The translations under genes were made by a program, and so were the position numbers. Shown here piece by piece: positions 1 through 64,000 of a DNA stretch of 64,000 nt (positions are counted from its first letter, which is position 1; each line of letters starts with the position of its first letter). Below the pieces are notes generated by a model. That model was not told the DNA's origin, did not search any database, and saw nothing but the letters and a program-made list of their open reading frames with translations. Source of the DNA: Tetraselmis striata (Eukaryota > Chlorophyta > Chlorodendrophyceae > Chlorodendrales > Chlorodendraceae); NCBI GenBank assembly GCA_006384855.1, contig VCJN01002769.1, positions 434,001 through 498,000 of the forward strand, given 5' to 3'.

Positions 1-50
1 ACACACACACACACACATACACACACCACTCACACACACTCACACATCGC
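1..50. repeat. (AC)n microsatellite
   Basis: Alternating AC/CA with a few interruptions fills the first ~45-50 bases. From here to 408 no exon was recognised. Because the first exon at 409 starts in mid-codon, this stretch is most simply an upstream intron of the cyclase gene. Confidence 0.8.
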
Positions 51-408
51 GACCCCACGAACCTCTATGCAACTGGCGGCAACCTTCCACGCGGCACGTC
101 TTGCACAGTCAAAGCGATATAGGGCATGCGCAGAGGTAGTTGTGTTGCAATTGATTGATGATGGGGGTGTATGGCGGTATGGCTGGGGGTGGGGGTGGGG
201 CGAGAATCTCATCGCTGGCCATACGCATGGGCATGGCGCGGATAAAGCATCACCACATCCGGGTTGGCTGTACAATTGCGGCCTCGTGGTATGTTTTAGT
301 CGGGTTTTGGGTGTGTGCAGTGTGCGCTCCCAACTCGCAAGAGAGGATGGCAAGTAGCTGGCTCGGCGCGCAGCTCAACTAAGCTTGACCTGCTTGGTGT
401 GCTCGCAG

Positions 409-3400
409 ATGTGGTGAACACCAGCGCACGGCTTGCGGTGGCGGCCAGCAAGCAGGGATGCGACATGCTGTGCACGCAGGTCGTGGCCCAGGCAGCGGCG
501 CGCGAGGTGCTGGTCAGCGGGCTGGAGCTCAGCCACGCGGGCGACCTCAAGTTGAAGGGCATGCGCAACACGGAGCCGGTCTACGTCCCGGTGGCGGTGC
601 CGCCCGCCACGGCGCGCCGCACCCTGATGGCGCTGCAGGTGGAGGAGATGGCGGTGCGGCGGCCGGAGCTGAGTGAGCTGATGGGGCTGCTGGATGGGAG
701 CGCGGGGGCGGCGGTGCGTGGCGCGGCGGTCGAGGGGCCCGCGGGCATGGGCAAGACGGCGCTGCTGGAGGTGTTTGCGCACATAGCGGCGGAGCGGCGC
801 AGTCGCGGCGAGCTCGTGTACCGCAGCGTGCTGCACATGCGCGGGACGGAGGGCACGCTGGAGCCGCTGCATGCGGCCCGCCGCATCCTGAAGAGCCTGC
901 TGGAGCTGGAGGTGAAGGAGGACATTGCGGAGGAGGCGCAGTGGCTCGAGGTACCCCAACCCCCCCTCCCCAGGCCGCGCCGTGGCCGCTTGTGGTGCTG
1001 TTGATGGCGCTAGTGACGACGCTCCTGGGCGTTGTGGGTCAGTTCTGAAGTGTGTCTGCCAGCCAGCGAGTCATCACACCCATCCTACCTTCGATCTGGG
1101 GCGCGGGGCCAAGTACTCGTGGATGACGTACCGCACTGAATTCTGGCTGTGAACCTTTAAGTCGCGGGCTGAGCGCAGTGTGCCATTTCCGCAGGGAGGC
1201 TTCCCCCTCGCCGATGATAGCTCCCTGCCGCCGTTGATGCGGCCGTACCGGCTGCGGCTGGCGGAGCTGCGGCAGAAAGGCCCCGCGGAGGCGCCCTACC
1301 TGCTGCCCGCCCTCCTCACCGACATCATCTGGGGCGCGCTGCTGGCGCAGCCGATGGTGCTGCTGCTGGACGACGTGCCTGTGTTTGACGAGGAGTCATC
1401 TGCGGTGGTGGAGGCGCTGCTGTGGCGCGCGTGCCAGGCGCCTAGCCTGCAGGAGCAGCAAGCCCCCAGCGTGGTGGTGGCCACCTCCAGGGCGCCCCTG
1501 CAGTATGACGACTGCCCCGGCCTCACGCGAACGGTGCTGGCGCCACTGTCAGACGAGGCGGTGGAGGCCATTGCATGCAAGTCGCTGCAGTGTGACACCC
1601 TGGCGCCGGTCATCCGGGAGGCAGTCCTCAGTGCGCCCCCCCCCCCCCCCCCCCCCCCACGCACGCGACCCCCTTACTGCCTGCAAGGCAAGTACCGCAC
1701 CCCCACAAGCACTGCTTCACCGCTGCCAGATGTACCTCGCTCATACCAACAGTCCGTTCTATTGGACCATCAGCAGCTCCTGGGGCCGAACCGGGGTGTG
1801 TGATGGCTGTCATCCCTTTGGCACTGGTTAGGCAGCTAGTAGAGCACCTATATTTTCATGTAGATACATACTTAAACGGGTTGACTTCTTAGGTACAAGT
1901 ATGACTGAATTGAGATTTGTGCGCTGTTGTTTACCGGTGCCTCGAGGCGGTGCTCAGTGAGACCATGACCACGCGCACAAACTCACCACTATATTACGAT
2001 GCAAGTGAGGCAACTAGGAATCGAATGTGATAGAAGAGAGCAGAGTAGAATGTAATGGAATAGAGTATAATAGACCAGAAGATGTCCTGCTAATTTGGCT
2101 TTTCTTGAAGGATAACTGAGAGATACATGTTAGTAGTATTGCGAATCCATCTTAGACTGCACTAAGGACATTCTTCGATCGGGTATCGCCCATTTTCGTG
2201 AAAATAGTTACATGGGTGGGTTAAATAGATGGCAATACGGGAATGCAGAACTGCACAGGGATGAGATTACATAGCGGTTACTCACGTATCGAGCCGTAGT
2301 CCCTCCTCTAACCGGTATTAGTAATGTATTATACCAGTATTGTTTGCAATTTACGGTCACACCAGCAATGCTTATCCTATATCTATCACGAGTATCGTCG
2401 TATCTTACGGTACCTGCTTGGTTGCGTATCGATATTCCTATGATACTGCTTGGACAAGTACGTAACAAGCGGAAGGATTATTGCATGACAGTACCCGTAC
2501 CAACAATCTACAATCACTTGCACCATGGCGCCCTATATAAATACCGGGCGGTAACACGCCCATTCAGTGTGCGGCTGACCGCACACCCGACTGGTATGCC
2601 CCGTGTGGCCCGGCCGGCCGCGTGGCGCAATATCCGTATACCCCGGAAACCACCCGAATAGGATAGCTCTCGGTCCCCGCTACGGCGGGGGGTTGGCGCG
2701 TCGCCACCCGCAGAGCCGCCATTTGTCGCCAGATCCACCAGGTCAACGCACCCAACACAGACAAACACGCCTGAGTATGGACGGCGACGCCACCCAAGCC
2801 GTCCCCACCGGCCCGCAGCAACGCCAACCTGCGTCTAGCGGCCGCGGGCGAGCTGGGGGGCGCGGCTCCGGCGATGGAGGTGGCGGGCGCGTCGGCGGCG
2901 GAGGTGGCGGCCGCGGCCGCGCTGGAGGCAGGGGAAAATCGCAGCCGCATAAAGAGCGGCCAAATACGACCGTCAGACGCGCCATAGCCACATACCAGAA
3001 GCCATACCCACATACCAGGACTTGCTGGAGTTAGGGAGGTGAGGCAGGTGCCTGTTACAGACGGCGTAGGGGCTGTTGACCGCCCAGGGGCCGAGACGTG
3101 TCGTGGATGGCCGGTTCTGGACCGTCCCCCCCGGATCGCCGCCGGCCAAGCTCCATCTGCCTCACGCAGCACCTCCCCGACTGCTGACTAGCCCGCGGGG
3201 TGCTGGCGAGGCCCGTCCGGGCCTCGCTGACCCCTCCGGACACCGGGCAATAGCAGCTGGAGGCATTGACGGAACAGTCTCGAGGGGAAGCAGAGAAATG
3301 ACTGGATCTGGGGTTAGGACTCGCATGAAATCGCTTGAATGCGTAATTAATCCGGGCATATTCCATAGTTTGTTTTGACCGTCCGGAAGGCGGGTGTGGC

Positions 3401-6400
3401 CCTGGTATTTATTTGCGGCGCCGTGGTTTAATCAGCAATTTATCATCTGCAGCATCCGCAGGTTCTGCATACCGGTACTACCCGTAGCGACCAGACATGA
3501 ATGATATCACGATCACATTGAATCAGTTCGTTCCGATTGAACTTTTGCAATACCCATTTACAGGAGTACAGCAGTCCACGGATAATAGCGGCAGGGTTCG
3601 ATTCTTGGCCGATATACTTCGGGCCAATATCGTCCCGGCGTGTCGAATGAATGTGGGTTCGAATGAGGCAATGGTCTACTGGCTATGCCAGACCTACGAC
3701 TGCAGTTGCCGCAAGAGGTCAAGTGCTGGGGCGGCTTCGGCGATGTCCCGGGGCGAACTTTACTTTCTCTTTTAATAGCGGCAGAACATAATTGTAAATC
3801 GCTGGGAGCCTGGCAAAAACCGGCCAGGGCAGGCACCGCCATTTCAAGTATCTGCCACCTATGCGCTAGTAGATTATATATTGTCATCGCCACCACCGCC
3901 ATGGATTGCATCGCGTGCAAGGCAAGCGCATGACAAGCACGCCTACAGGTGAAGACTCGATGTAAATCAGAACACTGCGAATGGGTACCTGCCCTGCCCG
4001 CCAGCGGTCAAACGTAGGCGAAAGAAGAGCGGATCTATAGTGAATGTTCCTATAGGTTGGATACGAGCCCAATTTGAGGCTTATAGTAAGGGTTGTTACT
4101 GGTGCCACAGCACCCATGTAAAGTGGTTGGTAAATGTTCGATCGGCGGGTGTTTTCAGCCTGGATGTTGGAATTTCCAGTTGACCCCCCCACCACCCCCC
4201 CCCCCCCCCCCAACCTGCATCGGCGCAGGACGTGCGGAGGGCGTGCCCATGTACGCGGTGGAGGCCTGCCAGTGGCTGCGGCGGAACGGGCTGGAGGCAG
4301 GAGGGCAGCCGACGGCCAAGGCAGCGGGGCGTGACCTGCAGGCCGCCATCCCCCCGAGCCACCGCAACATGACGCAGAGCCTGATCGACCATCTGCCGCC
4401 CGGGCCGGGCGTGGTGCTGCGCTGCGCGGCGGTGCTGGGCACGCGCTTCGCGGGGGACCTGCTGGCGGAGCTGGTGCCGCCGGGGCTGGTGGGACCCGGG
4501 GGCGCAACACTCCAGGCGTTGCTGGCGGTGCTGGAGGGGCTGCACCTGCTGCGCTGCGGCGCGCACAGCCCCTGGGAGCAGGCCCGCCAGCACGACGACC
4601 GCCGCGCACTCTGGGCGTTCACTCAGCCGCGTCAGCAGGAGGTGGTTTATGCCAGCATGTCGCACGCCTTCCGGCGCGGGCGGCACCGTCGCGCCGCGGC
4701 CATCCTGGCGGCACAGGCGGCTGCGTACGAGGACGGCACCAGCTGCGGCGCCACTCGGATGGCGCTGCTGAAGGAGCGGGCCTGGCACTGCGAGCGCGTG
4801 GTGCTCGGCTTTGCCGAGGGCAAGCAGCGCGCCAAGCCGGAGGACGTGGACGCGCTGGTGGAGGCGCTCGAAGCCGCTGCCAACGCGTGCCACACAATGG
4901 GCAACTTCTCCGAGGCCACTGCTTACCAGGTACCCCTCTCCCTCCCTTCCTCTGTCTCTCCCATCCCTCATCACACCATCCGCCTGTTTCCATAATCTGG
5001 CTAAAAAAACCTTCACATCAATGCCTCATCTCTGCAGCCAAGCTCCATTCCTTGAAAGATTGCTCTGCTTACGGTACAAGGTACATCGGTGTGTTCGGTG
5101 TAGTGGCATTGAGAACATTACGAGGCATGCACTAAAACCCTAAAACGAGCCATGCCAAAGAACGCCAAAGAATGGCGTGTGGACTCGTGTGAGTGCTCTT
5201 TCGATGTTGCGAACGGCTGACGTACCATTCGGCATGTATATTACGGATATGCAGAGAAATATGCATATCCGTAATGCAGGAAAAAATCCCACGCCCCAAG
5301 TCTCTCTGCCGCTTGGAGCTGACTCAATTCTACTCAATATATACCTCATGCTCAAGGGTGTGTAGCATTTATAACAGAATGATTTCTTTCATATCTCGTG
5401 TGTGTGTTTCTTGCACGTTCAATTGCACTGATAGAATATCAAGAAGAGTGGATGCTCTCACAATGCTGCATAAACCCTCAACCCCGGACTTAGCGGTTCT
5501 TCTTGGAGGGGGTTGGGAGTCTGTGGATGAAGCGGTCTGGTAGTTGGCGGAGCCTTTTGTCCAGGCCGGGCTGCGTCCTCGGTCACAGAATGTGGGGGCA
5601 CGGAAGGAATAGGACCGAAGAAGCGGTGGCATGCTGTCTGCCATTTACTTATGGCTACTGGTGTTGCTCAAGGATGGTAAGGAGGGGTGTTGCTTGTACT
5701 TTTACTGCACTAGCTACGTCATGTGACGCGCCGCCCTGTGTATGCTGCCAATGCAGGGCCGGCTATGCAGCGTCCTGCAGCGCGCTACGGGCTCTCTGCC
5801 GGAGAGTACTCCGGAGCAGCTGAGCACCAAGCTGGAGGTCATCCAGAAGCTGGCGCAATCCACCCTCCTGGATTGCACGCACACGGATTTGTCCAGCGCA
5901 AACATCGAGGCCAAGTGCGGGCCGCTTTCCTCCCCTTGTCCCTTTCCCACACTCTCTTCTTCAGCATTAACTAGCACATGCTTGACGGAAGTATGTTCAT
6001 CATTGTCGTTGTCCTTGTCAGCAGCTGCATCAATAGTATCGCAAGTATATTGTCAGTCTAGCCGCTCTAGGCAATAGTAAGCCCCCCTTGTAGCTACTAG
6101 TTGTAGCTACTCCTTTATTTACTTCTCATAAGTAAGCGCCATCATCATCCCCATGGCCTGGCGGCCGTGTGCATCACTCAAGGGGGGGAACATGATGCCA
6201 TGTATAACTATGTGAGTCGTCCGTGCGCGAGTACACGCAACAACACACTACTATCATGTCACGCGGTACCTTTTCAGCGCACATCCTCTGAATCGTAGAA
6301 ATTTTCCTGCTTGCACGTGTACATGAAAACCCCCAATGATGACATGATTTGTTGGCGCGGAGTGCAACCACAACCACAAGCAGCAGCGGTAGCTCTGCAC

Positions 6401-8825
6401 CCAGTTCATTCAAATTTCCATGCGATCCATGCGAATGCCGGTGTTGACGGCGGATCGCCACTAAAGGCATTCCAATTACGGCTTGGCTGGTGTGGCGTTT
6501 GCGTATATTTGACTATGGAGGGAACAGGTCAGGCTCATACACTGTGTGGAGAGGGTCTAGATTTTCACATTTTACCTCATCTTAGTTCATGTTTGTCAAG
6601 TTCAATGCTCTCGGCTCAGCGGCTGCCCGCGCGTCTGCTATTACAGGTGCCTGGACCTGCAGCTGAGGGAAGATAGCCTGCTGGGGGCGCTGGAACGGCT
6701 GCCGAACATACTATTGAAGAGCGTCCAAGATGGCGGAGAATCTAGCGAGGATTCCGAGGGCGGCGGCTCGAGCGACGCCATCCCGCGGCATCGCCAGCAT
6801 GCGTTGAACCAGCAGGTGACGAAAGTCCTGCTGGCGTTTATCTCGGGCCACGGCCTGCTGCCGGCCAGCATGACCGCCGAGCACGAGGCCACCATGCTCG
6901 AGACTGCCGGGGCGGGGCTGTCGCTCCCGGAACGCGCGTTTCTTGGCGCGCACCTCGTGGTGGGCAACCGCAACAGCCTGCCGCCGCCCCGGCTGGCGAC
7001 GCTGGCTGAGGCAGCCCTGGACGCGTTCGACGGCGCCGGACGCCCGCGTCATATGGTGTCGATCGCGGGCGCGCCCATCGTGACGCCCATCTACATCGGC
7101 ATGTCGCTTGGGAAGCTCGCGAGCGGCCACCTCGGCGACAGCTGCGAGGCGCGCATAGACTCGGACCTACCGAGCCTCGGCGTGTACTCGCCCCTGCTGC
7201 TTAGTGGCCTGGAGATGGCGGAGATGGCCTGCGACTGGCTGCACTCGCGCCGCGTTCGCGTCGTACACAATCGACAGATCACAGCCGCAGAGCGTATCGA
7301 AACGGTGCCCCCCCCCCCCCCCCCCCCCCCACCCCCTCTTTCCCCTTCACACACCAGAACTGCGCAGAAATAACTTTAGACTGTGAGTGCAAATCTCGAT
7401 CTTCTCGACTCCACTGATATTGCACTGTTTTACTTGATTCCTGCTTGAATGGCATTTAAGTTGACAAACTTGCGTCATACTGAGCTGCCAGCAGCATTCA
7501 GTTTTTTTAGATGATATTATTGGCAAATCTCGGTCTTTTCGATTACTAATGTTGCGCTGTTTTAATTGAATCCTGCTTGATTGGTAAATATATCTTCACA
7601 AACTTGCTTGATACAGTACTGCCAGCAGTATTCAGTTTTATTATGACGATGATATAATCATAAAGTCTTTCCCTTGTATTAACGAGACGCAAATATCTGA
7701 TTGTAGGGAGAATTTCATCCCGCCGCTGTAACGACGATTATCGATTGAAAGCAAATATCACTACATCTGCATCCGCAAGCGCGACCGCTCAGTCCCCGCT
7801 ATTGCACTCACCGATTGCCGTCGTGACTTGCGCAGGGTAAGGACAAGCAGCAGTTGCAGAGCACGCTACTTGACGCCTGGGATGCGCTGCACCCGCGCAT
7901 GCCGTACATGCTCGAGGACCGCCGCCTATCTGCGGACGACGTGGAGACTTGCGTCGCGAAGAGCATAACGGCATTCTGGGAGCGGCTGATCGGAGCGGCG
8001 ATTGAGCTGGCAGAGCCATCCGGCTTCCAGGGCCTCCGAATAACCTGCCTCGCGCGCCACATCGAGTACGTCGTCGGCCGACTGCTGACGGTATCGAGTG
8101 ACGACAGCGATGCTGGTCGACCCCTGAGTATCCTCGGCTGGGAATTGCTGGCGCGCGCGGAGCGGCTGCTGTCGAGTGTCATTTCTATCTGGGAGGCCAA
8201 GCTTCTCAACGTATACGGCAGCGCCACGCACGTCGCCTCCGCGCTGCTGATGGCACGCGCCATGCTGCACTGGTGCCAGTGGGAACTGCATGCTACCGGG
8301 CGCAGGTCGCAGAGCCCCGAACCGGCGGCCGTCAGCCTGGGCATTGTGGGCGTCGTCGAGCCGGTTCGAGACGGGGCGCCGACCAGCATCGGCCTTCCTG
8401 CTGTGGTTTCCTGCCTGCTGCTCGCGCAGCGCGTGTCGGCAGAGGCTGGCGAGGTGCTGACCGTTTGCGTTCCCGCCACGCTTTGGCTCACGCGTATATT
8501 GGCGGGGTATCACCGCCGCATGCGATCAGCCGTCCCTGGGGACGACTCAGCCGCCAGGTGTTTTGTGCCTGAGCGACTACCCGGATGCGACCCGGAGCGC
8601 GCAGAGTCGATAGTCGCCGTCCGCAACTTGCGCTTCGGCAGCGCAGACGCGATCACCGTCGCTCTGCATCACTTGGACGACGTCGCCGCCATGATCACCG
8701 TGCGAGGCTGCTCACTTGATCTGCAGGCCGTGCGCAGCGAAGATGACGTTGCCCTCTCAGAGAGTGTGTGGGAGATGGCGGGCTTGCGGCGATGGCTCGT
8801 CGAGCAGCTCGCTGCCGACGACTGA
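409..8825 (+). CDS. Class III nucleotidyl cyclase with P-loop ATPase region, soluble adenylyl cyclase-like (3' part)
   Basis: Six exons join in frame: 409-950, 1195-1630, 4229-4929, 5757-5914, 6647-7304 and 7836-8825 (TGA), about 1,160 residues; the 5' part is outside the window. The first exon opens with VVNTSARL, the end of a class III cyclase catalytic domain: the Asn and Arg spaced N-x3-R are the ribose-positioning and transition-state residues of the family. LKLKG and PVYVPV, typical of the domain end, follow. Next come a Walker A motif (GPAGMGKT, near 745-770) and a Walker B-like MVLLLDDV in exon 2. Cyclase followed by a signalling ATPase and a long helical C-terminus is the layout of soluble adenylyl cyclase (ADCY10), which makes cAMP, often in cilia. 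Substrate (ATP or GTP) cannot be told because the purine-specifying residues lie upstream. Poly(C) runs follow the donors at 1631 and 7305 and precede the acceptor at 4228. Catalytic identity is strong; the last three exons match nothing I recognise. Confidence 0.8.
1631..4228 (+). other. Long intron 2 of the cyclase gene
   Basis: This 2.6-kb intron is far longer than the neighbouring ones. Donor GTGCG is followed at once by 23 C (1636-1658), and 17 C (4195-4211) stand just before the acceptor CAG at 4226-4228. The phase fits: one base from exon 2 plus two from exon 3 give Arg, followed by AEGVPMYAVE. No recognisable gene or complete transposon lies between. Short open frames (for example 3497-3775 +) have no family resemblance. 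The interior is less GC-rich than the exons. Confidence 0.7.
7389..7657. repeat. Imperfect tandem duplication in cyclase intron 5
   Basis: Two copies of a ~134-bp unit lie head to tail, 7389-7522 and 7523-7657. Both start with GCAAATCTCG and both carry TCCTGCTTGA and a GCCAGCAG-ATTCAG block. Divergence is obvious but the order of blocks is kept. The copies are intronic and carry no open frame. Confidence 0.6.
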
Positions 8826-9083
8826 CCGTCAGCTCGGTGTCCATACTAATATGACAAATAAAAGGGCAATGCTGTCAGACATGAGGGCCACTGCGGCGCT
8901 GTGCGACTGCATGTCGGTAGGCTGCGGCCGGCGACCTAGGCAAGGCGGGCGCCTTGTCTGTACAGGGCGCCTCTGTGAAAATAGGAACCTTCATAGTGAT
9001 ATGCTAGTATAGGCTTCATTAAAACAAATTGATTGCCTGAGTTCATCACACGATACATCTGGTCTATTTAGACCAATCTATTA

Positions 9084-9088
9084 TGTAA
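9084..9088 (+). promoter_or_regulatory. Candidate TGTAA poly(A) signal of the cyclase gene
   Basis: TGTAA lies 259 nt past the stop at 8823-8825. TGTAA is the usual green-algal poly(A) signal. An AATAAA at about 8856 is a less likely alternative in this lineage. Confidence 0.4.
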
Positions 9089-10530
9089 CAGCAATTCGAG
9101 CATTTTCAAATGTGACAGTTATTTCTTGGCCTGCCTGTAACTAGTATCACTGGTACTCGTGGAACGAAAGACAAAACCCCGAAGGGCCTCTGTAGCGGTG
9201 CCGCAAAGGTCCCACCACTATGACACCACAACACGCTCCGTGCAGCTGGCTCCGTGACTCATGTGGTGCAACGTTAGAATTTAAAATTTGTCACAACTCG
9301 AGAAGTTTTCGCCTTTTAAACAAGCTGTCTTTACCCCGCATCAGGGAAGTGCCCGCCCCGCACCTGACCAACCCGCATTTCGGGTCCGCTGAGAGCGTAG
9401 GGCGGGGCCTCTGTAGGCCACGTGGCTGTGTTGCAGTACCCTGTACAGTGGTACTAATTACTATCATGAATGGACGCGTCCACGCTTGGTGTTTCTTACG
9501 GGGGTGTTTAGATGGGTTTTTTCGCACATGGCGCCAGCCTACAGCAGCCCACAGAAATCTCTGCGTGTTTTTATGGCCATGATTTGGGTTTGGTCGCTTC
9601 TAGTCGGTAAACCCACGCATAGTCTACGCCGTTGCAGCCATTGCGAGGATAACCATGAAAGAGCGTGCACATGGTGTGCTAGGGCCAATGGACGGCGCGT
9701 GTGGTGCGCGCAGCGCCTGTTATGCGGCACTACTAGTATAACAAGTGTTGCACGGCCGGGCTGTGAACGGCTTGAGCGCACGGCACGCCGACAGTTGGAC
9801 ATAAAGAACCGTGTTTTTCTCCCATGGTCGCCGAGATACATGTGTTGGCCACCCACCCCATGCCGCGCGGCGCATGGTTTGGAGTATATGGTCAGCTAGC
9901 GGGCTGCATGCGACGCTCTCAAACAGATTGTTCGCCGTGCAAGAAGCAAGAACATTGCAATCACGTTTCAATTCGCCAGCATCCTAATTTAATAAGGGTC
10001 ACCGGTCACAACCCTGGTTCGAACCCCGCTTATGTCGAGAATTGAATTCTCGCAGGGGGGCGGAATGTACTGTGACAATTCTACGAGTACGAAGAACTCC
10101 GACTTAGTACGTGTGGGTACTAGTAGTCGCTATAATGTGTAGCTGTGACTACATGTGAGGATATATCCTATACCCTCACTAGCCCTAATCACCATAGCAC
10201 AATAGGCGCGTAGCGCGCGCCCGTCAGATGACGGGCTGCGCCCGCGCCCTGTCGGCCACATCGCGTCGCCTGATATATCAGGCACGGCGCGTGTCGGCCT
10301 GTAATCAGACCATCGTACACCATTACTCAGTGGAATAGCACTACTCACCTTCTCCACCACGCGCACCTTTCCTTACAGTTGGTGCTTCTACGCACGCATT
10401 GGATCCGGGTTCGATCCCGCGGAGAAACATATAATATGATATTATATCCCGCAATGTTGGACGACCCGGCCAATGCGGATCGCCACCGAATCCAAGCCGA
10501 AATGTTGCTGGAGGAGGTCCTCCATCCTAT

Positions 10531-10560
<30 letters not shown>
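10531..10560. repeat. Poly(G) run, 30 nt
   Basis: Thirty uninterrupted G, the longest homopolymer in the window, in intergenic DNA. It belongs to the set of 21 C/G runs described in the findings and lies outside any gene model here. Confidence 0.9.
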
Positions 10561-10561
<1 letters not shown>

Positions 10562-12253
10562 GGAGTGTAAGGATATGTACCACACAAATCCCCATGTGGG
10601 TACCCAGTGCCTAGTGCGTTTTGCGCGGTATCCTTACACTACGGGTGTATGTACTGTATAATGCTGCCATGTGGTAAGCGTTGTGGTAACAATTGTTCTA
10701 TGCTGAAAAACACTGGAGACTATCGCCTCTGCACCACCACTACACACCCACCTTTGTTTGTCTTTGAGTCTCTCTCGTGTTGAGACTGCCGCAGATACCA
10801 GAACACGGGGGTAACTTTGACATGCCATGACATTTCGGCGTTTTATCATATTGGGCTGTAAATTAGTGCGATGGGAAGCCCGTAACCGCACGGCAGCATT
10901 ATACAATACACATACCCGTAGTCACAGGTACACATTGTACTAGTACTCACTGGTACTAACTCGTAGTATATAGTATTCGTATAATTGTCGCATATCCCAC
11001 CCAGCCCACTCAATGCGGGTGGGGGCGCATGATGGGGGCGTGTAATGTGCCCTTCCACGCAAGCTCCCAGGCGCGAGGACCCCTTGGATAGGTCTCCACG
11101 TCGCGCGGACCCCGTCATCATTTTGGCGTTCCCCCTTGGACGATGGGTGACATATGTTACAACATGCGCGCAGGCTGTGCAGCAATGGCGACATTGTTGT
11201 TGATGGGGGACGCCCGCGCTTCGCCTACGGTGCGGGCGGTATAAGCATGCACCTGTGGAATCGAAGGCACTGTATGTATGCTATTTTCACCCAGCGAGGC
11301 GCGGCCAACGGCGCTTATCTTGCAGCTTGGAAAATCGTGGGATGATTGGCCCCATCACGACAACGGCATTACTGGCACACTCTCATGGAAGTGCCATGCA
11401 TTGTATCGGTAGCGTGCATGGATTGGGCTCAAGCGCGGTTGTCTTACAGCGCATGCATACGTCCATTCACCATCGGCAGCGCGCGGGCATATGCGACGAT
11501 TGGTAGCTACGCCGCCAACAGGCTGCCCCCTATTCATCGCCCGTTTTTTCTGTGCTTTTAGCCATGTGCCAAACAATGCCATTGCCGAAGAACTTCAATT
11601 CCTAAAGTGCGATAACCGGGAGAAATGGCTGCCTTCTTGGCGTAGGAGGCTTGCATACACTGGGTTACAAGGCTCCATGGCCCCGTGGCCCCATAGCTTG
11701 AGCGCCAAGGCGAGGATACACGCGGGTTTCTATGTGCAAAGACTTATGTGGACTTGTGCATATGTGCCACCCGCACCGGACGTGCACGACGCACGTCCGT
11801 ACAAGCACACGACCAGGTGACCGCCCTTATCTGCGTGTTCCCACCGTTTTTATACCCACGGATCTCGCAGCCTGCACCAGCGCTGCGCTTCGCCGGCAGG
11901 GGCCAAATAGTTGGGCCGCCTAGCCGTCTCCTTGCCATCGGCCCCCGCCTTGAGCTGTTGCCAGCGGTGTACTCGGACGCATCGAGGGTCGGAGGGGAAG
12001 GCGGGGATACATTCCCTTACCTCGCACCGCTGGCTGTATACTCTTCAATCTTGTGCATCCCAACAATGCCAGATCGCCCGACGCGCGGCAAGCACTTGCC
12101 CACGTACGCTCCTGGCCGAGGTCTCCCCCGCCCGAGGGCGGCTTCCTAGGCCCCGTGACCAGTAGGATTTATTACATCTGCCACCGTACAAGGCTGTGTC
12201 GAGTATTGGTGTAGCGCCCTCGTAGTACTCCCAACGATGACCTCGGGGGAACG

Positions 12254-12930
12254 TTGAGAGCCAAGGTCCTCTCCCTCCGCCAACGCCCAACGCCCGCCAA
12301 GTCAACGCAGCCTCCTCTGCCACCCTCCTCACCAAGCACGCCCGACGATGAGCTCCAAAAGAGGCTGGAAGCTAACGCCATCGAAGGCGCGCCGTCCGCG
12401 GTCACAACCATGCGCGCATACTTCCTCGCAGATGAGCGCGGGCTCACGGAAAGGCAAAGCCGGTCCCAACGGGCACCGCGTGAACGCAAGCATCGCGATT
12501 GCCGCCGGACGGATGCACAACCCAAGCTTCCACCCCAGCACCCTAGACATCGAAGCGATGACCGCTGTGCGCCACGGGGGAATAGCAGTGGGCGGCGGAC
12601 AACGTCCATAGAACTGGGAAAACATCACCGAGGAGACCGGCCGCCAGCTCGACGAGCACGACCGAATCCTCGACATGCAACAAGAGTTGTGCGACCACCC
12701 GGACCGCTTGCCGGTCCCGCTGAGTGACCTTCGATGACACCGTGAGCCCAGTGGCCATCCACTTGCATCGATCGATCGTCATCGTGGTCAGGGACCCTTG
12801 CCTCCACATGTCTCTATGCAGCGGCCGCAAGACTACGCGACTGTCATGCGGGATGATGTTGAGCCAGAACATCACGCCTCAAGAGCTGTCAAACCTTACT
12901 GACGGCGAGCTAGCCCCCCTCTTCCTATGA
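12254..12930 (+). pseudogene. Decayed coding-like stretch, unknown
   Basis: Coding-like segments occur in successive frames. One frame reads DDELQKRLEANAIEGAPS; a second, about 12440-12600, reads GKAGPNGHRVNASIAIAAG and then HNPSFHPSTLDIEAM; a third, from about 12610, reads WENITEETGRQLDEHDRIL before a stop. The lack of one open frame and of splice sites at the frame changes points to a frameshifted relic, perhaps of a retroelement Gag-like protein, but I recognise no family. Confidence 0.25.
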
Positions 12931-14048
12931 GATTGCACTAGCCTTTGATACACCGGGACAAACTAGTTGCACCGCGTCCCCGGCAATCACTGTTGCGAAC
13001 CGCTGCTTTGGCCGGATTAAGGTGTTAAACAATGGTTACGGAATGGCGCACGCACCCGTTATCTCCTAATACAAGTACATTTGGAACCAACTCCAAACAA
13101 TGAGGTGACATCGTTATTATATTATAATATTAACAGCACGAACAATAAAAATACCGTAATGCTGCACGTATGTTAGAAAGGAAAACAATGTGCTGCGAAA
13201 TCGGTATAGGTCGCTACTATACGATTACTGATGCAATAATTCGAATCTATGTGAATCGTACACAAGGATATTTCGGGCCCAGTAGCCCCCGTCCCTCAAA
13301 GAGGCGATGCCGGTATATTAATTGTAATTAAGCTATATTAGTCGCTATTTATTGGCTTTGATAACTTATTTTAATAACTTCACATTGATATCTAAGCTGT
13401 TTTACGATAGGATCGCAGGGGCGTGGCATGCGCGGCGGAGCGGCAGATCGCGCGGTCCGTTACCAGGTACTGTACTGTACTACCGGTACATTAATTCTTC
13501 AGGTAGCACACTTCTATTGCGCTAGCTGCATATATAGCAGCATCAGAGCACGTACAAGTAGTCGTGGTACCGCCTTGCCTTATATTGTCTATACCTGTAT
13601 AATAAGGATTAGTGCCTTGCCCCACGCCCCCTTGCCTGCCGCCCGTACAGTAGTACTTTGCCTTGGCCCGACTCTACCCCGTGTAACCAACCAAACCCAT
13701 CAGAGCACGTCTCGGAATAAAGCACGTGATCACCCGCATGCTCCTTGATGATATGCTGCGCTGCGTGCCGGTTCATATCGAAGCCGGTGCGGGGTTGGTA
13801 TTGTATCGTCCGCCAGCACCAGTACTGGTAACGTTTGGCTACGTTGTTCCCCTTGGCCTCGGCCGCGACACTACCACTGCGACATCATACGTAGACTGGC
13901 GACTATCACCATTTCCAAGCGTACCAAACCCGAGGTCCACGCACATGCCTGGCGCACCCTGTACCCGTGCGAGTAATCAACGGCGCGTTCGCGTCCGAAA
14001 CTACCCACTCGTCGTGGGCAATATTAAGCCGATAAGTGGCGAGGGACG

Positions 14049-14074
14049 CCCCCCCCCCCCCCCCCCCCCCCCCC
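14049..14074. repeat. Poly(C) run upstream of the aquaporin start
   Basis: Twenty-six C, 53 nt upstream of the aquaporin ATG. A pyrimidine-rich segment follows. It could lie in a 5' UTR intron, as similar sense-strand C runs do in other genes here, but no 5' exon can be proved from sequence. Confidence 0.8.
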
Positions 14075-14127
14075 GCCAGCGCGCCCAACTTACTTTCTCC
14101 TGACGCACCGCCCCTAGGCGTTCCGCC

Positions 14128-17100
14128 ATGTTGGACGCCCAGCTAGAGTCGCTGGCGGCGGGTGGCACCCACCCCAGCCCCGGCGCAAAGCTACTGGCAG
14201 AGTTCCTGGCCTGCACCCTGGCGGGTTTTCTCCTCTTCTGCGTGCAGGCCAACGCGCTGCTGCCCAGCACCAAGGGCAGCGGCACCGTGGGCTTCCCTTG
14301 GATCGCCTTCAGTGCCGGCCTCGCGACCTTTTTCCCCGTCCTGGTGGGTCGTCGCGCGCCTGCCTAGCTGTGCACCGCCAGCTACGGAGATGTGCAATCC
14401 GGCCTCCCCCCCAGCTTACTGGTGCCGGATGGTCATATTGGTGTCGAACTAACCCCCCGCGCGCCCGTGGCTGCCGCCGGCATCGGTCCTCCATCCACCT
14501 GACAGATGTTCGGGCCGGTATCGTCGGAGCTCAACCCGGCGATGATGTGCGCCAAGTGGGTGCTCGGCCGGGTAAGTGACGCCCAACTCACGCCCCACGC
14601 TATACCCCTCGAACGGCTCGGACGAGCCGACTCGCACCAGTACAGACTAAGTTATATCCACTCGTACATCCCTCAGCCGTGTTTTCAAACTTGGCCAATG
14701 GATGTCGTTCAAAGGAAAAGTGATTGGAGTACACTGGGGCAACCGACAAGGGCACTATACTCTGGCTCATAAATTAGGCACATTTTGGGGTACGCCACAT
14801 TGCCGGCATGTGTTTTAAAAACCCTATAGAACATTGCCATTCTTCCGTGGCGTGGGAAGGTTTTTCGCCTACATGATAATGTGCTAGTTATGCTGCCATG
14901 GGGCTGACGAAAGCTAATCACATAATAACAAGACCCCCGTCCCCCTCTCATTTGTTTCTCGTCAGACCTGGGGCTGGGGTATCAACTCAAAATGATGTGC
15001 ACTCGCAGGCATGTAAATGCGAATGCATGTGTACTCGAAAGCCAAAAGCCATCAGCATGATTGGGGCCATTGGGGTTCCAGGCTACCAGCCTGAATCCCA
15101 TGCTGCCCACCTTTGTGCTCCCATGGTGCTGGGTTGCAGGCGGATGCGCAGGAAGCTCTGGCGCTGAGCGCTGTGCAGGTGGCCGGCTGGGCAGTGGGCG
15201 CCATGCTGATGGTGGTGATGTACTTTCAGCACTTTGCCACTGTGCCGGGGCCCCCGCGCGCAGAGGGCGGCGCCACCACTTCCGTGCCGAGATCAGTAGG
15301 GGCGGTGGCGCAGCAGATCGCGTCCGTGGGGTCGCCCAGCGCGACCGGCATGGGGCAGGCGATGGTTACGCCCTGGGGCTACCTGCGCCAGCGGCACGCG
15401 TACGCGGATGAGGGTGAGCGCAAGGTGGAGGCGCTCATGGAGCGCTGCGAGTCGATGGCGGTGGACACGGTCGAGCACGCTCTGCAGCCTGCCGACATCG
15501 GCGCAATTGCTGCGGAGCTGCACATCCCGCCCGAGACCATGGTACGAGATGCCGCTACCGAGCATCAGACTGCAACAAGAAAAATGCTATCTGGATGTGT
15601 ATATGGAGTGTGTGTGTGTGTGTGGAGTGTGTGTGGGAAGGGGGGGGGGGGGGGGAGCTGCAGTGGAAACAGCAGCGCTCATGAATGTATATACTCAATG
15701 CAGTAGCGATAGCACGGTAGCGAGAGAGGGGGAGAGAGAGAGAGGGAGGGAGGGACAAGGGGGGGAAGAGGGATCTGGAGATCGTGAGGGTAATCTTTCA
15801 GGTTGAAAGGCCATATATAGAGATGTACTTGGTACAAGCAATGTTGTGTATTCCATATAGTGCTGCGTTTATGCACAAGCCAGCCAATTTGTGTTCTCGT
15901 TGTGAGCGTTCTCGACATGGCGACGCCCATCCTTTGTTATAGTGTCATTGGATGTTCGTAGTTTTGCGCTGGTTAACACTGTGTTTGAATTTTGGTAGAG
16001 ACAGCGATGGGGATAGCCCAAGACAGCGCCCAATGCCATTTTCAACATCACTCTGAGGCCGCGTGACTTCCACGACCTTGTGCAGGACACTGCGGCTGAG
16101 CCCCTCCTGGGCCGCGTCTCGCGAGCGCATTCCCAAGCAGAGTGGAGCCTTCTCCAGGTGAAAATGCGCCCTGGCCCCGTCGCACAGACTGTGGGTACAC
16201 TCGAGCAACCGCTTGCAAGTTTGCGCGGCCGTGCCGGGGCCGCTTGGCCTACAACAGTGGGACATGCACACATCCGATTATCGTGGCAGGAAGGGGGCTG
16301 GGATAAAAGAGGTAGAGCACTGCGCTCTTAACTTGTCAACACCGTCGGTTAACATAGGTCATTTACTTTGGTTTCAAAGTCTTGAAAGAGGTGTGTGTGT
16401 GTGTGTGTGTGTGTGTGGTTGTGTGTTGCTCCATCTCATACGCCATGACTACGGAGGTTGATATCAGATTACAAGGGTAGATCGCATGCCAGCCATCTCT
16501 GACTGGTCCTTGATGGTTGCTACCAGTGCTTGCACCCTCATTGGCCGCGCCAGGTGGCCTCAGGATGGTAGGTGTTGTGGTGATCTACGCACATTTGGCA
16601 TGTACGCGCAGTTATGGAACAGTTTGTTCACGTCATGGCTGAATCCGAACAGCTATTCATGGTGTTGCACATTAAATGAGTATGTCGTAGCAAGGATTCT
16701 ATGGGGGGTGTGGACATGGCAACACATTTTGTGACTTTGAAATCTGCAACACATTTGGTGACTCTGAGATCGTTGTAGATGCACCCTGCTTTACAGAAGT
16801 GTATATATTAATATGTTGATGAAATCAGATGGAAAGGGAAAGCTCAACTAAATGTGCCGTGCGCTGTTCTGCTGACAAGGGAGCTTGACAATTGCAGTGA
16901 GAACGGACCTGGGGGTTGAAAAGGGGTGGGAGGGGCCTATGCTGCATGTTTCCACAGTTGTTGTTACATGGGCAGTTGATCAGCCAGAAAGGTGAGGGCA
17001 TGGCCGGCCGCGAGCTAGAACCCGCAGCATCGAGCCTGAACTGCGGCGTGCCACGGCTCACTGCCCAGGCAGAGGGTGGTGGCACAGAGGCGGGTGACGC

Positions 17101-18282
17101 GGACGGCACCGTGGACTACAAGGCCATTGCTGCCAGGCTGGAGGCAGAGTACAATCAGGCGGTGCACGCGGACCAGCTGGTGAAGCTCAACGTCTTTGTC
17201 ACCACGCCCGCCATCCCCTGCTTTGTGTTCAACGCGCTGCAGGTGCGTCAGCGCTTCACACCATAATTGCTCTGATGAATGACAGCAAAATATCGCTGGT
17301 AGCTGCTGTTGGTATCAGACTGCGCAGATGAGTGCAGCGCAAATAGAACGTGTATGCAGTGTGTGTGTGTGTGTGTGATGCAGTTAATGTCACAATATAA
17401 TGGAAAGTTTTGCGGTGTTTGTGTCTACCCCCGAGTCTACCAACACGCGAACTCGAACTCCAAATCCTAAACAACCCCAAACAACCATTCAATCAATCAA
17501 AACATCACACCCAGGATAGGAAACATCTGGGCCTAGTAAAGCGCAGCGCACATGTCAAAACTCCGTTTTGCTTGGGGTATGCGCGCGTGAGGTGACAGAA
17601 GAGTGTAGTATATGCGGTGGAGAGTTTGTGTGAAGATATTCACCGGGTGAGTTCAGCTAGGCCGCTATGGGCCATAATTTGGTTCCGTGGGACAACATTC
17701 ATCCGCATTTTTCTATCCATAGTACTCTAGTACTCATAGTACCATATACACTGCCACAGTAAACCCCCGGGTAGCCCAACCACTTCCAAAAGAAACAATG
17801 AAACATATCCACCAAGATTGTGATGAATAATATATGTAATGCACTTTGTTCTTAGTAAGCCCGGCTCACGATTGCATGCAGAGGGGGTCCTTTCTGTGGG
17901 TTTTCCGGTTGATTTTAAGTGAACAAGACGGCGTCAGCGATATATTCGTTTGGAGTTTATCGGCACGGCGGTGCTGCTGGCTGGCGCGCTGCTCATCGGG
18001 GAGCGCAGCACGGACAGCCCCGGCAGTGTGCTGTACAGTCGCGCGATGGGCCCCTTCTTCCTCGGCTTCTGGGTGCTCCTCATCACCATCGCCTTCGGCG
18101 GCCCCACCAGCCCCTCCGTGAACCCCGCTCGCGATCTGGGCCCGCGGCTGGTGCACTGGGCGGTACCCATCCCGGGAAAGGGGCCCTCTCACTGGTGGTA
18201 CGCGCCCCTCATTGCCGTTGCCAACCTGGCGGGCGGCGCCATGGCGGCGGCCCTGTTTTCAGTCATCCTGGCTCTCGGCTGA
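14128..18282 (+). CDS. Aquaglyceroporin-like MIP channel with long loop C insert
   Basis: Five exons join in phase 0: 14128-14343, 14506-14571, 15140-15541, 16958-17242 and 17938-18282 (TGA), giving 437 residues. Exon 1 holds TM1 and TM2; the 66-nt exon 2 carries the first pore motif (SELNPAMM, residues 82-84). Exon 3 starts with TM3 (about 101-129). Exon 5 holds TM4 onward with EFIGTAVLLAG, then GGPTSPSVNPARDLGPRL with the second NPA at 385-387. The Asp right after NPAR is the hallmark of glycerol-conducting MIPs, so transport of glycerol or other small polyols as well as water is likely. Glycerol is the osmolyte of many green algae. The family is usually 250-320 residues; here roughly 170 residues of polar sequence lie between TM3 and TM4. 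The exon 4 acceptor could also be 30 nt later, in frame. The exon 5 acceptor at 17937 is the least certain join. Confidence 0.85.
15607..15655. repeat. (TG)n microsatellite and poly(G) run in aquaporin intron 3
   Basis: Interrupted GT repeats are followed by 16 G (15640-15655) on the sense strand, about 100 nt after the donor. This is the only intronic run in the window that is G rather than C on the coding strand. A GA-rich stretch follows at about 15720-15780, and a further (GT)n lies at 16391-16418 in the same intron. Confidence 0.8.
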
Positions 18283-18567
18283 GAATCACGCTCCATGCGC
18301 CACGACGGCGATGACTGTACATACCAATAATGGAGGCACAGGTTGTAGCAAACCGCTACAGTGTGAATGAGTTCGTCAAGGGGACTCAGCTGTGAATCTT
18401 ATTGCGTGCTGTGAATGATCACTGCGTATTATTGCGGCGCCGCGCTTTTGCTTTGGGAATTCGGAAGTTGGAAGGGAATGGAACAAAGTCTCTTCAGACA
18501 CTTCAACTGGCTGCTGGTAAATACAACCTTTGCCGCGCTCGAGCTCATGGTGTCCATCATGCTCATA

Positions 18568-18572
18568 TGTAA
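18568..18572 (+). promoter_or_regulatory. Candidate TGTAA poly(A) signal of the aquaporin gene
   Basis: TGTAA occurs 286 nt past the stop at 18280-18282. The spacing matches the candidate signal of the cyclase gene. Confidence 0.4.
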
Positions 18573-21500
18573 CTAATCAACCAAGTAATATAATCTCATG
18601 CACTTTGCATAATCCCTCGCTCATACATACTAACAGAATAACGTTTGGGGGCGGTCATTGATGAATGATGGATATGCTGAAACGAGTTGATGTCGCCATG
18701 ATGAATAGTGCATGACTGTCATCAACTTGGAATGATCATACATTTATTACTCATACGTTATTGATTGATACGTTGATGGCGCTCGGCTTTAATCGTTATT
18801 ATTTCTGATTAACTACTGCAGTTGGTATAGTTAACAGCACGCCGAATCAATACAAAAATGGCGGTTCGTCCGCCATGACCACCATTCCCGATCTTTCTGA
18901 ATCCTACAACTCAGTCAGAAATGTGGTGAGGATTCGAATAACCCAAAGCTTGATCTCGCAAAAGTGAGGAGCACTCACTGATGTGGATGAATGTCTTTCT
19001 CCGTATATGCACTCGTAGCGCTGCCCGTGGGTGGTTGCTCTGTCACACGTCACGGTGATAGTACGCCAAGTCGCATCCATCAGCAATATCCATCCTTGGC
19101 GATGATGCAAACGAGAACCTTAGCCCTGGATGACATTACGTCTACGGCAGCTCCATCTTATAGTATTTCTCGCTATTGACTCTCACGCTCTAGTAGCAAT
19201 GACCTTTGCTCTTGGAATATAGATTTTGGTTAACGACAACCCGAGACGAAATACTGGATGTCCGTATATTTATGTGTATTTATTATATATGATATATATA
19301 CATAGCATATATTTATCATATGTCCAATATAAATGTATATGAAGACTATATGTATATTTGTATATATATAGACAATGTGCACAACGAAATGGTGGAGATA
19401 GGGGGTCATCGTTGGGGAGTTTAAACCTCAGCACCCGTAGCCGAATCACAATACGGGTATATGGGGTTCACGCAGAGGTACCAGAGGTACAATCACTCTC
19501 ATGCAGTGATTCTAACTCCATTACGATGGAGGTTAGATGTGGCGCATGCGCGCGGTACCATGACCACCAACACCAAAAGCTACGCCTACCGCAATAAATC
19601 GGTACGGCCAAAGGAGGACGTCCGTGCCAATGGGACGGCCGTTGATGTCAGACAAGATATCACCTGCGTCGTGCGCCCTCACAGGGCATCGCGACATTGT
19701 TCGCTGTGTGTGGCGGCGCCTTTTTACCTTGTGCACTGTCCGACTTGGGGAATGCCGCCGCTCATGCGCCAGTGTCGTTAATGCGCCAGTGTCGTTTTTC
19801 TCGCTCTAACAAGTGCCCCAGCAAAACCCTGTGGTGTTGCGTGGCAGTAGTCGACATGCCCGGTGCGTTGCCATCGCGTCGCACGGTATAGAGGCGTCTA
19901 CTTCAGCACCCCGTCGTCAACTCGACACCCGCGCGTCGTAATTCGATTAGGCAGGGCTGCTCGTCGGGGCAGCCCAATCACTTGACGCATTAGGCGTCTT
20001 GTGGTGACCCAGTATTTGGCACGCCGGGATTTTGCGCAACGGCGGCTGTCGGCAACCGCCTCGCCACATCATCGCGTCGAGGTTTTCGTGCTACTGGTCG
20101 ACTACGTCGGCTGCCCCCCCGCAGGAGCCAGCCGCGACGCGCTCGCTACATGAGCTGTCCGTGAGGGGCATTTTACCTTTTAGACGCGCCGAATGTCTCG
20201 TAGTGACCGTCACGGCGATACTACCACTGTGAGATCGACAGTAACGGCCTCTCGGCTATCGGCAGGCTAGGAGTATATGTATATCGGGGTGTGCAGGGGT
20301 AGCATATATGAACTCGAAAGGTCAAAAGCAAAAGTGCAGTGCATGCTCTTGCACAGCAACCGGATCGTGGGATGTGGCAGTAGTCAGGTGGCGCTCGCCT
20401 GCGAAAGCTACCCAGGAAAGCTTTGCCACCCGGATATTATGAGGCGGAATGGTGGTCGTGCTTACTTTCAGAATATGCCGGTATGGCGGTATATTGTCGT
20501 GGAATTGGCGTAAGACTGCGGCAAAAGTATGGCAGTGCTTTACACCTGGGGGCCACCCCTCTGGCGCTCGAAGACGATGCACGCTATTGTGTCCTGATGT
20601 CGATAGGAAAAAATTGCCCAAGCTCCCCGAGATTGGAAGTGCTTCTGCCGTCCGGTCTCGACAGAAGCTGTGAGTTTACATAGATGGTGTGGCCTGACGT
20701 GGCTTCATACCCGGCCAACATTGTTATGTCTCGGTGACCCAGTCTACGAGCAGTAACTTTCAATCTCGGGGCGTTTGCAGCACAGTCAGGCAGTAGTATG
20801 CATTGTATATATTTTGGTAATTTCATAGAAATCTTAGTCGCCGTTCACCGCCGCTGCAGCAGCGCCGAGGTGTGTTACTCCCTCGTCTATCGCATTCTCA
20901 TCAGACCCCTGGCAGCCCATATCGAGCAGTGCATCCTTGTGCATATCGTTTGGTTGTCGTCTAATGACCTGTATACCCAGCTGCCATGCGGTGCGCAGTA
21001 GTGGCAGCGGACCGGCAGTTTGAGCTAGAATGGGTTCCGTCAAGTGATATAATATGTATCCGCGAGTATATAATGGTTGAACGCTGTAAGAAACCTACAA
21101 GCTATAGTATTGGGAACTTAGCTAGCGCCTGGCCACTGGCCGCCACCGCACTGCCGTCGAGATACCGAGCCGCGTAGCCATCGCAGCCAACGGCGGGGTA
21201 CCTCCGAAGCTTGTAAACCAACACGTCCGCGGATGGACAGATAGGGGCGCGGCGTCACTTCTTTGCCGCCACCGCGCAATGGCGCGTTGGAAGGTCCTTC
21301 TAGGAGTACCGCCTCGCATTCTCATGGCAGCTTGCAGCGGGCATCATCATACCCGCGGCATCGTTGGATGGCAGCGGTCTCTCAACGACTTTCCAGACGC
21401 CATGCGGGCCGCAATTGCGGTGGCGCTTTTCGTTGAAAGTGGTTACTTTGGAAGTCTGACATACCCGGGCTTGGCCACACATACAGCTAGGGCGTCGCCA

Positions 21501-22697
21501 CTTGCCACTTGCCGCAACTACCGCGCCCTGCTGCTGCCAAGCTATTGAGCTATATTGCCTCGCAGCAAATCCTTGGCCGCCCACAGCGGGCAGAATTTCC
21601 TCAACATCGCTGATGGATCGTGTTATGGCGATGCAGTCAACGTGCGCACGGCTGCGGTTTCATAACTCATGCAATAATGGTTTCGGAGTTATTACGCTGA
21701 TGGTTGCAGCCAATGCCGTGCGACTTGGCTCAAGCAATCCCCAAACATGTCCAAGCGCACAACGATGGGAGCGTGTTCACAACATGGTTAGTAGTTAGGT
21801 AGTGTCCTGCTCACGACGGCGACGCATTTCATACACTAGCCATCACACACACGGTGCAACGACATGATTTAGCGCCGTGACGTCATTTCAACAATGACAC
21901 CATAATAACTGTTGATGTGGCTTTGATACGAAAAACGTATTCAGCGGTTCAGCCTCAACACCTCCAAGACATCACCGTTGACCAAAGGTGCACTGCCAAA
22001 ATAGCCTTTCACGTGTCTCATGCAGTCATTCTCGACACGGTAGCGCGTTCCGAGTCGTTATCTTGAACTGCAGGTACATTTATCATGCGGCGAGGACTTT
22101 CTGAAAAAATAATTTAGCAGTATCGTCGTTAAATTTATACAAAGATGATATTGCTGTCAGAAATAAACCACCGATATAGTGTTTGGGACATTTAGCGAGT
22201 ATTACTGACAAATAACGGCACTCATTTTTTAGTCGAACCAGGCGTGGCTGCAGTTTGTGGATACGGCGCGTAGATGTGAATAAAAATGCAAGTGAGACAT
22301 AGCAAGTCCTGTCGATCATTCACATCCCCTATGCCCTGTTTCTGTATCACGATCTGTGTATTACTGCACCGTGATACCTTGCATATACTTGCAGTGTGGC
22401 AGTTGCATTGTTGCATATGTTGGAGCTATCGCCCCTCCGCAGTCATCGCCTACCCATTGGCATGCCGAAGCTGCTTCTTCACAGTTCAGTACCAACGTGT
22501 GAGATATACATTTTTAAATAAACTACATCAGCCGTACGCAGCCACGTACGATTGGCACAATGTCGGAGTAATACTGCCCAAATATCACTGCCTAATAGCA
22601 AGCTGTCAACATGCCGATCTTTCTGCACTGCTAAGTGATGCTCCTGGAGGCGCCACCGCCAGCAGGTCCGCTTGTGCAGCGAATCAAATGGGGAGGC

Positions 22698-22720
22698 GGG
22701 GGGGGGGGGGGGGGGGGGGG
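22698..22720. repeat. Poly(G) run downstream of protease A
   Basis: Twenty-three G, about 170 nt past the protease A stop codon. On that gene's sense strand it reads as poly(C), in line with the intronic runs, but here it would be in the 3' UTR or flank. Confidence 0.85.
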
Positions 22721-22892
22721 AGGGGGTTGATGGGCACAGCTGCTGATGAGTATTGGCTTCCTGACAGCTAGCCGCCATGACCATGTCCCAATTAATAGGA
22801 CAGGCCACGCTATTCTGTTCTACGTTTCACTATGACGCCATTTCATGCTGCACCGTGTCTTGCGGAGTTCCGTGATGCCATGCCGCGTCACG

Positions 22893-25535
22893 TCAGGCAT
22901 CCGCGCAGCAGCGCACGCCAGGCAGCTGGGCGTTGTCAGGAAGGCACACCGGGCTGCCGCCGTTGCCGCCGTATGCAGCAATGTGCCGGCCGGGGGCGCA
23001 CGAGTCCGCGGCCCAGAGCTTCTCCCGGTTCAGACCGCATCCGCTCTCGCGGCCCTCGCCCGCCCTCAGCTCCGAGACGCTGCACAGGCGCCCACCAAGC
23101 TCGGCACAGGCGGACTCGGCGGCGAAGTAGCTGTGGGCGCCGTCGTCCATGCAGGCGCCCCCAGGGCCGCGGCTTGTGGCGCAGACCTCGGGGCTCCCTG
23201 GCAACACATGAAACATCTGGCCGAGGACAGGCGGGGGGGCGCAGAGGCCGTCAGCAGCTTGGCGAGACATTGATATGCGAATTCGCGTATCACTCTGTAA
23301 CACAAAGCGCAATTGCACCATGTGCACAGGGGATGGGAATAGGCAGGTATCAACGCCATCACGCACCGGCAGCTCCCGGCACGGCTTCCTGGCGGGCAGC
23401 GCGCTGAACGGGATCAGCATAGTGGTGGAACCGCCACCTCCACTGCCACCATCACCACTGTTCCCGGCGCCGGGTGCTGTGGGTGCCAAGTGGGGGCCAA
23501 TGCCGTGGCCGCTGCTGCCGCTGCCAACGCCCCTACCTGTGCCGCCGCCGCTGCTTGACGGCGCTGACTGGGGGCCAATGCCGCCGCCGCCAGCGCCCCC
23601 CTGCCGCTGCGCAAAGCGGGGTGCGGTTCCCCAGGCCGCCAGCTGGTCCACCAGCCACTGCCGGTAGTTGGCCAGCCGCACGTACACGCCCGGAAAGCTC
23701 GATAGCCCGCCGAGCTGCGCCTCTTCACCCTCATCCAGCGCCTTGGCGCAGCCGATGCCCCAGGACACCACGCCCACCTGACCGTACACCGCAGCGTGGG
23801 CAAAGGCTACGGATCAATGGCTTGGCTGAGCTTGACGCTGGCAGCCCCTGGCCACATCCAATCGATTACACCAAATTCCCAACCGCATTGGCAAAGGTCG
23901 GAGTGGGTGCACCTGTTTCTACCAGTATTAATTAATACATGCAATTATTGTATTCGCCGTGCTGTGTGCTGTCACATGTTTGGGTGGTTGCTGGTGCTGG
24001 CTGCGTTATGATCGGACGCATGTCAACCACTGAGGACGGACTTGGGGCGATTGCAGTGCGCTGGCTGTACCGGGAGTTGTGCGGCGCGCGTTGCTTGTGG
24101 CGGATGATGATGCAGCAGGGCATCGCGATGATGCTGTCAATCATTATAACTGATCGCTTAGGCATGGTGGCCGTATGGGAGGCAGTGCAGTGCGGTGTGG
24201 CATGGGGGGGGGGGGGGGGGGGGGCCCTCGTACCAGCACATCCTCGCCATACTCCCGGCCGCTGGCCGCCTGCTCCAGCGTGTCCACAAGGAGCGGCCCG
24301 CCGCTGTCGCCCTGGCACGAGTCTTGGCCGGGGCCGGCGGCGCACAGCATGTTGGGCGTGATGTCGCCGTCGTAGAAGACGGGGCTGTTGCAGGCGGCGC
24401 GGGAGAAGCCGTTGACGGTGGCCTCCCGCAGCACGCTGGACCTGCGGCCGCCGTGCTTGGTGGCGCCCCAGCCCAGCACCGTCACCCGCAGGCGCCCCGT
24501 CTCCACCTGCTCCACGGCGTCCCCGGGGTCCAGCGCAACTGTCGGATATTTGGAGGGAGTCGCCAGCCTGCCGCCAGCCGGGGGGGCACGCAGGAAGGAA
24601 GCCCTCCTCAGCACCCTCAATCAGTTGACACCCGGTTTGCCGGTGCAGAAGTATTTGTCGGGATGACACGGTGTCGATATGTTGGCAGGAAACAATAGGA
24701 AATACTAAGACTCCACACAAACCACACTATAATAAAGGGTGATGCGTAATCAATGGCCTAAAGGGGGTCATTTTCTGGTCATATGGCGACCATACGGGGC
24801 TGCTAAATAATTGCAGCAACGGACCCTATAAAGTACGGTCTACGCCGCCTCCATGCCCAGGCCCGCCAAGCTCTGCAACGCCGCAGTCAATGCTGGAGGC
24901 ACGGTGGCGGTAGCAACCATCGCGGCAGAGCCCGCCCCTGGCGGTATAACACGCGCAGCGAGCCGCCATGCGTGGGGAAGCGTCGGGGCATGCCGGCGTG
25001 TGTCTGTGTATGTCTGTGTGTGAAACCAGCCCAGTGCTGAGCGAAGGCGCGTCAAGTACAGCACGAGTATCCGTACTCGCCTGAGAAGCATGACGTCGTT
25101 GTCGTTGGTGACGGGGTCCCAGCGCGGGTCGGGGTACGCCTTGCCCGCTATCTCATGGCTCTCGTAGTCCACCCCATTGACACCCTGCCGCAGGTGGTGG
25201 CGGCCAATCCACACGCTGGTGCCCGGCAGGTCGCAGTGCGCGGCGGTGAGAACGACATCGGGCGCTATGAGACTGCCGCCGCAGAACTCCAGCACTCCTC
25301 CGCGGGCGAGATTGACGACGAAGGGGTAGCGGCCGGGCGGGTCCACCTCCACCCCGCCCACCACGCGGTCCTCGAGCTTGGTGCATTCCGGGCACTCGCA
25401 CCCGGACGAGCCGGCTTCGCCTAGGGGCCAGCGGGTGCAGCCGGCGAGCCAGGCGGAGCGCAGTAGAAGCAGCGCGGCCAGCCCCCGCCGCCGCCAGGAG
25501 GCGAGCGTGGACCCGCCGCAGTGGCGGGCGGCCAT
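22893..25535 (-). CDS. Secreted trypsin-like serine protease with C-terminal cysteine-rich module (protease A)
   Basis: Four exons on the minus strand: 25535-25081, 24567-24234, 23777-23367 and 23216-22893 (TGA), 507 residues. An N-terminal hydrophobic stretch (LAALLLLRSAWLAG) suggests a signal peptide. A CxCxxC propeptide precedes the activation site (DR/VVGG). The S1 triad is visible: His100 (TAAHC), Asp147 (NDNDV) and Ser240 (GDSGGP). Asp234, in the position of chymotrypsin Asp189, predicts cleavage after Arg or Lys. A Gly/Ser/Pro-rich linker (about 315-390) leads to a ~105-residue Cys-rich module with GGRLCSVSEL, GCGLNREKLWAADSC and VRCCAD. I recognise that pattern only as shared with protease B. 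Intron 1 uses a GC donor (CTCAG/GCGAGT), which restores the expected MLLRLA reading. In intron 2 a 21-nt sense-strand C run starts 9 nt after the donor. It probably acts in the secretory pathway or extracellular matrix; substrates are unknown. Confidence 0.88.
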
Positions 25536-25857
25536 CGCCGCGCCGGCCAGCTGTGTGGAGACGCGCGCTCGGCGGTGCCTCAGACCTGGCGGCTGCTGCG
25601 GGGCTCTGTCTTATCGAGCTGTCAGCACTCAACTTGCGCATGGTAGGGGTACAGGTCCAGGTACAGGTAAAACAGGACCTGAAGCGACTACTTTTAGTAG
25701 TAGGTGGATTTGTTACTGCCCTTTTTGTAATTCACAGCTGTAGCGACTACCCGTGGCCTCAATGTCACATGGCGCCGCCCCAACATCATCGCGCTCGACG
25801 GTGATGAAAGCGCTTAATCCGGATACTCGTACGAGGTACAGGACTTACGTTTTGTTT
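25536..25857. other. Upstream region of protease A
   Basis: About 320 bp between the protease A start and the first inverted repeat of the mobile cluster. It presumably holds the 5' UTR and promoter. No TATA box or other motif stands out. Confidence 0.4.
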
Positions 25858-25914
25858 ATTAAATTACATCAGGGCTTTCACAAAAGCGCACTACAACAGA
25901 ACTAACAGCAACTA
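25858..25914. repeat. Left terminal inverted repeat
   Basis: Reverse complement of 26709-26765 with a single mismatch (g against t in the ACTACAACA-AACTAAC block). Confidence 0.85.
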
Positions 25915-25915
25915 C

Positions 25916-26560
25916 GTGGCACGTTGCTCTGGGGGCGACTCCAATCACGCCGCACATGAGTGGGCGGCACATGGCCTTTCCGACATTTGCCACGACGTGA
26001 AGTCCGCGCTGGGTGTGGGTGTCCAGATCCTCACGGACCCGTCGGTGCTTGTTTCTCTCCCAAAGGGCAGCGACGGGCGGCCTGCCGATGTTGGGCTTTT
26101 TGGGTATGGCGGCATCCGCGGAAACACGGTTGCTGTCGATACCACCATTGCCCCTATCCTCGGCGTGTCAACCTCGAATCCAACGACTGCTTTGCGGGCT
26201 GCAGAGCGCCGCAAAATCCAGAAGTATGACGAGGGTGTCCGAAACGCTGCCGGCATGCTTCGCTTTGTTCCTTTCGCCGTTTCCGAGTTTGGCTCGCTGG
26301 CCCCGCACGCCGAGGCTTTCTTGGTGGAGCTCGCGAAAGCTAGCCGAGCACACACTGGCCAAAAAATCGGCCAACTCTTGTCTGCGTGGCGCCGCCGTTT
26401 CTCCTTGCTCATCAACATGGCACATGCAGACAACGTTCTTGGCGGGGTCGCGGCCGCGCGTGCGGCACGTGATGGTGCTCATGCGCCTGCGTCGCGTCGC
26501 TCGTCGGCATGTGTTGCTATGACCCGGGTCATTGGTTGCAAGCGTCCTCGCCGCGCCTGA
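25916..26560 (+). CDS. PD-(D/E)XK-like nuclease ORF of a mobile element
   Basis: An open frame of 214 residues fills the space between the inverted repeats and starts one base after the left one. In order it shows a His-rich start (HAAHEWAAHGL), DGRPADVGLF, a VDTTIAP strand 13-14 residues later, AAERRKIQKYDEG and RFVPFAVSEFG. The R-PD-x(12-14)-D spacing followed by a charged E..K helix resembles the restriction-like endonuclease of some non-LTR retroelements and related mobile-element proteins. No reverse transcriptase is attached, so this may be a C-terminal fragment of a larger protein or a small stand-alone nuclease. The start codon cannot be fixed. The family assignment comes from motif spacing only; the open frame itself is certain. 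Confidence 0.45.
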   Translation: MARCSGGDSNHAAHEWAAHGLSDICHDVKSALGVGVQILTDPSVLVSLPKGSDGRPADVGLFGYGGIRGNTVAVDTTIAPILGVSTSNPTTALRAAERRKIQKYDEGVRNAAGMLRFVPFAVSEFGSLAPHAEAFLVELAKASRAHTGQKIGQLLSAWRRRFSLLINMAHADNVLGGVAAARAARDGAHAPASRRSSACVAMTRVIGCKRPRRA

Positions 26561-26606
26561 TAGCCTACCCCGGGGCGGGGGTTCCTTTAGTTCCTGGCAG
26601 CTAAGT

Positions 26607-26878
26607 GACTTCGTGGTTCCCTTGGCTCCTTCTTGGTTCTTGGCTCCCTGTCCTCCTGCTCGACCTTGGTTTCGGGCTTATGTCTCTCTTTTTTCCGGCA
26701 ACCTTTCATAGTTGCTGTTAGTTATGTTGTAGTGCGCTTTTGTGAAAGCCCTGATGTAATTTAATTAACAGCAACTATGAAAGGTTGCCAACAAAAGAGA
26801 GACATAAGCCGGAAACCAAGGTCGAGCAGGAGGACAGGGAGCCAAGAACCAAGAAGGAGCCAAGGGAACCACGAAGTC
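26607..26878. repeat. Palindrome with ~113-bp arms and ~46-nt loop
   Basis: Arms 26607-26719 and 26766-26878 are reverse complements with only a few differences, near AGAGAG and GCCSGAAACC. The loop holds most of the right terminal inverted repeat. The arms start and end with GACTTCGTGG and CCACGAAGTC. Such a sequence could extrude as a cruciform or fold in RNA into a very long hairpin. Confidence 0.85.
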
Positions 26879-27149
26879 GTTTTGTTTACTACCGGTACCA
26901 CTTCCTTTTGTGGGAAGTGGCGCACAACAAGTAACACCACGAAGATGTAGACCACCGTAAAAGCGGATTTTCCGAGGCGGCCGCGGTCCTCAACCACAAA
27001 AGGGTAGTACCGGTGAACACCCTACACTGGGGCGGAAGATGCCAGCGGGGGTCGTTGCCCCAAGTAGGGGTTGTGGAGGACACGCACTCGAAATCGATCA
27101 TGTAATCGCACGCGCCGCCTCCCCCCCCCCCCCCCCCCCCCCCCGCCAG

Positions 27150-27454
27150 CGTCAAATCTGGCGGCCCGCTGGACGCAGCTCACTTGTCTCAAGGGTCAAG
27201 TCGCCGACTCCCGAGCTGTCCCGGTCGAGCACCGCCCCCGCTTCAATCGCCACGGAAGTCCAAAGATTTTTCAAAGCGGTATGCATGCGGTACTTGTAGT
27301 TCGCGACGGGGCAGATGGGCAGATGATCAACGACGAAATCCGTGGCATTCCGATTCGAGCCATCCGTAGAGCGAAGCCATAAGGGGTCAATACCACATGT
27401 GGGGCCAGGGCATGTGACAAGCGCGGAACCCCCGCGCGGGCGAAGGCCCACCAC
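27150..27454 (-). pseudogene. Second nuclease-like relic in opposite orientation
   Basis: On the minus strand, TDFVVDHL, HTALKNLW, VAIEAGAVLDRDSSGVGDLTLE resembles the region upstream of the R-PD...D core of the restriction-like nuclease family. It sits on the far side of the palindrome from the plus-strand ORF at 25916-26560. It breaks off near the 24-nt C run (27121-27144). This suggests two related copies arranged tail to tail, the second decayed. The resemblance is weak. Confidence 0.3.
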
Positions 27455-27617
27455 CCGCGCAGCGGCGGTCTAAAAAGCAGCATGGGGAATGTTGCGGTCT
27501 GACTCGTGATCCAACTGGAAAAGCGATAGGGATCCCGGCCCGCGCGCGATGTACAAGCGCAGGGCATCAAGTCGCGAGGCCCCGGCACCCATACGCTGGA
27601 AGCCAAGAGCAGTTGGG

Positions 27618-28095
27618 GTTTCCTTTTCCGCATGGCAACCGCTGCGCGCGTTCGCCTGCGTACGCGTTCCAAATGTGGCACGCATGCGATGCTCGCAGCT
27701 AAAACATCGTACTCAAAAGCACGGTGGTCCGCGTACCATTATGCTTACCCCGGCGTGCATGGTACCATGGGCGGCATTCTCTCTGCCGGTGTGCAGATGG
27801 CCAAGTCTGATGCGTGGCTGGGCTCGTGCCCATTCTGCGTCTTCTCATGTTACTGCCTCCACCTCGCAGTCGCAGTAGAGGACCTTTCTGATTGGCCTTT
27901 TTTTGTGATTTCCTGATATCGCCTTCTGCTGCTAGCTCATTATGCTTACCCCAAATCTTCCTGAGACAAAACTGCCGTACAAACAAGCACGGTCAATTCC
28001 AGCACCACGCTACGAGTCGACCGCAATCAAGGTAGAATTCTTATAGAAGCTAGCGGGCTATCTGATGTCCCTATCTTCCATCTTCGCGCCCCGCC
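27618..28095. repeat. Left direct repeat of decayed DIRS-like element, with a nested insertion
   Basis: From GGGGTTTCCTTTTC through CGCCCCGCCTAC this segment matches 31584-31873 at roughly 90% by eye, apart from a 201-bp extra block (27752-27952 including one duplicated flank). The pair behaves like LTRs or like one part of the split direct repeats of PAT/Kangaroo-type elements. Confidence 0.65.
27738..27952. mobile_element. 187-bp insertion flanked by a 14-bp target-site duplication
   Basis: ATTATGCTTACCCC occurs at 27738-27751 and again at 27939-27952, bounding a 187-bp block (27752-27938). The homologous repeat at ~31715-31735 has a single, slightly diverged target and no insert, so it serves as the empty site. 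The insert has no terminal inverted repeat and no ORF. A T-rich patch (about 27897-27905) lies near its right end. The size and duplication fit a SINE-like retroposition. Confidence 0.6.
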
Positions 28096-28686
28096 TACCA
28101 CGTGTCGGGCCGCGTCGATGCTCACGGTTCGTCTTGTGCAAGACGCTTTGGCTTTCCCGCACGCCCGAACCGCGTGTGAAGACCCGCCGTCCTCCGACCG
28201 CCGGAACTGTCTTCTTGGGTGCGACTAGCCGACTTATGCCGGTCTGATGACAGTTGACGCCTTAGAATCGCACCTTCGAAAGGCAAGCGCTAAAACACCG
28301 CGCCCCTCTTCTTCAACGAGCCCCCATTCCAACCGCGCATGTTGCGCGGGTTGGTGGTACTAATGGTCCCTCTGCGTGGCCTCACAATGGCACGCTTCAT
28401 CTTGGCGGCGACTGCTCGGCACCTCAGCCTAGCTGGCCGATTCAAACATCTACCTCGGGACTGGTAACCATTCCGTGTCCGGCCGGTGGCCGACTCGCCT
28501 ACCGCCGTGACCGAACGAGCTGCTCCCTCCCGCCGGTCGGTTACTCCCGCTGCGGCGTGCGACGGGCACGCGGCCTAGGGCGGCCGATGTCGCTCCCGAG
28601 CGAGGACGAACCCGTAGTACGCGCCACACGCGTGGTCATGTGGGCCCGGCTCGCGTGCCGATTCGTGCACCCCCGGGCCGGATTAC
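28096..28686. other. Internal sequence of the decayed DIRS-like element
   Basis: No uninterrupted coding region was recognised. Several short open frames occur, and the position is where a Gag-like gene would be expected upstream of RT. I see no Gag motif. Confidence 0.3.
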
Positions 28687-31116
28687 ATGCGCCACCGGGT
28701 GCGACGCAATTGGCAGGCCGAGGCGGACATCGGCGATGGCCGCCGGGTCGTCGACATGATCCGCAACGGCATGCGCATCCCGTTCAAGAACGGGCCGCCG
28801 TCCCTTTCAACCAAGGGGGTCTCGATGCAGGACGCGAATCCCGACCAACTACGCTTCACGCACGGACGACGAGCTGGCCCGCTTTCTGGCTAGCGGAGCG
28901 TGGGAAGCACATCGCTTCCCGCGGTAACCCGTACGATATTGCGAAAATTGCCCGAATGTGTTATACCGGTATGCGTTCGCACCGTCGGTATGTTGTGCAC
29001 CTATGGCATCGCGACGTCGCGCGGCCCATTGCCCACGCTCTAGTCCCTAGCTAGCCCACGACTCTCAGCCCCCGACACCGCAATCGCCCGTAGTGCCAGC
29101 GATGCCCCATTATGCGGCGATAGTGGGCGGGTCGCGACCGCCATAGCCGCGCATGCGGCGTGCCGCGGGATCTCCGTGGCGACCCCGCAGTAGCCGATAT
29201 GCGCGCCGCCCCAATCCACCAGCTTCGAGCCAATGCCGCTGGCTTGGTCGGACGAGCTAGGGCACAACGTACACCGTTAAGGCTCTCTATTTGGACTATG
29301 CTACCTTTATGTCCGAGCGGTTTCGGCCCTAGTGGCGTACGGTGTCAGCAAAACGCGAATACGTGATGGGGGGTGGTTAATCGAGCGGCGGTCCCGAGGG
29401 TGGACCTCGCGGCCGCTATCCCGGGACACTCACGCTCTCTAAGCCCCCCATGACCGCTCTATGTATTCGAAGGGAGCAGGGGGTAGGCCTACGGGTTGGG
29501 CGGGAGTTGCTGATGGGGTTGCCAAGGGTGTGCTAGATGGTGCGTGATACGCCGCCCGCAGTGCCTAGCAGGTACCGCGGGCGGCGACGCAAACCCCGCG
29601 GCGCAGGGGCGAGGCGCGCGCGGGCCGATTCTTCGTACATTATTCGGATCGAGAACTATCGTACGGGTTACCGCGAGAAGTGATGTGAGAAGGCCACTGC
29701 TCGCGGTGGGTTTATCGGTTGTTTATCGTACCCATGCCGGGAGTCAATAAATGGCGGCTCATCCTCGATCTACGACCCCTCAACCGGTACAACGAGGAGC
29801 GAAGCCTGAGTTTCGAGACTCTCACGGGGCTGCGTCACATGGCTCGGCCGGGCGAATACATGCTCTCCATGGACCTACATGACGGCTTGTACGCCGTCGG
29901 CATCGCTCCCGAAGATCGAGACTATTTCACCGTCAACTACCGAGGCAAGCTCTACCGGCTGGCGGGGCTCCCCATGCTAGGGTGGAGCATGAGCCCCTAC
30001 TACTTATGCTCTCTCGTTGTGGCGTTCAACCGCCATCTGCGACGCCTCGACTTCGCAGTGACCTTCCAAGGATTGCGTCGTGCCAAGGTGAGCATGGGGC
30101 GACGTCAAGCGCTGCGCGGCTACTTCCGTGGCTGCCGCATGCCCCCTACATGGATGACTTCATGTTCGTTGCGTCCAGTCAAGCGCAAGCCTATAATAAT
30201 GTGCGCGACCGCCTCACCTCCCTGCTCGGACGGCTGAGTCTCAGTCGACATCCCGACAAGGGGCAATGGGAGCCGGTACAACGGCTGGAGCACCTACCTC
30301 GGTCTGGAGATCGACTCGCGGAGCGGTACGATTGAAGCCCCCCTTCGGAAACTCGATTTACTTGCTGCTACAGCCCTCGGCCTCATCCACCGTTCTAAGC
30401 GAGACATGCGATAGCTGCCTGTGCGCGAGCTCGCGCCCCTGATTTCTCGCCATCAAGCCGGCGCGGTTCTACATGCGCGAGCTGCACGACGTGCTCCGCA
30501 CGAAGGACTCGTGGAGCGGGCGCGTTACGATGACACGCCAGCTCCGACGCGACCTCGAGTGGTGAGTGGTGGTCCCCGCCAACCACAGCAACGGCCGCTC
30601 CATCTACAAGCCAGTGGAGACGGCCTACATCATGCATGTCGACAGCTCCGGCTATGGGTGGGGCGCCGGTCTCAACGAAACCACCAAGGCGCGCGAGTTT
30701 AGATGCGACGGTGACCGCGAGATGCACATCACCTATGAGGAGGTCAAGGCTGTCAAGTGCGCCGTACCGTGCTCACATTCCTCTCGGAGCTGCGAGGTCA
30801 TGTGCTGCTCCACGAGGACAACATGGGTGTGGTCCACGTCCTCGCCAACCTCATTTCCCGCTCCCCTCTCCTCATGACGGAGCTGCGAAAGCTGCGGTTC
30901 ATCCTTGACTCCAACGATATCTCCATCCGTGCGCGCTACATCAAGACCCCGGCGAACATCTACTGGGCTGACCGCCTCAGCCGCAAAATTGACTACGACG
31001 ATTGGGCGTTCAGCCTACGCCACTTCAACCACCTCGATAACATCTGGGGGCGTCACATCATCGACCGCTTCGCTACCATGGAGAACGCGAGGCTCCCGCG
31101 CTACAATTCCCGCTAG
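28687..31116 (+). pseudogene. Decayed DIRS-type reverse transcriptase-RNase H
   Basis: Pieces of one RT-RH protein appear in order in changing frames. The N-terminal part lies at 28687-28960 (IPFKNGPPSL, then TDDELARFL in another frame). The RT core is at 29719-30100 (KWRLILDLRPLN, MLSMDLHDGLYAVGI, GLPMLGWSMSPY). The catalytic box APYMDDFMF is in a second frame at about 30148-30180. RNase H follows from about 30620 (MHVDSSGYGWGAG) and 30757-31116 (HEDNMGVVHVL, WADRLSRK, IDRFATMENARLPRYNSR). The last motif, iDrFA...lPrynsR, is typical of DIRS-group elements. At least four frameshifts, and foreign-looking sequence between 28.96 and 29.7 kb, make it non-functional. It lies between direct repeats at 27618 and 31584. 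Confidence 0.75.
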
Positions 31117-31196
31117 TGTGACTACTCTTGCATCGAGGCCACCGACAGCCTGCGCCTCTCCGATGACGCATGGCGTCGTGAGCACACTATGTGCAA

Positions 31197-31213
31197 CCCC
31201 CCCCCCCCCCCCC
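31197..31213. repeat. Poly(C) run just after the decayed RNase H
   Basis: Seventeen C, about 80 nt past the stop codon of the RNase H relic, between it and the right direct repeat. Confidence 0.85.
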
Positions 31214-31583
31214 TTGGGCCTCATTGACAACCTCGTCATCAAATTCCACGCCTATGGCGCGGCGGCCACCGTCATCGTACTCTATTGGCCCGACCGCGGC
31301 TGGCACCAACGCCTCTCAGAAATGGTATCCGAGGTGGTTGTCTTCGTCCCGCCCTCCCCAGACCTCTACGCGCCGGGCCGCCTCGGCGTTCGCCCTAGCG
31401 TCGGTCCTCCCAAGTGGCCAGTGCTCACCTTCAGGCTCCCCCTTCGGGCCCGGTGCCCGACCCCGGATTTTCGACCGCCTCTCGTCTGCCCCTCGGGCCG
31501 GCCGGCGCCCTCCTACATCGTGCCCGAAGATTGAGCTCGGCAAACCACACGGCCCCTCCCCTTTGAAATGTCTATTACCAGTA

Positions 31584-31873
31584 GTGGGGGTTTCCTTTTC
31601 AGCATGGCGACCGCTGCGCGTGTTTGCCTGCGTACGCGTTACAAATGTGGCACGCATGCGATGATCGCAGCTAAAAACATCGTACTCAAAAGCACGGTAG
31701 TCCGCGTACCATTCTGCTTCAACCCCGAAATCTTCCTGAGACGAAACTGCCGTACAAACGAGCACGGTCAACTCCAGCACCACGCTAGTAGTCGACAGCA
31801 ATCAAGGTAGAATTCTTATAGAAGCTAGCGGGCTATCTGCTGTCCCCATCTTCCATTTTCGCGCCCCGCCTAC
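31584..31873. repeat. Right (or internal) direct repeat of the decayed DIRS-like element
   Basis: Matches 27618-28095 except for the insertion in the left copy. Shared landmarks include GCGTACGCGTT, GGCACGCATGCGATG, ACTGCCGTACAAAC and GGTAGAATTCTTATAGAAGC. Because a YR relic lies beyond it, it may be an internal repeat of a PAT/Kangaroo-like layout rather than a simple 3' LTR. Confidence 0.65.
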
Positions 31874-32389
31874 GAAGTCCTCCCTCCTTCACTTCTTGAT
31901 TTCTGTTCTCGCGGGCTGCCGACATGCTCCTGACTTAGAAAACACTATAATCCAAGCCAAAGCGCATTTTCGGCCAAGCACACAGCCCCATCCCCTTTAT
32001 GGAAGTACAGTACCTCTGTGAATATCATTTGTTTCAAAGTTGAATTGGTTTTGCCAAAAAGGTCGCGCAGGTTTTTTCGCATCTACAAGAGCCGAAATTC
32101 GCAGACATGGTTAGTGAAAACGTGAAGGGGAAACGGAGTCAAGGGGCGCTGCGTGAAACTGGAAGATGGCAGGTTCAGCTGCTACGGCTGCTTTTATCTC
32201 TACTCGTGCTGCACCCGAAAGGGCGCAACGACTGTTGGACTAGCTACCCGTACCACGTAGCAGCAACGGTCGCGGGAAAAGCGGGTAGGAAAGGAGGAAA
32301 CCCCACAAACTAATTTAATTGAGTCTGGTTTTGTCAGTGATGAGCGAACGGAAAGAGCGGTGGATTGACGAAGAAGGGGTAGCGCCATG
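31874..32389. other. Non-coding stretch between repeat and YR relic
   Basis: No gene recognised. A short partial echo of the repeat flank (CACACAGCCCCATCCCCTTT, near 31980) suggests further rearranged element sequence. Confidence 0.35.
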
Positions 32390-33675
32390 TCACGAAGGGG
32401 GCACCAGGAAGGCCACCGCTGCGGAGTCTTGTTGCGTTTGAAAGTGGCGAAGGGGCGCGGTGTCACCGGAGAAGAACCACGCGCCATGTGAAGGGAGGAC
32501 GTTGGGGTTGATGTAGTAAATAACGATGTCGGAATTTGTGGCCCAGCCGCCTTGATGGCTAAGGTCGTGGGACAGCGGAACTCCGATGGCGTTAGTAGCA
32601 GCAGGGGATGCACTCTTGCAAAGGCTGTGCGAAGTCCGGAAAGGGCCGGCAGGAGGGGGGGCACCGGCGAGACGAACGGTTGCAGAGAGCCGGGCCGACA
32701 TTGTAGCGACAAACCAAGATTAAGACTGCTCGCTCGGGGTGACCGTCCAGAAATTTGTCTCAGCCAAGGCAGCAGGGACCATGGGAGCAGACTGCTGTAC
32801 GTTGTCGATTAAGTGGACTAGGAGATGCGTGGGTCCTACCGGGAGGATTAGGACACGTATATCGTTGGGGCCGTACCGTCCGGCACGCCTCTTCTCGCGG
32901 TACACATGCAGAGTTATGTTGTAAGTGTCGACATGCATGTCCCGCACTCCGCAGGTAACGCCAATAAGTCCTTTGGCAAAGAACATGAAGCTGAGGCCAT
33001 GAGGGCTCGGAAGTCGTACTGATACTCGGGGGGGAGGGGGGGAGCAGACACAAACTCAGCCCGCTCGACGACGTTGTAAGCGACATCAGCAGGCAACCCG
33101 GCTCGCAAAGGGGCAGCCTCGTCCATGCGGCGTTACCTCAACAACAAGCCACGACGCGCGGCGATGAAATGCAGGCTGTCCTTAGCGATGGGGTCGATGT
33201 TGTGAAGCTCGACGAACGTGTTGATTGCTGACAGGTAGGGCTGCAACGACTTAGCCCAAATGCGGCCCCGCTCACCAATCCCGCGATGTACCGGACGACG
33301 GGGGCAGTGGTCGCCTCCAGCGGACTGATGTTCTCGGAGTGGTGGCAAAACGCAGCGAACTGAGACATCTTGCCAGCGTAGTTCTTGAGCGTCTAAGCGG
33401 TGAGGGAGCTCGAGAGTAGCTCGAGGGCCCGTTGTCCCAACTCGTATGAATCGAACGCTTCCTACCTGCAGACGGGACATGAGTGATGCAATATAGGGGG
33501 CGAGAGCTTCGGGCTGGTCAATTATGTAGGTACGACGCTTGGCCGACGGGGTAATAGGACACCGGTTCATTTCAGCAAAGTACTTGGCCAAGGCGGTTAG
33601 GTTGCCGGCGGTTGGGCGGTAATTGCTAGACGGTTTAGTGAGGGCACCGGTACGGGTTTGCGGGGCAAGGTTCAA
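32390..33675 (-). pseudogene. Decayed tyrosine recombinase, copy 1
   Basis: Read on the minus strand from high to low coordinate. First, TLKNYAGKMSQFAAFC and SLQPYLSAINTF are the N-terminal core-binding part. Then DTYNITLHVYREKRR (about 32920) is a central region shared with copy 2. Finally SHQGGWATNSDIVIYYINP (about 32515-32570) has the look of the end of a tyrosine recombinase, with the nucleophile Tyr. The pieces lie in different frames, so the gene is dead. It is antisense to the RT relic upstream, as in Kangaroo-type elements. It shares SLQPYLSAINTF with the copy at 35459-36324, so the two are one family, distinct from the intact YR at 46817-48130. Confidence 0.6.
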
Positions 33676-34560
33676 GTAGGAGGGCCGCCCCTCGCGCCAA
33701 TCGCCCTCGTAGCGCCTGTCCCGCGTGTAACGTACATGCGCGAAAGATGGTCGTTGCCAAAGTCAAGGACAAAATGCGGCTGTGATCGTTGCACTCATAG
33801 GCGACGGGTGATGCAGCAGCGGTGGCCGCCTCACCGCACTCCGCGAAACAAGACCCGCGGCGACAGCTTTCCGAGCCGGCGGGTCTTCTGCGACGCCGCC
33901 GACAAACGGGCTTGACACGCCGAAGAGCCGGTACGGCACATCGGGTCCCACATGCCCGCGCCCCAAAGCGTTGTGCGTTTCACGCGCCGCCCTTCACACG
34001 AGGCGGCGAGACGACCGCCGGTGGTGATGGCAGCGGCCTTACACCACTGTCATCCCGCGAGGTTGCGTGTCCAACCCTCATAATGTGCATCTCGAGTACA
34101 TGTGCAGAGTTACCATCGCATTGCGTACATCGTAACAATACTTCATGATTGTACGCGGTGCGCTCGTGCGCCCGTGCGCGCAGCTGTACTCGTCCTATTG
34201 GTATCTGTGCCACTGCTCTGCACGGCACTCGTCGCCAACTTGGCCGCTCCTACTTGCATGCGATTCCGGCTCGTGCCGCACGCCGCGCCACGGCGCGCGG
34301 CGAATACTGTATGACGCCGTGGGGAGACGGAGCCTTAATTCCACGACACGTCCGGCCTATGTCGCTGCGGCGTTCGCGCCGTCAACAGAACCCGTCCGCG
34401 TTTATTATGCGCCTGCGCCTCAATCAAGCTTCTTATAAAGCTATCGGCGCGAGACCCCTTCTACAACTCAAGACGGCATCTTCCGCCTTTGTTTGGTCGG
34501 CACGCCTGTTCCGATTGCCCACGCTCATCGCAGTCGTAAACGGACCGCGTGTAAACTGGC
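33676..34560. other. Non-coding stretch in the mobile cluster
   Basis: Several open frames of 60-160 codons exist on both strands, for example 34149-34625 (+). None shows a motif, and their compositions look like frame shadows of GC-rich DNA. No feature supported. Confidence 0.35.
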
Positions 34561-34980
34561 AAAACCAGACTCGATTGCAAGTTGAAATGATTAAAACGTG
34601 TATATGGGGTTTCTTAGCAATTTAACTGTCCTACTGCGACCCGTTCGGTATGTTGGTGGTTTTAACTGGTTATTAGGTAACCGGTACTTATTGTACCATC
34701 GGGTTTCAGCACGGGCTGCCCCGTCGCAGCGAGCCATGCATACGCTCCCGGCCGGGGAGCTACTTTAGACAGCCACCTGCAGCTCGTCTGCCATCTTCCA
34801 GCTCGCTGCCTTCGGCAGTGCCCTCCCGTTTCTGCCTCCGCCCTGCGGGCTTCTCCTCCGACACCCCCCCCCCCCCCCCCCTTTCGCTGAACCTTCCTAG
34901 CCATAAAATGGCGCTTTTCCGAGTAAAATAGCCTCTGCACCCATTTTTGGCAAATTCAGACTCGATTGCAAGTTGAAATA
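34559..34980. repeat. Short direct repeats around a ~370-bp block
   Basis: A block starting TGGCAAA and containing AGACTCGATTGCAAGTTGAA occurs near 34558-34588 and again near 34949-34979. Between the copies are an 18-nt C run (34864-34881) and no ORF of note. It may be a small element with terminal direct repeats or an insertion with a long duplication. Confidence 0.45.
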
Positions 34981-35129
34981 TGTAGGATACGCGCGCACTA
35001 CCGGCACGTTTTAGATACCTGAAGTTTGAAAGGGAGGTAGGCAGGGAAGATTAGCCAAACAATGCGCAGGCTTACTTACACGGACGGGCGGGGTACTTGG
35101 GGCAAAGAGCCACAAAAAAGGGAGGGAGG

Positions 35130-35420
35130 GCGGGTTGTGCGGGCAGGAGGCCAGCACTAAACTGAGAGTGGTCCAGTCTAGCGGACGATGATGGTTTTAT
35201 GATATTTGATGGGTACGGGCTGACCGCCGTTCTCGCCGTGGTGGGCGGCACGCAAAGTGCCGTGCATCGGCTCAAAGTACCAAAGAACTAGTGAGTGCCA
35301 AAGCACCTGTGCTAAAGCACCAGTCTTTTGCACCCGTGCTAAAGCACCAGTACTGGTGTCGGCACCCGCATCATACCCTAAGGGCAGGGAAAAAAAGGAA
35401 ACCCCAAGAACACACCTCTA
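35130..35420. repeat. LTR-like repeat, copy 1
   Basis: Matches 37927-38235 in the same orientation over about 290-310 bp. Shared landmarks are GTGCGGGCAGGAGGCCAGCA, GTCTAGCGGACGATGATGG and a short internal tandem built on GTGCTAAAGCACCAGT. A 30-bp sequence containing GGGAGGTAGGCAGGGAAGAT flanks this copy on both sides (35021-35052 and 35429-35460). Confidence 0.7.
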
Positions 35421-35458
35421 AACATTTCAAAGGGAGGTAGGCAGGGAAGATTAGCCAT

Positions 35459-36480
35459 CTATGTCTTCAGGAATGCGAAGGAGGCGGGATTGATGCGGGC
35501 GACGGCCCGCGTGAGCCAGTCGCCGAGGGTAGAGGCGTTCCATGTGAGGGGCGGTGTAGTAGTCATGTCGCCAGGGAGCGCCCAGAATCGGTCAGGTTGC
35601 TTGGCGGAGGGGGCTGCCCGGAACGCTGCGTCGCGGTAAGCGATGAAGCGGCGGAGAAGGGCTGTCCACGTGGGCACGGCGGTGGCAGGGATTTGGATTA
35701 GGGGCTTGAAACCGTCTCGACACTTGCGATGTCCCCCCTTATTCTCGCGGTTGACGTAGAGGGTGATGTTATGGGTGTCCACGGCCATGTCGCGGAGTCG
35801 GCAGGAGACGCCGGACTCGCCACGGGATTAAAACATATATGTTGAGCATACCGCGCCCCCCTCGCGGAGGATGGCGCCGTAGCCGGGGGTGGTCATGGGA
35901 AGGTTATCAAGGTCGTCAAGGATGTTGGTGATGACGTCACAGGGAAGGGGGCGTGCCGCAGCTCCTCTCTAGTCTTGAGCTGACGGATTTGAAGTGCCCG
36001 CTTCATGTCGCTGATGGCTGGGCCGGTGGCCGGGGCGTCATCTCGACCGGTGTGACGCAGGAAGGTATTGATGGCTGAGAGGTAGGGTTGTAGAGAGCCG
36101 GCACCGATGGTGCCGCGCTCCGCGATCAAGGCGAGGTAGCGGACGCAGGTAGCCTTGGTGCAGTCTAGGGGGGGATGTCTTCCTCGTCGATGCAAAACTC
36201 GGCGGAGACGATTCTTGCCTTCGTAGTTGGAGTAGGTGCTTGCCGTGAGCGAGGTGGTCAGCAGATCGAGCACCTTGGCACCCCAGTGATCTATGCCGTA
36301 GAGAGTCTCGATGCTACCTCGCATGAGCTCGCTTCAGGGAGCCTTTGCTGCGGCGTCGGCGATGAAATAGGTAGGTGTCTTCGCGGTGCGGCGGACACGC
36401 CGGAACGCGATGTACGCCGTGGCCGGGTTTGAGGGTGGCGCTCGCCGGTTTGTGTTGGCCGAATCAAGGGCGGCACGAAG
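35459..36480 (-). pseudogene. Decayed tyrosine recombinase, copy 2
   Basis: On the minus strand 36324-35893 encodes TASTYSNYEGKNRLRRV, TCVRYLALIAERGTIG and SLQPYLSAINTFLRHTG, the core-binding region of a DIRS/Crypton-group tyrosine recombinase. 35788-35459 continues in another frame with DTHNITLYVNRENKG. The C-terminal catalytic boxes are not all present before the LTR-like repeat, so the gene is truncated as well as frameshifted. Confidence 0.55.
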
Positions 36481-36787
36481 CTGATGCCATGACGGCAGGG
36501 TAGTTTAGCCGTTGACCTCGTAGCGCGTCGCGTGAGTACCGGGCTCGTTTAGCTGCATGTGAGAGGCCGCCGCGCTGACGGCGGTTGAAGAGGGTTAGCC
36601 GTTAGCGTGGCAGGTCGGAAAGGCCGCGCCAAAAAGAGGGAATCGGTGTAGCCTCGTGATGTAGATGTTGAAGGACAGGGTAGCGCCATAGGGGTTGATC
36701 ATGGCAAGGGTAAAGGGAGGATGACGGCTCGCCTAGGGGGGTCAGTGGTGAGAGAGTCCCGCTCATGCCGATGACTCCAGTGCAGCG

Positions 36788-37762
36788 TTACCTGGAAGGT
36801 GCGCACGGAGGCGTGCCCTCGAAATGCAGCTGCCGGGGGTCGGCACGGCGGAGCACCCCATCATTCGGCCTTGTCGACCGGAAGGCCCTCCACCTTTGCG
36901 TTGATCCTGCCTGAGTCCTTGGTGACGTCCTTTGCAAAGGTGGCTCATTGCGCCACCGCCTCGCGCACCGGGCGCGTAATCTTGAAGTTTTCGCGGCTGC
37001 CGCCGCCACCGTCCCAGTCGCGGTCGGTGCGCCAGAGGGCGCCGCCGAAGCGTTGGCGGGCGGTGCTTTTCGCGGCGCTCGCGATGTTGGCGTCATCATA
37101 GACGCGGTCCTTGTGGAGCTCCAATAGCTCGGAGAACTCGGGCGACCCTAGGTTCTCGGTACCAAGGCGGAAGTAACGCTCCCGTACGACGTCGAGCGCG
37201 AATGTGTCGCCGTGGTGCGTTTGTGTACCCCAATGCTTGCGGAGGTACGCCAGACGGAACCGATGGCCGTTGTCGATGTCCTCCATGCTGTGGACGATGG
37301 CCTTGAGCCGCTGCCCGAAGGCCAGGGTAATTCCCTCGGTGACTCGAGCACACGGTCGAGGGCGATGGGGAAGAGCCCGGGACGTCTCAGACTGTCGGGA
37401 GGCATCCCGACAGAGCTGTAGCTGAGTTGAGCTGAGGGCGAGTTTCCAATTTGAATATAGAGGTTCGCTCGAAGGGGCGAATGGCGCACGGACGCTCTGG
37501 TCCATACCACCGGCGCGGGACTCGAGGCCGCCCGGAATGGCGTCCTCTTCACCGGTGGCTGCCGGCGGCATAGGAGTCTCTTGAGTGGTGAAAAACTGGA
37601 GAGCTGCTCCTGAATTAGTTGATTCAATCTTATATCGTCCGCCTTACGACGCGCCGCCTCGATGGGGTTGTGGTCAGTAGCCGTCGTTCCGATGCCCTCG
37701 AAAGCCGCCGCCTTGCCGACGTCGACCATCTTGAGGGCGGTAGGCGAGCCGTGGCATGTCAT
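36788..37762 (-). pseudogene. Gag-like or other retroelement ORF relic
   Basis: On the minus strand a coding-like segment (37762 to about 37570, IEAARRKADDIRLNQLIQEQ) is followed in another frame (37571-36945) by RLKAIVHSMEDIDNGHRF, RLAYLRKHWGTQTHHGDTF and SPEFSELLELHKDRVYDD. It lies between the two LTR-like repeats together with the YR relic, so it is probably the Gag-like gene of the same element. No zinc knuckle or other diagnostic motif is visible. Confidence 0.4.
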
Positions 37763-37926
37763 CGCTAAGGGGTCGTTGGGGAGAGAGCCGCGTGGAGAAG
37801 AAAGACAGGAAAAGCCTCGGCTTGAGCTCGTCAGTCGTCATGTGGTAGCAGCGCGAGCGAAGGGTGGAAGGTTTCGTACCGTTCCGAAGGCATGAGCACT
37901 CTGTACGGCACGAAACCGCGCGATAG

Positions 37927-38235
37927 TGTTGTGCGGGCAGGAGGCCAGCACTAAACTAAGAGAGTGGTCCAGTCTAGCGGACGATGATGGTTTTATAAGA
38001 TTTAATGGGTACGGGGTGACCGCCGTTATCGCCGTAGTGGGCGGCACGCAAAGTGCCGTACATCGGCTCGCAGTACCAAAAAGCATTATTAGTGAGTGCC
38101 AAAGCACCTGTGCTAAAGCACCAGTGTTTTTTTGCACCCGTGCTCAAGGACCAGTACCATACTCGTCTCGGCACCCGCATGCCCTAATAAAGGCAGGGGG
38201 CGAAGGAATCCCCAAGAACACAGTAGCTCCAAACA
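37927..38235. repeat. LTR-like repeat, copy 2
   Basis: Direct repeat of 35130-35420. Differences include small indels (GCATTATTAGTG insertion; longer T run near 38130). The two copies bound about 2.5 kb of YR and Gag-like relics. Confidence 0.7.
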
Positions 38236-39498
38236 GATTTCGTACCGCGGTACGTTTGATCATGTCATGATATAAAGCACGCACGTGCATTGTAACACTT
38301 GCCAAATCAAGATAAAAATGGCGTAACAATCCCCACTGGTCAAAGCGTGACATAGCGTACACGCCGTGGAAGGTTAAACGTCGCCGGGCCAAATATATTC
38401 ATGTATTTGAAAAAGCAACCGAGAGACGACGGGAGCTGTCGGGGGACAGCGCTCGGAGCGTTGCGCATGAACAAGGCACGGGGACGAGAGGAGCAGACAG
38501 GGGGTCGCAGGGCGACGCACCGCTACACATATAGCGGGGCGCATGACAGACTAAGCATAAGTGCGACGTCAAACCCAGCTCCAGATCCACCTTGCTACCA
38601 CGGCACGCTACGCCACACCCCTCCCCCCTTTCTGTGTTTTTTCAGCTACCAACTACCATGGCCGGAAAGGAGAACAACATGCCGGAGGGGGAGCTCGTAC
38701 CTGCCGGAGACGGGGCCCCGCTCAGATCAAAGAGAGGGGCAGCAGCAGGTATGCCGACCTGACCACGGACTCCGACGGGTGCGGGCACCTGTACAGATAA
38801 GAAAGGCAGTACCGCGCCGTAGGGGTCCACCAGGGGCAGGCCCACTTCGGCCACCAAGATCCCCGCAGGCGTAGACCAGGCGTACAGGTAGTGGGCCATA
38901 GCCCCGCAGAACCCAGCCCTCCGTCACGGCTCGTGCTCCCAACGCTCCGCACTGACGAATAGCACTGCGTACCGACCGACAGACTGGCGTAGTTAGCACT
39001 CGGAAATGGCCAATGGGGCCGTCCTGTCACAGCTCAGGCTACCCACACCCGCCAGGATCCGGCGACCAGCTCACCTCACCTAAACGGCCTGTATCACCGC
39101 GGTACCGAGGACTAACTTAGGGAGGTCATGAAGGAAACCCACACGCGACAACGATGCAGTTTTCGTAAGGGGGGCGATGTCCGCCGAGCGTTGCCGCAGA
39201 GATGGCACTATGCGTAACGCCCGCCGCCCGCGCCGCTATTTTCTATAAAGTGTCCAGCGAGTAACGACGGCACACCACACCGGGCCCGACGGGCCACGAC
39301 ATGACAGGCCGTCTACATGCAACGATTACAGCCAATAGCTTAACCCAGTTCGGACGAAAACTCGCACGCGACGCGCGTGGTTTCTATATATGTGTATATG
39401 TGCAGTTATAGTATATACATGTATAGATATGTGTATGTATATGTATATACTGTGTATATGCATAATATATATATAGCGTAAGCAAAAGGGGTCGTCCA
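38236..39498. other. Stretch between the decayed and the better preserved element
   Basis: No gene recognised. An AT-rich block with TATATGTGTATATG-type repeats (about 39386-39475) precedes the hairpin at 39499. Open frames around 38400-38900 show no motif. Confidence 0.4.
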
Positions 39499-39549
39499 GA
39501 CCTACAGTGGAAGACGGGTCAAGGCCCGCCAGTTTCCCCACTGTAGGTC
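39499..39549. repeat. Hairpin at the left side of the Kangaroo-like element
   Basis: GACCTACAGTGG near 39499-39510 is the reverse complement of CCACTGTAGGTC near 39538-39549, a perfect 12-bp stem. A smaller CGGG/CCCG stem lies in the loop. It sits 30 nt before the tandem leader repeats and may mark the element end or a structured leader. Confidence 0.55.
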
Positions 39550-39579
39550 AAAAGGCTATACAATAAGAAGAAAAACAAA

Positions 39580-39955
39580 GGTTCCCTCGAAAAAACAGTT
39601 CCACAAGCTCGGGGTCTCACAGGCCGTGAGGCACCGTGGGACATACATAATACGCTCCCAGGTTCAAACGGGTCAAAGGATCAAAACAAGGATCAAAAAA
39701 GTTCCCTCGAAAAAAAAAAAAACAGTTCCCACAAGCTCGGGGTCTCACAGGCCGTGAGGCACCGTGGGACATACATAATACGCTCCCAGGTTCAAACGGA
39801 TCAAAGGATCAAAACAAGGATCAAAAGGTTCTCTCGAAAAAACAGTTTCCACAAGCTCGGGGTCTCACAAGTCGTGAGGCACCGTGGGACATACATAATA
39901 CGCTCCCAGGTTCAAACGGATCAAAGGATCAAAACAAGGATCAAAAGGTCACCAC
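39580..39955. repeat. Three tandem ~125-bp leader repeats
   Basis: Units start near 39580, 39701 and 39828. Each has GTTCYCTCGAAAAAA, CACAAGCTCGGGGTCTCACA, GTGAGGCACCGTGGGACATA and GGATCAAAACAAGGATCAAA. They differ by a longer A run in unit 2 and a few substitutions. They lie upstream of the Gag-like ORF, where a retroelement leader or promoter would be. Confidence 0.85.
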
Positions 39956-40728
39956 TCAGACGGATACACAGAACAGACTCAAGCAGTCCAATGGCTCCCG
40001 GACTCGCGGACTGCAGTGCCACTGGGTTCGCTGGATCATACGATCCGGAGGACCACAGAAATGGCAGTCAGCAAGACTCAAAAAGTCGAGCAGGCTATAG
40101 GGCTCACACGGTTCACCGTTTCAAGCACAGACAGCACGCAGCTACGTACCCATACGCACCGGCAGTTTCCACAGCGGGCTCACCGGAGAGATCGCGGCAT
40201 CCATCGAGCAAAACGCCGCAGCATAACAATACTAATCCGGATCCACTATATTATTCTCCCTCGTCTATCTGTCCACCTGCACATATATGTTTCTACATAC
40301 ATATACATATATACATATACATACGCAGCACCATCCAAATGTCAATAAACATAAACATGAACATAACGACACCCACCCACACAAACGCGCATAGCATTTC
40401 CCCACATACATACGCACACACATAGAAATATAACACACACGCATGCACGCCTATCACGATCTCTCGAAAAAAGATTCCAGATCAGGACATCATATCCAGT
40501 TTCCATCACACCCGCGGATCGCGGCAACATGATCAGCAAGCGCCATCCTGGGGCGACGCTACCCGGCACCAGCAAGGTTATGCGGGCGGATAAAACGCAC
40601 CGTGTTAAGGTGTTTCTCACACATCAGGACTCAGGAGCCAGGGCAAAATAAAAAAAATAAAAAAAAATTGTCGAATAAAACTGGTCTCATCGCAAACATC
40701 AATCATCCACCCCCTCAATATCCAAAGA

Positions 40729-42219
40729 TTGCGGGATATTCATGCTATACAGGCAGCATCAAGCCGGGATCCGGCGGTTCACACATGTGTTCCATGTTCA
40801 CTGTCTCCAGGCCAACGGAAGGCAGGCGGCAAGCCCAAGAGAGGCAAGACCGCATTGCTCAACCAGCCGGAGGGCAGTGGCGACAAGGAAGTCACCGGAG
40901 ATACCGATGATGAGATCGAGGAGATCGAGGAGATCGAGGGCACCGGGGATCCAGCCATCGGGACCACATACGGCAGGCCCGAGCTCGAGGAAGCCGAGGT
41001 CCAGGCTCAGCAGCGCCAATACATGCCCCAACAAGCCAGGGATCAACGCGCTGCAGATCAACTCGCCAGATCGGCGGCGGACTATGACGAATCAACCGCA
41101 TGGGAAGCCATGAATCTCGCCCAGCGCGCATTCGCCCAGATGGAGCGCATGACGCCGCGCATCGCAGGGATCCAGATTGAGCTGGACTCCAACCAGTTCG
41201 CGGTCACCCAGCTCCAAGGCCAAGTGGCAGCCCTTTCCAAGCGGATCATGGACATGGCGGCAGGAGTCAACGGTCCGGACAACAATCAACGCACAGCTCA
41301 GCGCACCAGCCTCACAGCGGACCTGATCGAGATCCACGACACCAGGATGATCAGACCGATCACCATGTCACACCCACTGGCAGAGGTCCACCAGATCGTA
41401 ACGTTCATGAAATCGTTCTGCGAGGCAGAGCTCTTCAACCTGATCGTTGCTGAGATGGAAATTCTCATGGTCATCCAGAAGGGCAACACCGCCCTCAAGG
41501 ACAGCAACAAAGTGATCATGGCTCTCAAGGCGGACCACGAGATTGGGTACGAACGCAACCACATGCTCGAGACACTGACCGGCATGTTCATGGACCGGTT
41601 CAATGTCAAGGGATCAGACGTCTCACTGGATTTCAACACGATCTCCACCATCACTGCTGCGCTGGGGAATATGTGCAAGCGCGCTATCGCTCTGGTCTCC
41701 GCCATGGACACCAGCGGGGTGGCAACGAACATGCAGACCACCCAAGTGGTTGCCAAGATGACCTACCCCCCGGATCACGCGGAGGAGTACAAGGGCCTCA
41801 CATGGGCATCGGCCAAGGATCTGGCCAAGACATTCGTGGTCAGGTTCGCGTTCATTATGGGAAAGCGCCTCACGCGCAATCTCAAGATCCAGTCTCAGGC
41901 CAAGGCCGCAGCTCCCCATTACGAGGTAGGCGAAGGGTCCGGGGGGCCCAAACCCACAGTCCCCCCCAAGCCTACAGATCATCTCCGCGGGTCGCTAAAG
42001 GACAAGCGCTACGATCTGTGGCCAACCGGGAAATCGGCCACGGTGGAGAGAAAAACCGCGTGGTGCGCCAAAAACATGTGCGAAGGCGCCATGACTGGCA
42101 CATGCACCCGACCCCCCGCAAGGTGCAATTTTCTCCACCACGTCTCCCCGCTGGGGTTAGACACGGACCAAGTGCTGACCATGATCAAGAACGGACGCGC
42201 TGCCAGGTCCAAGCACTAG
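40729..42219 (+). CDS. Gag-like protein of the Kangaroo-like element
   Basis: Open frame of up to 496 residues ending at TAG. The acidic N-terminal third has an EIEEIEEIEGT run and Gln-rich sequence. The middle is helical (MNLAQRAFAQMERM, IQIELDSNQFAVTQLQGQV). The C-terminus has a cysteine/histidine cluster (WCAKNMCEGAMTGTC...CNFLHH), likely a CCCH- or knuckle-type zinc-binding site for RNA. Position upstream of the RT and the zinc-binding tail fit a nucleocapsid-like Gag. The start is not certain: no in-frame ATG exists before about 41023. A splice acceptor (CTGTCTCCAG, about 40809) could join an upstream leader exon instead. Confidence 0.6.
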   Translation: MRDIHAIQAASSRDPAVHTCVPCSLSPGQRKAGGKPKRGKTALLNQPEGSGDKEVTGDTDDEIEEIEEIEGTGDPAIGTTYGRPELEEAEVQAQQRQYMPQQARDQRAADQLARSAADYDESTAWEAMNLAQRAFAQMERMTPRIAGIQIELDSNQFAVTQLQGQVAALSKRIMDMAAGVNGPDNNQRTAQRTSLTADLIEIHDTRMIRPITMSHPLAEVHQIVTFMKSFCEAELFNLIVAEMEILMVIQKGNTALKDSNKVIMALKADHEIGYERNHMLETLTGMFMDRFNVKGSDVSLDFNTISTITAALGNMCKRAIALVSAMDTSGVATNMQTTQVVAKMTYPPDHAEEYKGLTWASAKDLAKTFVVRFAFIMGKRLTRNLKIQSQAKAAAPHYEVGEGSGGPKPTVPPKPTDHLRGSLKDKRYDLWPTGKSATVERKTAWCAKNMCEGAMTGTCTRPPARCNFLHHVSPLGLDTDQVLTMIKNGRAARSKH

Positions 42220-42699
42220 ATCCCCAGATCGCAGGCACAGATCTGACAAATAGGTTCCACTCCCCATCTGCGCCACGTGATCACCAATGCAGGCAGACTA
42301 GCACCGGCTCACAATCTGACATTGCGCCCTGAGCAAGTCAAAGCCGGATCAACCACAGGCCTCACAAACCCACCAGTTTCTTGTTCGCCGGACCCCAGAC
42401 CAGACGAACGGATCCCCACTGTAATCAGGCTCGTAAGCTTCTCTTGCCAACATCAATTACAAACTGCAAACGCGCCCAGTTTCCGCGCTCGCACAGAATA
42501 TTCAAAAATAGATACAAATTTCACCCGCAAGCGCAGGATCTGCGCACAGCCTCCAGCGTCAATAAATGCACCACAATCAATAAGGAACTGGGGCGCCACC
42601 TGGCTCACCTAGATCCCCAAGACCACACAGCGAGGATCGCTCATTAGTAAGATCCCATGTTCGCTGTGCCGAAACTTCACAGGTTCAAACACCGGCAGC

Positions 42700-44094
42700 A
42701 TGGACCCTGTCATGCAGCGCCTTCTCAGCCAACACGGATGCCTGTTGGAGACAGCCACCACGTGGGGCCGCGTCCGGCAGCCCAAGAAGTTCATGCATGA
42801 GGCAGGAGGATTTTCTGTGCTCGACATATGCGCCGGCCAGATCGTGCCAATTTATGGCCTCCACACAGCGGGAGGGCAGTTCAAAAAATACAGATACAAC
42901 GACATCAATGACAGAGCCAGGGACCTCACGGCCTGGCGACTCCAGCAACTCATGCAAGACGCACCGTCGCAATGGGACGCCAACTCGCTCAGCGATTGGG
43001 AGCAAGCTATCCCTATGGATCTCAAGGAGTTCGCCGCCGAAGCGGAATATGTATTCAGCCAGATCCCAGACTCATTGCCAAACCTGGTGATCGCAACTAT
43101 ACCGTGCGTGGACACATCGCTGGCTGGCGACGGTTTGGGTCTCAGAGGGCACCGATCGGGTTTGGTGTTCTAACTTATGGTGGTCATGCGGGCCCTCCGC
43201 AGCGCCTACACGGCGGCAGGATGGAAGCCCACAACACCGGGCGACGCGCCGTTCGCGTGGATACTGGAAACATCACCCATCTTCGAGACGGATACTCGAC
43301 CGCTCATCTTGGAGGCCAAGCAAGTGTTCACCCACCTGCTCGGGAACCCGGTGCAACCGGACGCGGCCATGGCGGGATCAAGCGCTTACCGCAAAACCAT
43401 GCTATTCTCCAACATGGGGAGGGAGGACCAATTCAACTCCATCCAGGACTGGACCCCGGTTCCAATGATCCGATCCCTTCAGGAATGTCTGCCGCCCAAC
43501 TATAAATTGCAGACAGTGGAATCATGGCACATCACGCCACGCTACCCGCACAACATCTTGGGTAGTCCCGTGACAATGTCACCCAAGTATATGCGCTCCA
43601 AGGACTCATACGCCTTCAAACGGCACCGACACGGACGGGGCAGGCACGGCGTGGGAGTAGTTCTCACCCGCGATCAACCAAGCGGCGCATGGATACCAGC
43701 AGAGCCGCCAGTCCAACAGATCGAGCTCTCAATGGGTTTCCCCAGAAATTACAATCTGCAGGCCAGATGCCGCAGCAGCCCAGCTCAACCAGGAGAGCTA
43801 ACCGCCGATAACACCGACCTCCTCACAACACGGGAGCGGTGCGAATTCTACGGAGACGGATGGGACGCAAACCTGTCCATCAGACTATGGAAAACCATCC
43901 TCAATTGGGACTCCCCGCCGTCGGACGGGCCGGACCCAGGCGAACCTACCAGAGACCACAAGCGCCGCGCGCCTGGTCCAGATCATGATGCAGACGCCCC
44001 GGCTATCAAGCGCCCAACCCCCGCAGATTTGGCGCCGCCACGCGGGGCCCCGGGGGGCACACCCAGCCAGGTCGCAACCCCCAGCAGGGGCTAA
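42700..44094 (+). pseudogene. C5-cytosine DNA methyltransferase of the Kangaroo-like element, one in-frame stop
   Basis: One frame runs from ATG 42700 to TAA 44092-44094, broken only by TAA at 43171-43173. Before the break are motif I (FSVLDICAG, residues 38-46, SAM binding) and motif IV with the catalytic Pro-Cys (TIPCVDTSLAGDGLG, Cys136), then RGHRSGLVF as in bacterial Dcm. After the break come motif VI-like WILETS, a basic HRHGRGRH (motif VIII-like) and IELSMGFPRNYN, matching the conserved RLMGFP-type motif near the end. The order and spacing are those of Dcm/DNMT enzymes, which methylate cytosine at C5. DIRS elements are known to carry an adenine methyltransferase-like domain; a cytosine enzyme here is different. 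The stop, right after motif IV, would truncate it unless read through; a restart at ATG 43177 is possible but would lack the SAM site. Confidence 0.75.
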
Positions 44095-44181
44095 GGGACC
44101 AGAACAACCTGCCCCATCCAGTCGTCAGCCGCAAAGCTCACTGCGAGGGGCTCGCCAGGCCAAGCAGTTCCAGCCCCGGCG

Positions 44182-46798
44182 GTGTGGCCGGAACACAACG
44201 ATTACCCGGTTAACGAGCAGCCCCACCACTCAGAACCAACAGATCAGAAGGCACAGATCGCAGTTGCCAACCACACGTTCACCCAGGCACGGGACAAGGA
44301 CGGGGAAGAAGCGGACGACGTATTTGACCGCCTGACACCAGCCCCCGCAGGCCTACGGCCGATTACACCAGCACCGCCAGATCACCCCCCACCGGCGCTG
44401 CTCCACTCACTGCCGAAACCGCTCCGGCAATCCGACCCAGAAATGATCCGGGCACTAGCCCAACTGGATAAGACTCACACTATGCTGGAGCAACGCCGTC
44501 AAGGCGTAGCCCCGCCCGAACCTACGGATGAGGAGTGGCTGCGGGAACTCCGCAGCGAGATCAGACCAACGGAAAAGTTCGTCACCGGCAACCTGCATCG
44601 GTTCCTGCCCGTCTGGGAAAAATACATCGCCACCATGCCAGCGGCAGATCAGCAGCGACCGGTGGTCAAGCGCGTACTGCGCACCCTCCGGAGAGGACTC
44701 AAGTTCGATTTCGTCAATCCTCGCTGCGACACCCAGCGCTCGCACCCGCGCTACAAGCGCAACATTAAACGAGTAGCCCGATCATTGGCGAGGGCCATGG
44801 GACCGGACCAGGTGGAGCCGTTGCTCAACCGGACCACACCGGGACGAGTTCACCTGCCAAATCTACCATCATACCACGAGAACCAGGATTTTGTACTCGA
44901 GCAGCGCGACGCTATTGCTGATGGACGGACGGCTCGTCGAGTGGTGGTGGCCAGACAACCAGCCCCCACAGTGCATCCTGCCCCTCGGGGTGGATGTGAA
45001 GGCGGTGTCAGGGAAATGCCGATTGATCCATGATGCAGGATACATCAACCTGTTCAGCCGGTATATCAAGTTCTCGTTGGAGTCCATGGAGGACGCCACG
45101 ACCGGAACCACCACGGGCTTTTGGGGAGTGGCCAGCGACATCAAGGGCGGCTACACCCATCTCTGTTTTGCCCACAGCTCGGTCACCTACACCGGCGTGG
45201 AAATTGAAGGAAAAGTGTACGCGCATGTGGCCGTAAATTTCGGCAATGCGCCTGCACCACGGGTCTACACAGAAGTTACTGCAGTTATGTTCCACTGCAT
45301 GCGCATGGCGGGGGTCTACATGACCCTCTATATCGACGACCGCCTGATGAGAGCTTTCCTTAGGCACCAGCTCATGCAAGATGCGCTGATGGCGTTCATC
45401 CTGGAAGCAGCGCTCGGATGGGCAGTTTCCACCGAGAAGCTGCAGGTACCCCCCCGCCAAACAGTGACGTGGACGGGGCACGAAATCCACTGGCACGCGC
45501 AGGAGCCGTTCCTAAAAATCCCAGAGGAAAAAATGGCCCACGTGGTCAACTTGACGCGGGAGCTCAGCGCGCGCCCGCAGGCAACGCCGCGTGAGCTGGC
45601 ACAGGTAGCGGGAAAATTATACAGCATGGAAAAAGCTGTCCCGCTCCTGCCACTACTATGCCGCGACCTGTGGGAGGAGACAGCGGGGACCAAGGCATGG
45701 GACATGCCATCACCACTCCAACCCCGGCTATCCGCCTACCTGCGTTTCCTCGCCGATCACTGCGCGAAGCACAACGGCAAGCGCATCTGGCAGCGCCAGC
45801 AGGGACTCATCGTATGCGGGGACGCATCAGCCATCGGATTCGGCGCAAGGGTGGTTAACCCATACGGAAACTTCGAGGGTGACCCAGACACATGGGCAGT
45901 CCCGGCACACGAGCAGCTCCAACGATGGGGCACACCGGTATTCCAAACCGCGTTCACAGAGGCGCTACGAAAAGCCGCCGAGGATCAGTCTTATTCCAGC
46001 ACCGAGCGGGAGCTCGATTGCTTACTGGCATTTCTCCGCATCGCACTGATCTGGATGCCGCAGTTACTACGCCACTCCGCCATGCTCTACCTAACAGACT
46101 CCCAGAACACAGAGACAGACATCAGGTGCATGCGAGGCGGACCACGGGTGTTTCACACCGTGTGCGAGATATGGCAGGTCTGCCTTTTGCACGACATCGA
46201 TCTGCAGATCAAGTGGCTGCCACGCGAACACGCCCTCATGCAATGCGCGGACGATGAGTCCAAAGAGGAGGACCCATCGCAATGGGCGCTCAGCCCATGG
46301 CACACCGAGCTCATCCAGCAACGCTGGGCGGTGGCGAACATCGCATTCGAACAGAAACAGATCCTGGACGTCTTTGGCGACGAGGTCACTGCCAAATCTG
46401 AGCATTTCTTCTCTCGAGCTCTCTCTCCTGGCACGTCAGGCATTGACGGGTTCACGCAGGCATGGTTCACATCAGCGGTCCCCAAGCCGCTCTGCTGGGT
46501 CAACGGCCCGTTTACCCACATGACACGCGTCATCCAAAAACTAATTGATGAACGCGCCGACGCAGTGCTCATTTTCCCAGATTGGGTGGCAGGCTGGCGG
46601 GCAATGCTCAGCGAGCTCCCAGTCCGCGACGCATTTACGTTGCCAAAGCAAGACGCCGGAGGCACGAACCAATTGCTGTTCAAGCCGGGCTCACGGGTCC
46701 CGCGCAAGGCGCGCGAGGCGGGATTAAAGTCCCAGCCAAACTATGAGGTTGTCGCGATGTTGATCATTTGGGACAACAGCGATTGGATTACAACATAG
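44182..46798 (+). pseudogene. Reverse transcriptase-RNase H of the Kangaroo-like element, one frameshift
   Basis: An N-terminal extension reads in frame from 44182 (possibly from just after 44094) to about 44925. The RT then continues in the next frame to TAG 46796-46798. The shift falls at GGACGGAC (about 44924-44931), and one 4-bp unit accounts for it. RT signs: RLIHDAGYIN, WGVASDIKGGYTHL with the first catalytic Asp, and LYIDDRLM as the YxDD box. RNase H signs: VCGDASAIGFGARV, SSTERELDCLL, LYLTDSQNTETD and a distal Asp in MQCADDESK. The C-terminal part (CWVNGPFTHMTRVIQKL, LIFPDWVAGW) is a segment found after RNase H in DIRS-type proteins. Apart from the frameshift all catalytic residues are kept. 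A programmed shift cannot be excluded, though no canonical slippery site stands out. Confidence 0.8.
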
Positions 46799-46816
46799 CG
46801 CGAGGCACGCTAAGCA

Positions 46817-48130
46817 TCACGGGGTTAGATCTAAGGACTCAAAGGCGTCGAAAAACTCATCCTCAGCATCAGAGTTAGCCTCATCATCAGACCCTAGTTC
46901 CATTTGCACTAGCCGATCCCGATGACGGGCGGGGTGCACATAGCCCAATGTTGTTCTCACATGGCGATGGCGCCCATGGGAAGCCTGCGTAACACTCTCA
47001 CCCTCCACAACAACGTCATGCTGCAAACGGCCACGTTTCACGCCGTGCAAGGTGTGGCCTTTATACAAACCAGCGGCACGCAAGTGCCCCTTGAATCGGA
47101 AGTTCATAGCGGCAATGCTCATGCCATGGGCCCGAAATCCAGCCGGACGCCCAGCGGCCAGGGGACGAAACAGAAAGTCCGCCAAAGGCCACCCGGCATC
47201 AGCCATGGCGGTCGCATACCGGCCTAGCCGACGGAGCAGGCAAAGCGACTCACTGCCCGGGGGCAGCAGCTCCAGCTCCATGACGCCGCTGTGAGCGGTA
47301 AGGTTCCCCTTGGTCCCGTAACGGGGCTCTGCCAAAACACGGTCATCCGCGGTCAAACGACCGGCAACGATCGCGTCCCACGCAGGGCGCAGATCCACAC
47401 CGCGCACCAGGAAATCTGTCAGTTCCATGGTGCCGGCCTCAAAACCACGGGCGGCGGTCTCCCACAAATACAACACGATGCAAACATCGCGATGCACCGC
47501 GGCAGTGACCACCAAGTCCGGGGTAGTCCGCAAGATCAGGCCATCCATGAACTGGACCAGCTCCGCCAGGGTCGCGTAGTCCAACGGCACGGCGCCACTC
47601 TCCCCGTACCCCAGCTCAACCAGGGCACGCTTATAACCAGCCATGTATTTGACGACGCTCACGGCATACACGGGGTTGGCATGCTTAGGCACGCCCAGTT
47701 CACGTAGGGCCGTCGCCAGTTGCGACACAGCATGCCGCAGATATCCTGGGGAAGCAGGTCGGCTCCCGTCACGCATCAGCTTGCGCCCATGATGATGGCG
47801 ATGCCAATATTCCGCGAAGAATATTAGCACATCCCACTCGGTGCAGGTCTCCGGGGTAGGAGTCAACGGCGGAGGCACAGTGCTCGCCCAGGCCTCGAAT
47901 TCTCGCAGAATCCCGCGACGGCGCTGCGTAGTCACAGGCCTCTCGCAACGGGAGGCCACCCGCGCAGCGGAAGTCAGAGCAGCAGCCGAGCGAAGGGCAT
48001 ACTGCTGCACGGAAACCGGGGCAGCCGCCACCGCAGAGAGCGGAGAACTGCCGCCAGCGCCGCGTCCCCAGTCGCTCACGCCTTGAGGCGCCAGAAAGGC
48101 GCTGCGCTGCATCACTCGCAGGGACTGCAC
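46817..48130 (-). CDS. Tyrosine recombinase of the Kangaroo-like element
   Basis: Open frame of 437 residues on the minus strand, ending 18 nt from the RT stop. The N-terminal half is helical (core-binding). The catalytic half shows box I Arg in LWETAARGFEAGTMEL, the H..KRG box in HTLHGVKRGRLQHD, and GRHRHVRTTLGYVHP with the probable nucleophile Tyr. An acidic tail (DDEANSDAEDEFFDAFESL) follows. The enzyme would integrate a circular DNA intermediate by site-specific recombination, as proposed for DIRS-type elements that lack a DDE integrase. It is not closely similar to the two YR relics at 32.4-33.7 and 35.5-36.5 kb. The frame is intact, so this copy may still make an active recombinase. Confidence 0.8.
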   Translation of the reverse strand: MQSLRVMQRSAFLAPQGVSDWGRGAGGSSPLSAVAAAPVSVQQYALRSAAALTSAARVASRCERPVTTQRRRGILREFEAWASTVPPPLTPTPETCTEWDVLIFFAEYWHRHHHGRKLMRDGSRPASPGYLRHAVSQLATALRELGVPKHANPVYAVSVVKYMAGYKRALVELGYGESGAVPLDYATLAELVQFMDGLILRTTPDLVVTAAVHRDVCIVLYLWETAARGFEAGTMELTDFLVRGVDLRPAWDAIVAGRLTADDRVLAEPRYGTKGNLTAHSGVMELELLPPGSESLCLLRRLGRYATAMADAGWPLADFLFRPLAAGRPAGFRAHGMSIAAMNFRFKGHLRAAGLYKGHTLHGVKRGRLQHDVVVEGESVTQASHGRHRHVRTTLGYVHPARHRDRLVQMELGSDDEANSDAEDEFFDAFESLDLTP

Positions 48131-49370
48131 CCAGTTTTGACTGCCCTACGGGGCGGAGATCAGAAGGCGGCAACGCCAGTTAGTCAGCTCCGTTCGCCCC
48201 CGTGTTATATATTCCGGCAAGTCCAGCCACAAGGCAACTGGGAATATAGGGAAGATTACTGCAAACAACATCAACGCCGAAATACACACCAAAAGGGATA
48301 AGAAACCCAAATTGGGGCATAAATTGGGAAGGTCAATGTGTATTTCAGCAAGACCACCAGCAGCAGCAAAGAGGCCAGATAACTGCATCATGCCCTAGGG
48401 GCTGTAGCAGTGGCCTAGGCGGACAAGAGGCAGAAGTTGAGGGCAGAGTATGACGACCCTAGGAAGGGTACCACACCACCCCAACTAAGTCGGGAGACAA
48501 AAGCACATTCAAGTTCGGCATTTAAAAAGGAATAAATAAATGCAGACACCGCAGGATGCGATCGAGAACCCCGGGGGGATCACCACCATATGCGGCTGGG
48601 GAATGAAAAGATCAGGACTTATCAGACCGCGCAGGGGCGCCGGAGAAAAGTAGGATCCAAAGTCGGGTTACGGGAATTCACATTGGTTAAATGAGGACAA
48701 ATCATGGCAAACGAGGCACCTGCCATGATTATCAGGAAAAGAGTTGTACTAATTTTCGAAGTTGCGGAGTTCTCCGGGTTCGGCAAAAAGGGGGTTGCAC
48801 GGGGTCATTCAGACGTTGGCTCCATCAGGAGAAAATTGTCCGAAAAATGCCTGCATATACCCTGTTACCGGACTACGGGGGGCACCCAATCTGAAATTTA
48901 GAAAAGTTAACCAGGGCTACGGTGGATCCCGGGTTCTAGTACAAAGATTTCGGGCATTACATGAGCCGGAAAAGGAAGGCCAGGGGCATGCCAAAAAGGG
49001 GCAAGCCCAGATTACAAGAGGTACCACCGCATGGCGGGAACGGAAACCGCAAAGTACAATGACCACGACATGCTATGGGACTTCATATCGCATATGATTT
49101 GTGGTAAGAATAACAGTCGTTGCGCGCGCAACGCCGCGCGACGGGAAACTACCTGAACTCATAAACCGAACCGCGTGGCGCTCAGGCGGGCATCGGCAGC
49201 AAGCGCCCCGGCGGAGCAGATACGCCTCCCGCTTCTCAGCGCGCGCAGTCCTACCGCTCACTGCCGCGCCTCTAACGTTGGCGCCACTTCCTGATATATT
49301 CAGACAGCTGGACACCACCGACAAATCGGAGGAGCGATTTCAGCTCCAGGCGGGGGCGTGAAAGAGAAGG
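48131..49370. other. Between the Kangaroo-like YR and protease B
   Basis: About 1.2 kb. The first few hundred bases probably belong to the element; the last part must hold the protease B promoter and 5' UTR. No coding region or clear core-promoter motif recognised. Confidence 0.4.
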
Positions 49371-51497
49371 ATGGGACGTGCTGGAGGATGGGCGCTTCGG
49401 CGCGCCTCTGTGGCGGCGGCGGTTGCTGCGGCATGCCTCAGCATGTGGGCCGCTGACTTGGCCGCCGCAGCTCGGCCCGCCGCGCCCGCCGACGCTGGCG
49501 TCACCGCGCCCAAATCCTGGGCGCGCAGCCTGCTCAGTGACTCAAGCGACACTTGCGAGTGCCCAGTGTGCGACGAGGTCCGCGTAGTGGGGGGGCGCCC
49601 GGTGGACCCGCCCGGCCGCTACCCCTTCGTCGTCAACCTCGTGCGCTACGGCGTGCAGGAGTTTTGCGGCGGCAGCCTCATCGCGCCCAATGTCGTCCTC
49701 ACCGCCGCGCACTGCGAGCAATCGCGCACGACCGTGTGGATTGGACGCCACAATCTTCGGCAGGGCGCTAGGGGGGTGGACTGGGAGAGCCACGATATCG
49801 TGGACAAGGCGTACCCCGACCCGCGCTGGGACCCCGTCACCAACGACAACGACCTCATGCTGCTCAGGCGAGTACACCTTTAGCCCCCCCCCCCCCCCCC
49901 CGCGCCCGCCCGCCCCGCGCAACCCCCGCTTCTCCCTCGCGCCCCACCCACTCACCCACGAAGCCGGTCAGAACTGCGGCTGAAAGTGCCAGGGCCGTAC
50001 TGACGCAGTGGCGGCCCGCCGCAGTCGCAGTCGACTGGCTCGTACCGCTCTTGAAACATTCGTCCCTTACCACAATTTCACTATGGTGTCGCCATAGGCC
50101 TTGTGCGTTGCGTGCGCTACGGTCGAGACCGAATGCACTTTCGCGAGAAGGTCGCCTTTGAAAATTTATTTGCACGGAAAGATAGTAAGAGGTCTTGAGT
50201 TTCTCGTCCGTGGGCGTGCTCATGTGCTTGCGACGCGCTGCTCTGGTCGCTAGCACTGACGAAACCCGTTGACAACAATCCGAAACCACAGGCTCGCGAC
50301 CGACTCAGAGTACGAGCCAGTTGCGCTGGATCCGGGAAGCCTTGTCGAGGAGGTCGAGAAGAACAACCTACGCCCGATCGTTATGGGCTGGGGCGCCACT
50401 GCGTATCAGGGGCGCCGCGCCAGCGTGCTGCAGGAGGCCACTCTCGCGGGTTTCACACCGGAAGCGTGCAACGGCACGGACATGTACGGCGGCCTGATCA
50501 CGAAGAACATGGTGTGCGCGGCGGTACCCGGGAAAGACTCGTGCCAGGGTGACAGTGGCGGCCCCCTCATCGTGGACATAACGGAGCAAAATGCGGCAGA
50601 GGAAGCTGGCGGCGACTCGCAGTACGGCGAGGATGTACTGGTGGGTGCCCTGGTTGAGATTGTCGTGACGACTGACCGTTGCCGTAGCATAGAGACTTTA
50701 CATGCATACACCCAAAATGGACAGCGAGGAGCCTTAGGAACGGCCGGCGTGGCGGAAGGCTTGAATGGCTAATATGCGTTCATGTGCACGGCATGTGGCA
50801 CCAGGTGGGTGTGGTGTCGTGGGGTATCCGCTGCGCTGCGCTGGAGTCGATTGACGACGAGTTGTCCGGATACCCGGGTGTGTACGTGCGGCTGGCGAAC
50901 TACAAGCAGTGGTTGATCGACCAGCTGGCAGCTTGGGGCACCGAACCCCGTTTCGCGACAAAGAAAAGCGGAGACAAGGGGGCGAGGAAGGTTGTTATGC
51001 CCTCTCTAGATGCCAACCTGCCTACCTCGAGGCTGCCATGCTCAGATCTGCCGGTACGCACCTTCAGCCTCGGCGTATGTGTTGGTGCCCCTCACATGTC
51101 TACCCCCCGCACTCTTCAGCAAACCCTGATGTCTCCTCCCTTTTTGGTATTTGCGTGGCAGACCTTCGATCCAGAGCCGGAGAGCCCCACCGTCTGCTTC
51201 ACCAGCGTGGATGTGGGCGGCGTGTGCATGGATGGCGGCGCGTACACCTGGGACATGGCCGCCACCAAGTGCAAGGACATGGGGGCGAGGCTCTGCACCC
51301 TCTCTGAGCTGATCGGCAACGAGGCAAAGTCCGTGGGGCCCAACGGATGCGGCCTCAACCGCGAGATGCTTTGGGCGGCTGATGGCTGCGGCGAGGGCAT
51401 GTTCGTGTCTGCCTTTGGCGGCAACGGAGGAGCTCAGGCCTGCTCCCCGGGCAGCACGGAGATGTCAGGCGTGCGCTGCTGCGCCGACGAGTTTTAA
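49371..51497 (+). CDS. Secreted trypsin-like serine protease with C-terminal cysteine-rich module (protease B)
   Basis: Four exons, 49371-49867, 50292-50640, 50805-51053 and 51162-51497 (TAA), encode 476 residues. The N-terminus is a hydrophobic Ala-rich signal-like segment. A CxCxxC propeptide and the activation site VR/VVGG follow. The triad is His114, Asp161 and Ser254; Asp248 in the S1 pocket predicts trypsin-like cleavage after Lys or Arg. After a linker shorter than in protease A comes the same Cys-rich module: GGVCMDGGA, GARLCTLSEL, GCGLNREMLWAADGC, GVRCCADEF. Intron positions and phases equal those of protease A, including the GC donor of intron 1 (CTCAG/GCGAGT), after which an 18-nt C run begins at 49884. 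It is a paralogue of 22893-25535, pointing the opposite way. Secretion is likely; substrate unknown. Confidence 0.9.
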
Positions 51498-51619
51498 ACG
51501 GGGTACAGCCCGCTGGGCACCAGGCCTCTACTGTGATATGTAGCTGCTGTTTTGTGTTGCTTGCAGCGGCGCTCCATCCCATGACACAATTGAAACCAGT
51601 GATGAGGTTCAGCGCTGCT

Positions 51620-51624
51620 TGTAA
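51620..51624 (+). promoter_or_regulatory. Candidate TGTAA poly(A) signal of protease B
   Basis: TGTAA 123 nt past the stop at 51495-51497, the expected signal and spacing for green-algal mRNA. Confidence 0.5.
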
Positions 51625-52210
51625 TTAGCCACAACATTTCGACTGTAGTGACTGCTGTTAATGATGCAGCGCGAGTGACATCATGCACCCCTAACATGAA
51701 GCGGGGTAGTGTGCACGGCAGCAGGAGAATGTTTCCCGACAAGTGGCACCTCCCCAGATACGACGGCATGGGTGTGTGCTGTACAGGTGGTCTCTGACTA
51801 TGCCAGTGGCGGTGCTGACGGCTGAACCTGTCTGCTCACTGTCTATTCATCTTGTATATCCAGAGAGCAAGGTATGGAACACAGGGCGCTTCTGGTATAA
51901 TTGAAAGTACACGAGAACCGACAGAGAGGCGGACAACAGGAATTCCGGTGTGACAGTGACACTGCTTTAGAACAAGCCAGAATGTCAGACGCACGTTAGT
52001 GTGTAACAAAATACGTCAGAAATTTACCGATTTAAGAATGATTTCACGCCAGGCGAGGAAAAGTCCATATTGAAGCGGCCAAATCATGCCTAATCCCAAG
52101 TGCCCCTACTGGCCAGATAGAAGGAATGGTAGGGACGATTTTCTCCAAGGGTAGCAAGTATTGTGCTATGCGCATGCATAACCCTACTACGAAAGGCAGC
52201 CCAGAGCCAT

Positions 52211-52215
52211 TTACA
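52211..52215 (-). promoter_or_regulatory. Candidate TGTAA poly(A) signal of the cilium-type gene
   Basis: TGTAA on the minus strand, 266 nt past the stop at 52483-52481. Confidence 0.4.
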
Positions 52216-52480
52216 CCGACATGCCAAACAGCGCACCATGAGAAGCCACACCAAGCGGTCAACGATTCGCTCATGTATTAACGGAGGAACGCCCCTCTCT
52301 GGGCCGGCCTAGCCCGGCTGCGCAAGGCACCGGATGGCCAGCCACAGTCCGACAGGGCCTCACTCGGCCTTCCAAAACCTACTTCGTCACCGCCTACATC
52401 CACTGGCGGGACTAGCCTGGCCGTCGATTACGGGCGGGGCGGGAGGGGTCCCCACATCCGGCTCAGGTGCCGTGCAGCCC

Positions 52481-54382
52481 TCAACTGTAGCGGCTCGGGG
52501 TGGGCAGCGCCCCGCTGCGGTGCGGATGCTGCTCCGAGAGCGGCGTCCAGCCCTGCAGGCCGGGGGACAGGCTGTGCCCTTCGTCCTCCGAGTCGGTGTC
52601 GATCACCTGCTCCAGCGGCCACGAGCCCGCGGTCTGCTGGGGCACGGAGCCGCTATCCGCACCGAAGGCATCTGCGCCGAGCAACACGGGGGAGCGGACG
52701 TTGGTGGACAAAAAGGAATCAGGTACGGACAATACCGGCAGGCTGGTAGGTCGAGTTTATAATGGTAGTTTGAATTTGGGGCCTTTGATGTAGCCCTTCA
52801 GAATCAGCGAGGTACCAATAAACCCTTCACCACAGCCAACAGCCAATTGAACAGAGACGAGAGAACATCAGAATTCAGTTTAGGTTCTGCACATTGTTTT
52901 CTGCAAAATGCCAGGGTTTAGGTGTTGGGGTTCAAGGACCTAACTGTTAAAGGCCAACCCCACATGAAAGGAGTAGCAGATCAATGAAACAAGCCCTCTG
53001 AAAAACAAGCTTCTCCACTACTTAAATAATAGAGTAAAATGGAAAGTGCGGGAGTAAACCCCTGCGGAAATACTACGGCTTACATGAGGACGTGAAGACG
53101 TTGCGCGCCTGCAACCCATCCTCCAGCTCCGCCTGCAGCAACGTGGGCACCACGCCGCTGCCCCGCTGGCGGGGCTCCTCCTCCGCCGGGGCATCCGCGT
53201 ACTCGTAGTGCTGGCCGTAGTGGGGGTCCTCGCTCGCACGCGCCACGGCCTCCAGCTGCAGCAGCAGGTCGTGGCTGTGCTCCGCGCTGGTTGAGTCGCC
53301 GACCGCGGTTGAGTCATGCGTCATGCCCGCCAGCTCAAAGAGGCTGGCGGTGGCGGAGGACAGCGGCGTCTGGGTGCGCCTGTGTGGGGACAGCGCCGGC
53401 CATCAAGCCGCCAGAGTCCGCTGCCACACCAGGTGCACTACATAATACATAATAAGTACATACATACACACATATATATACATACATACATATTTACATA
53501 CACACATGCATGCATGCATACGCCGCAGATAGGAACTCGTACAGAAGCACATATCTATCCGGACATAAACACATCGCGGTGCATAATACAGTCTCGGTTC
53601 CTCTACCTGTGCATGATTATTGATTGTGAACTGCACATGCTGGGAGCGCGAAAGGTTTCAGGTATCATCCCGAAACATGACATGTCCTAGTAGCGCTTCT
53701 GTTGCCTTTGCATGTGCATGCAAACAGTGTAACGCATGCCGGCAGCACCCGTGTTGCATGTACAGGGAGCAGTATTCGTACAGCCATGAGTCTGCAAGGG
53801 GCTCTGCCAATCTTGTACAGGTGCGCACACACAATGAGAACAGTGAATGTTTGCACGCTGTATGGCAGTACATATACCCACACACAAGCCGGCGTCGCTT
53901 AGGAGTCTGTACAGACCAGAGCTGCATCCCCAGATTATTAACAGCGTTCACCACAACTTAGCAGTCGCCGTTGCCCTGCATGCGCTGGCGGGTGGGATCG
54001 CACCCAGGCGTGCTGTTGGCCAGCTTCAGCTCGCTCTGCAGGAGCCGCCGGCGCGCCTCGTTGGGCACGTGGATGGCGCTGCTGGGGGTGGAGGAGGTGT
54101 CGCTGTGCGGCACCACGCGGCCTGTCTGAGCGAGCGGGATGCTCACAAAGTGCGGCTCAAACGTGCACTCCGCCAGCTCCGCATCCTCGGCGGCGGCCTG
54201 GCCACGCGGAAGAAGGCGCCACATTATTTAAGGACATGAAGGCCGGAGGGCTCCCCAAGCCAGGGGAGCCAGCCCAGTAACATACCGCACCATTTCATTG
54301 GCTTCGTGGGTAAAAACAAATTGAGCGATTTGGCAGCACCAACTTGGAAGGTCCATCCAGTTTTCATGGCATATTCGACAGG

Positions 54383-54417
<35 letters not shown>

Positions 54418-57400
54418 TGACCTCTCGCTTTTCAGGGTTGTAAATATGCATGTGATCATAAACATAAATAGCGCTACGTATGAAGCGCTTGAAAAGCGTG
54501 GGTGCTGTTGCGTAGAGGGGAGGATGAGTGCGGCGTTGCCGGTGTGCTCATCAAGCGTCCCCCATGAGGGCGGTGCCCGCACCTTCTTCAGCTCGCGGCG
54601 GTGCTGGGCCTGCTGGTGCTCCTGCAGCATGATCTCGTACGCCGGCACGTTCTTCGGCCGGCGCTTGGCCGCCAGCGCCTGCAGAGTGCAGCAAACGGTC
54701 AGAGCCATCTCGGGGGCGGGTTCCGCATCTGACGCTGATTTCCAAGGCGCAGTGCCTGGGCGGGCAGCTGCCCCGGCGGCGGGGGGGGGGGGGGGGGGGG
54801 GTTTGCGGCACCCCACTAGCTCGCGTCGCACCTTGGATTTGCGTGCCAGCTCCGGCTGGAAGTTGTACTCTGGGACGTCCATGCGGCTCGAGACGGACGC
54901 GGGTTGCAGGTAGGCGCGCGGGTGGCCGCGGTGCGCGCGCAGCACCTCCTCCATCAGCGCGGCAAAGCCCTCCACGTCCACCAGCAGCACCTCTGGGACC
55001 TCGTCCTTGCTGATGCTGTTGTCCTGCTGACAGCGCTTGGCGAAGGCGTCGCGGCGGGCCTGAAGTGGGCCGGAAGAAGAGGACACCTCAGTGCAGTGCA
55101 TGGGAGGGACAACGGCAGCATAGCACTGCAAAAAATCACACCTCTGTGTGTTATTGTCATACCTCTATGAACAAGCTCTGGTCTGTTTACAGTGTCTGGT
55201 GTTTTGGATGGCCATACTAATACAATGCGAAATCCTGTTTTGGGTGGTGGTGTGGGTGGTGTGTGTGTGTTGGGGGGGGGGGGGGGGGGGGGGGACCTGC
55301 AGCAGCCGCGCAGCCTCAACCACATCGTCGCGCGCATCGGCCTGCAGCTGGTTCAGGAAGTCGCCGTTGGAGACCACCAGGCCGACGAGGTCGACTGCGT
55401 TGGAATTGTCCTGGTCCAGGAAGGCAAAGATCTGCGGCGCACCAGGGGACCACACGAGCAGCAGCATCAGGGAACGGTCCTTACTAACTTATGTTATTTG
55501 TGTGGTGGCTTGGTGTACCGGAAGGTCGTTCATAAAAAATACAGTGTCAAAACATCGGCATGCAGCGTTCTGCAAGGTCAGGCGTATATATCACAAACTC
55601 AGTTGGGGAATGGATTGGGCACCTGCTGGAAGCGGCGCTTCTTGAGCTTTGTCATTAGGGACTGGCTGTGGCTGCTGGTGTGCGGCTGGCGCGACTGCTG
55701 CTCCTGCAGCTGACGGTGCTGCTCGGTCAGGTACTCCTTCTTGCTCTCGATCTCGTGGTGCTTGGAGTACCTGCACGTGAGCGCATGCGAGGTTCAGACG
55801 CTGCAAACCACATCAACGCTATCACAGTGTGACAGACACCGGAGTTCGCTCATTTGTTGTTTCCGGGGGGAGGGGGGGGGGGGGGGGGGGGGATGGAAGG
55901 GGTGCTCACAAGTAGTCGCCGATTGACTGCCGGCCGCGGTGTTGGCCCTTGGGCCCACGGCCGGTGTTGGGCTTGAACTTGGGCTGGATGGACGCCGCCA
56001 TCGCCGCCGCCTTCTTCCCCTTCTCGTCCTTCAGTGCATACAGGCGATCGCCAAACCCGCCCGCGGAGGAGGCAGCGCTCTTCGCGGCGGAGGGCGGCGC
56101 TGCGCCGCCCTCCTCAGCAGCTGGTGAACAGCACAACAATGTCAGCGCTTTTGCCCTCGTAGGACAGGTTGGGGTCAAGGCTGCGCAATATCCTCCCTCT
56201 TGCCGAGGAGACAACCCTTTTAATTGAATGAGTAAATCTTTATCTATGCTTATCGGGGGGTTCGCCCCACCTTCCCTTTCTCTCGCATCTGCTGATCACA
56301 TCACAAGGCAGCAGATCAGCCATCCACGGGCAAGGTTCTTAGTATGGCTTCCCTAAGGCCCCATATCGAGTCCCAAACTGGCGGTTAAGTTTATCGGTGG
56401 AATCCGTTAAAGATTTATGGGTGCCAACGCACCTATAAGAACCCTCACAAGATGCCCACTCAAACTGGGCTTGCTTGGACTACACATGTAAGAACGTCCG
56501 CTATAGTGCCGTTTGAACTTGCGCTCTGGCATGTAGGGCAGGTTCGTATTTGGAGCGTTCTTATTACCGTGGCGGCATGTGTACATGCATGCAGTAGGTA
56601 AAGCAAGATATGCTGCATCCAAGAGGTGCTTCTCTGGGTCGGGGCGCAGCGCTTATTGACACCAAGATGGGTAGCCGTGCCACGCTAGCGTTGAGAAGGC
56701 AGAGTGGCCCAAGAGGGATCAGGGCGCAGCGCCGCACCTGCGTCGCCCTGCCCTGAGGACTGCGCTCCCGCCCAGACACCCACGCCCACCGTGCCGTTGG
56801 GCATCGCCTCGCGCTGCACCAGAGGCTGGCGGCTGGACCGCACGCTGCTCACCGAGGCGCGGCTGGCCGCCACGCTGGCGCGCTTCCATGCCTCCGGGGG
56901 GTTGACCGCCGGCTGGAAGGTGACGTCCTCTGGGTACCATTCATTGTACTCATCCTGGCGCAGCTGCCGGCGGATGGCATCCTGTTCACGAGAGGGGCAG
57001 GAAGAGGCGCGGGGGGGGGGGGGGGGGGGGGGGAGGGGGGGGAGTTGCTGATACGGTTATATGTCGAGATACACATCTACACATAAAATCGGTACAACGC
57101 CATCTGTCAAGATACGATTTCCATACAAACAGGCCATTCCCGCCAATTTCAGATGTTGCAGAGTGAAAATATATACACAGACACTGACGCGAAACAATAA
57201 ACAGTGCTAACAATAATGTGGCCCGCCTGACAGAGGTCAAATGTGGACAAATCTATGGCGGAACTAAAGGAAATGTTCATATAGGTTGCAGGCAAGCCCC
57301 GTTTAAGGCTTTACTTTACGGGATTTTCTAGGTGCGACGGCACCCGTAGATAATTTTGATGAAACGCGCATTGAGAGCACAGCTGGAGATATGGGACGCA

Positions 57401-60061
57401 GAGAGCGGTGAGGAAGTGGGCTTAAGGGGAATCAACCTGGAAGAGCTGCTCATGAGCGGTGATGCGGTGCTCACGCAGCACCTCGGTCCGCTGCGACATC
57501 ATTCGCTTGCTCTGTTTGTTGATGGCCGGCGCAAAGGTGCACTCCTTCACCTCCTTTGCCGCATCCTCCAGCCGCATCATCTGCATGCGCGCCGCCAGCA
57601 TCGGCTTCTGGTTGCTGTAGCCCACGCTCAGCCGCTCCCAGGTCGACATCTCCTTGGGCCGATGGATCTGCTGCGCCATCTTGCTGATGCGCGGCTGAAA
57701 GGTGGCGCCCCGCAGCTCGTGCGCTGTCTCCTCCTGCTTCATTAGCTGCGCCTCGCGCTGCTTGCGCTCCCGCTCCACCACGCCCTCCACATACAACCGC
57801 TCCCCGTAGTTCATGTACTCGCCAGCGGTCCTGCCAACACAGGCCGGGCGAGCTCAGCGGCAACATCCACACCACAAGCACCAGCCAAGGCAGCGGCACA
57901 GAGCCTCGTGAACTTAGCGTTTTCAGAACAGCTGCGCACTGCCTTGTGTGAAAGATGCCCTGCCCCCTACGCGACCAATTGCATGTCTCATTGGCTGCCT
58001 GCTTTATCATAGCTAAACCTCCTGCGCTGTCGACCGTGCTGACACTTCCCTCTGGTATTTGCAAGATATTCTTACATGGTTTTGCCATAAAAAAGAAATA
58101 AACACAAAGACCCAGAAACATTTGTTTCCTATCTTGCGCCAGGGGCGCTGCCTCTCACCTGCCAGCAGTCAGCTCGCGCGACACCCAGCTGATGTTCTCG
58201 CGCTGTGACTCGATCTGCGCGCGCACGTCCTCCTCGTGCTTCACCGCGAGCGCCTCCTTCTTGCTGCGCGTCGCCTCGGCCTGCGCGTACAGCCGGTCGA
58301 ACACCTGCCTGCTGGGAGCGCGCGCCGCCCGGCGCGTCAGGGGGCAGCGCCATAGGTGCAAACGGGCGCGGGAGGGGCTTGCGAAAGGAATGAGTAGGTG
58401 GTGCAGGAGGATATGGGGGAGGCGCACCCGTTGCCTCTCGCCCTCCCGCCAGGGTGGTACTGCGGCTAAGGGAACAGGCGCAGCGCAAGTGAGTCCCAGG
58501 CGCCAGGGGAAGAAGCGGGCCCAAGGCGGCGGTCAGGGTGCATGCTCGCCGGATGGCCTATGGCTATGTGTACAGTTGCCCTTCCAGGGCAGTGCATGTG
58601 ACACCAGGCTGCATGCGCGCCGGTGCAGTATCCCGCCTTGTACATTGCACTGGTATCAGAGTAGCAGGCCTCCCCGTAGCCACACACGCTCCGTGCGCCC
58701 TGCCCATTCCACCCCCACCTGCCAGCAAGCGCTGAGACGGGCTATTTGCGCCGGACTGGGCGGAAGGTGAGCGTGGTGGGGAATTCACTCGACCCAACTA
58801 TGGCGCTCAAGACACCCCGTGCCCTGTCCTGCGTGATTTGTTGTGAGACTTCAGGGTCACTTTCTCTCGCTTGAGTTGTTGCTCTATTGTATGCATGAGA
58901 GATCACGTGTGAGGTCTGGGTGGCTGGCATGGGAGTTGGCCAGCAGCAAGGGATGGTGCTGGGCGGGATGAAGTGCAAGTGCATTGGGGGGGGGGGGGGG
59001 GGGGGGCGACACCATCCAGGTGTGGGACTCCGATGTCCGGCGCGCCCCGGTGTGGCTGCGGTACAGCCGCTCAAAGGGGTCCGCGGGCGCGTGCCCAGAG
59101 GGCCGTCGCGTGGGAGCGCTGCTCCGCATCTTTGGCATGCGAGAGGGCTGTGCGGCGCGGGGGCAGCGAGGGAGGCGACAGGAAGGGACACAGGGGGAGG
59201 CGGTCTTTCAGTGTTGTCGTGATGTGGCAAGCAAGCAACCGCAACTCGGACGCGCATGCGCCTGAATAATGCCGCCCTGCACTTCCCCTTCCGACCTCAG
59301 CACCCCCATGCTGGCTTGCGCATGAGGCAAAGAGGGGTATGGCCGTTGGACAGAAGGGGAGGATGAGTGAGGCGGGGACGGGGGGGGGGGGGGGGGGGGG
59401 TAAGGGGGGCTCGCCTTGTCGCTTACCCCCTGCGTTCTGGCCAGGCTGGAAAGATTGTCGATGAGGTGTCGCGACAATGGCTCCACCACCGCGTCTGGCA
59501 GCCCGTGCTTTGCACAGAAGCGCCGGGCGGCGTCTGTGGTGTTCTCTCCCGCGCGCACTTCGATGCGGTCCGACCGGCCCTCGCCGATGTCCACCGTGGT
59601 GATCAGCAGCACGGGCGGCTCGCCGGTGGTCTCGTTCAGCGTGCCGCCGCTGGGTTCTGCGCCTCTTTCCGGCTGCTCCTCCCAGCTCGAGTCTGCGCTG
59701 CCGTCCCCCTGCTCCCAGCGGCTCTCCTCCTGCTCCCCCCCACCCTCCCCACGCCCGCCCTCCTCGGGCTCTCCCTGAACAGGCGGCATCTCGGGAAAAC
59801 CGGCCTCGTGGACGGTCCAGTAGCTGTCATTCTCGTATGATGGCTCCTGTATACTGCTGCACTCCTCTCTGCGCGGCCACCGTTGGTCAGGGAGGCGAGC
59901 CAAGCGACCGCGCAAGTTCTGCCGCGACAAAGGAGGTGGGCGATGGGTCACATATTCTACGGGGCGCACTCGCTGTCCGTTCGCCGAAAGGCGGCCGAGT
60001 AGGAGCCGGAGGCGTCGCCGGGCTCAGCGCCAGCCCTCGGCGCCAATTCTCCCGCCTCCAT
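52481..60061 (-). CDS. Multi-exon protein with repeated TFxP motifs, cilium/flagellum-associated type
   Basis: Exons on the minus strand that join in phase: 60061-59970, 59868-59427, 59147-59013, 58304-58159, 57830-57437, 56981-56738, 56120-55910, 55770-55623, 55431-55297, 55059-54832, 54678-54583, 54197-54004, 53379-53084 and 52671-52481 (TGA), about 983 residues. Near the N-terminus, LLITTVDIGEGRSDRIEVRAGE...AARRFCAKHGL is a small ubiquitin-fold-like module common in cilium-associated proteins. Repeats then follow: FERLY/FDRLY/GERLY heptads alternating with ATFQPRI, CTFAPAI, VTFQPAV, YNFQPEL and CTFEPHF. The ninth exon listed holds a degenerate EF-hand (FLDQDNSNAVDLV) lacking the last acidic ligand. 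The tail is disordered. This architecture occurs in many axoneme and basal-body proteins of algae and protists; binding partners are unknown. Sense-strand C runs lie in at least six introns. The first exon is uncertain (see 60094-60676), and an extra exon near 58750-58815 is possible. Confidence 0.75.
53455..53525. repeat. (CATA)n-rich microsatellite
   Basis: ACATACATACA-type repeats with interruptions inside the penultimate intron of the cilium-type gene. Confidence 0.7.
54385..54413. repeat. (TC)n microsatellite
   Basis: Fourteen TC units in an intron (54582-54198) of the minus-strand cilium-type gene; GA on its sense strand. Confidence 0.9.
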
Positions 60062-60093
60062 GCTCGCTGATTCCGACAGGCGCGAAGAGTCGC

Positions 60094-60676
60094 CCTGCCG
60101 CGCGGTGTCGGGGTGATTCGGTCAGCGACTCAGCGGCCCTCGCAGCTGAGAAAAGTATGCCGCGGGCAGACGGGGGGGCGGGGGGGGGGGGGGGGGGGAG
60201 GGAAAGGAGCGGGGAAGCTGCGAAGGCCCCGTCCCGTGATGACGGAGGTTGATTTCCCACCATTACCGGCAGCATGATGAAGATCTGCTTGGCAGCCTGA
60301 CCTGGGACGAAGCGCTAGCGGCGGTTGCGACAGGGAGGGCAGAGCGGTCTGGGTTGAGCGGGCGGTCACGTAAAGCGTCCTCGTCGCGTATTATGAGAGT
60401 GTCAAAATGTCCCAAAGTACTAATTGTTCCGCGAGTAGTCGCTGCGTCGCGACAGCCCATCCGCCGCGGCCGCTGGATGGCGACGGGGCGGACTCCGCGG
60501 TGGGGGGGGGGGGGGGGGGGGGGGACTATGTGCGGCCCTCGACCCGGTTCCCACCGCCTTTCCGGATAGGATAAACGGTGCACGAAAGAGCTTGGGTCGG
60601 CCCTGTCAGTCTTCTCGGCAGGCCAGCAGGCGCCGGCTACCGATGCTGATGGTGTTTCATCCGCGCTGCGCAGCAT
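60094..60676 (-). other. Possible additional 5' exons of the cilium-type gene
   Basis: A phase-consistent extension exists: exon 60676-60527 (ATG, 50 codons), a 30-nt microexon 60296-60267 (AAKQIFIMLP), then an acceptor at 60095 extending the first exon to 60094 (GDSSRLSESAS before the ATG used above). The two introns would carry 23-nt and 18-nt sense-strand C runs (60502-60524, 60181-60198), and the first donor reads GTCC followed by C, like the donor at 55296. This fits the pattern of the gene but rests on weak splice sites; the simpler start at 60061 is equally possible. Confidence 0.35.
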
Positions 60677-61549
60677 ACTCGTGCCGGTACCCGCCTTTCA
60701 TACGAGTATTTTTCGTGAGCGCGGGAGCAGCCCGACTGCTAGCAGCCGAGCTCGGAAAAGCAGTGCCACGCACCGTTCCCCCGTCAGCGCCCCGGGTGCA
60801 GCACTGCACCATCGGCTACGTGAGAGGGTGCAGCCGCGCCGTGATTTGCCAGGCCCAAGTTTGCAGCTGGTTTGATACGGCTGCCAGGCGTTCGCGTGAC
60901 GCTGCTGGCAGGGGGCAACCCGTAGTAGGGGTGCAACCTTCGTACCGCCAGTACTTTGCCTTCGCTGGACTCTACCCCATGTAACCAAACCCCATCGTCC
61001 GCGCAACTAACCTGGTGCGATAACGCCGCCGTCGCTGCTGCACACTGCGCGTTGACTTGGGCCTATCCGCCCTCGTCCAGCTGCCAGCAGCAGCAGGTCA
61101 GCAGCGCGCTCGGCCGGACACGCCTCGGAGACATTTCGGGTCGTTGCCCAGACTGTGACCCGTTCTATGTATTGTACCGCGCGCGCGCATTTCTATGCGA
61201 CCTTTTATTTATTAAGTGTGCTATAAATAATAAGAATACGCGGCCACACCCTGTACAAATATCGGTCAAGCGGCTTTTTTAGAACTCGGAGCTTATGTCG
61301 AAAAGTCTCAAACTGTCGGTATCTTTTTCGGCTGCATGTTGCGCTCATCATCTCCTGCATAAGAGGACAGAATCCTCGTTGTCGGGCGGTCGTCCTTTTG
61401 GTGAGCCTGCCATCCTCCAGTTTCGTTGCGTTACACGCAACGATTAACAATCTCGCAACATGTTGCGAGCAAGGTCACCCCACGTTGTTCAAGACCACAC
61501 GCGGCTCACCACCCGTGTGTGAAACTCTCATCCGTACATCCGTGCGTCA
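60677..61549. other. Intergenic region with a dispersed repeat
   Basis: No gene recognised. A ~50-bp segment (about 60948-60995: AGTACTTTGCCTT...GGACTCTACCCC...TGTAACCAA) also occurs near 13650-13700. An AT-rich patch lies around 61200-61235. Confidence 0.4.
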
Positions 61550-61550
61550 T

Positions 61551-62427
61551 CATGTCGGATGGAGAAGAACCCGTCGTTGAGCCGACGCTCGAATCGCTAC
61601 AAGCAAACGAGAAGGCCTAGTAGTCTACATTGATGCGCGAGCTTGCAACTGCGTTGGCTCAATTGACTGCTCGTGACCGTTTTGTTGATGGAGACGGAGT
61701 ACATGGCTTTGGTTCCGGGCAGCGCGTCGCGGGACAGCCGACCTGCAGCGGGGGGGGGCGCAAGCGCACCGGCTTGCTAGAGCTAGCCCAGAGCGGCCGT
61801 GTCGGATCACAATCCGTGAGTGAGGAGGACGACTCCCTCGCGGTGCCATAGCTACTGCAACGAGCAGAGTCTGGTTACGAGGTCGTTCGACCGGTCAGCC
61901 GAGTGCATGGGCTCTTCCCTTTGAGCACCGACCTCAAGAACGAGTATACCTCGAGCAAGATGACCGGCGTCTGCCGGCCCAGGAGGAGTATCTTTGGATG
62001 TCGTGTTTCGGCGCCCACATGGCCGCACTCTTCATAGCTTTTCGACGTGGTGCTACCCTACGTCCTTGTTCCCAATCAAGACATCACCTTCTACCTCGCG
62101 TGTGCTCAGAATCAAGCTGAAGCCATCGACAATGCGTTTCGTTTTCGTCCTGCGGAGGCGCTCGACGAGGTCAAACGTGTGCACGGGGACCAAGGTGTGC
62201 TAAACGTAATGCGAGCCGAGCATTTTCAGCCCGTTGCTAAGCATCTAGGCTCTGCTATTTTCGGGGACTTGATGAAGGACTACGAGCGTCGCGTCTTCGA
62301 GGCGACGGTTGCCAGCAGCGCAAAAGCTACCGCTACTGCCCGGGTGGCGGCCGCGGCTGCAAGACGCGCGCGTGGACGTGGGCGTTGCAGTGGTCGGGGG
62401 CGTGGCCGCGAAGGTGAGCACGAGTGA
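61551..62427 (+). pseudogene. Retroelement Gag-like coding relic
   Basis: Coding-like pieces follow one another with stops and frame changes: MSDGEEPVVEPTLESLQ (61551-61620), MRELATALAQLTARDRF (61630-61851), PLSTDLKNEYTSSKMTG (about 61920-61965), and a longer open frame (62047-62427) with FYLACAQNQAEAIDNAF, FQPVAKHLGSAIFGDLM and an Arg/Gly-rich tail (RARGRGRCSGRGRGREG). A basic RG-rich tail and the lack of introns suggest the Gag-like ORF of a decayed retroelement. I cannot assign a family. Confidence 0.35.
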
Positions 62428-62895
62428 CGGTGTGGGGCGCCTTTCGTTGTGGCTACTGGGGCTGTGCGAGGCCACATTTCGGTGACCACCGCACGGCGAA
62501 CCCTAGCAGCTCAACGGCGGGATAAGCGCCATGTTTCCGGACCGGACCTGAAAGCAATACAAAAAGATCCGAGCATGTCATATATACACGCGGGCAGCCG
62601 CATATATAGCCATCGGTGTGCGGCGGTGTGCGGCACGACGGGCGGAGGTGTGGGCGGATGTAGGTGGTACGGTAGGCGGTAGGCGGTAGGTGGTGTTCGT
62701 AGGTGCGCGTTTTAATGCAGCCGCCCTAACTGCTGATGATTGTGTAACGCCCCAGCACGCGCATGAAGTACGGGGTCGCCTGGCGGTCACCGCCGCTCAC
62801 CGCTGAACCAAGCGCGGACAGCCGCGCACTCGCATTTGTGCTCCCTGCCGGTGGTGGGCTACATCAACCCCAACTCTCATGGGTGGCATGGGTGA

Positions 62896-62913
62896 CCCCC
62901 CCCCCCCCCCCCC
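62896..62913. repeat. Poly(C) run followed by (CG)n
   Basis: Eighteen C then CGCGCGCGCGCG, just upstream of the zinc-finger-like ORF. Confidence 0.9.
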
Positions 62914-62937
62914 GCGCGCGCGCGCGGCAGCAGGCAT

Positions 62938-63495
62938 GCCGGGAGAGGGATGGATGTCGAGTGTGTCGAAGAATGGCGTGTACACATGCAAGCACTGCCA
63001 CGGCATCGTGACGGGCAGTAGTGAAAGGACGGCGCGAGAGCGGCACTTCCGGAAATACCCGAACTGTAGCCACTCGTTGAAGCGTGCGGCTAAGTTGCAC
63101 CGCAAGGCCGCCTTATTACAAGCAGCAGAAGCAGGGCGGCAGCAGTAGCAGCAGCGGCGGCAGGGGCGGCAGCAGGAGTAGTTGCAGCCGTCGGAAACGG
63201 CCCGCCGGCGCCGGTCTCGGAGGACGACGTGATGGGTGTGGGGGAGGACCCCGTTGGCGAAGACGGTGTGGACATCGACGCGCCTGCGTGGCCGCCGGCG
63301 GACGTGAAAGCTGCCGATGAGGGCGTGATACGGAAAAGCGATCCCGGTGACTTCTACATGAAGGTCATCGCCAAGAAGTTCCGGGGAGTATGGCACTACG
63401 GCGTGATAACCGGCGTCGTTACCGAGTGGGTGTTGGAGGACTACGGCGGGGCGACCCAGTGGCGCGCTGTTTTCGAGGACGGTGACATTGTGGAC
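62938..63495 (+). CDS. Zinc-finger plus Tudor-like ORF, possibly transposon-derived
   Basis: From ATG 62938 the frame gives VYTCKHCHGIVTGSSERTARERHF...KYPNCS, a C-x2-C-x(13-14)-H-x(4-6)-C pattern like a small zinc finger (BED-type spacing is similar). The frame ends in a GCA-repeat region near 63146, where another frame takes over, by intron or repeat slippage, and runs VSEDDVMGVGEDP to DGDIVDLLRSE. That second part contains KKFRGVWHYGVITGVV...WRAVFEDGDIVDLL, a Tudor/chromo-barrel-like pattern. A good donor (TCAGAG/GTGAGTGG, 63513) ends it. DNA-binding finger plus chromatin-reader-like barrel suits a transposase accessory protein or host chromatin protein; neither can be proved. Confidence 0.35.
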
Positions 63496-63595
63496 CTTCT
63501 GCGTTCAGAGGTGAGTGGGCCCGGCCTGCGTGCGGGTGGCACCACTCAACTGCGGTTGTATGGAATCACACGCACCCGCCCGGTCGGCGTGGCAG

Positions 63596-64000
63596 GTTGT
63601 GGAGGCTATGGCGGCTGCCCATGAGCACCCCCCTGTGGATGCGGACGGGGATGCTCGCTTGGTAACCGTCCATGAAGGCGATGACTTGTCCAGTGAATCA
63701 CGCACCTTGCCCGGCGTGCGTTCAACACAACCCGGCTGGCGGAGGCCAAGCACAACACTGGCTGCCATGGCGTGTGCCATGTGCATGTGGCCCTTGGCTA
63801 TGTCAGCATGGTCAACCTCTTCCCCCTCGCGCCGTTCCACCTGTTTTTTTTTGGCTTGGGAAGGGACTTCTGGAGGAAATTTGTCACCGTGCAGGGCCAC
63901 ATTGGATTCCGAGCTATGAAGCAGGAAGACCGGCGCCAGGCTTTAGTCCCGATACCCAGCAACTTTGAACGCGGGTTGCGCCCTTCGTTTGCAGTGTCCA
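63596..64000 (+). other. Probable downstream coding segment, truncated by the window edge
   Basis: After the acceptor GGCGTGGCAG (about 63595) one frame reads VVEAMAAAHEHPPVDADGD. A different frame further on reads AFNTTRLAEAKHNTGCHGV, HVALGYVSMVNLFPLAPFHL, FFGLGRDFWRKFVTVQGHIG and continues open to the window end. The conserved-looking P-x-H...G...DFW layout resembles the middle of a transposase, but I cannot name the superfamily. The frame change near 63700 means either an undetected intron or a frameshift. Confidence 0.3.

Follow-up and report, generated by a model that had tools for sequence, protein, structure and literature searches.

The analysed window, a stretch of 64,000 nucleotides from Tetraselmis striata within contig C2232 (assembly of 224 Mb in 2,903 contigs), harbors one copy of a retrotransposon in which a repeat A, tandem repeats, a Gag-like ORF, Pol, an antisense tyrosine recombinase (YR) ORF, and a repeat B follow one another:

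38269..49096, + strand: whole element copy, 10.8 kb, with ends set by the homology breakpoints of other copies
38269..38643, + strand: repeat A, 375 bp, the 5′ terminus, starting with GATATAAAG (38269–38277), half of a YR-like site
39577..39949, + strand: three tandem repeats of ~120 bp in the 5′ untranslated part
40729..42219, + strand: Gag-like ORF, 496 aa in the window copy, with a C-terminal Cys/His-rich stretch
42700..44091, + strand: C5-cytosine methyltransferase (MT) domain, motifs I to X, assigned by profile–profile comparison
44182..45775, + strand: reverse transcriptase (RT) region of Pol, YIDD at 45329, assigned by motifs and without a Pfam match
45776..46198, + strand: RNase H region, CGDASA at 45815 and LTDSQNT at 46091, assigned by motifs, with approximate boundaries
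46199..46807, + strand: Dam-like N6-adenine MT domain at the Pol C-terminus, WVNGPF at 46496
46817..48130, − strand: YR ORF, 437 aa, antisense, assigned by motifs
48326..49096, + strand: repeat B, 771 bp, the 3′ terminus, ending in CTTCATATC-GCATATG
49081..49095, + strand: half-site CTTCATATC with the 6-bp spacer GCATAT

The initial annotation had described a DIRS-order element with an antisense YR and with C5-methyltransferase motifs situated between Gag and RT. This arrangement is borne out, and the motifs quoted there all share one frame: FSVLDICAG at 42811, IPCVDTSLAG at 43099, WILETS at 43258, and MGFPRNY at 43732. The segment 42700–44091 (+) corresponds to a full-length MT domain, which in the window copy is broken by an in-frame TAA at 43171–43173 and met by a second in-frame stop at 44092–44094; a 1-nt insertion at 44915 additionally lies in the RT region. 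As to intact copies, the family is dispersed over 44 DNA places in the genome, and in two of these, L029 (~211 kb away on the same contig) and L030 (contig C488), the MT frame continues uninterrupted into RT. Both encode a Pol of 1,399 aa, ordered in a single frame as C5-MT, RT, RNase H, and Dam-like N6-adenine MT. Outside Pol, a stop divides the YR of L029 into 308 and 107 aa, while L030 carries one frameshift in Gag and 133 of its YR codons were read.

RT, RNase H, and YR are not recognized in Pfam and NCBIfam scans, and YR finds no match among the phage records; its motif residues R, H/K, H, and Y are mostly kept across copies. A zinc-finger scan of Gag returns only a weak CCCH-type match (Pfam E 0.58). 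Fragments of a gene for a trypsin-like serine protease (PF00089, E 9e-16 and 1e-15) begin about 275 bp past the 3′ end of the element, at 49371–50772. Chlorophyll-binding proteins, found at 63 places in the assembly, mark the host as a photosynthetic eukaryote.

The MT domain itself falls below the thresholds of standard profile searches. No match of PF00145 to the MT pieces of the window is reported at E up to 10 in the Pfam scan, and across the family the profile remains sub-threshold, with E 0.3 for the MT of L029 and 0.044 at best among 19 members. The NCBIfam dcm model is similarly weak (E 0.26 for L029, 0.0073 for a piece of L018), and no domain in the scans of the element reaches the curated Pfam or NCBIfam thresholds. 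Thus, the PF00145 search proposed with the initial annotation gives no significant match, the outcome that the annotation had named as refuting, and it is profile–profile comparison alone that rescues the C5-MTase call. A profile of the MT (A2, built from 42 natural pieces, Neff about 1.5) was aligned by hhalign to an alignment of 11 C5-MTases comprising human DNMT3A, M.HhaI, and nine phage enzymes, which yields a probability of 97.2, E 2.9e-11, and a score of 85 over 281 columns, covering residues 35–400 and motifs I to X. Scores are lower in the controls, at 15.6 for the reversed profile and no more than 8.9 for any of 60 column-shuffled ones. Against single sequences, the same profile gives only weak hhalign results (probability 17.5 for DNMT3A, 2.6 for M.HhaI). 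In pairwise local alignment, the MT of L029 scores 66 against human DNMT3A (z 7.5; 0 of 500 shuffles as high) and 49 against M.HhaI (z 3.5). Gag, taken as a control in the comparison with the C5-MTases, ranges from z −1.6 to 2.1.

Further matches come from phages. Three PHROGs families, each named DNA methyltransferase, are matched by the MT (best E 5e-4, residues 32–169), and tblastn with an E cut-off of 10 matches 45 of 50,697 phage records; among the best 15 of these (E 0.2 to 6), 11 are annotated as DNA methylases, three are unannotated records, and one carries other features. Because the profile–profile match exceeds its reversed and shuffled controls and is joined by the PHROG and phage matches, a C5-MTase domain in the element is established by homology. 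Searches of the PDB sequences return no useful match for the MT, its alignment, RT-RNase H, or YR. Scans of viral contigs, queried with the MT as well as DNMT3A, find no relative, and AlphaFold models of the MT are of low confidence (pLDDT 33.6 from the single sequence, 30.3 from alignment A2). The empty or sub-threshold Pfam, NCBIfam, and PDB sequence scans, together with the weak single-sequence hhalign results, could be taken to mean that the motifs arose by chance in an unrelated retroelement domain. The distance between the observed score and that of every shuffled profile, the three PHROG families, the DNA methylase annotations among the listed phage matches, and the behavior of the Gag control make this extremely improbable, and we reject it.

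With respect to its affiliation among C5-MTases, the MT leans toward DNMT3, while its placement is insecure. A DNMT3-like profile matches with E 1.2e-7 over 276 columns and a HhaI-like profile with 3e-6 over 135 columns, so that the “Dcm-type” label given initially is not favored, and a Dcm/HhaI affiliation is possible but less likely: of the two profiles, the DNMT3-like one gives the better fit and spans the entire domain. Yet the highest single pairwise score, 76, belongs to the phage phi3Ts MTase of the HhaI-like set, compared with 66 for DNMT3A, and three DNMT3-like phage enzymes reach a z of only 2.0–2.3. With the DNMT3 family and the DNMT3-like phage C5-MTases, the MT shares alignment over the full length, the motif IV signature PCxD-S, the GFP motif, and a C-terminal GxxW; it differs from them by an identity of ~22% and by longer motif spacings. 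A DNMT3A query of the genome, run without a positive control, gives no match at E up to 0.001.

DIRS elements have long been known to carry an adenine-MT-like domain of unknown role. In the element described here, this domain has not been replaced by the C5-MT; a Dam-like domain still occupies the Pol C-terminus, and we take it to be the customary adenine-MT-like domain of the DIRS order. A match to phrog_111 (DNA methyltransferase, E 1.5e-4) covers the final 203 residues of Pol, and eight weak matches to phage sequences comprise three N6-adenine MTases or Dam proteins, three hypothetical proteins, and two ribonucleotide reductases. The PF05869 (Dam) profile does not report the Dam-like domain of the element copy. 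Among the matches listed, however, this domain matches 30 genome places at 31–33% identity, and 26 of these 30 overlap independent PF05869 matches. PF05869 itself matches in 122 genome places, many of them inside 696-aa frames.

Purifying selection acts on the two MT domains alike. Relative to L029, the MT of 12 divergent copies (dS about 0.65–0.80) shows a dN/dS of 0.17–0.31. By region, the median dN/dS is 0.16 for the MT core (12 copies), 0.15 for RNase H (9), and 0.16 for the Dam-like domain (8), compared with 0.59 for the linker (10), which serves as internal control, all values being measured against L029 and hence mutually non-independent. Moreover, the catalytic positions of the C5-MT are retained in the readable copies among 18 copies tabulated out of the 28 loci L009–L036: the motif IV Cys in 17/17, the motif I Gly in 15/15, the motif VI Glu in 16/18, and an Arg in 17/18.

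The neighboring residues depart from the canonical pattern. Usual C5-MTases have PCQ or PCN in motif IV and ENV in motif VI, and the usual N6-adenine MTase motif is NPPF. The MT family described here has PCV and ETS, and the Dam-like domain reads NGPF, in which neither G nor P varies among the 24 copies tabulated. Judged by these motifs, MTase activity could be lost or altered. We considered that the C5-MT might be a retained but weak or dead module in the manner of DNMT3L, which would bind DNA or nucleoprotein and aid Pol processing or targeting. To the departures in both domains one may add that purifying selection alone is no proof of catalysis and that CpG decay is absent. On the other hand, a purely structural role would not need the catalytic Cys and the motif VI Glu, which are kept even though 12 copies stand at a dS of about 0.65–0.80 from L029. 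We therefore consider a weak or dead module possible but doubtful.

The two MT domains also tend to travel together. When 111 protein matches are collapsed by hand into 51 MT loci, at least 36 of these are followed within 7 kb by a Dam-like match of the same orientation, while 15 of the 51 have none among the matches listed. Conversely, 38 of the 74 Dam-like loci listed, a set that leaves out the 30 places of 31–33% identity, lack an upstream MT match, many of these loci being fragments; thus, other copies without the C5-MT ORF, which the initial annotation had held to speak against its proposal, do occur in part. The order of MT and Dam-like domain recurs at C2085 despite an MT identity of only 28%.

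A subgroup devoid of the RT core (window 44193–45775), seen in L009, L010, L012, L034, and L036, retains RNase H, YR, and the regions of both MT domains, but has broken MT frames. In 11 copies of the RT-less group that were scored, the linker shows a dN/dS above 1 (median 2.1) at low dS. At four further places (two in C735 and one each in C1651 and C1487), an MT 39–49% identical to that of L029 abuts the Dam-like domain with a gap of 4–95 bp, too short to accommodate RT and RNase H.

Separate from this family, PF00145 exceeds its cut-off in 123 other genome places, none of which belongs to the MT family described here; C5-MTase genes are thus common in this genome. Thirty-nine of the 123 lie in open frames of at least 1,000 aa, and many match profile positions 44–116, which suggests other DNMT-bearing transposon families. 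At six places, a near-full-length match sits inside a 325-aa frame.

A search within single copies finds no inverted terminal or split direct repeats, only tandem repeats and short matches at chance level. The repeat plan emerges from the flanks of L029 and L030, where B is followed by a second unit, A2-X-B2, with A of 375 bp, X of 140 bp, and B of 771 bp. This unit is located in L048 (with L029) and L049 (with L030), and the 0.8 kb (C2232) and 1.8 kb (C488) in between were read only in short pieces (L037 and L038). The window copy has no A2-X-B2, and C488 contains one further A plus a partial B. A1 at the 5′ end together with A2-X-B2 after B corresponds to the split-direct-repeat plan of PAT elements. 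An A-X-B unit of ~1.28 kb also occurs alone on the reverse strand of L035 (~335–1625), where it comprises both element ends, and is a candidate non-autonomous derivative.

Three of the 13 3′ ends found (L011, L037, and L038) run directly into a 5′ end. In L037 and L038, the B/A junction reads CTTCATATC-GCATAT-GATATAAAG, and in L011 CTTCATATC and GCATAT are followed by GATATGAAG. The junction of L037 and L038 consists of 9-bp arms, complementary at 8 of 9 positions, around a 6-bp spacer, and thus has the palindromic form of a YR crossover site.

If resident copies were strongly methylated at CpG, by the host or by the element itself, a signature would be expected in their sequence. CpG observed/expected is 0.92 in the window copy of the element and 0.97 outside. 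Among five recent copies, there is neither CpG depletion nor a CpG-specific excess of transitions, with a transition rate of 0.022 at CpG versus 0.0195 elsewhere, which argues against strong CpG methylation of resident copies; it does not argue against transient labelling. C/T differences between recent copies instead peak at C before T (0.028), and those at TCT (0.036) and GCT (0.034) are about twice those of most other contexts. These data bear on the proposal of an action in trans, through 5mC placed in host chromatin or through disturbed host silencing. The C5-MTase domain is present and conserved, and PF00145 finds the many other places mentioned above, both of which would fit such a role; the unaltered CpG content and transition pattern of the five recent copies run counter to it, and we regard action in trans as quite unlikely.

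The closest published counterpart is SymbioDIRS-Dnmt3 of Symbiodinium, in which a DNMT and RT share one Pol ORF, YR has an ORF of its own, and the repeats follow the order A-B-A-B (de Mendoza et al, 2018; PMC5890265). The element of T. striata shares with it the DIRS order, the DNMT in Pol with RT, the separate YR ORF, repeats of the plan A-coding-B-A-B, and the many copies. Unlike the element here, SymbioDIRS-Dnmt3 is described without mention of an adenine-MT domain in the passages of PMC5890265 devoted to it, and the MT described here lies below Pfam thresholds. Further, SymbioDIRS-Dnmt3 belongs to dinoflagellates according to the same passages, while the present host shows no match to the DVNP or PCP markers, in a search run without a positive control. 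A 2025 paper likewise reports, in the part concerned, that some DNMT3 are located in DIRS-family retrotransposons (PMC12344493). DIRS elements with a C5-MT are therefore already known, and the suggestion that such an element may be an under-described lineage has this precedent against it. KnitGypsy-Dnmt3 (Klebsormidium nitens) and SymbioLINE-Dnmt, in the same account, are also retrotransposons with a captured C5-MTase, but are built on Gypsy (LTR) or LINE machinery, with no YR reported there (PMC5890265).

Within the DIRS order, Kangaroo of Volvox carteri and the PAT group, as portrayed in the relevant part of PMC4157794, share with the present element split direct repeats (A1-B1-A2-B2) and an MT in Pol, and Kangaroo also the antisense YR. 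In contrast to these elements, an extra C5-MT lies upstream of RT here. A Gag without zinc finger is characteristic of Kangaroo; in the present element, Gag has no significant Pfam zinc-finger match but does have the Cys/His-rich stretch. The internal repeats B1-A2 are located 3′ of YR, as in a Daphnia PAT variant, whereas in Kangaroo they lie between MT and YR (PMC4157794). Consequently, “Kangaroo-like” holds for the antisense YR and the split direct repeats, but not for the position of the internal repeats. In the openly accessible papers searched, no polyprotein combining a C5-MT and a Dam-like domain came up, and within that scope the pair appears to be new.

Taken together, we favor, with a probability of about 0.68, a degenerate copy of a PAT-group YR element whose MTases would act in cis on new element DNA and be retained as element functions. 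The element RNA would be reverse transcribed into circular DNA, whose B/A junction could serve as the crossover site for YR. One or both MTases may methylate this newly made DNA in cis, at C5 and/or N6, and the marks would protect or label element DNA before or at integration; the two enzymes would accordingly be kept for the element's own functions and not as cargo. A more specific version of cis labelling, in which Pol places both C5 and N6 marks on its own nascent DNA as an identity tag resembling restriction–modification, allowing its cDNA or circular intermediate to escape host nucleases or silencing or to be recognized by its own YR, is unlikely.

Retrotransposons have captured C5-DNMTs on several occasions, and, as the present family shows, transposon-borne DNMTs can escape Pfam-based censuses. 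That a single polyprotein keeps both MTs under similar constraint suggests a role of DNA methylation in the cycle of the element itself.
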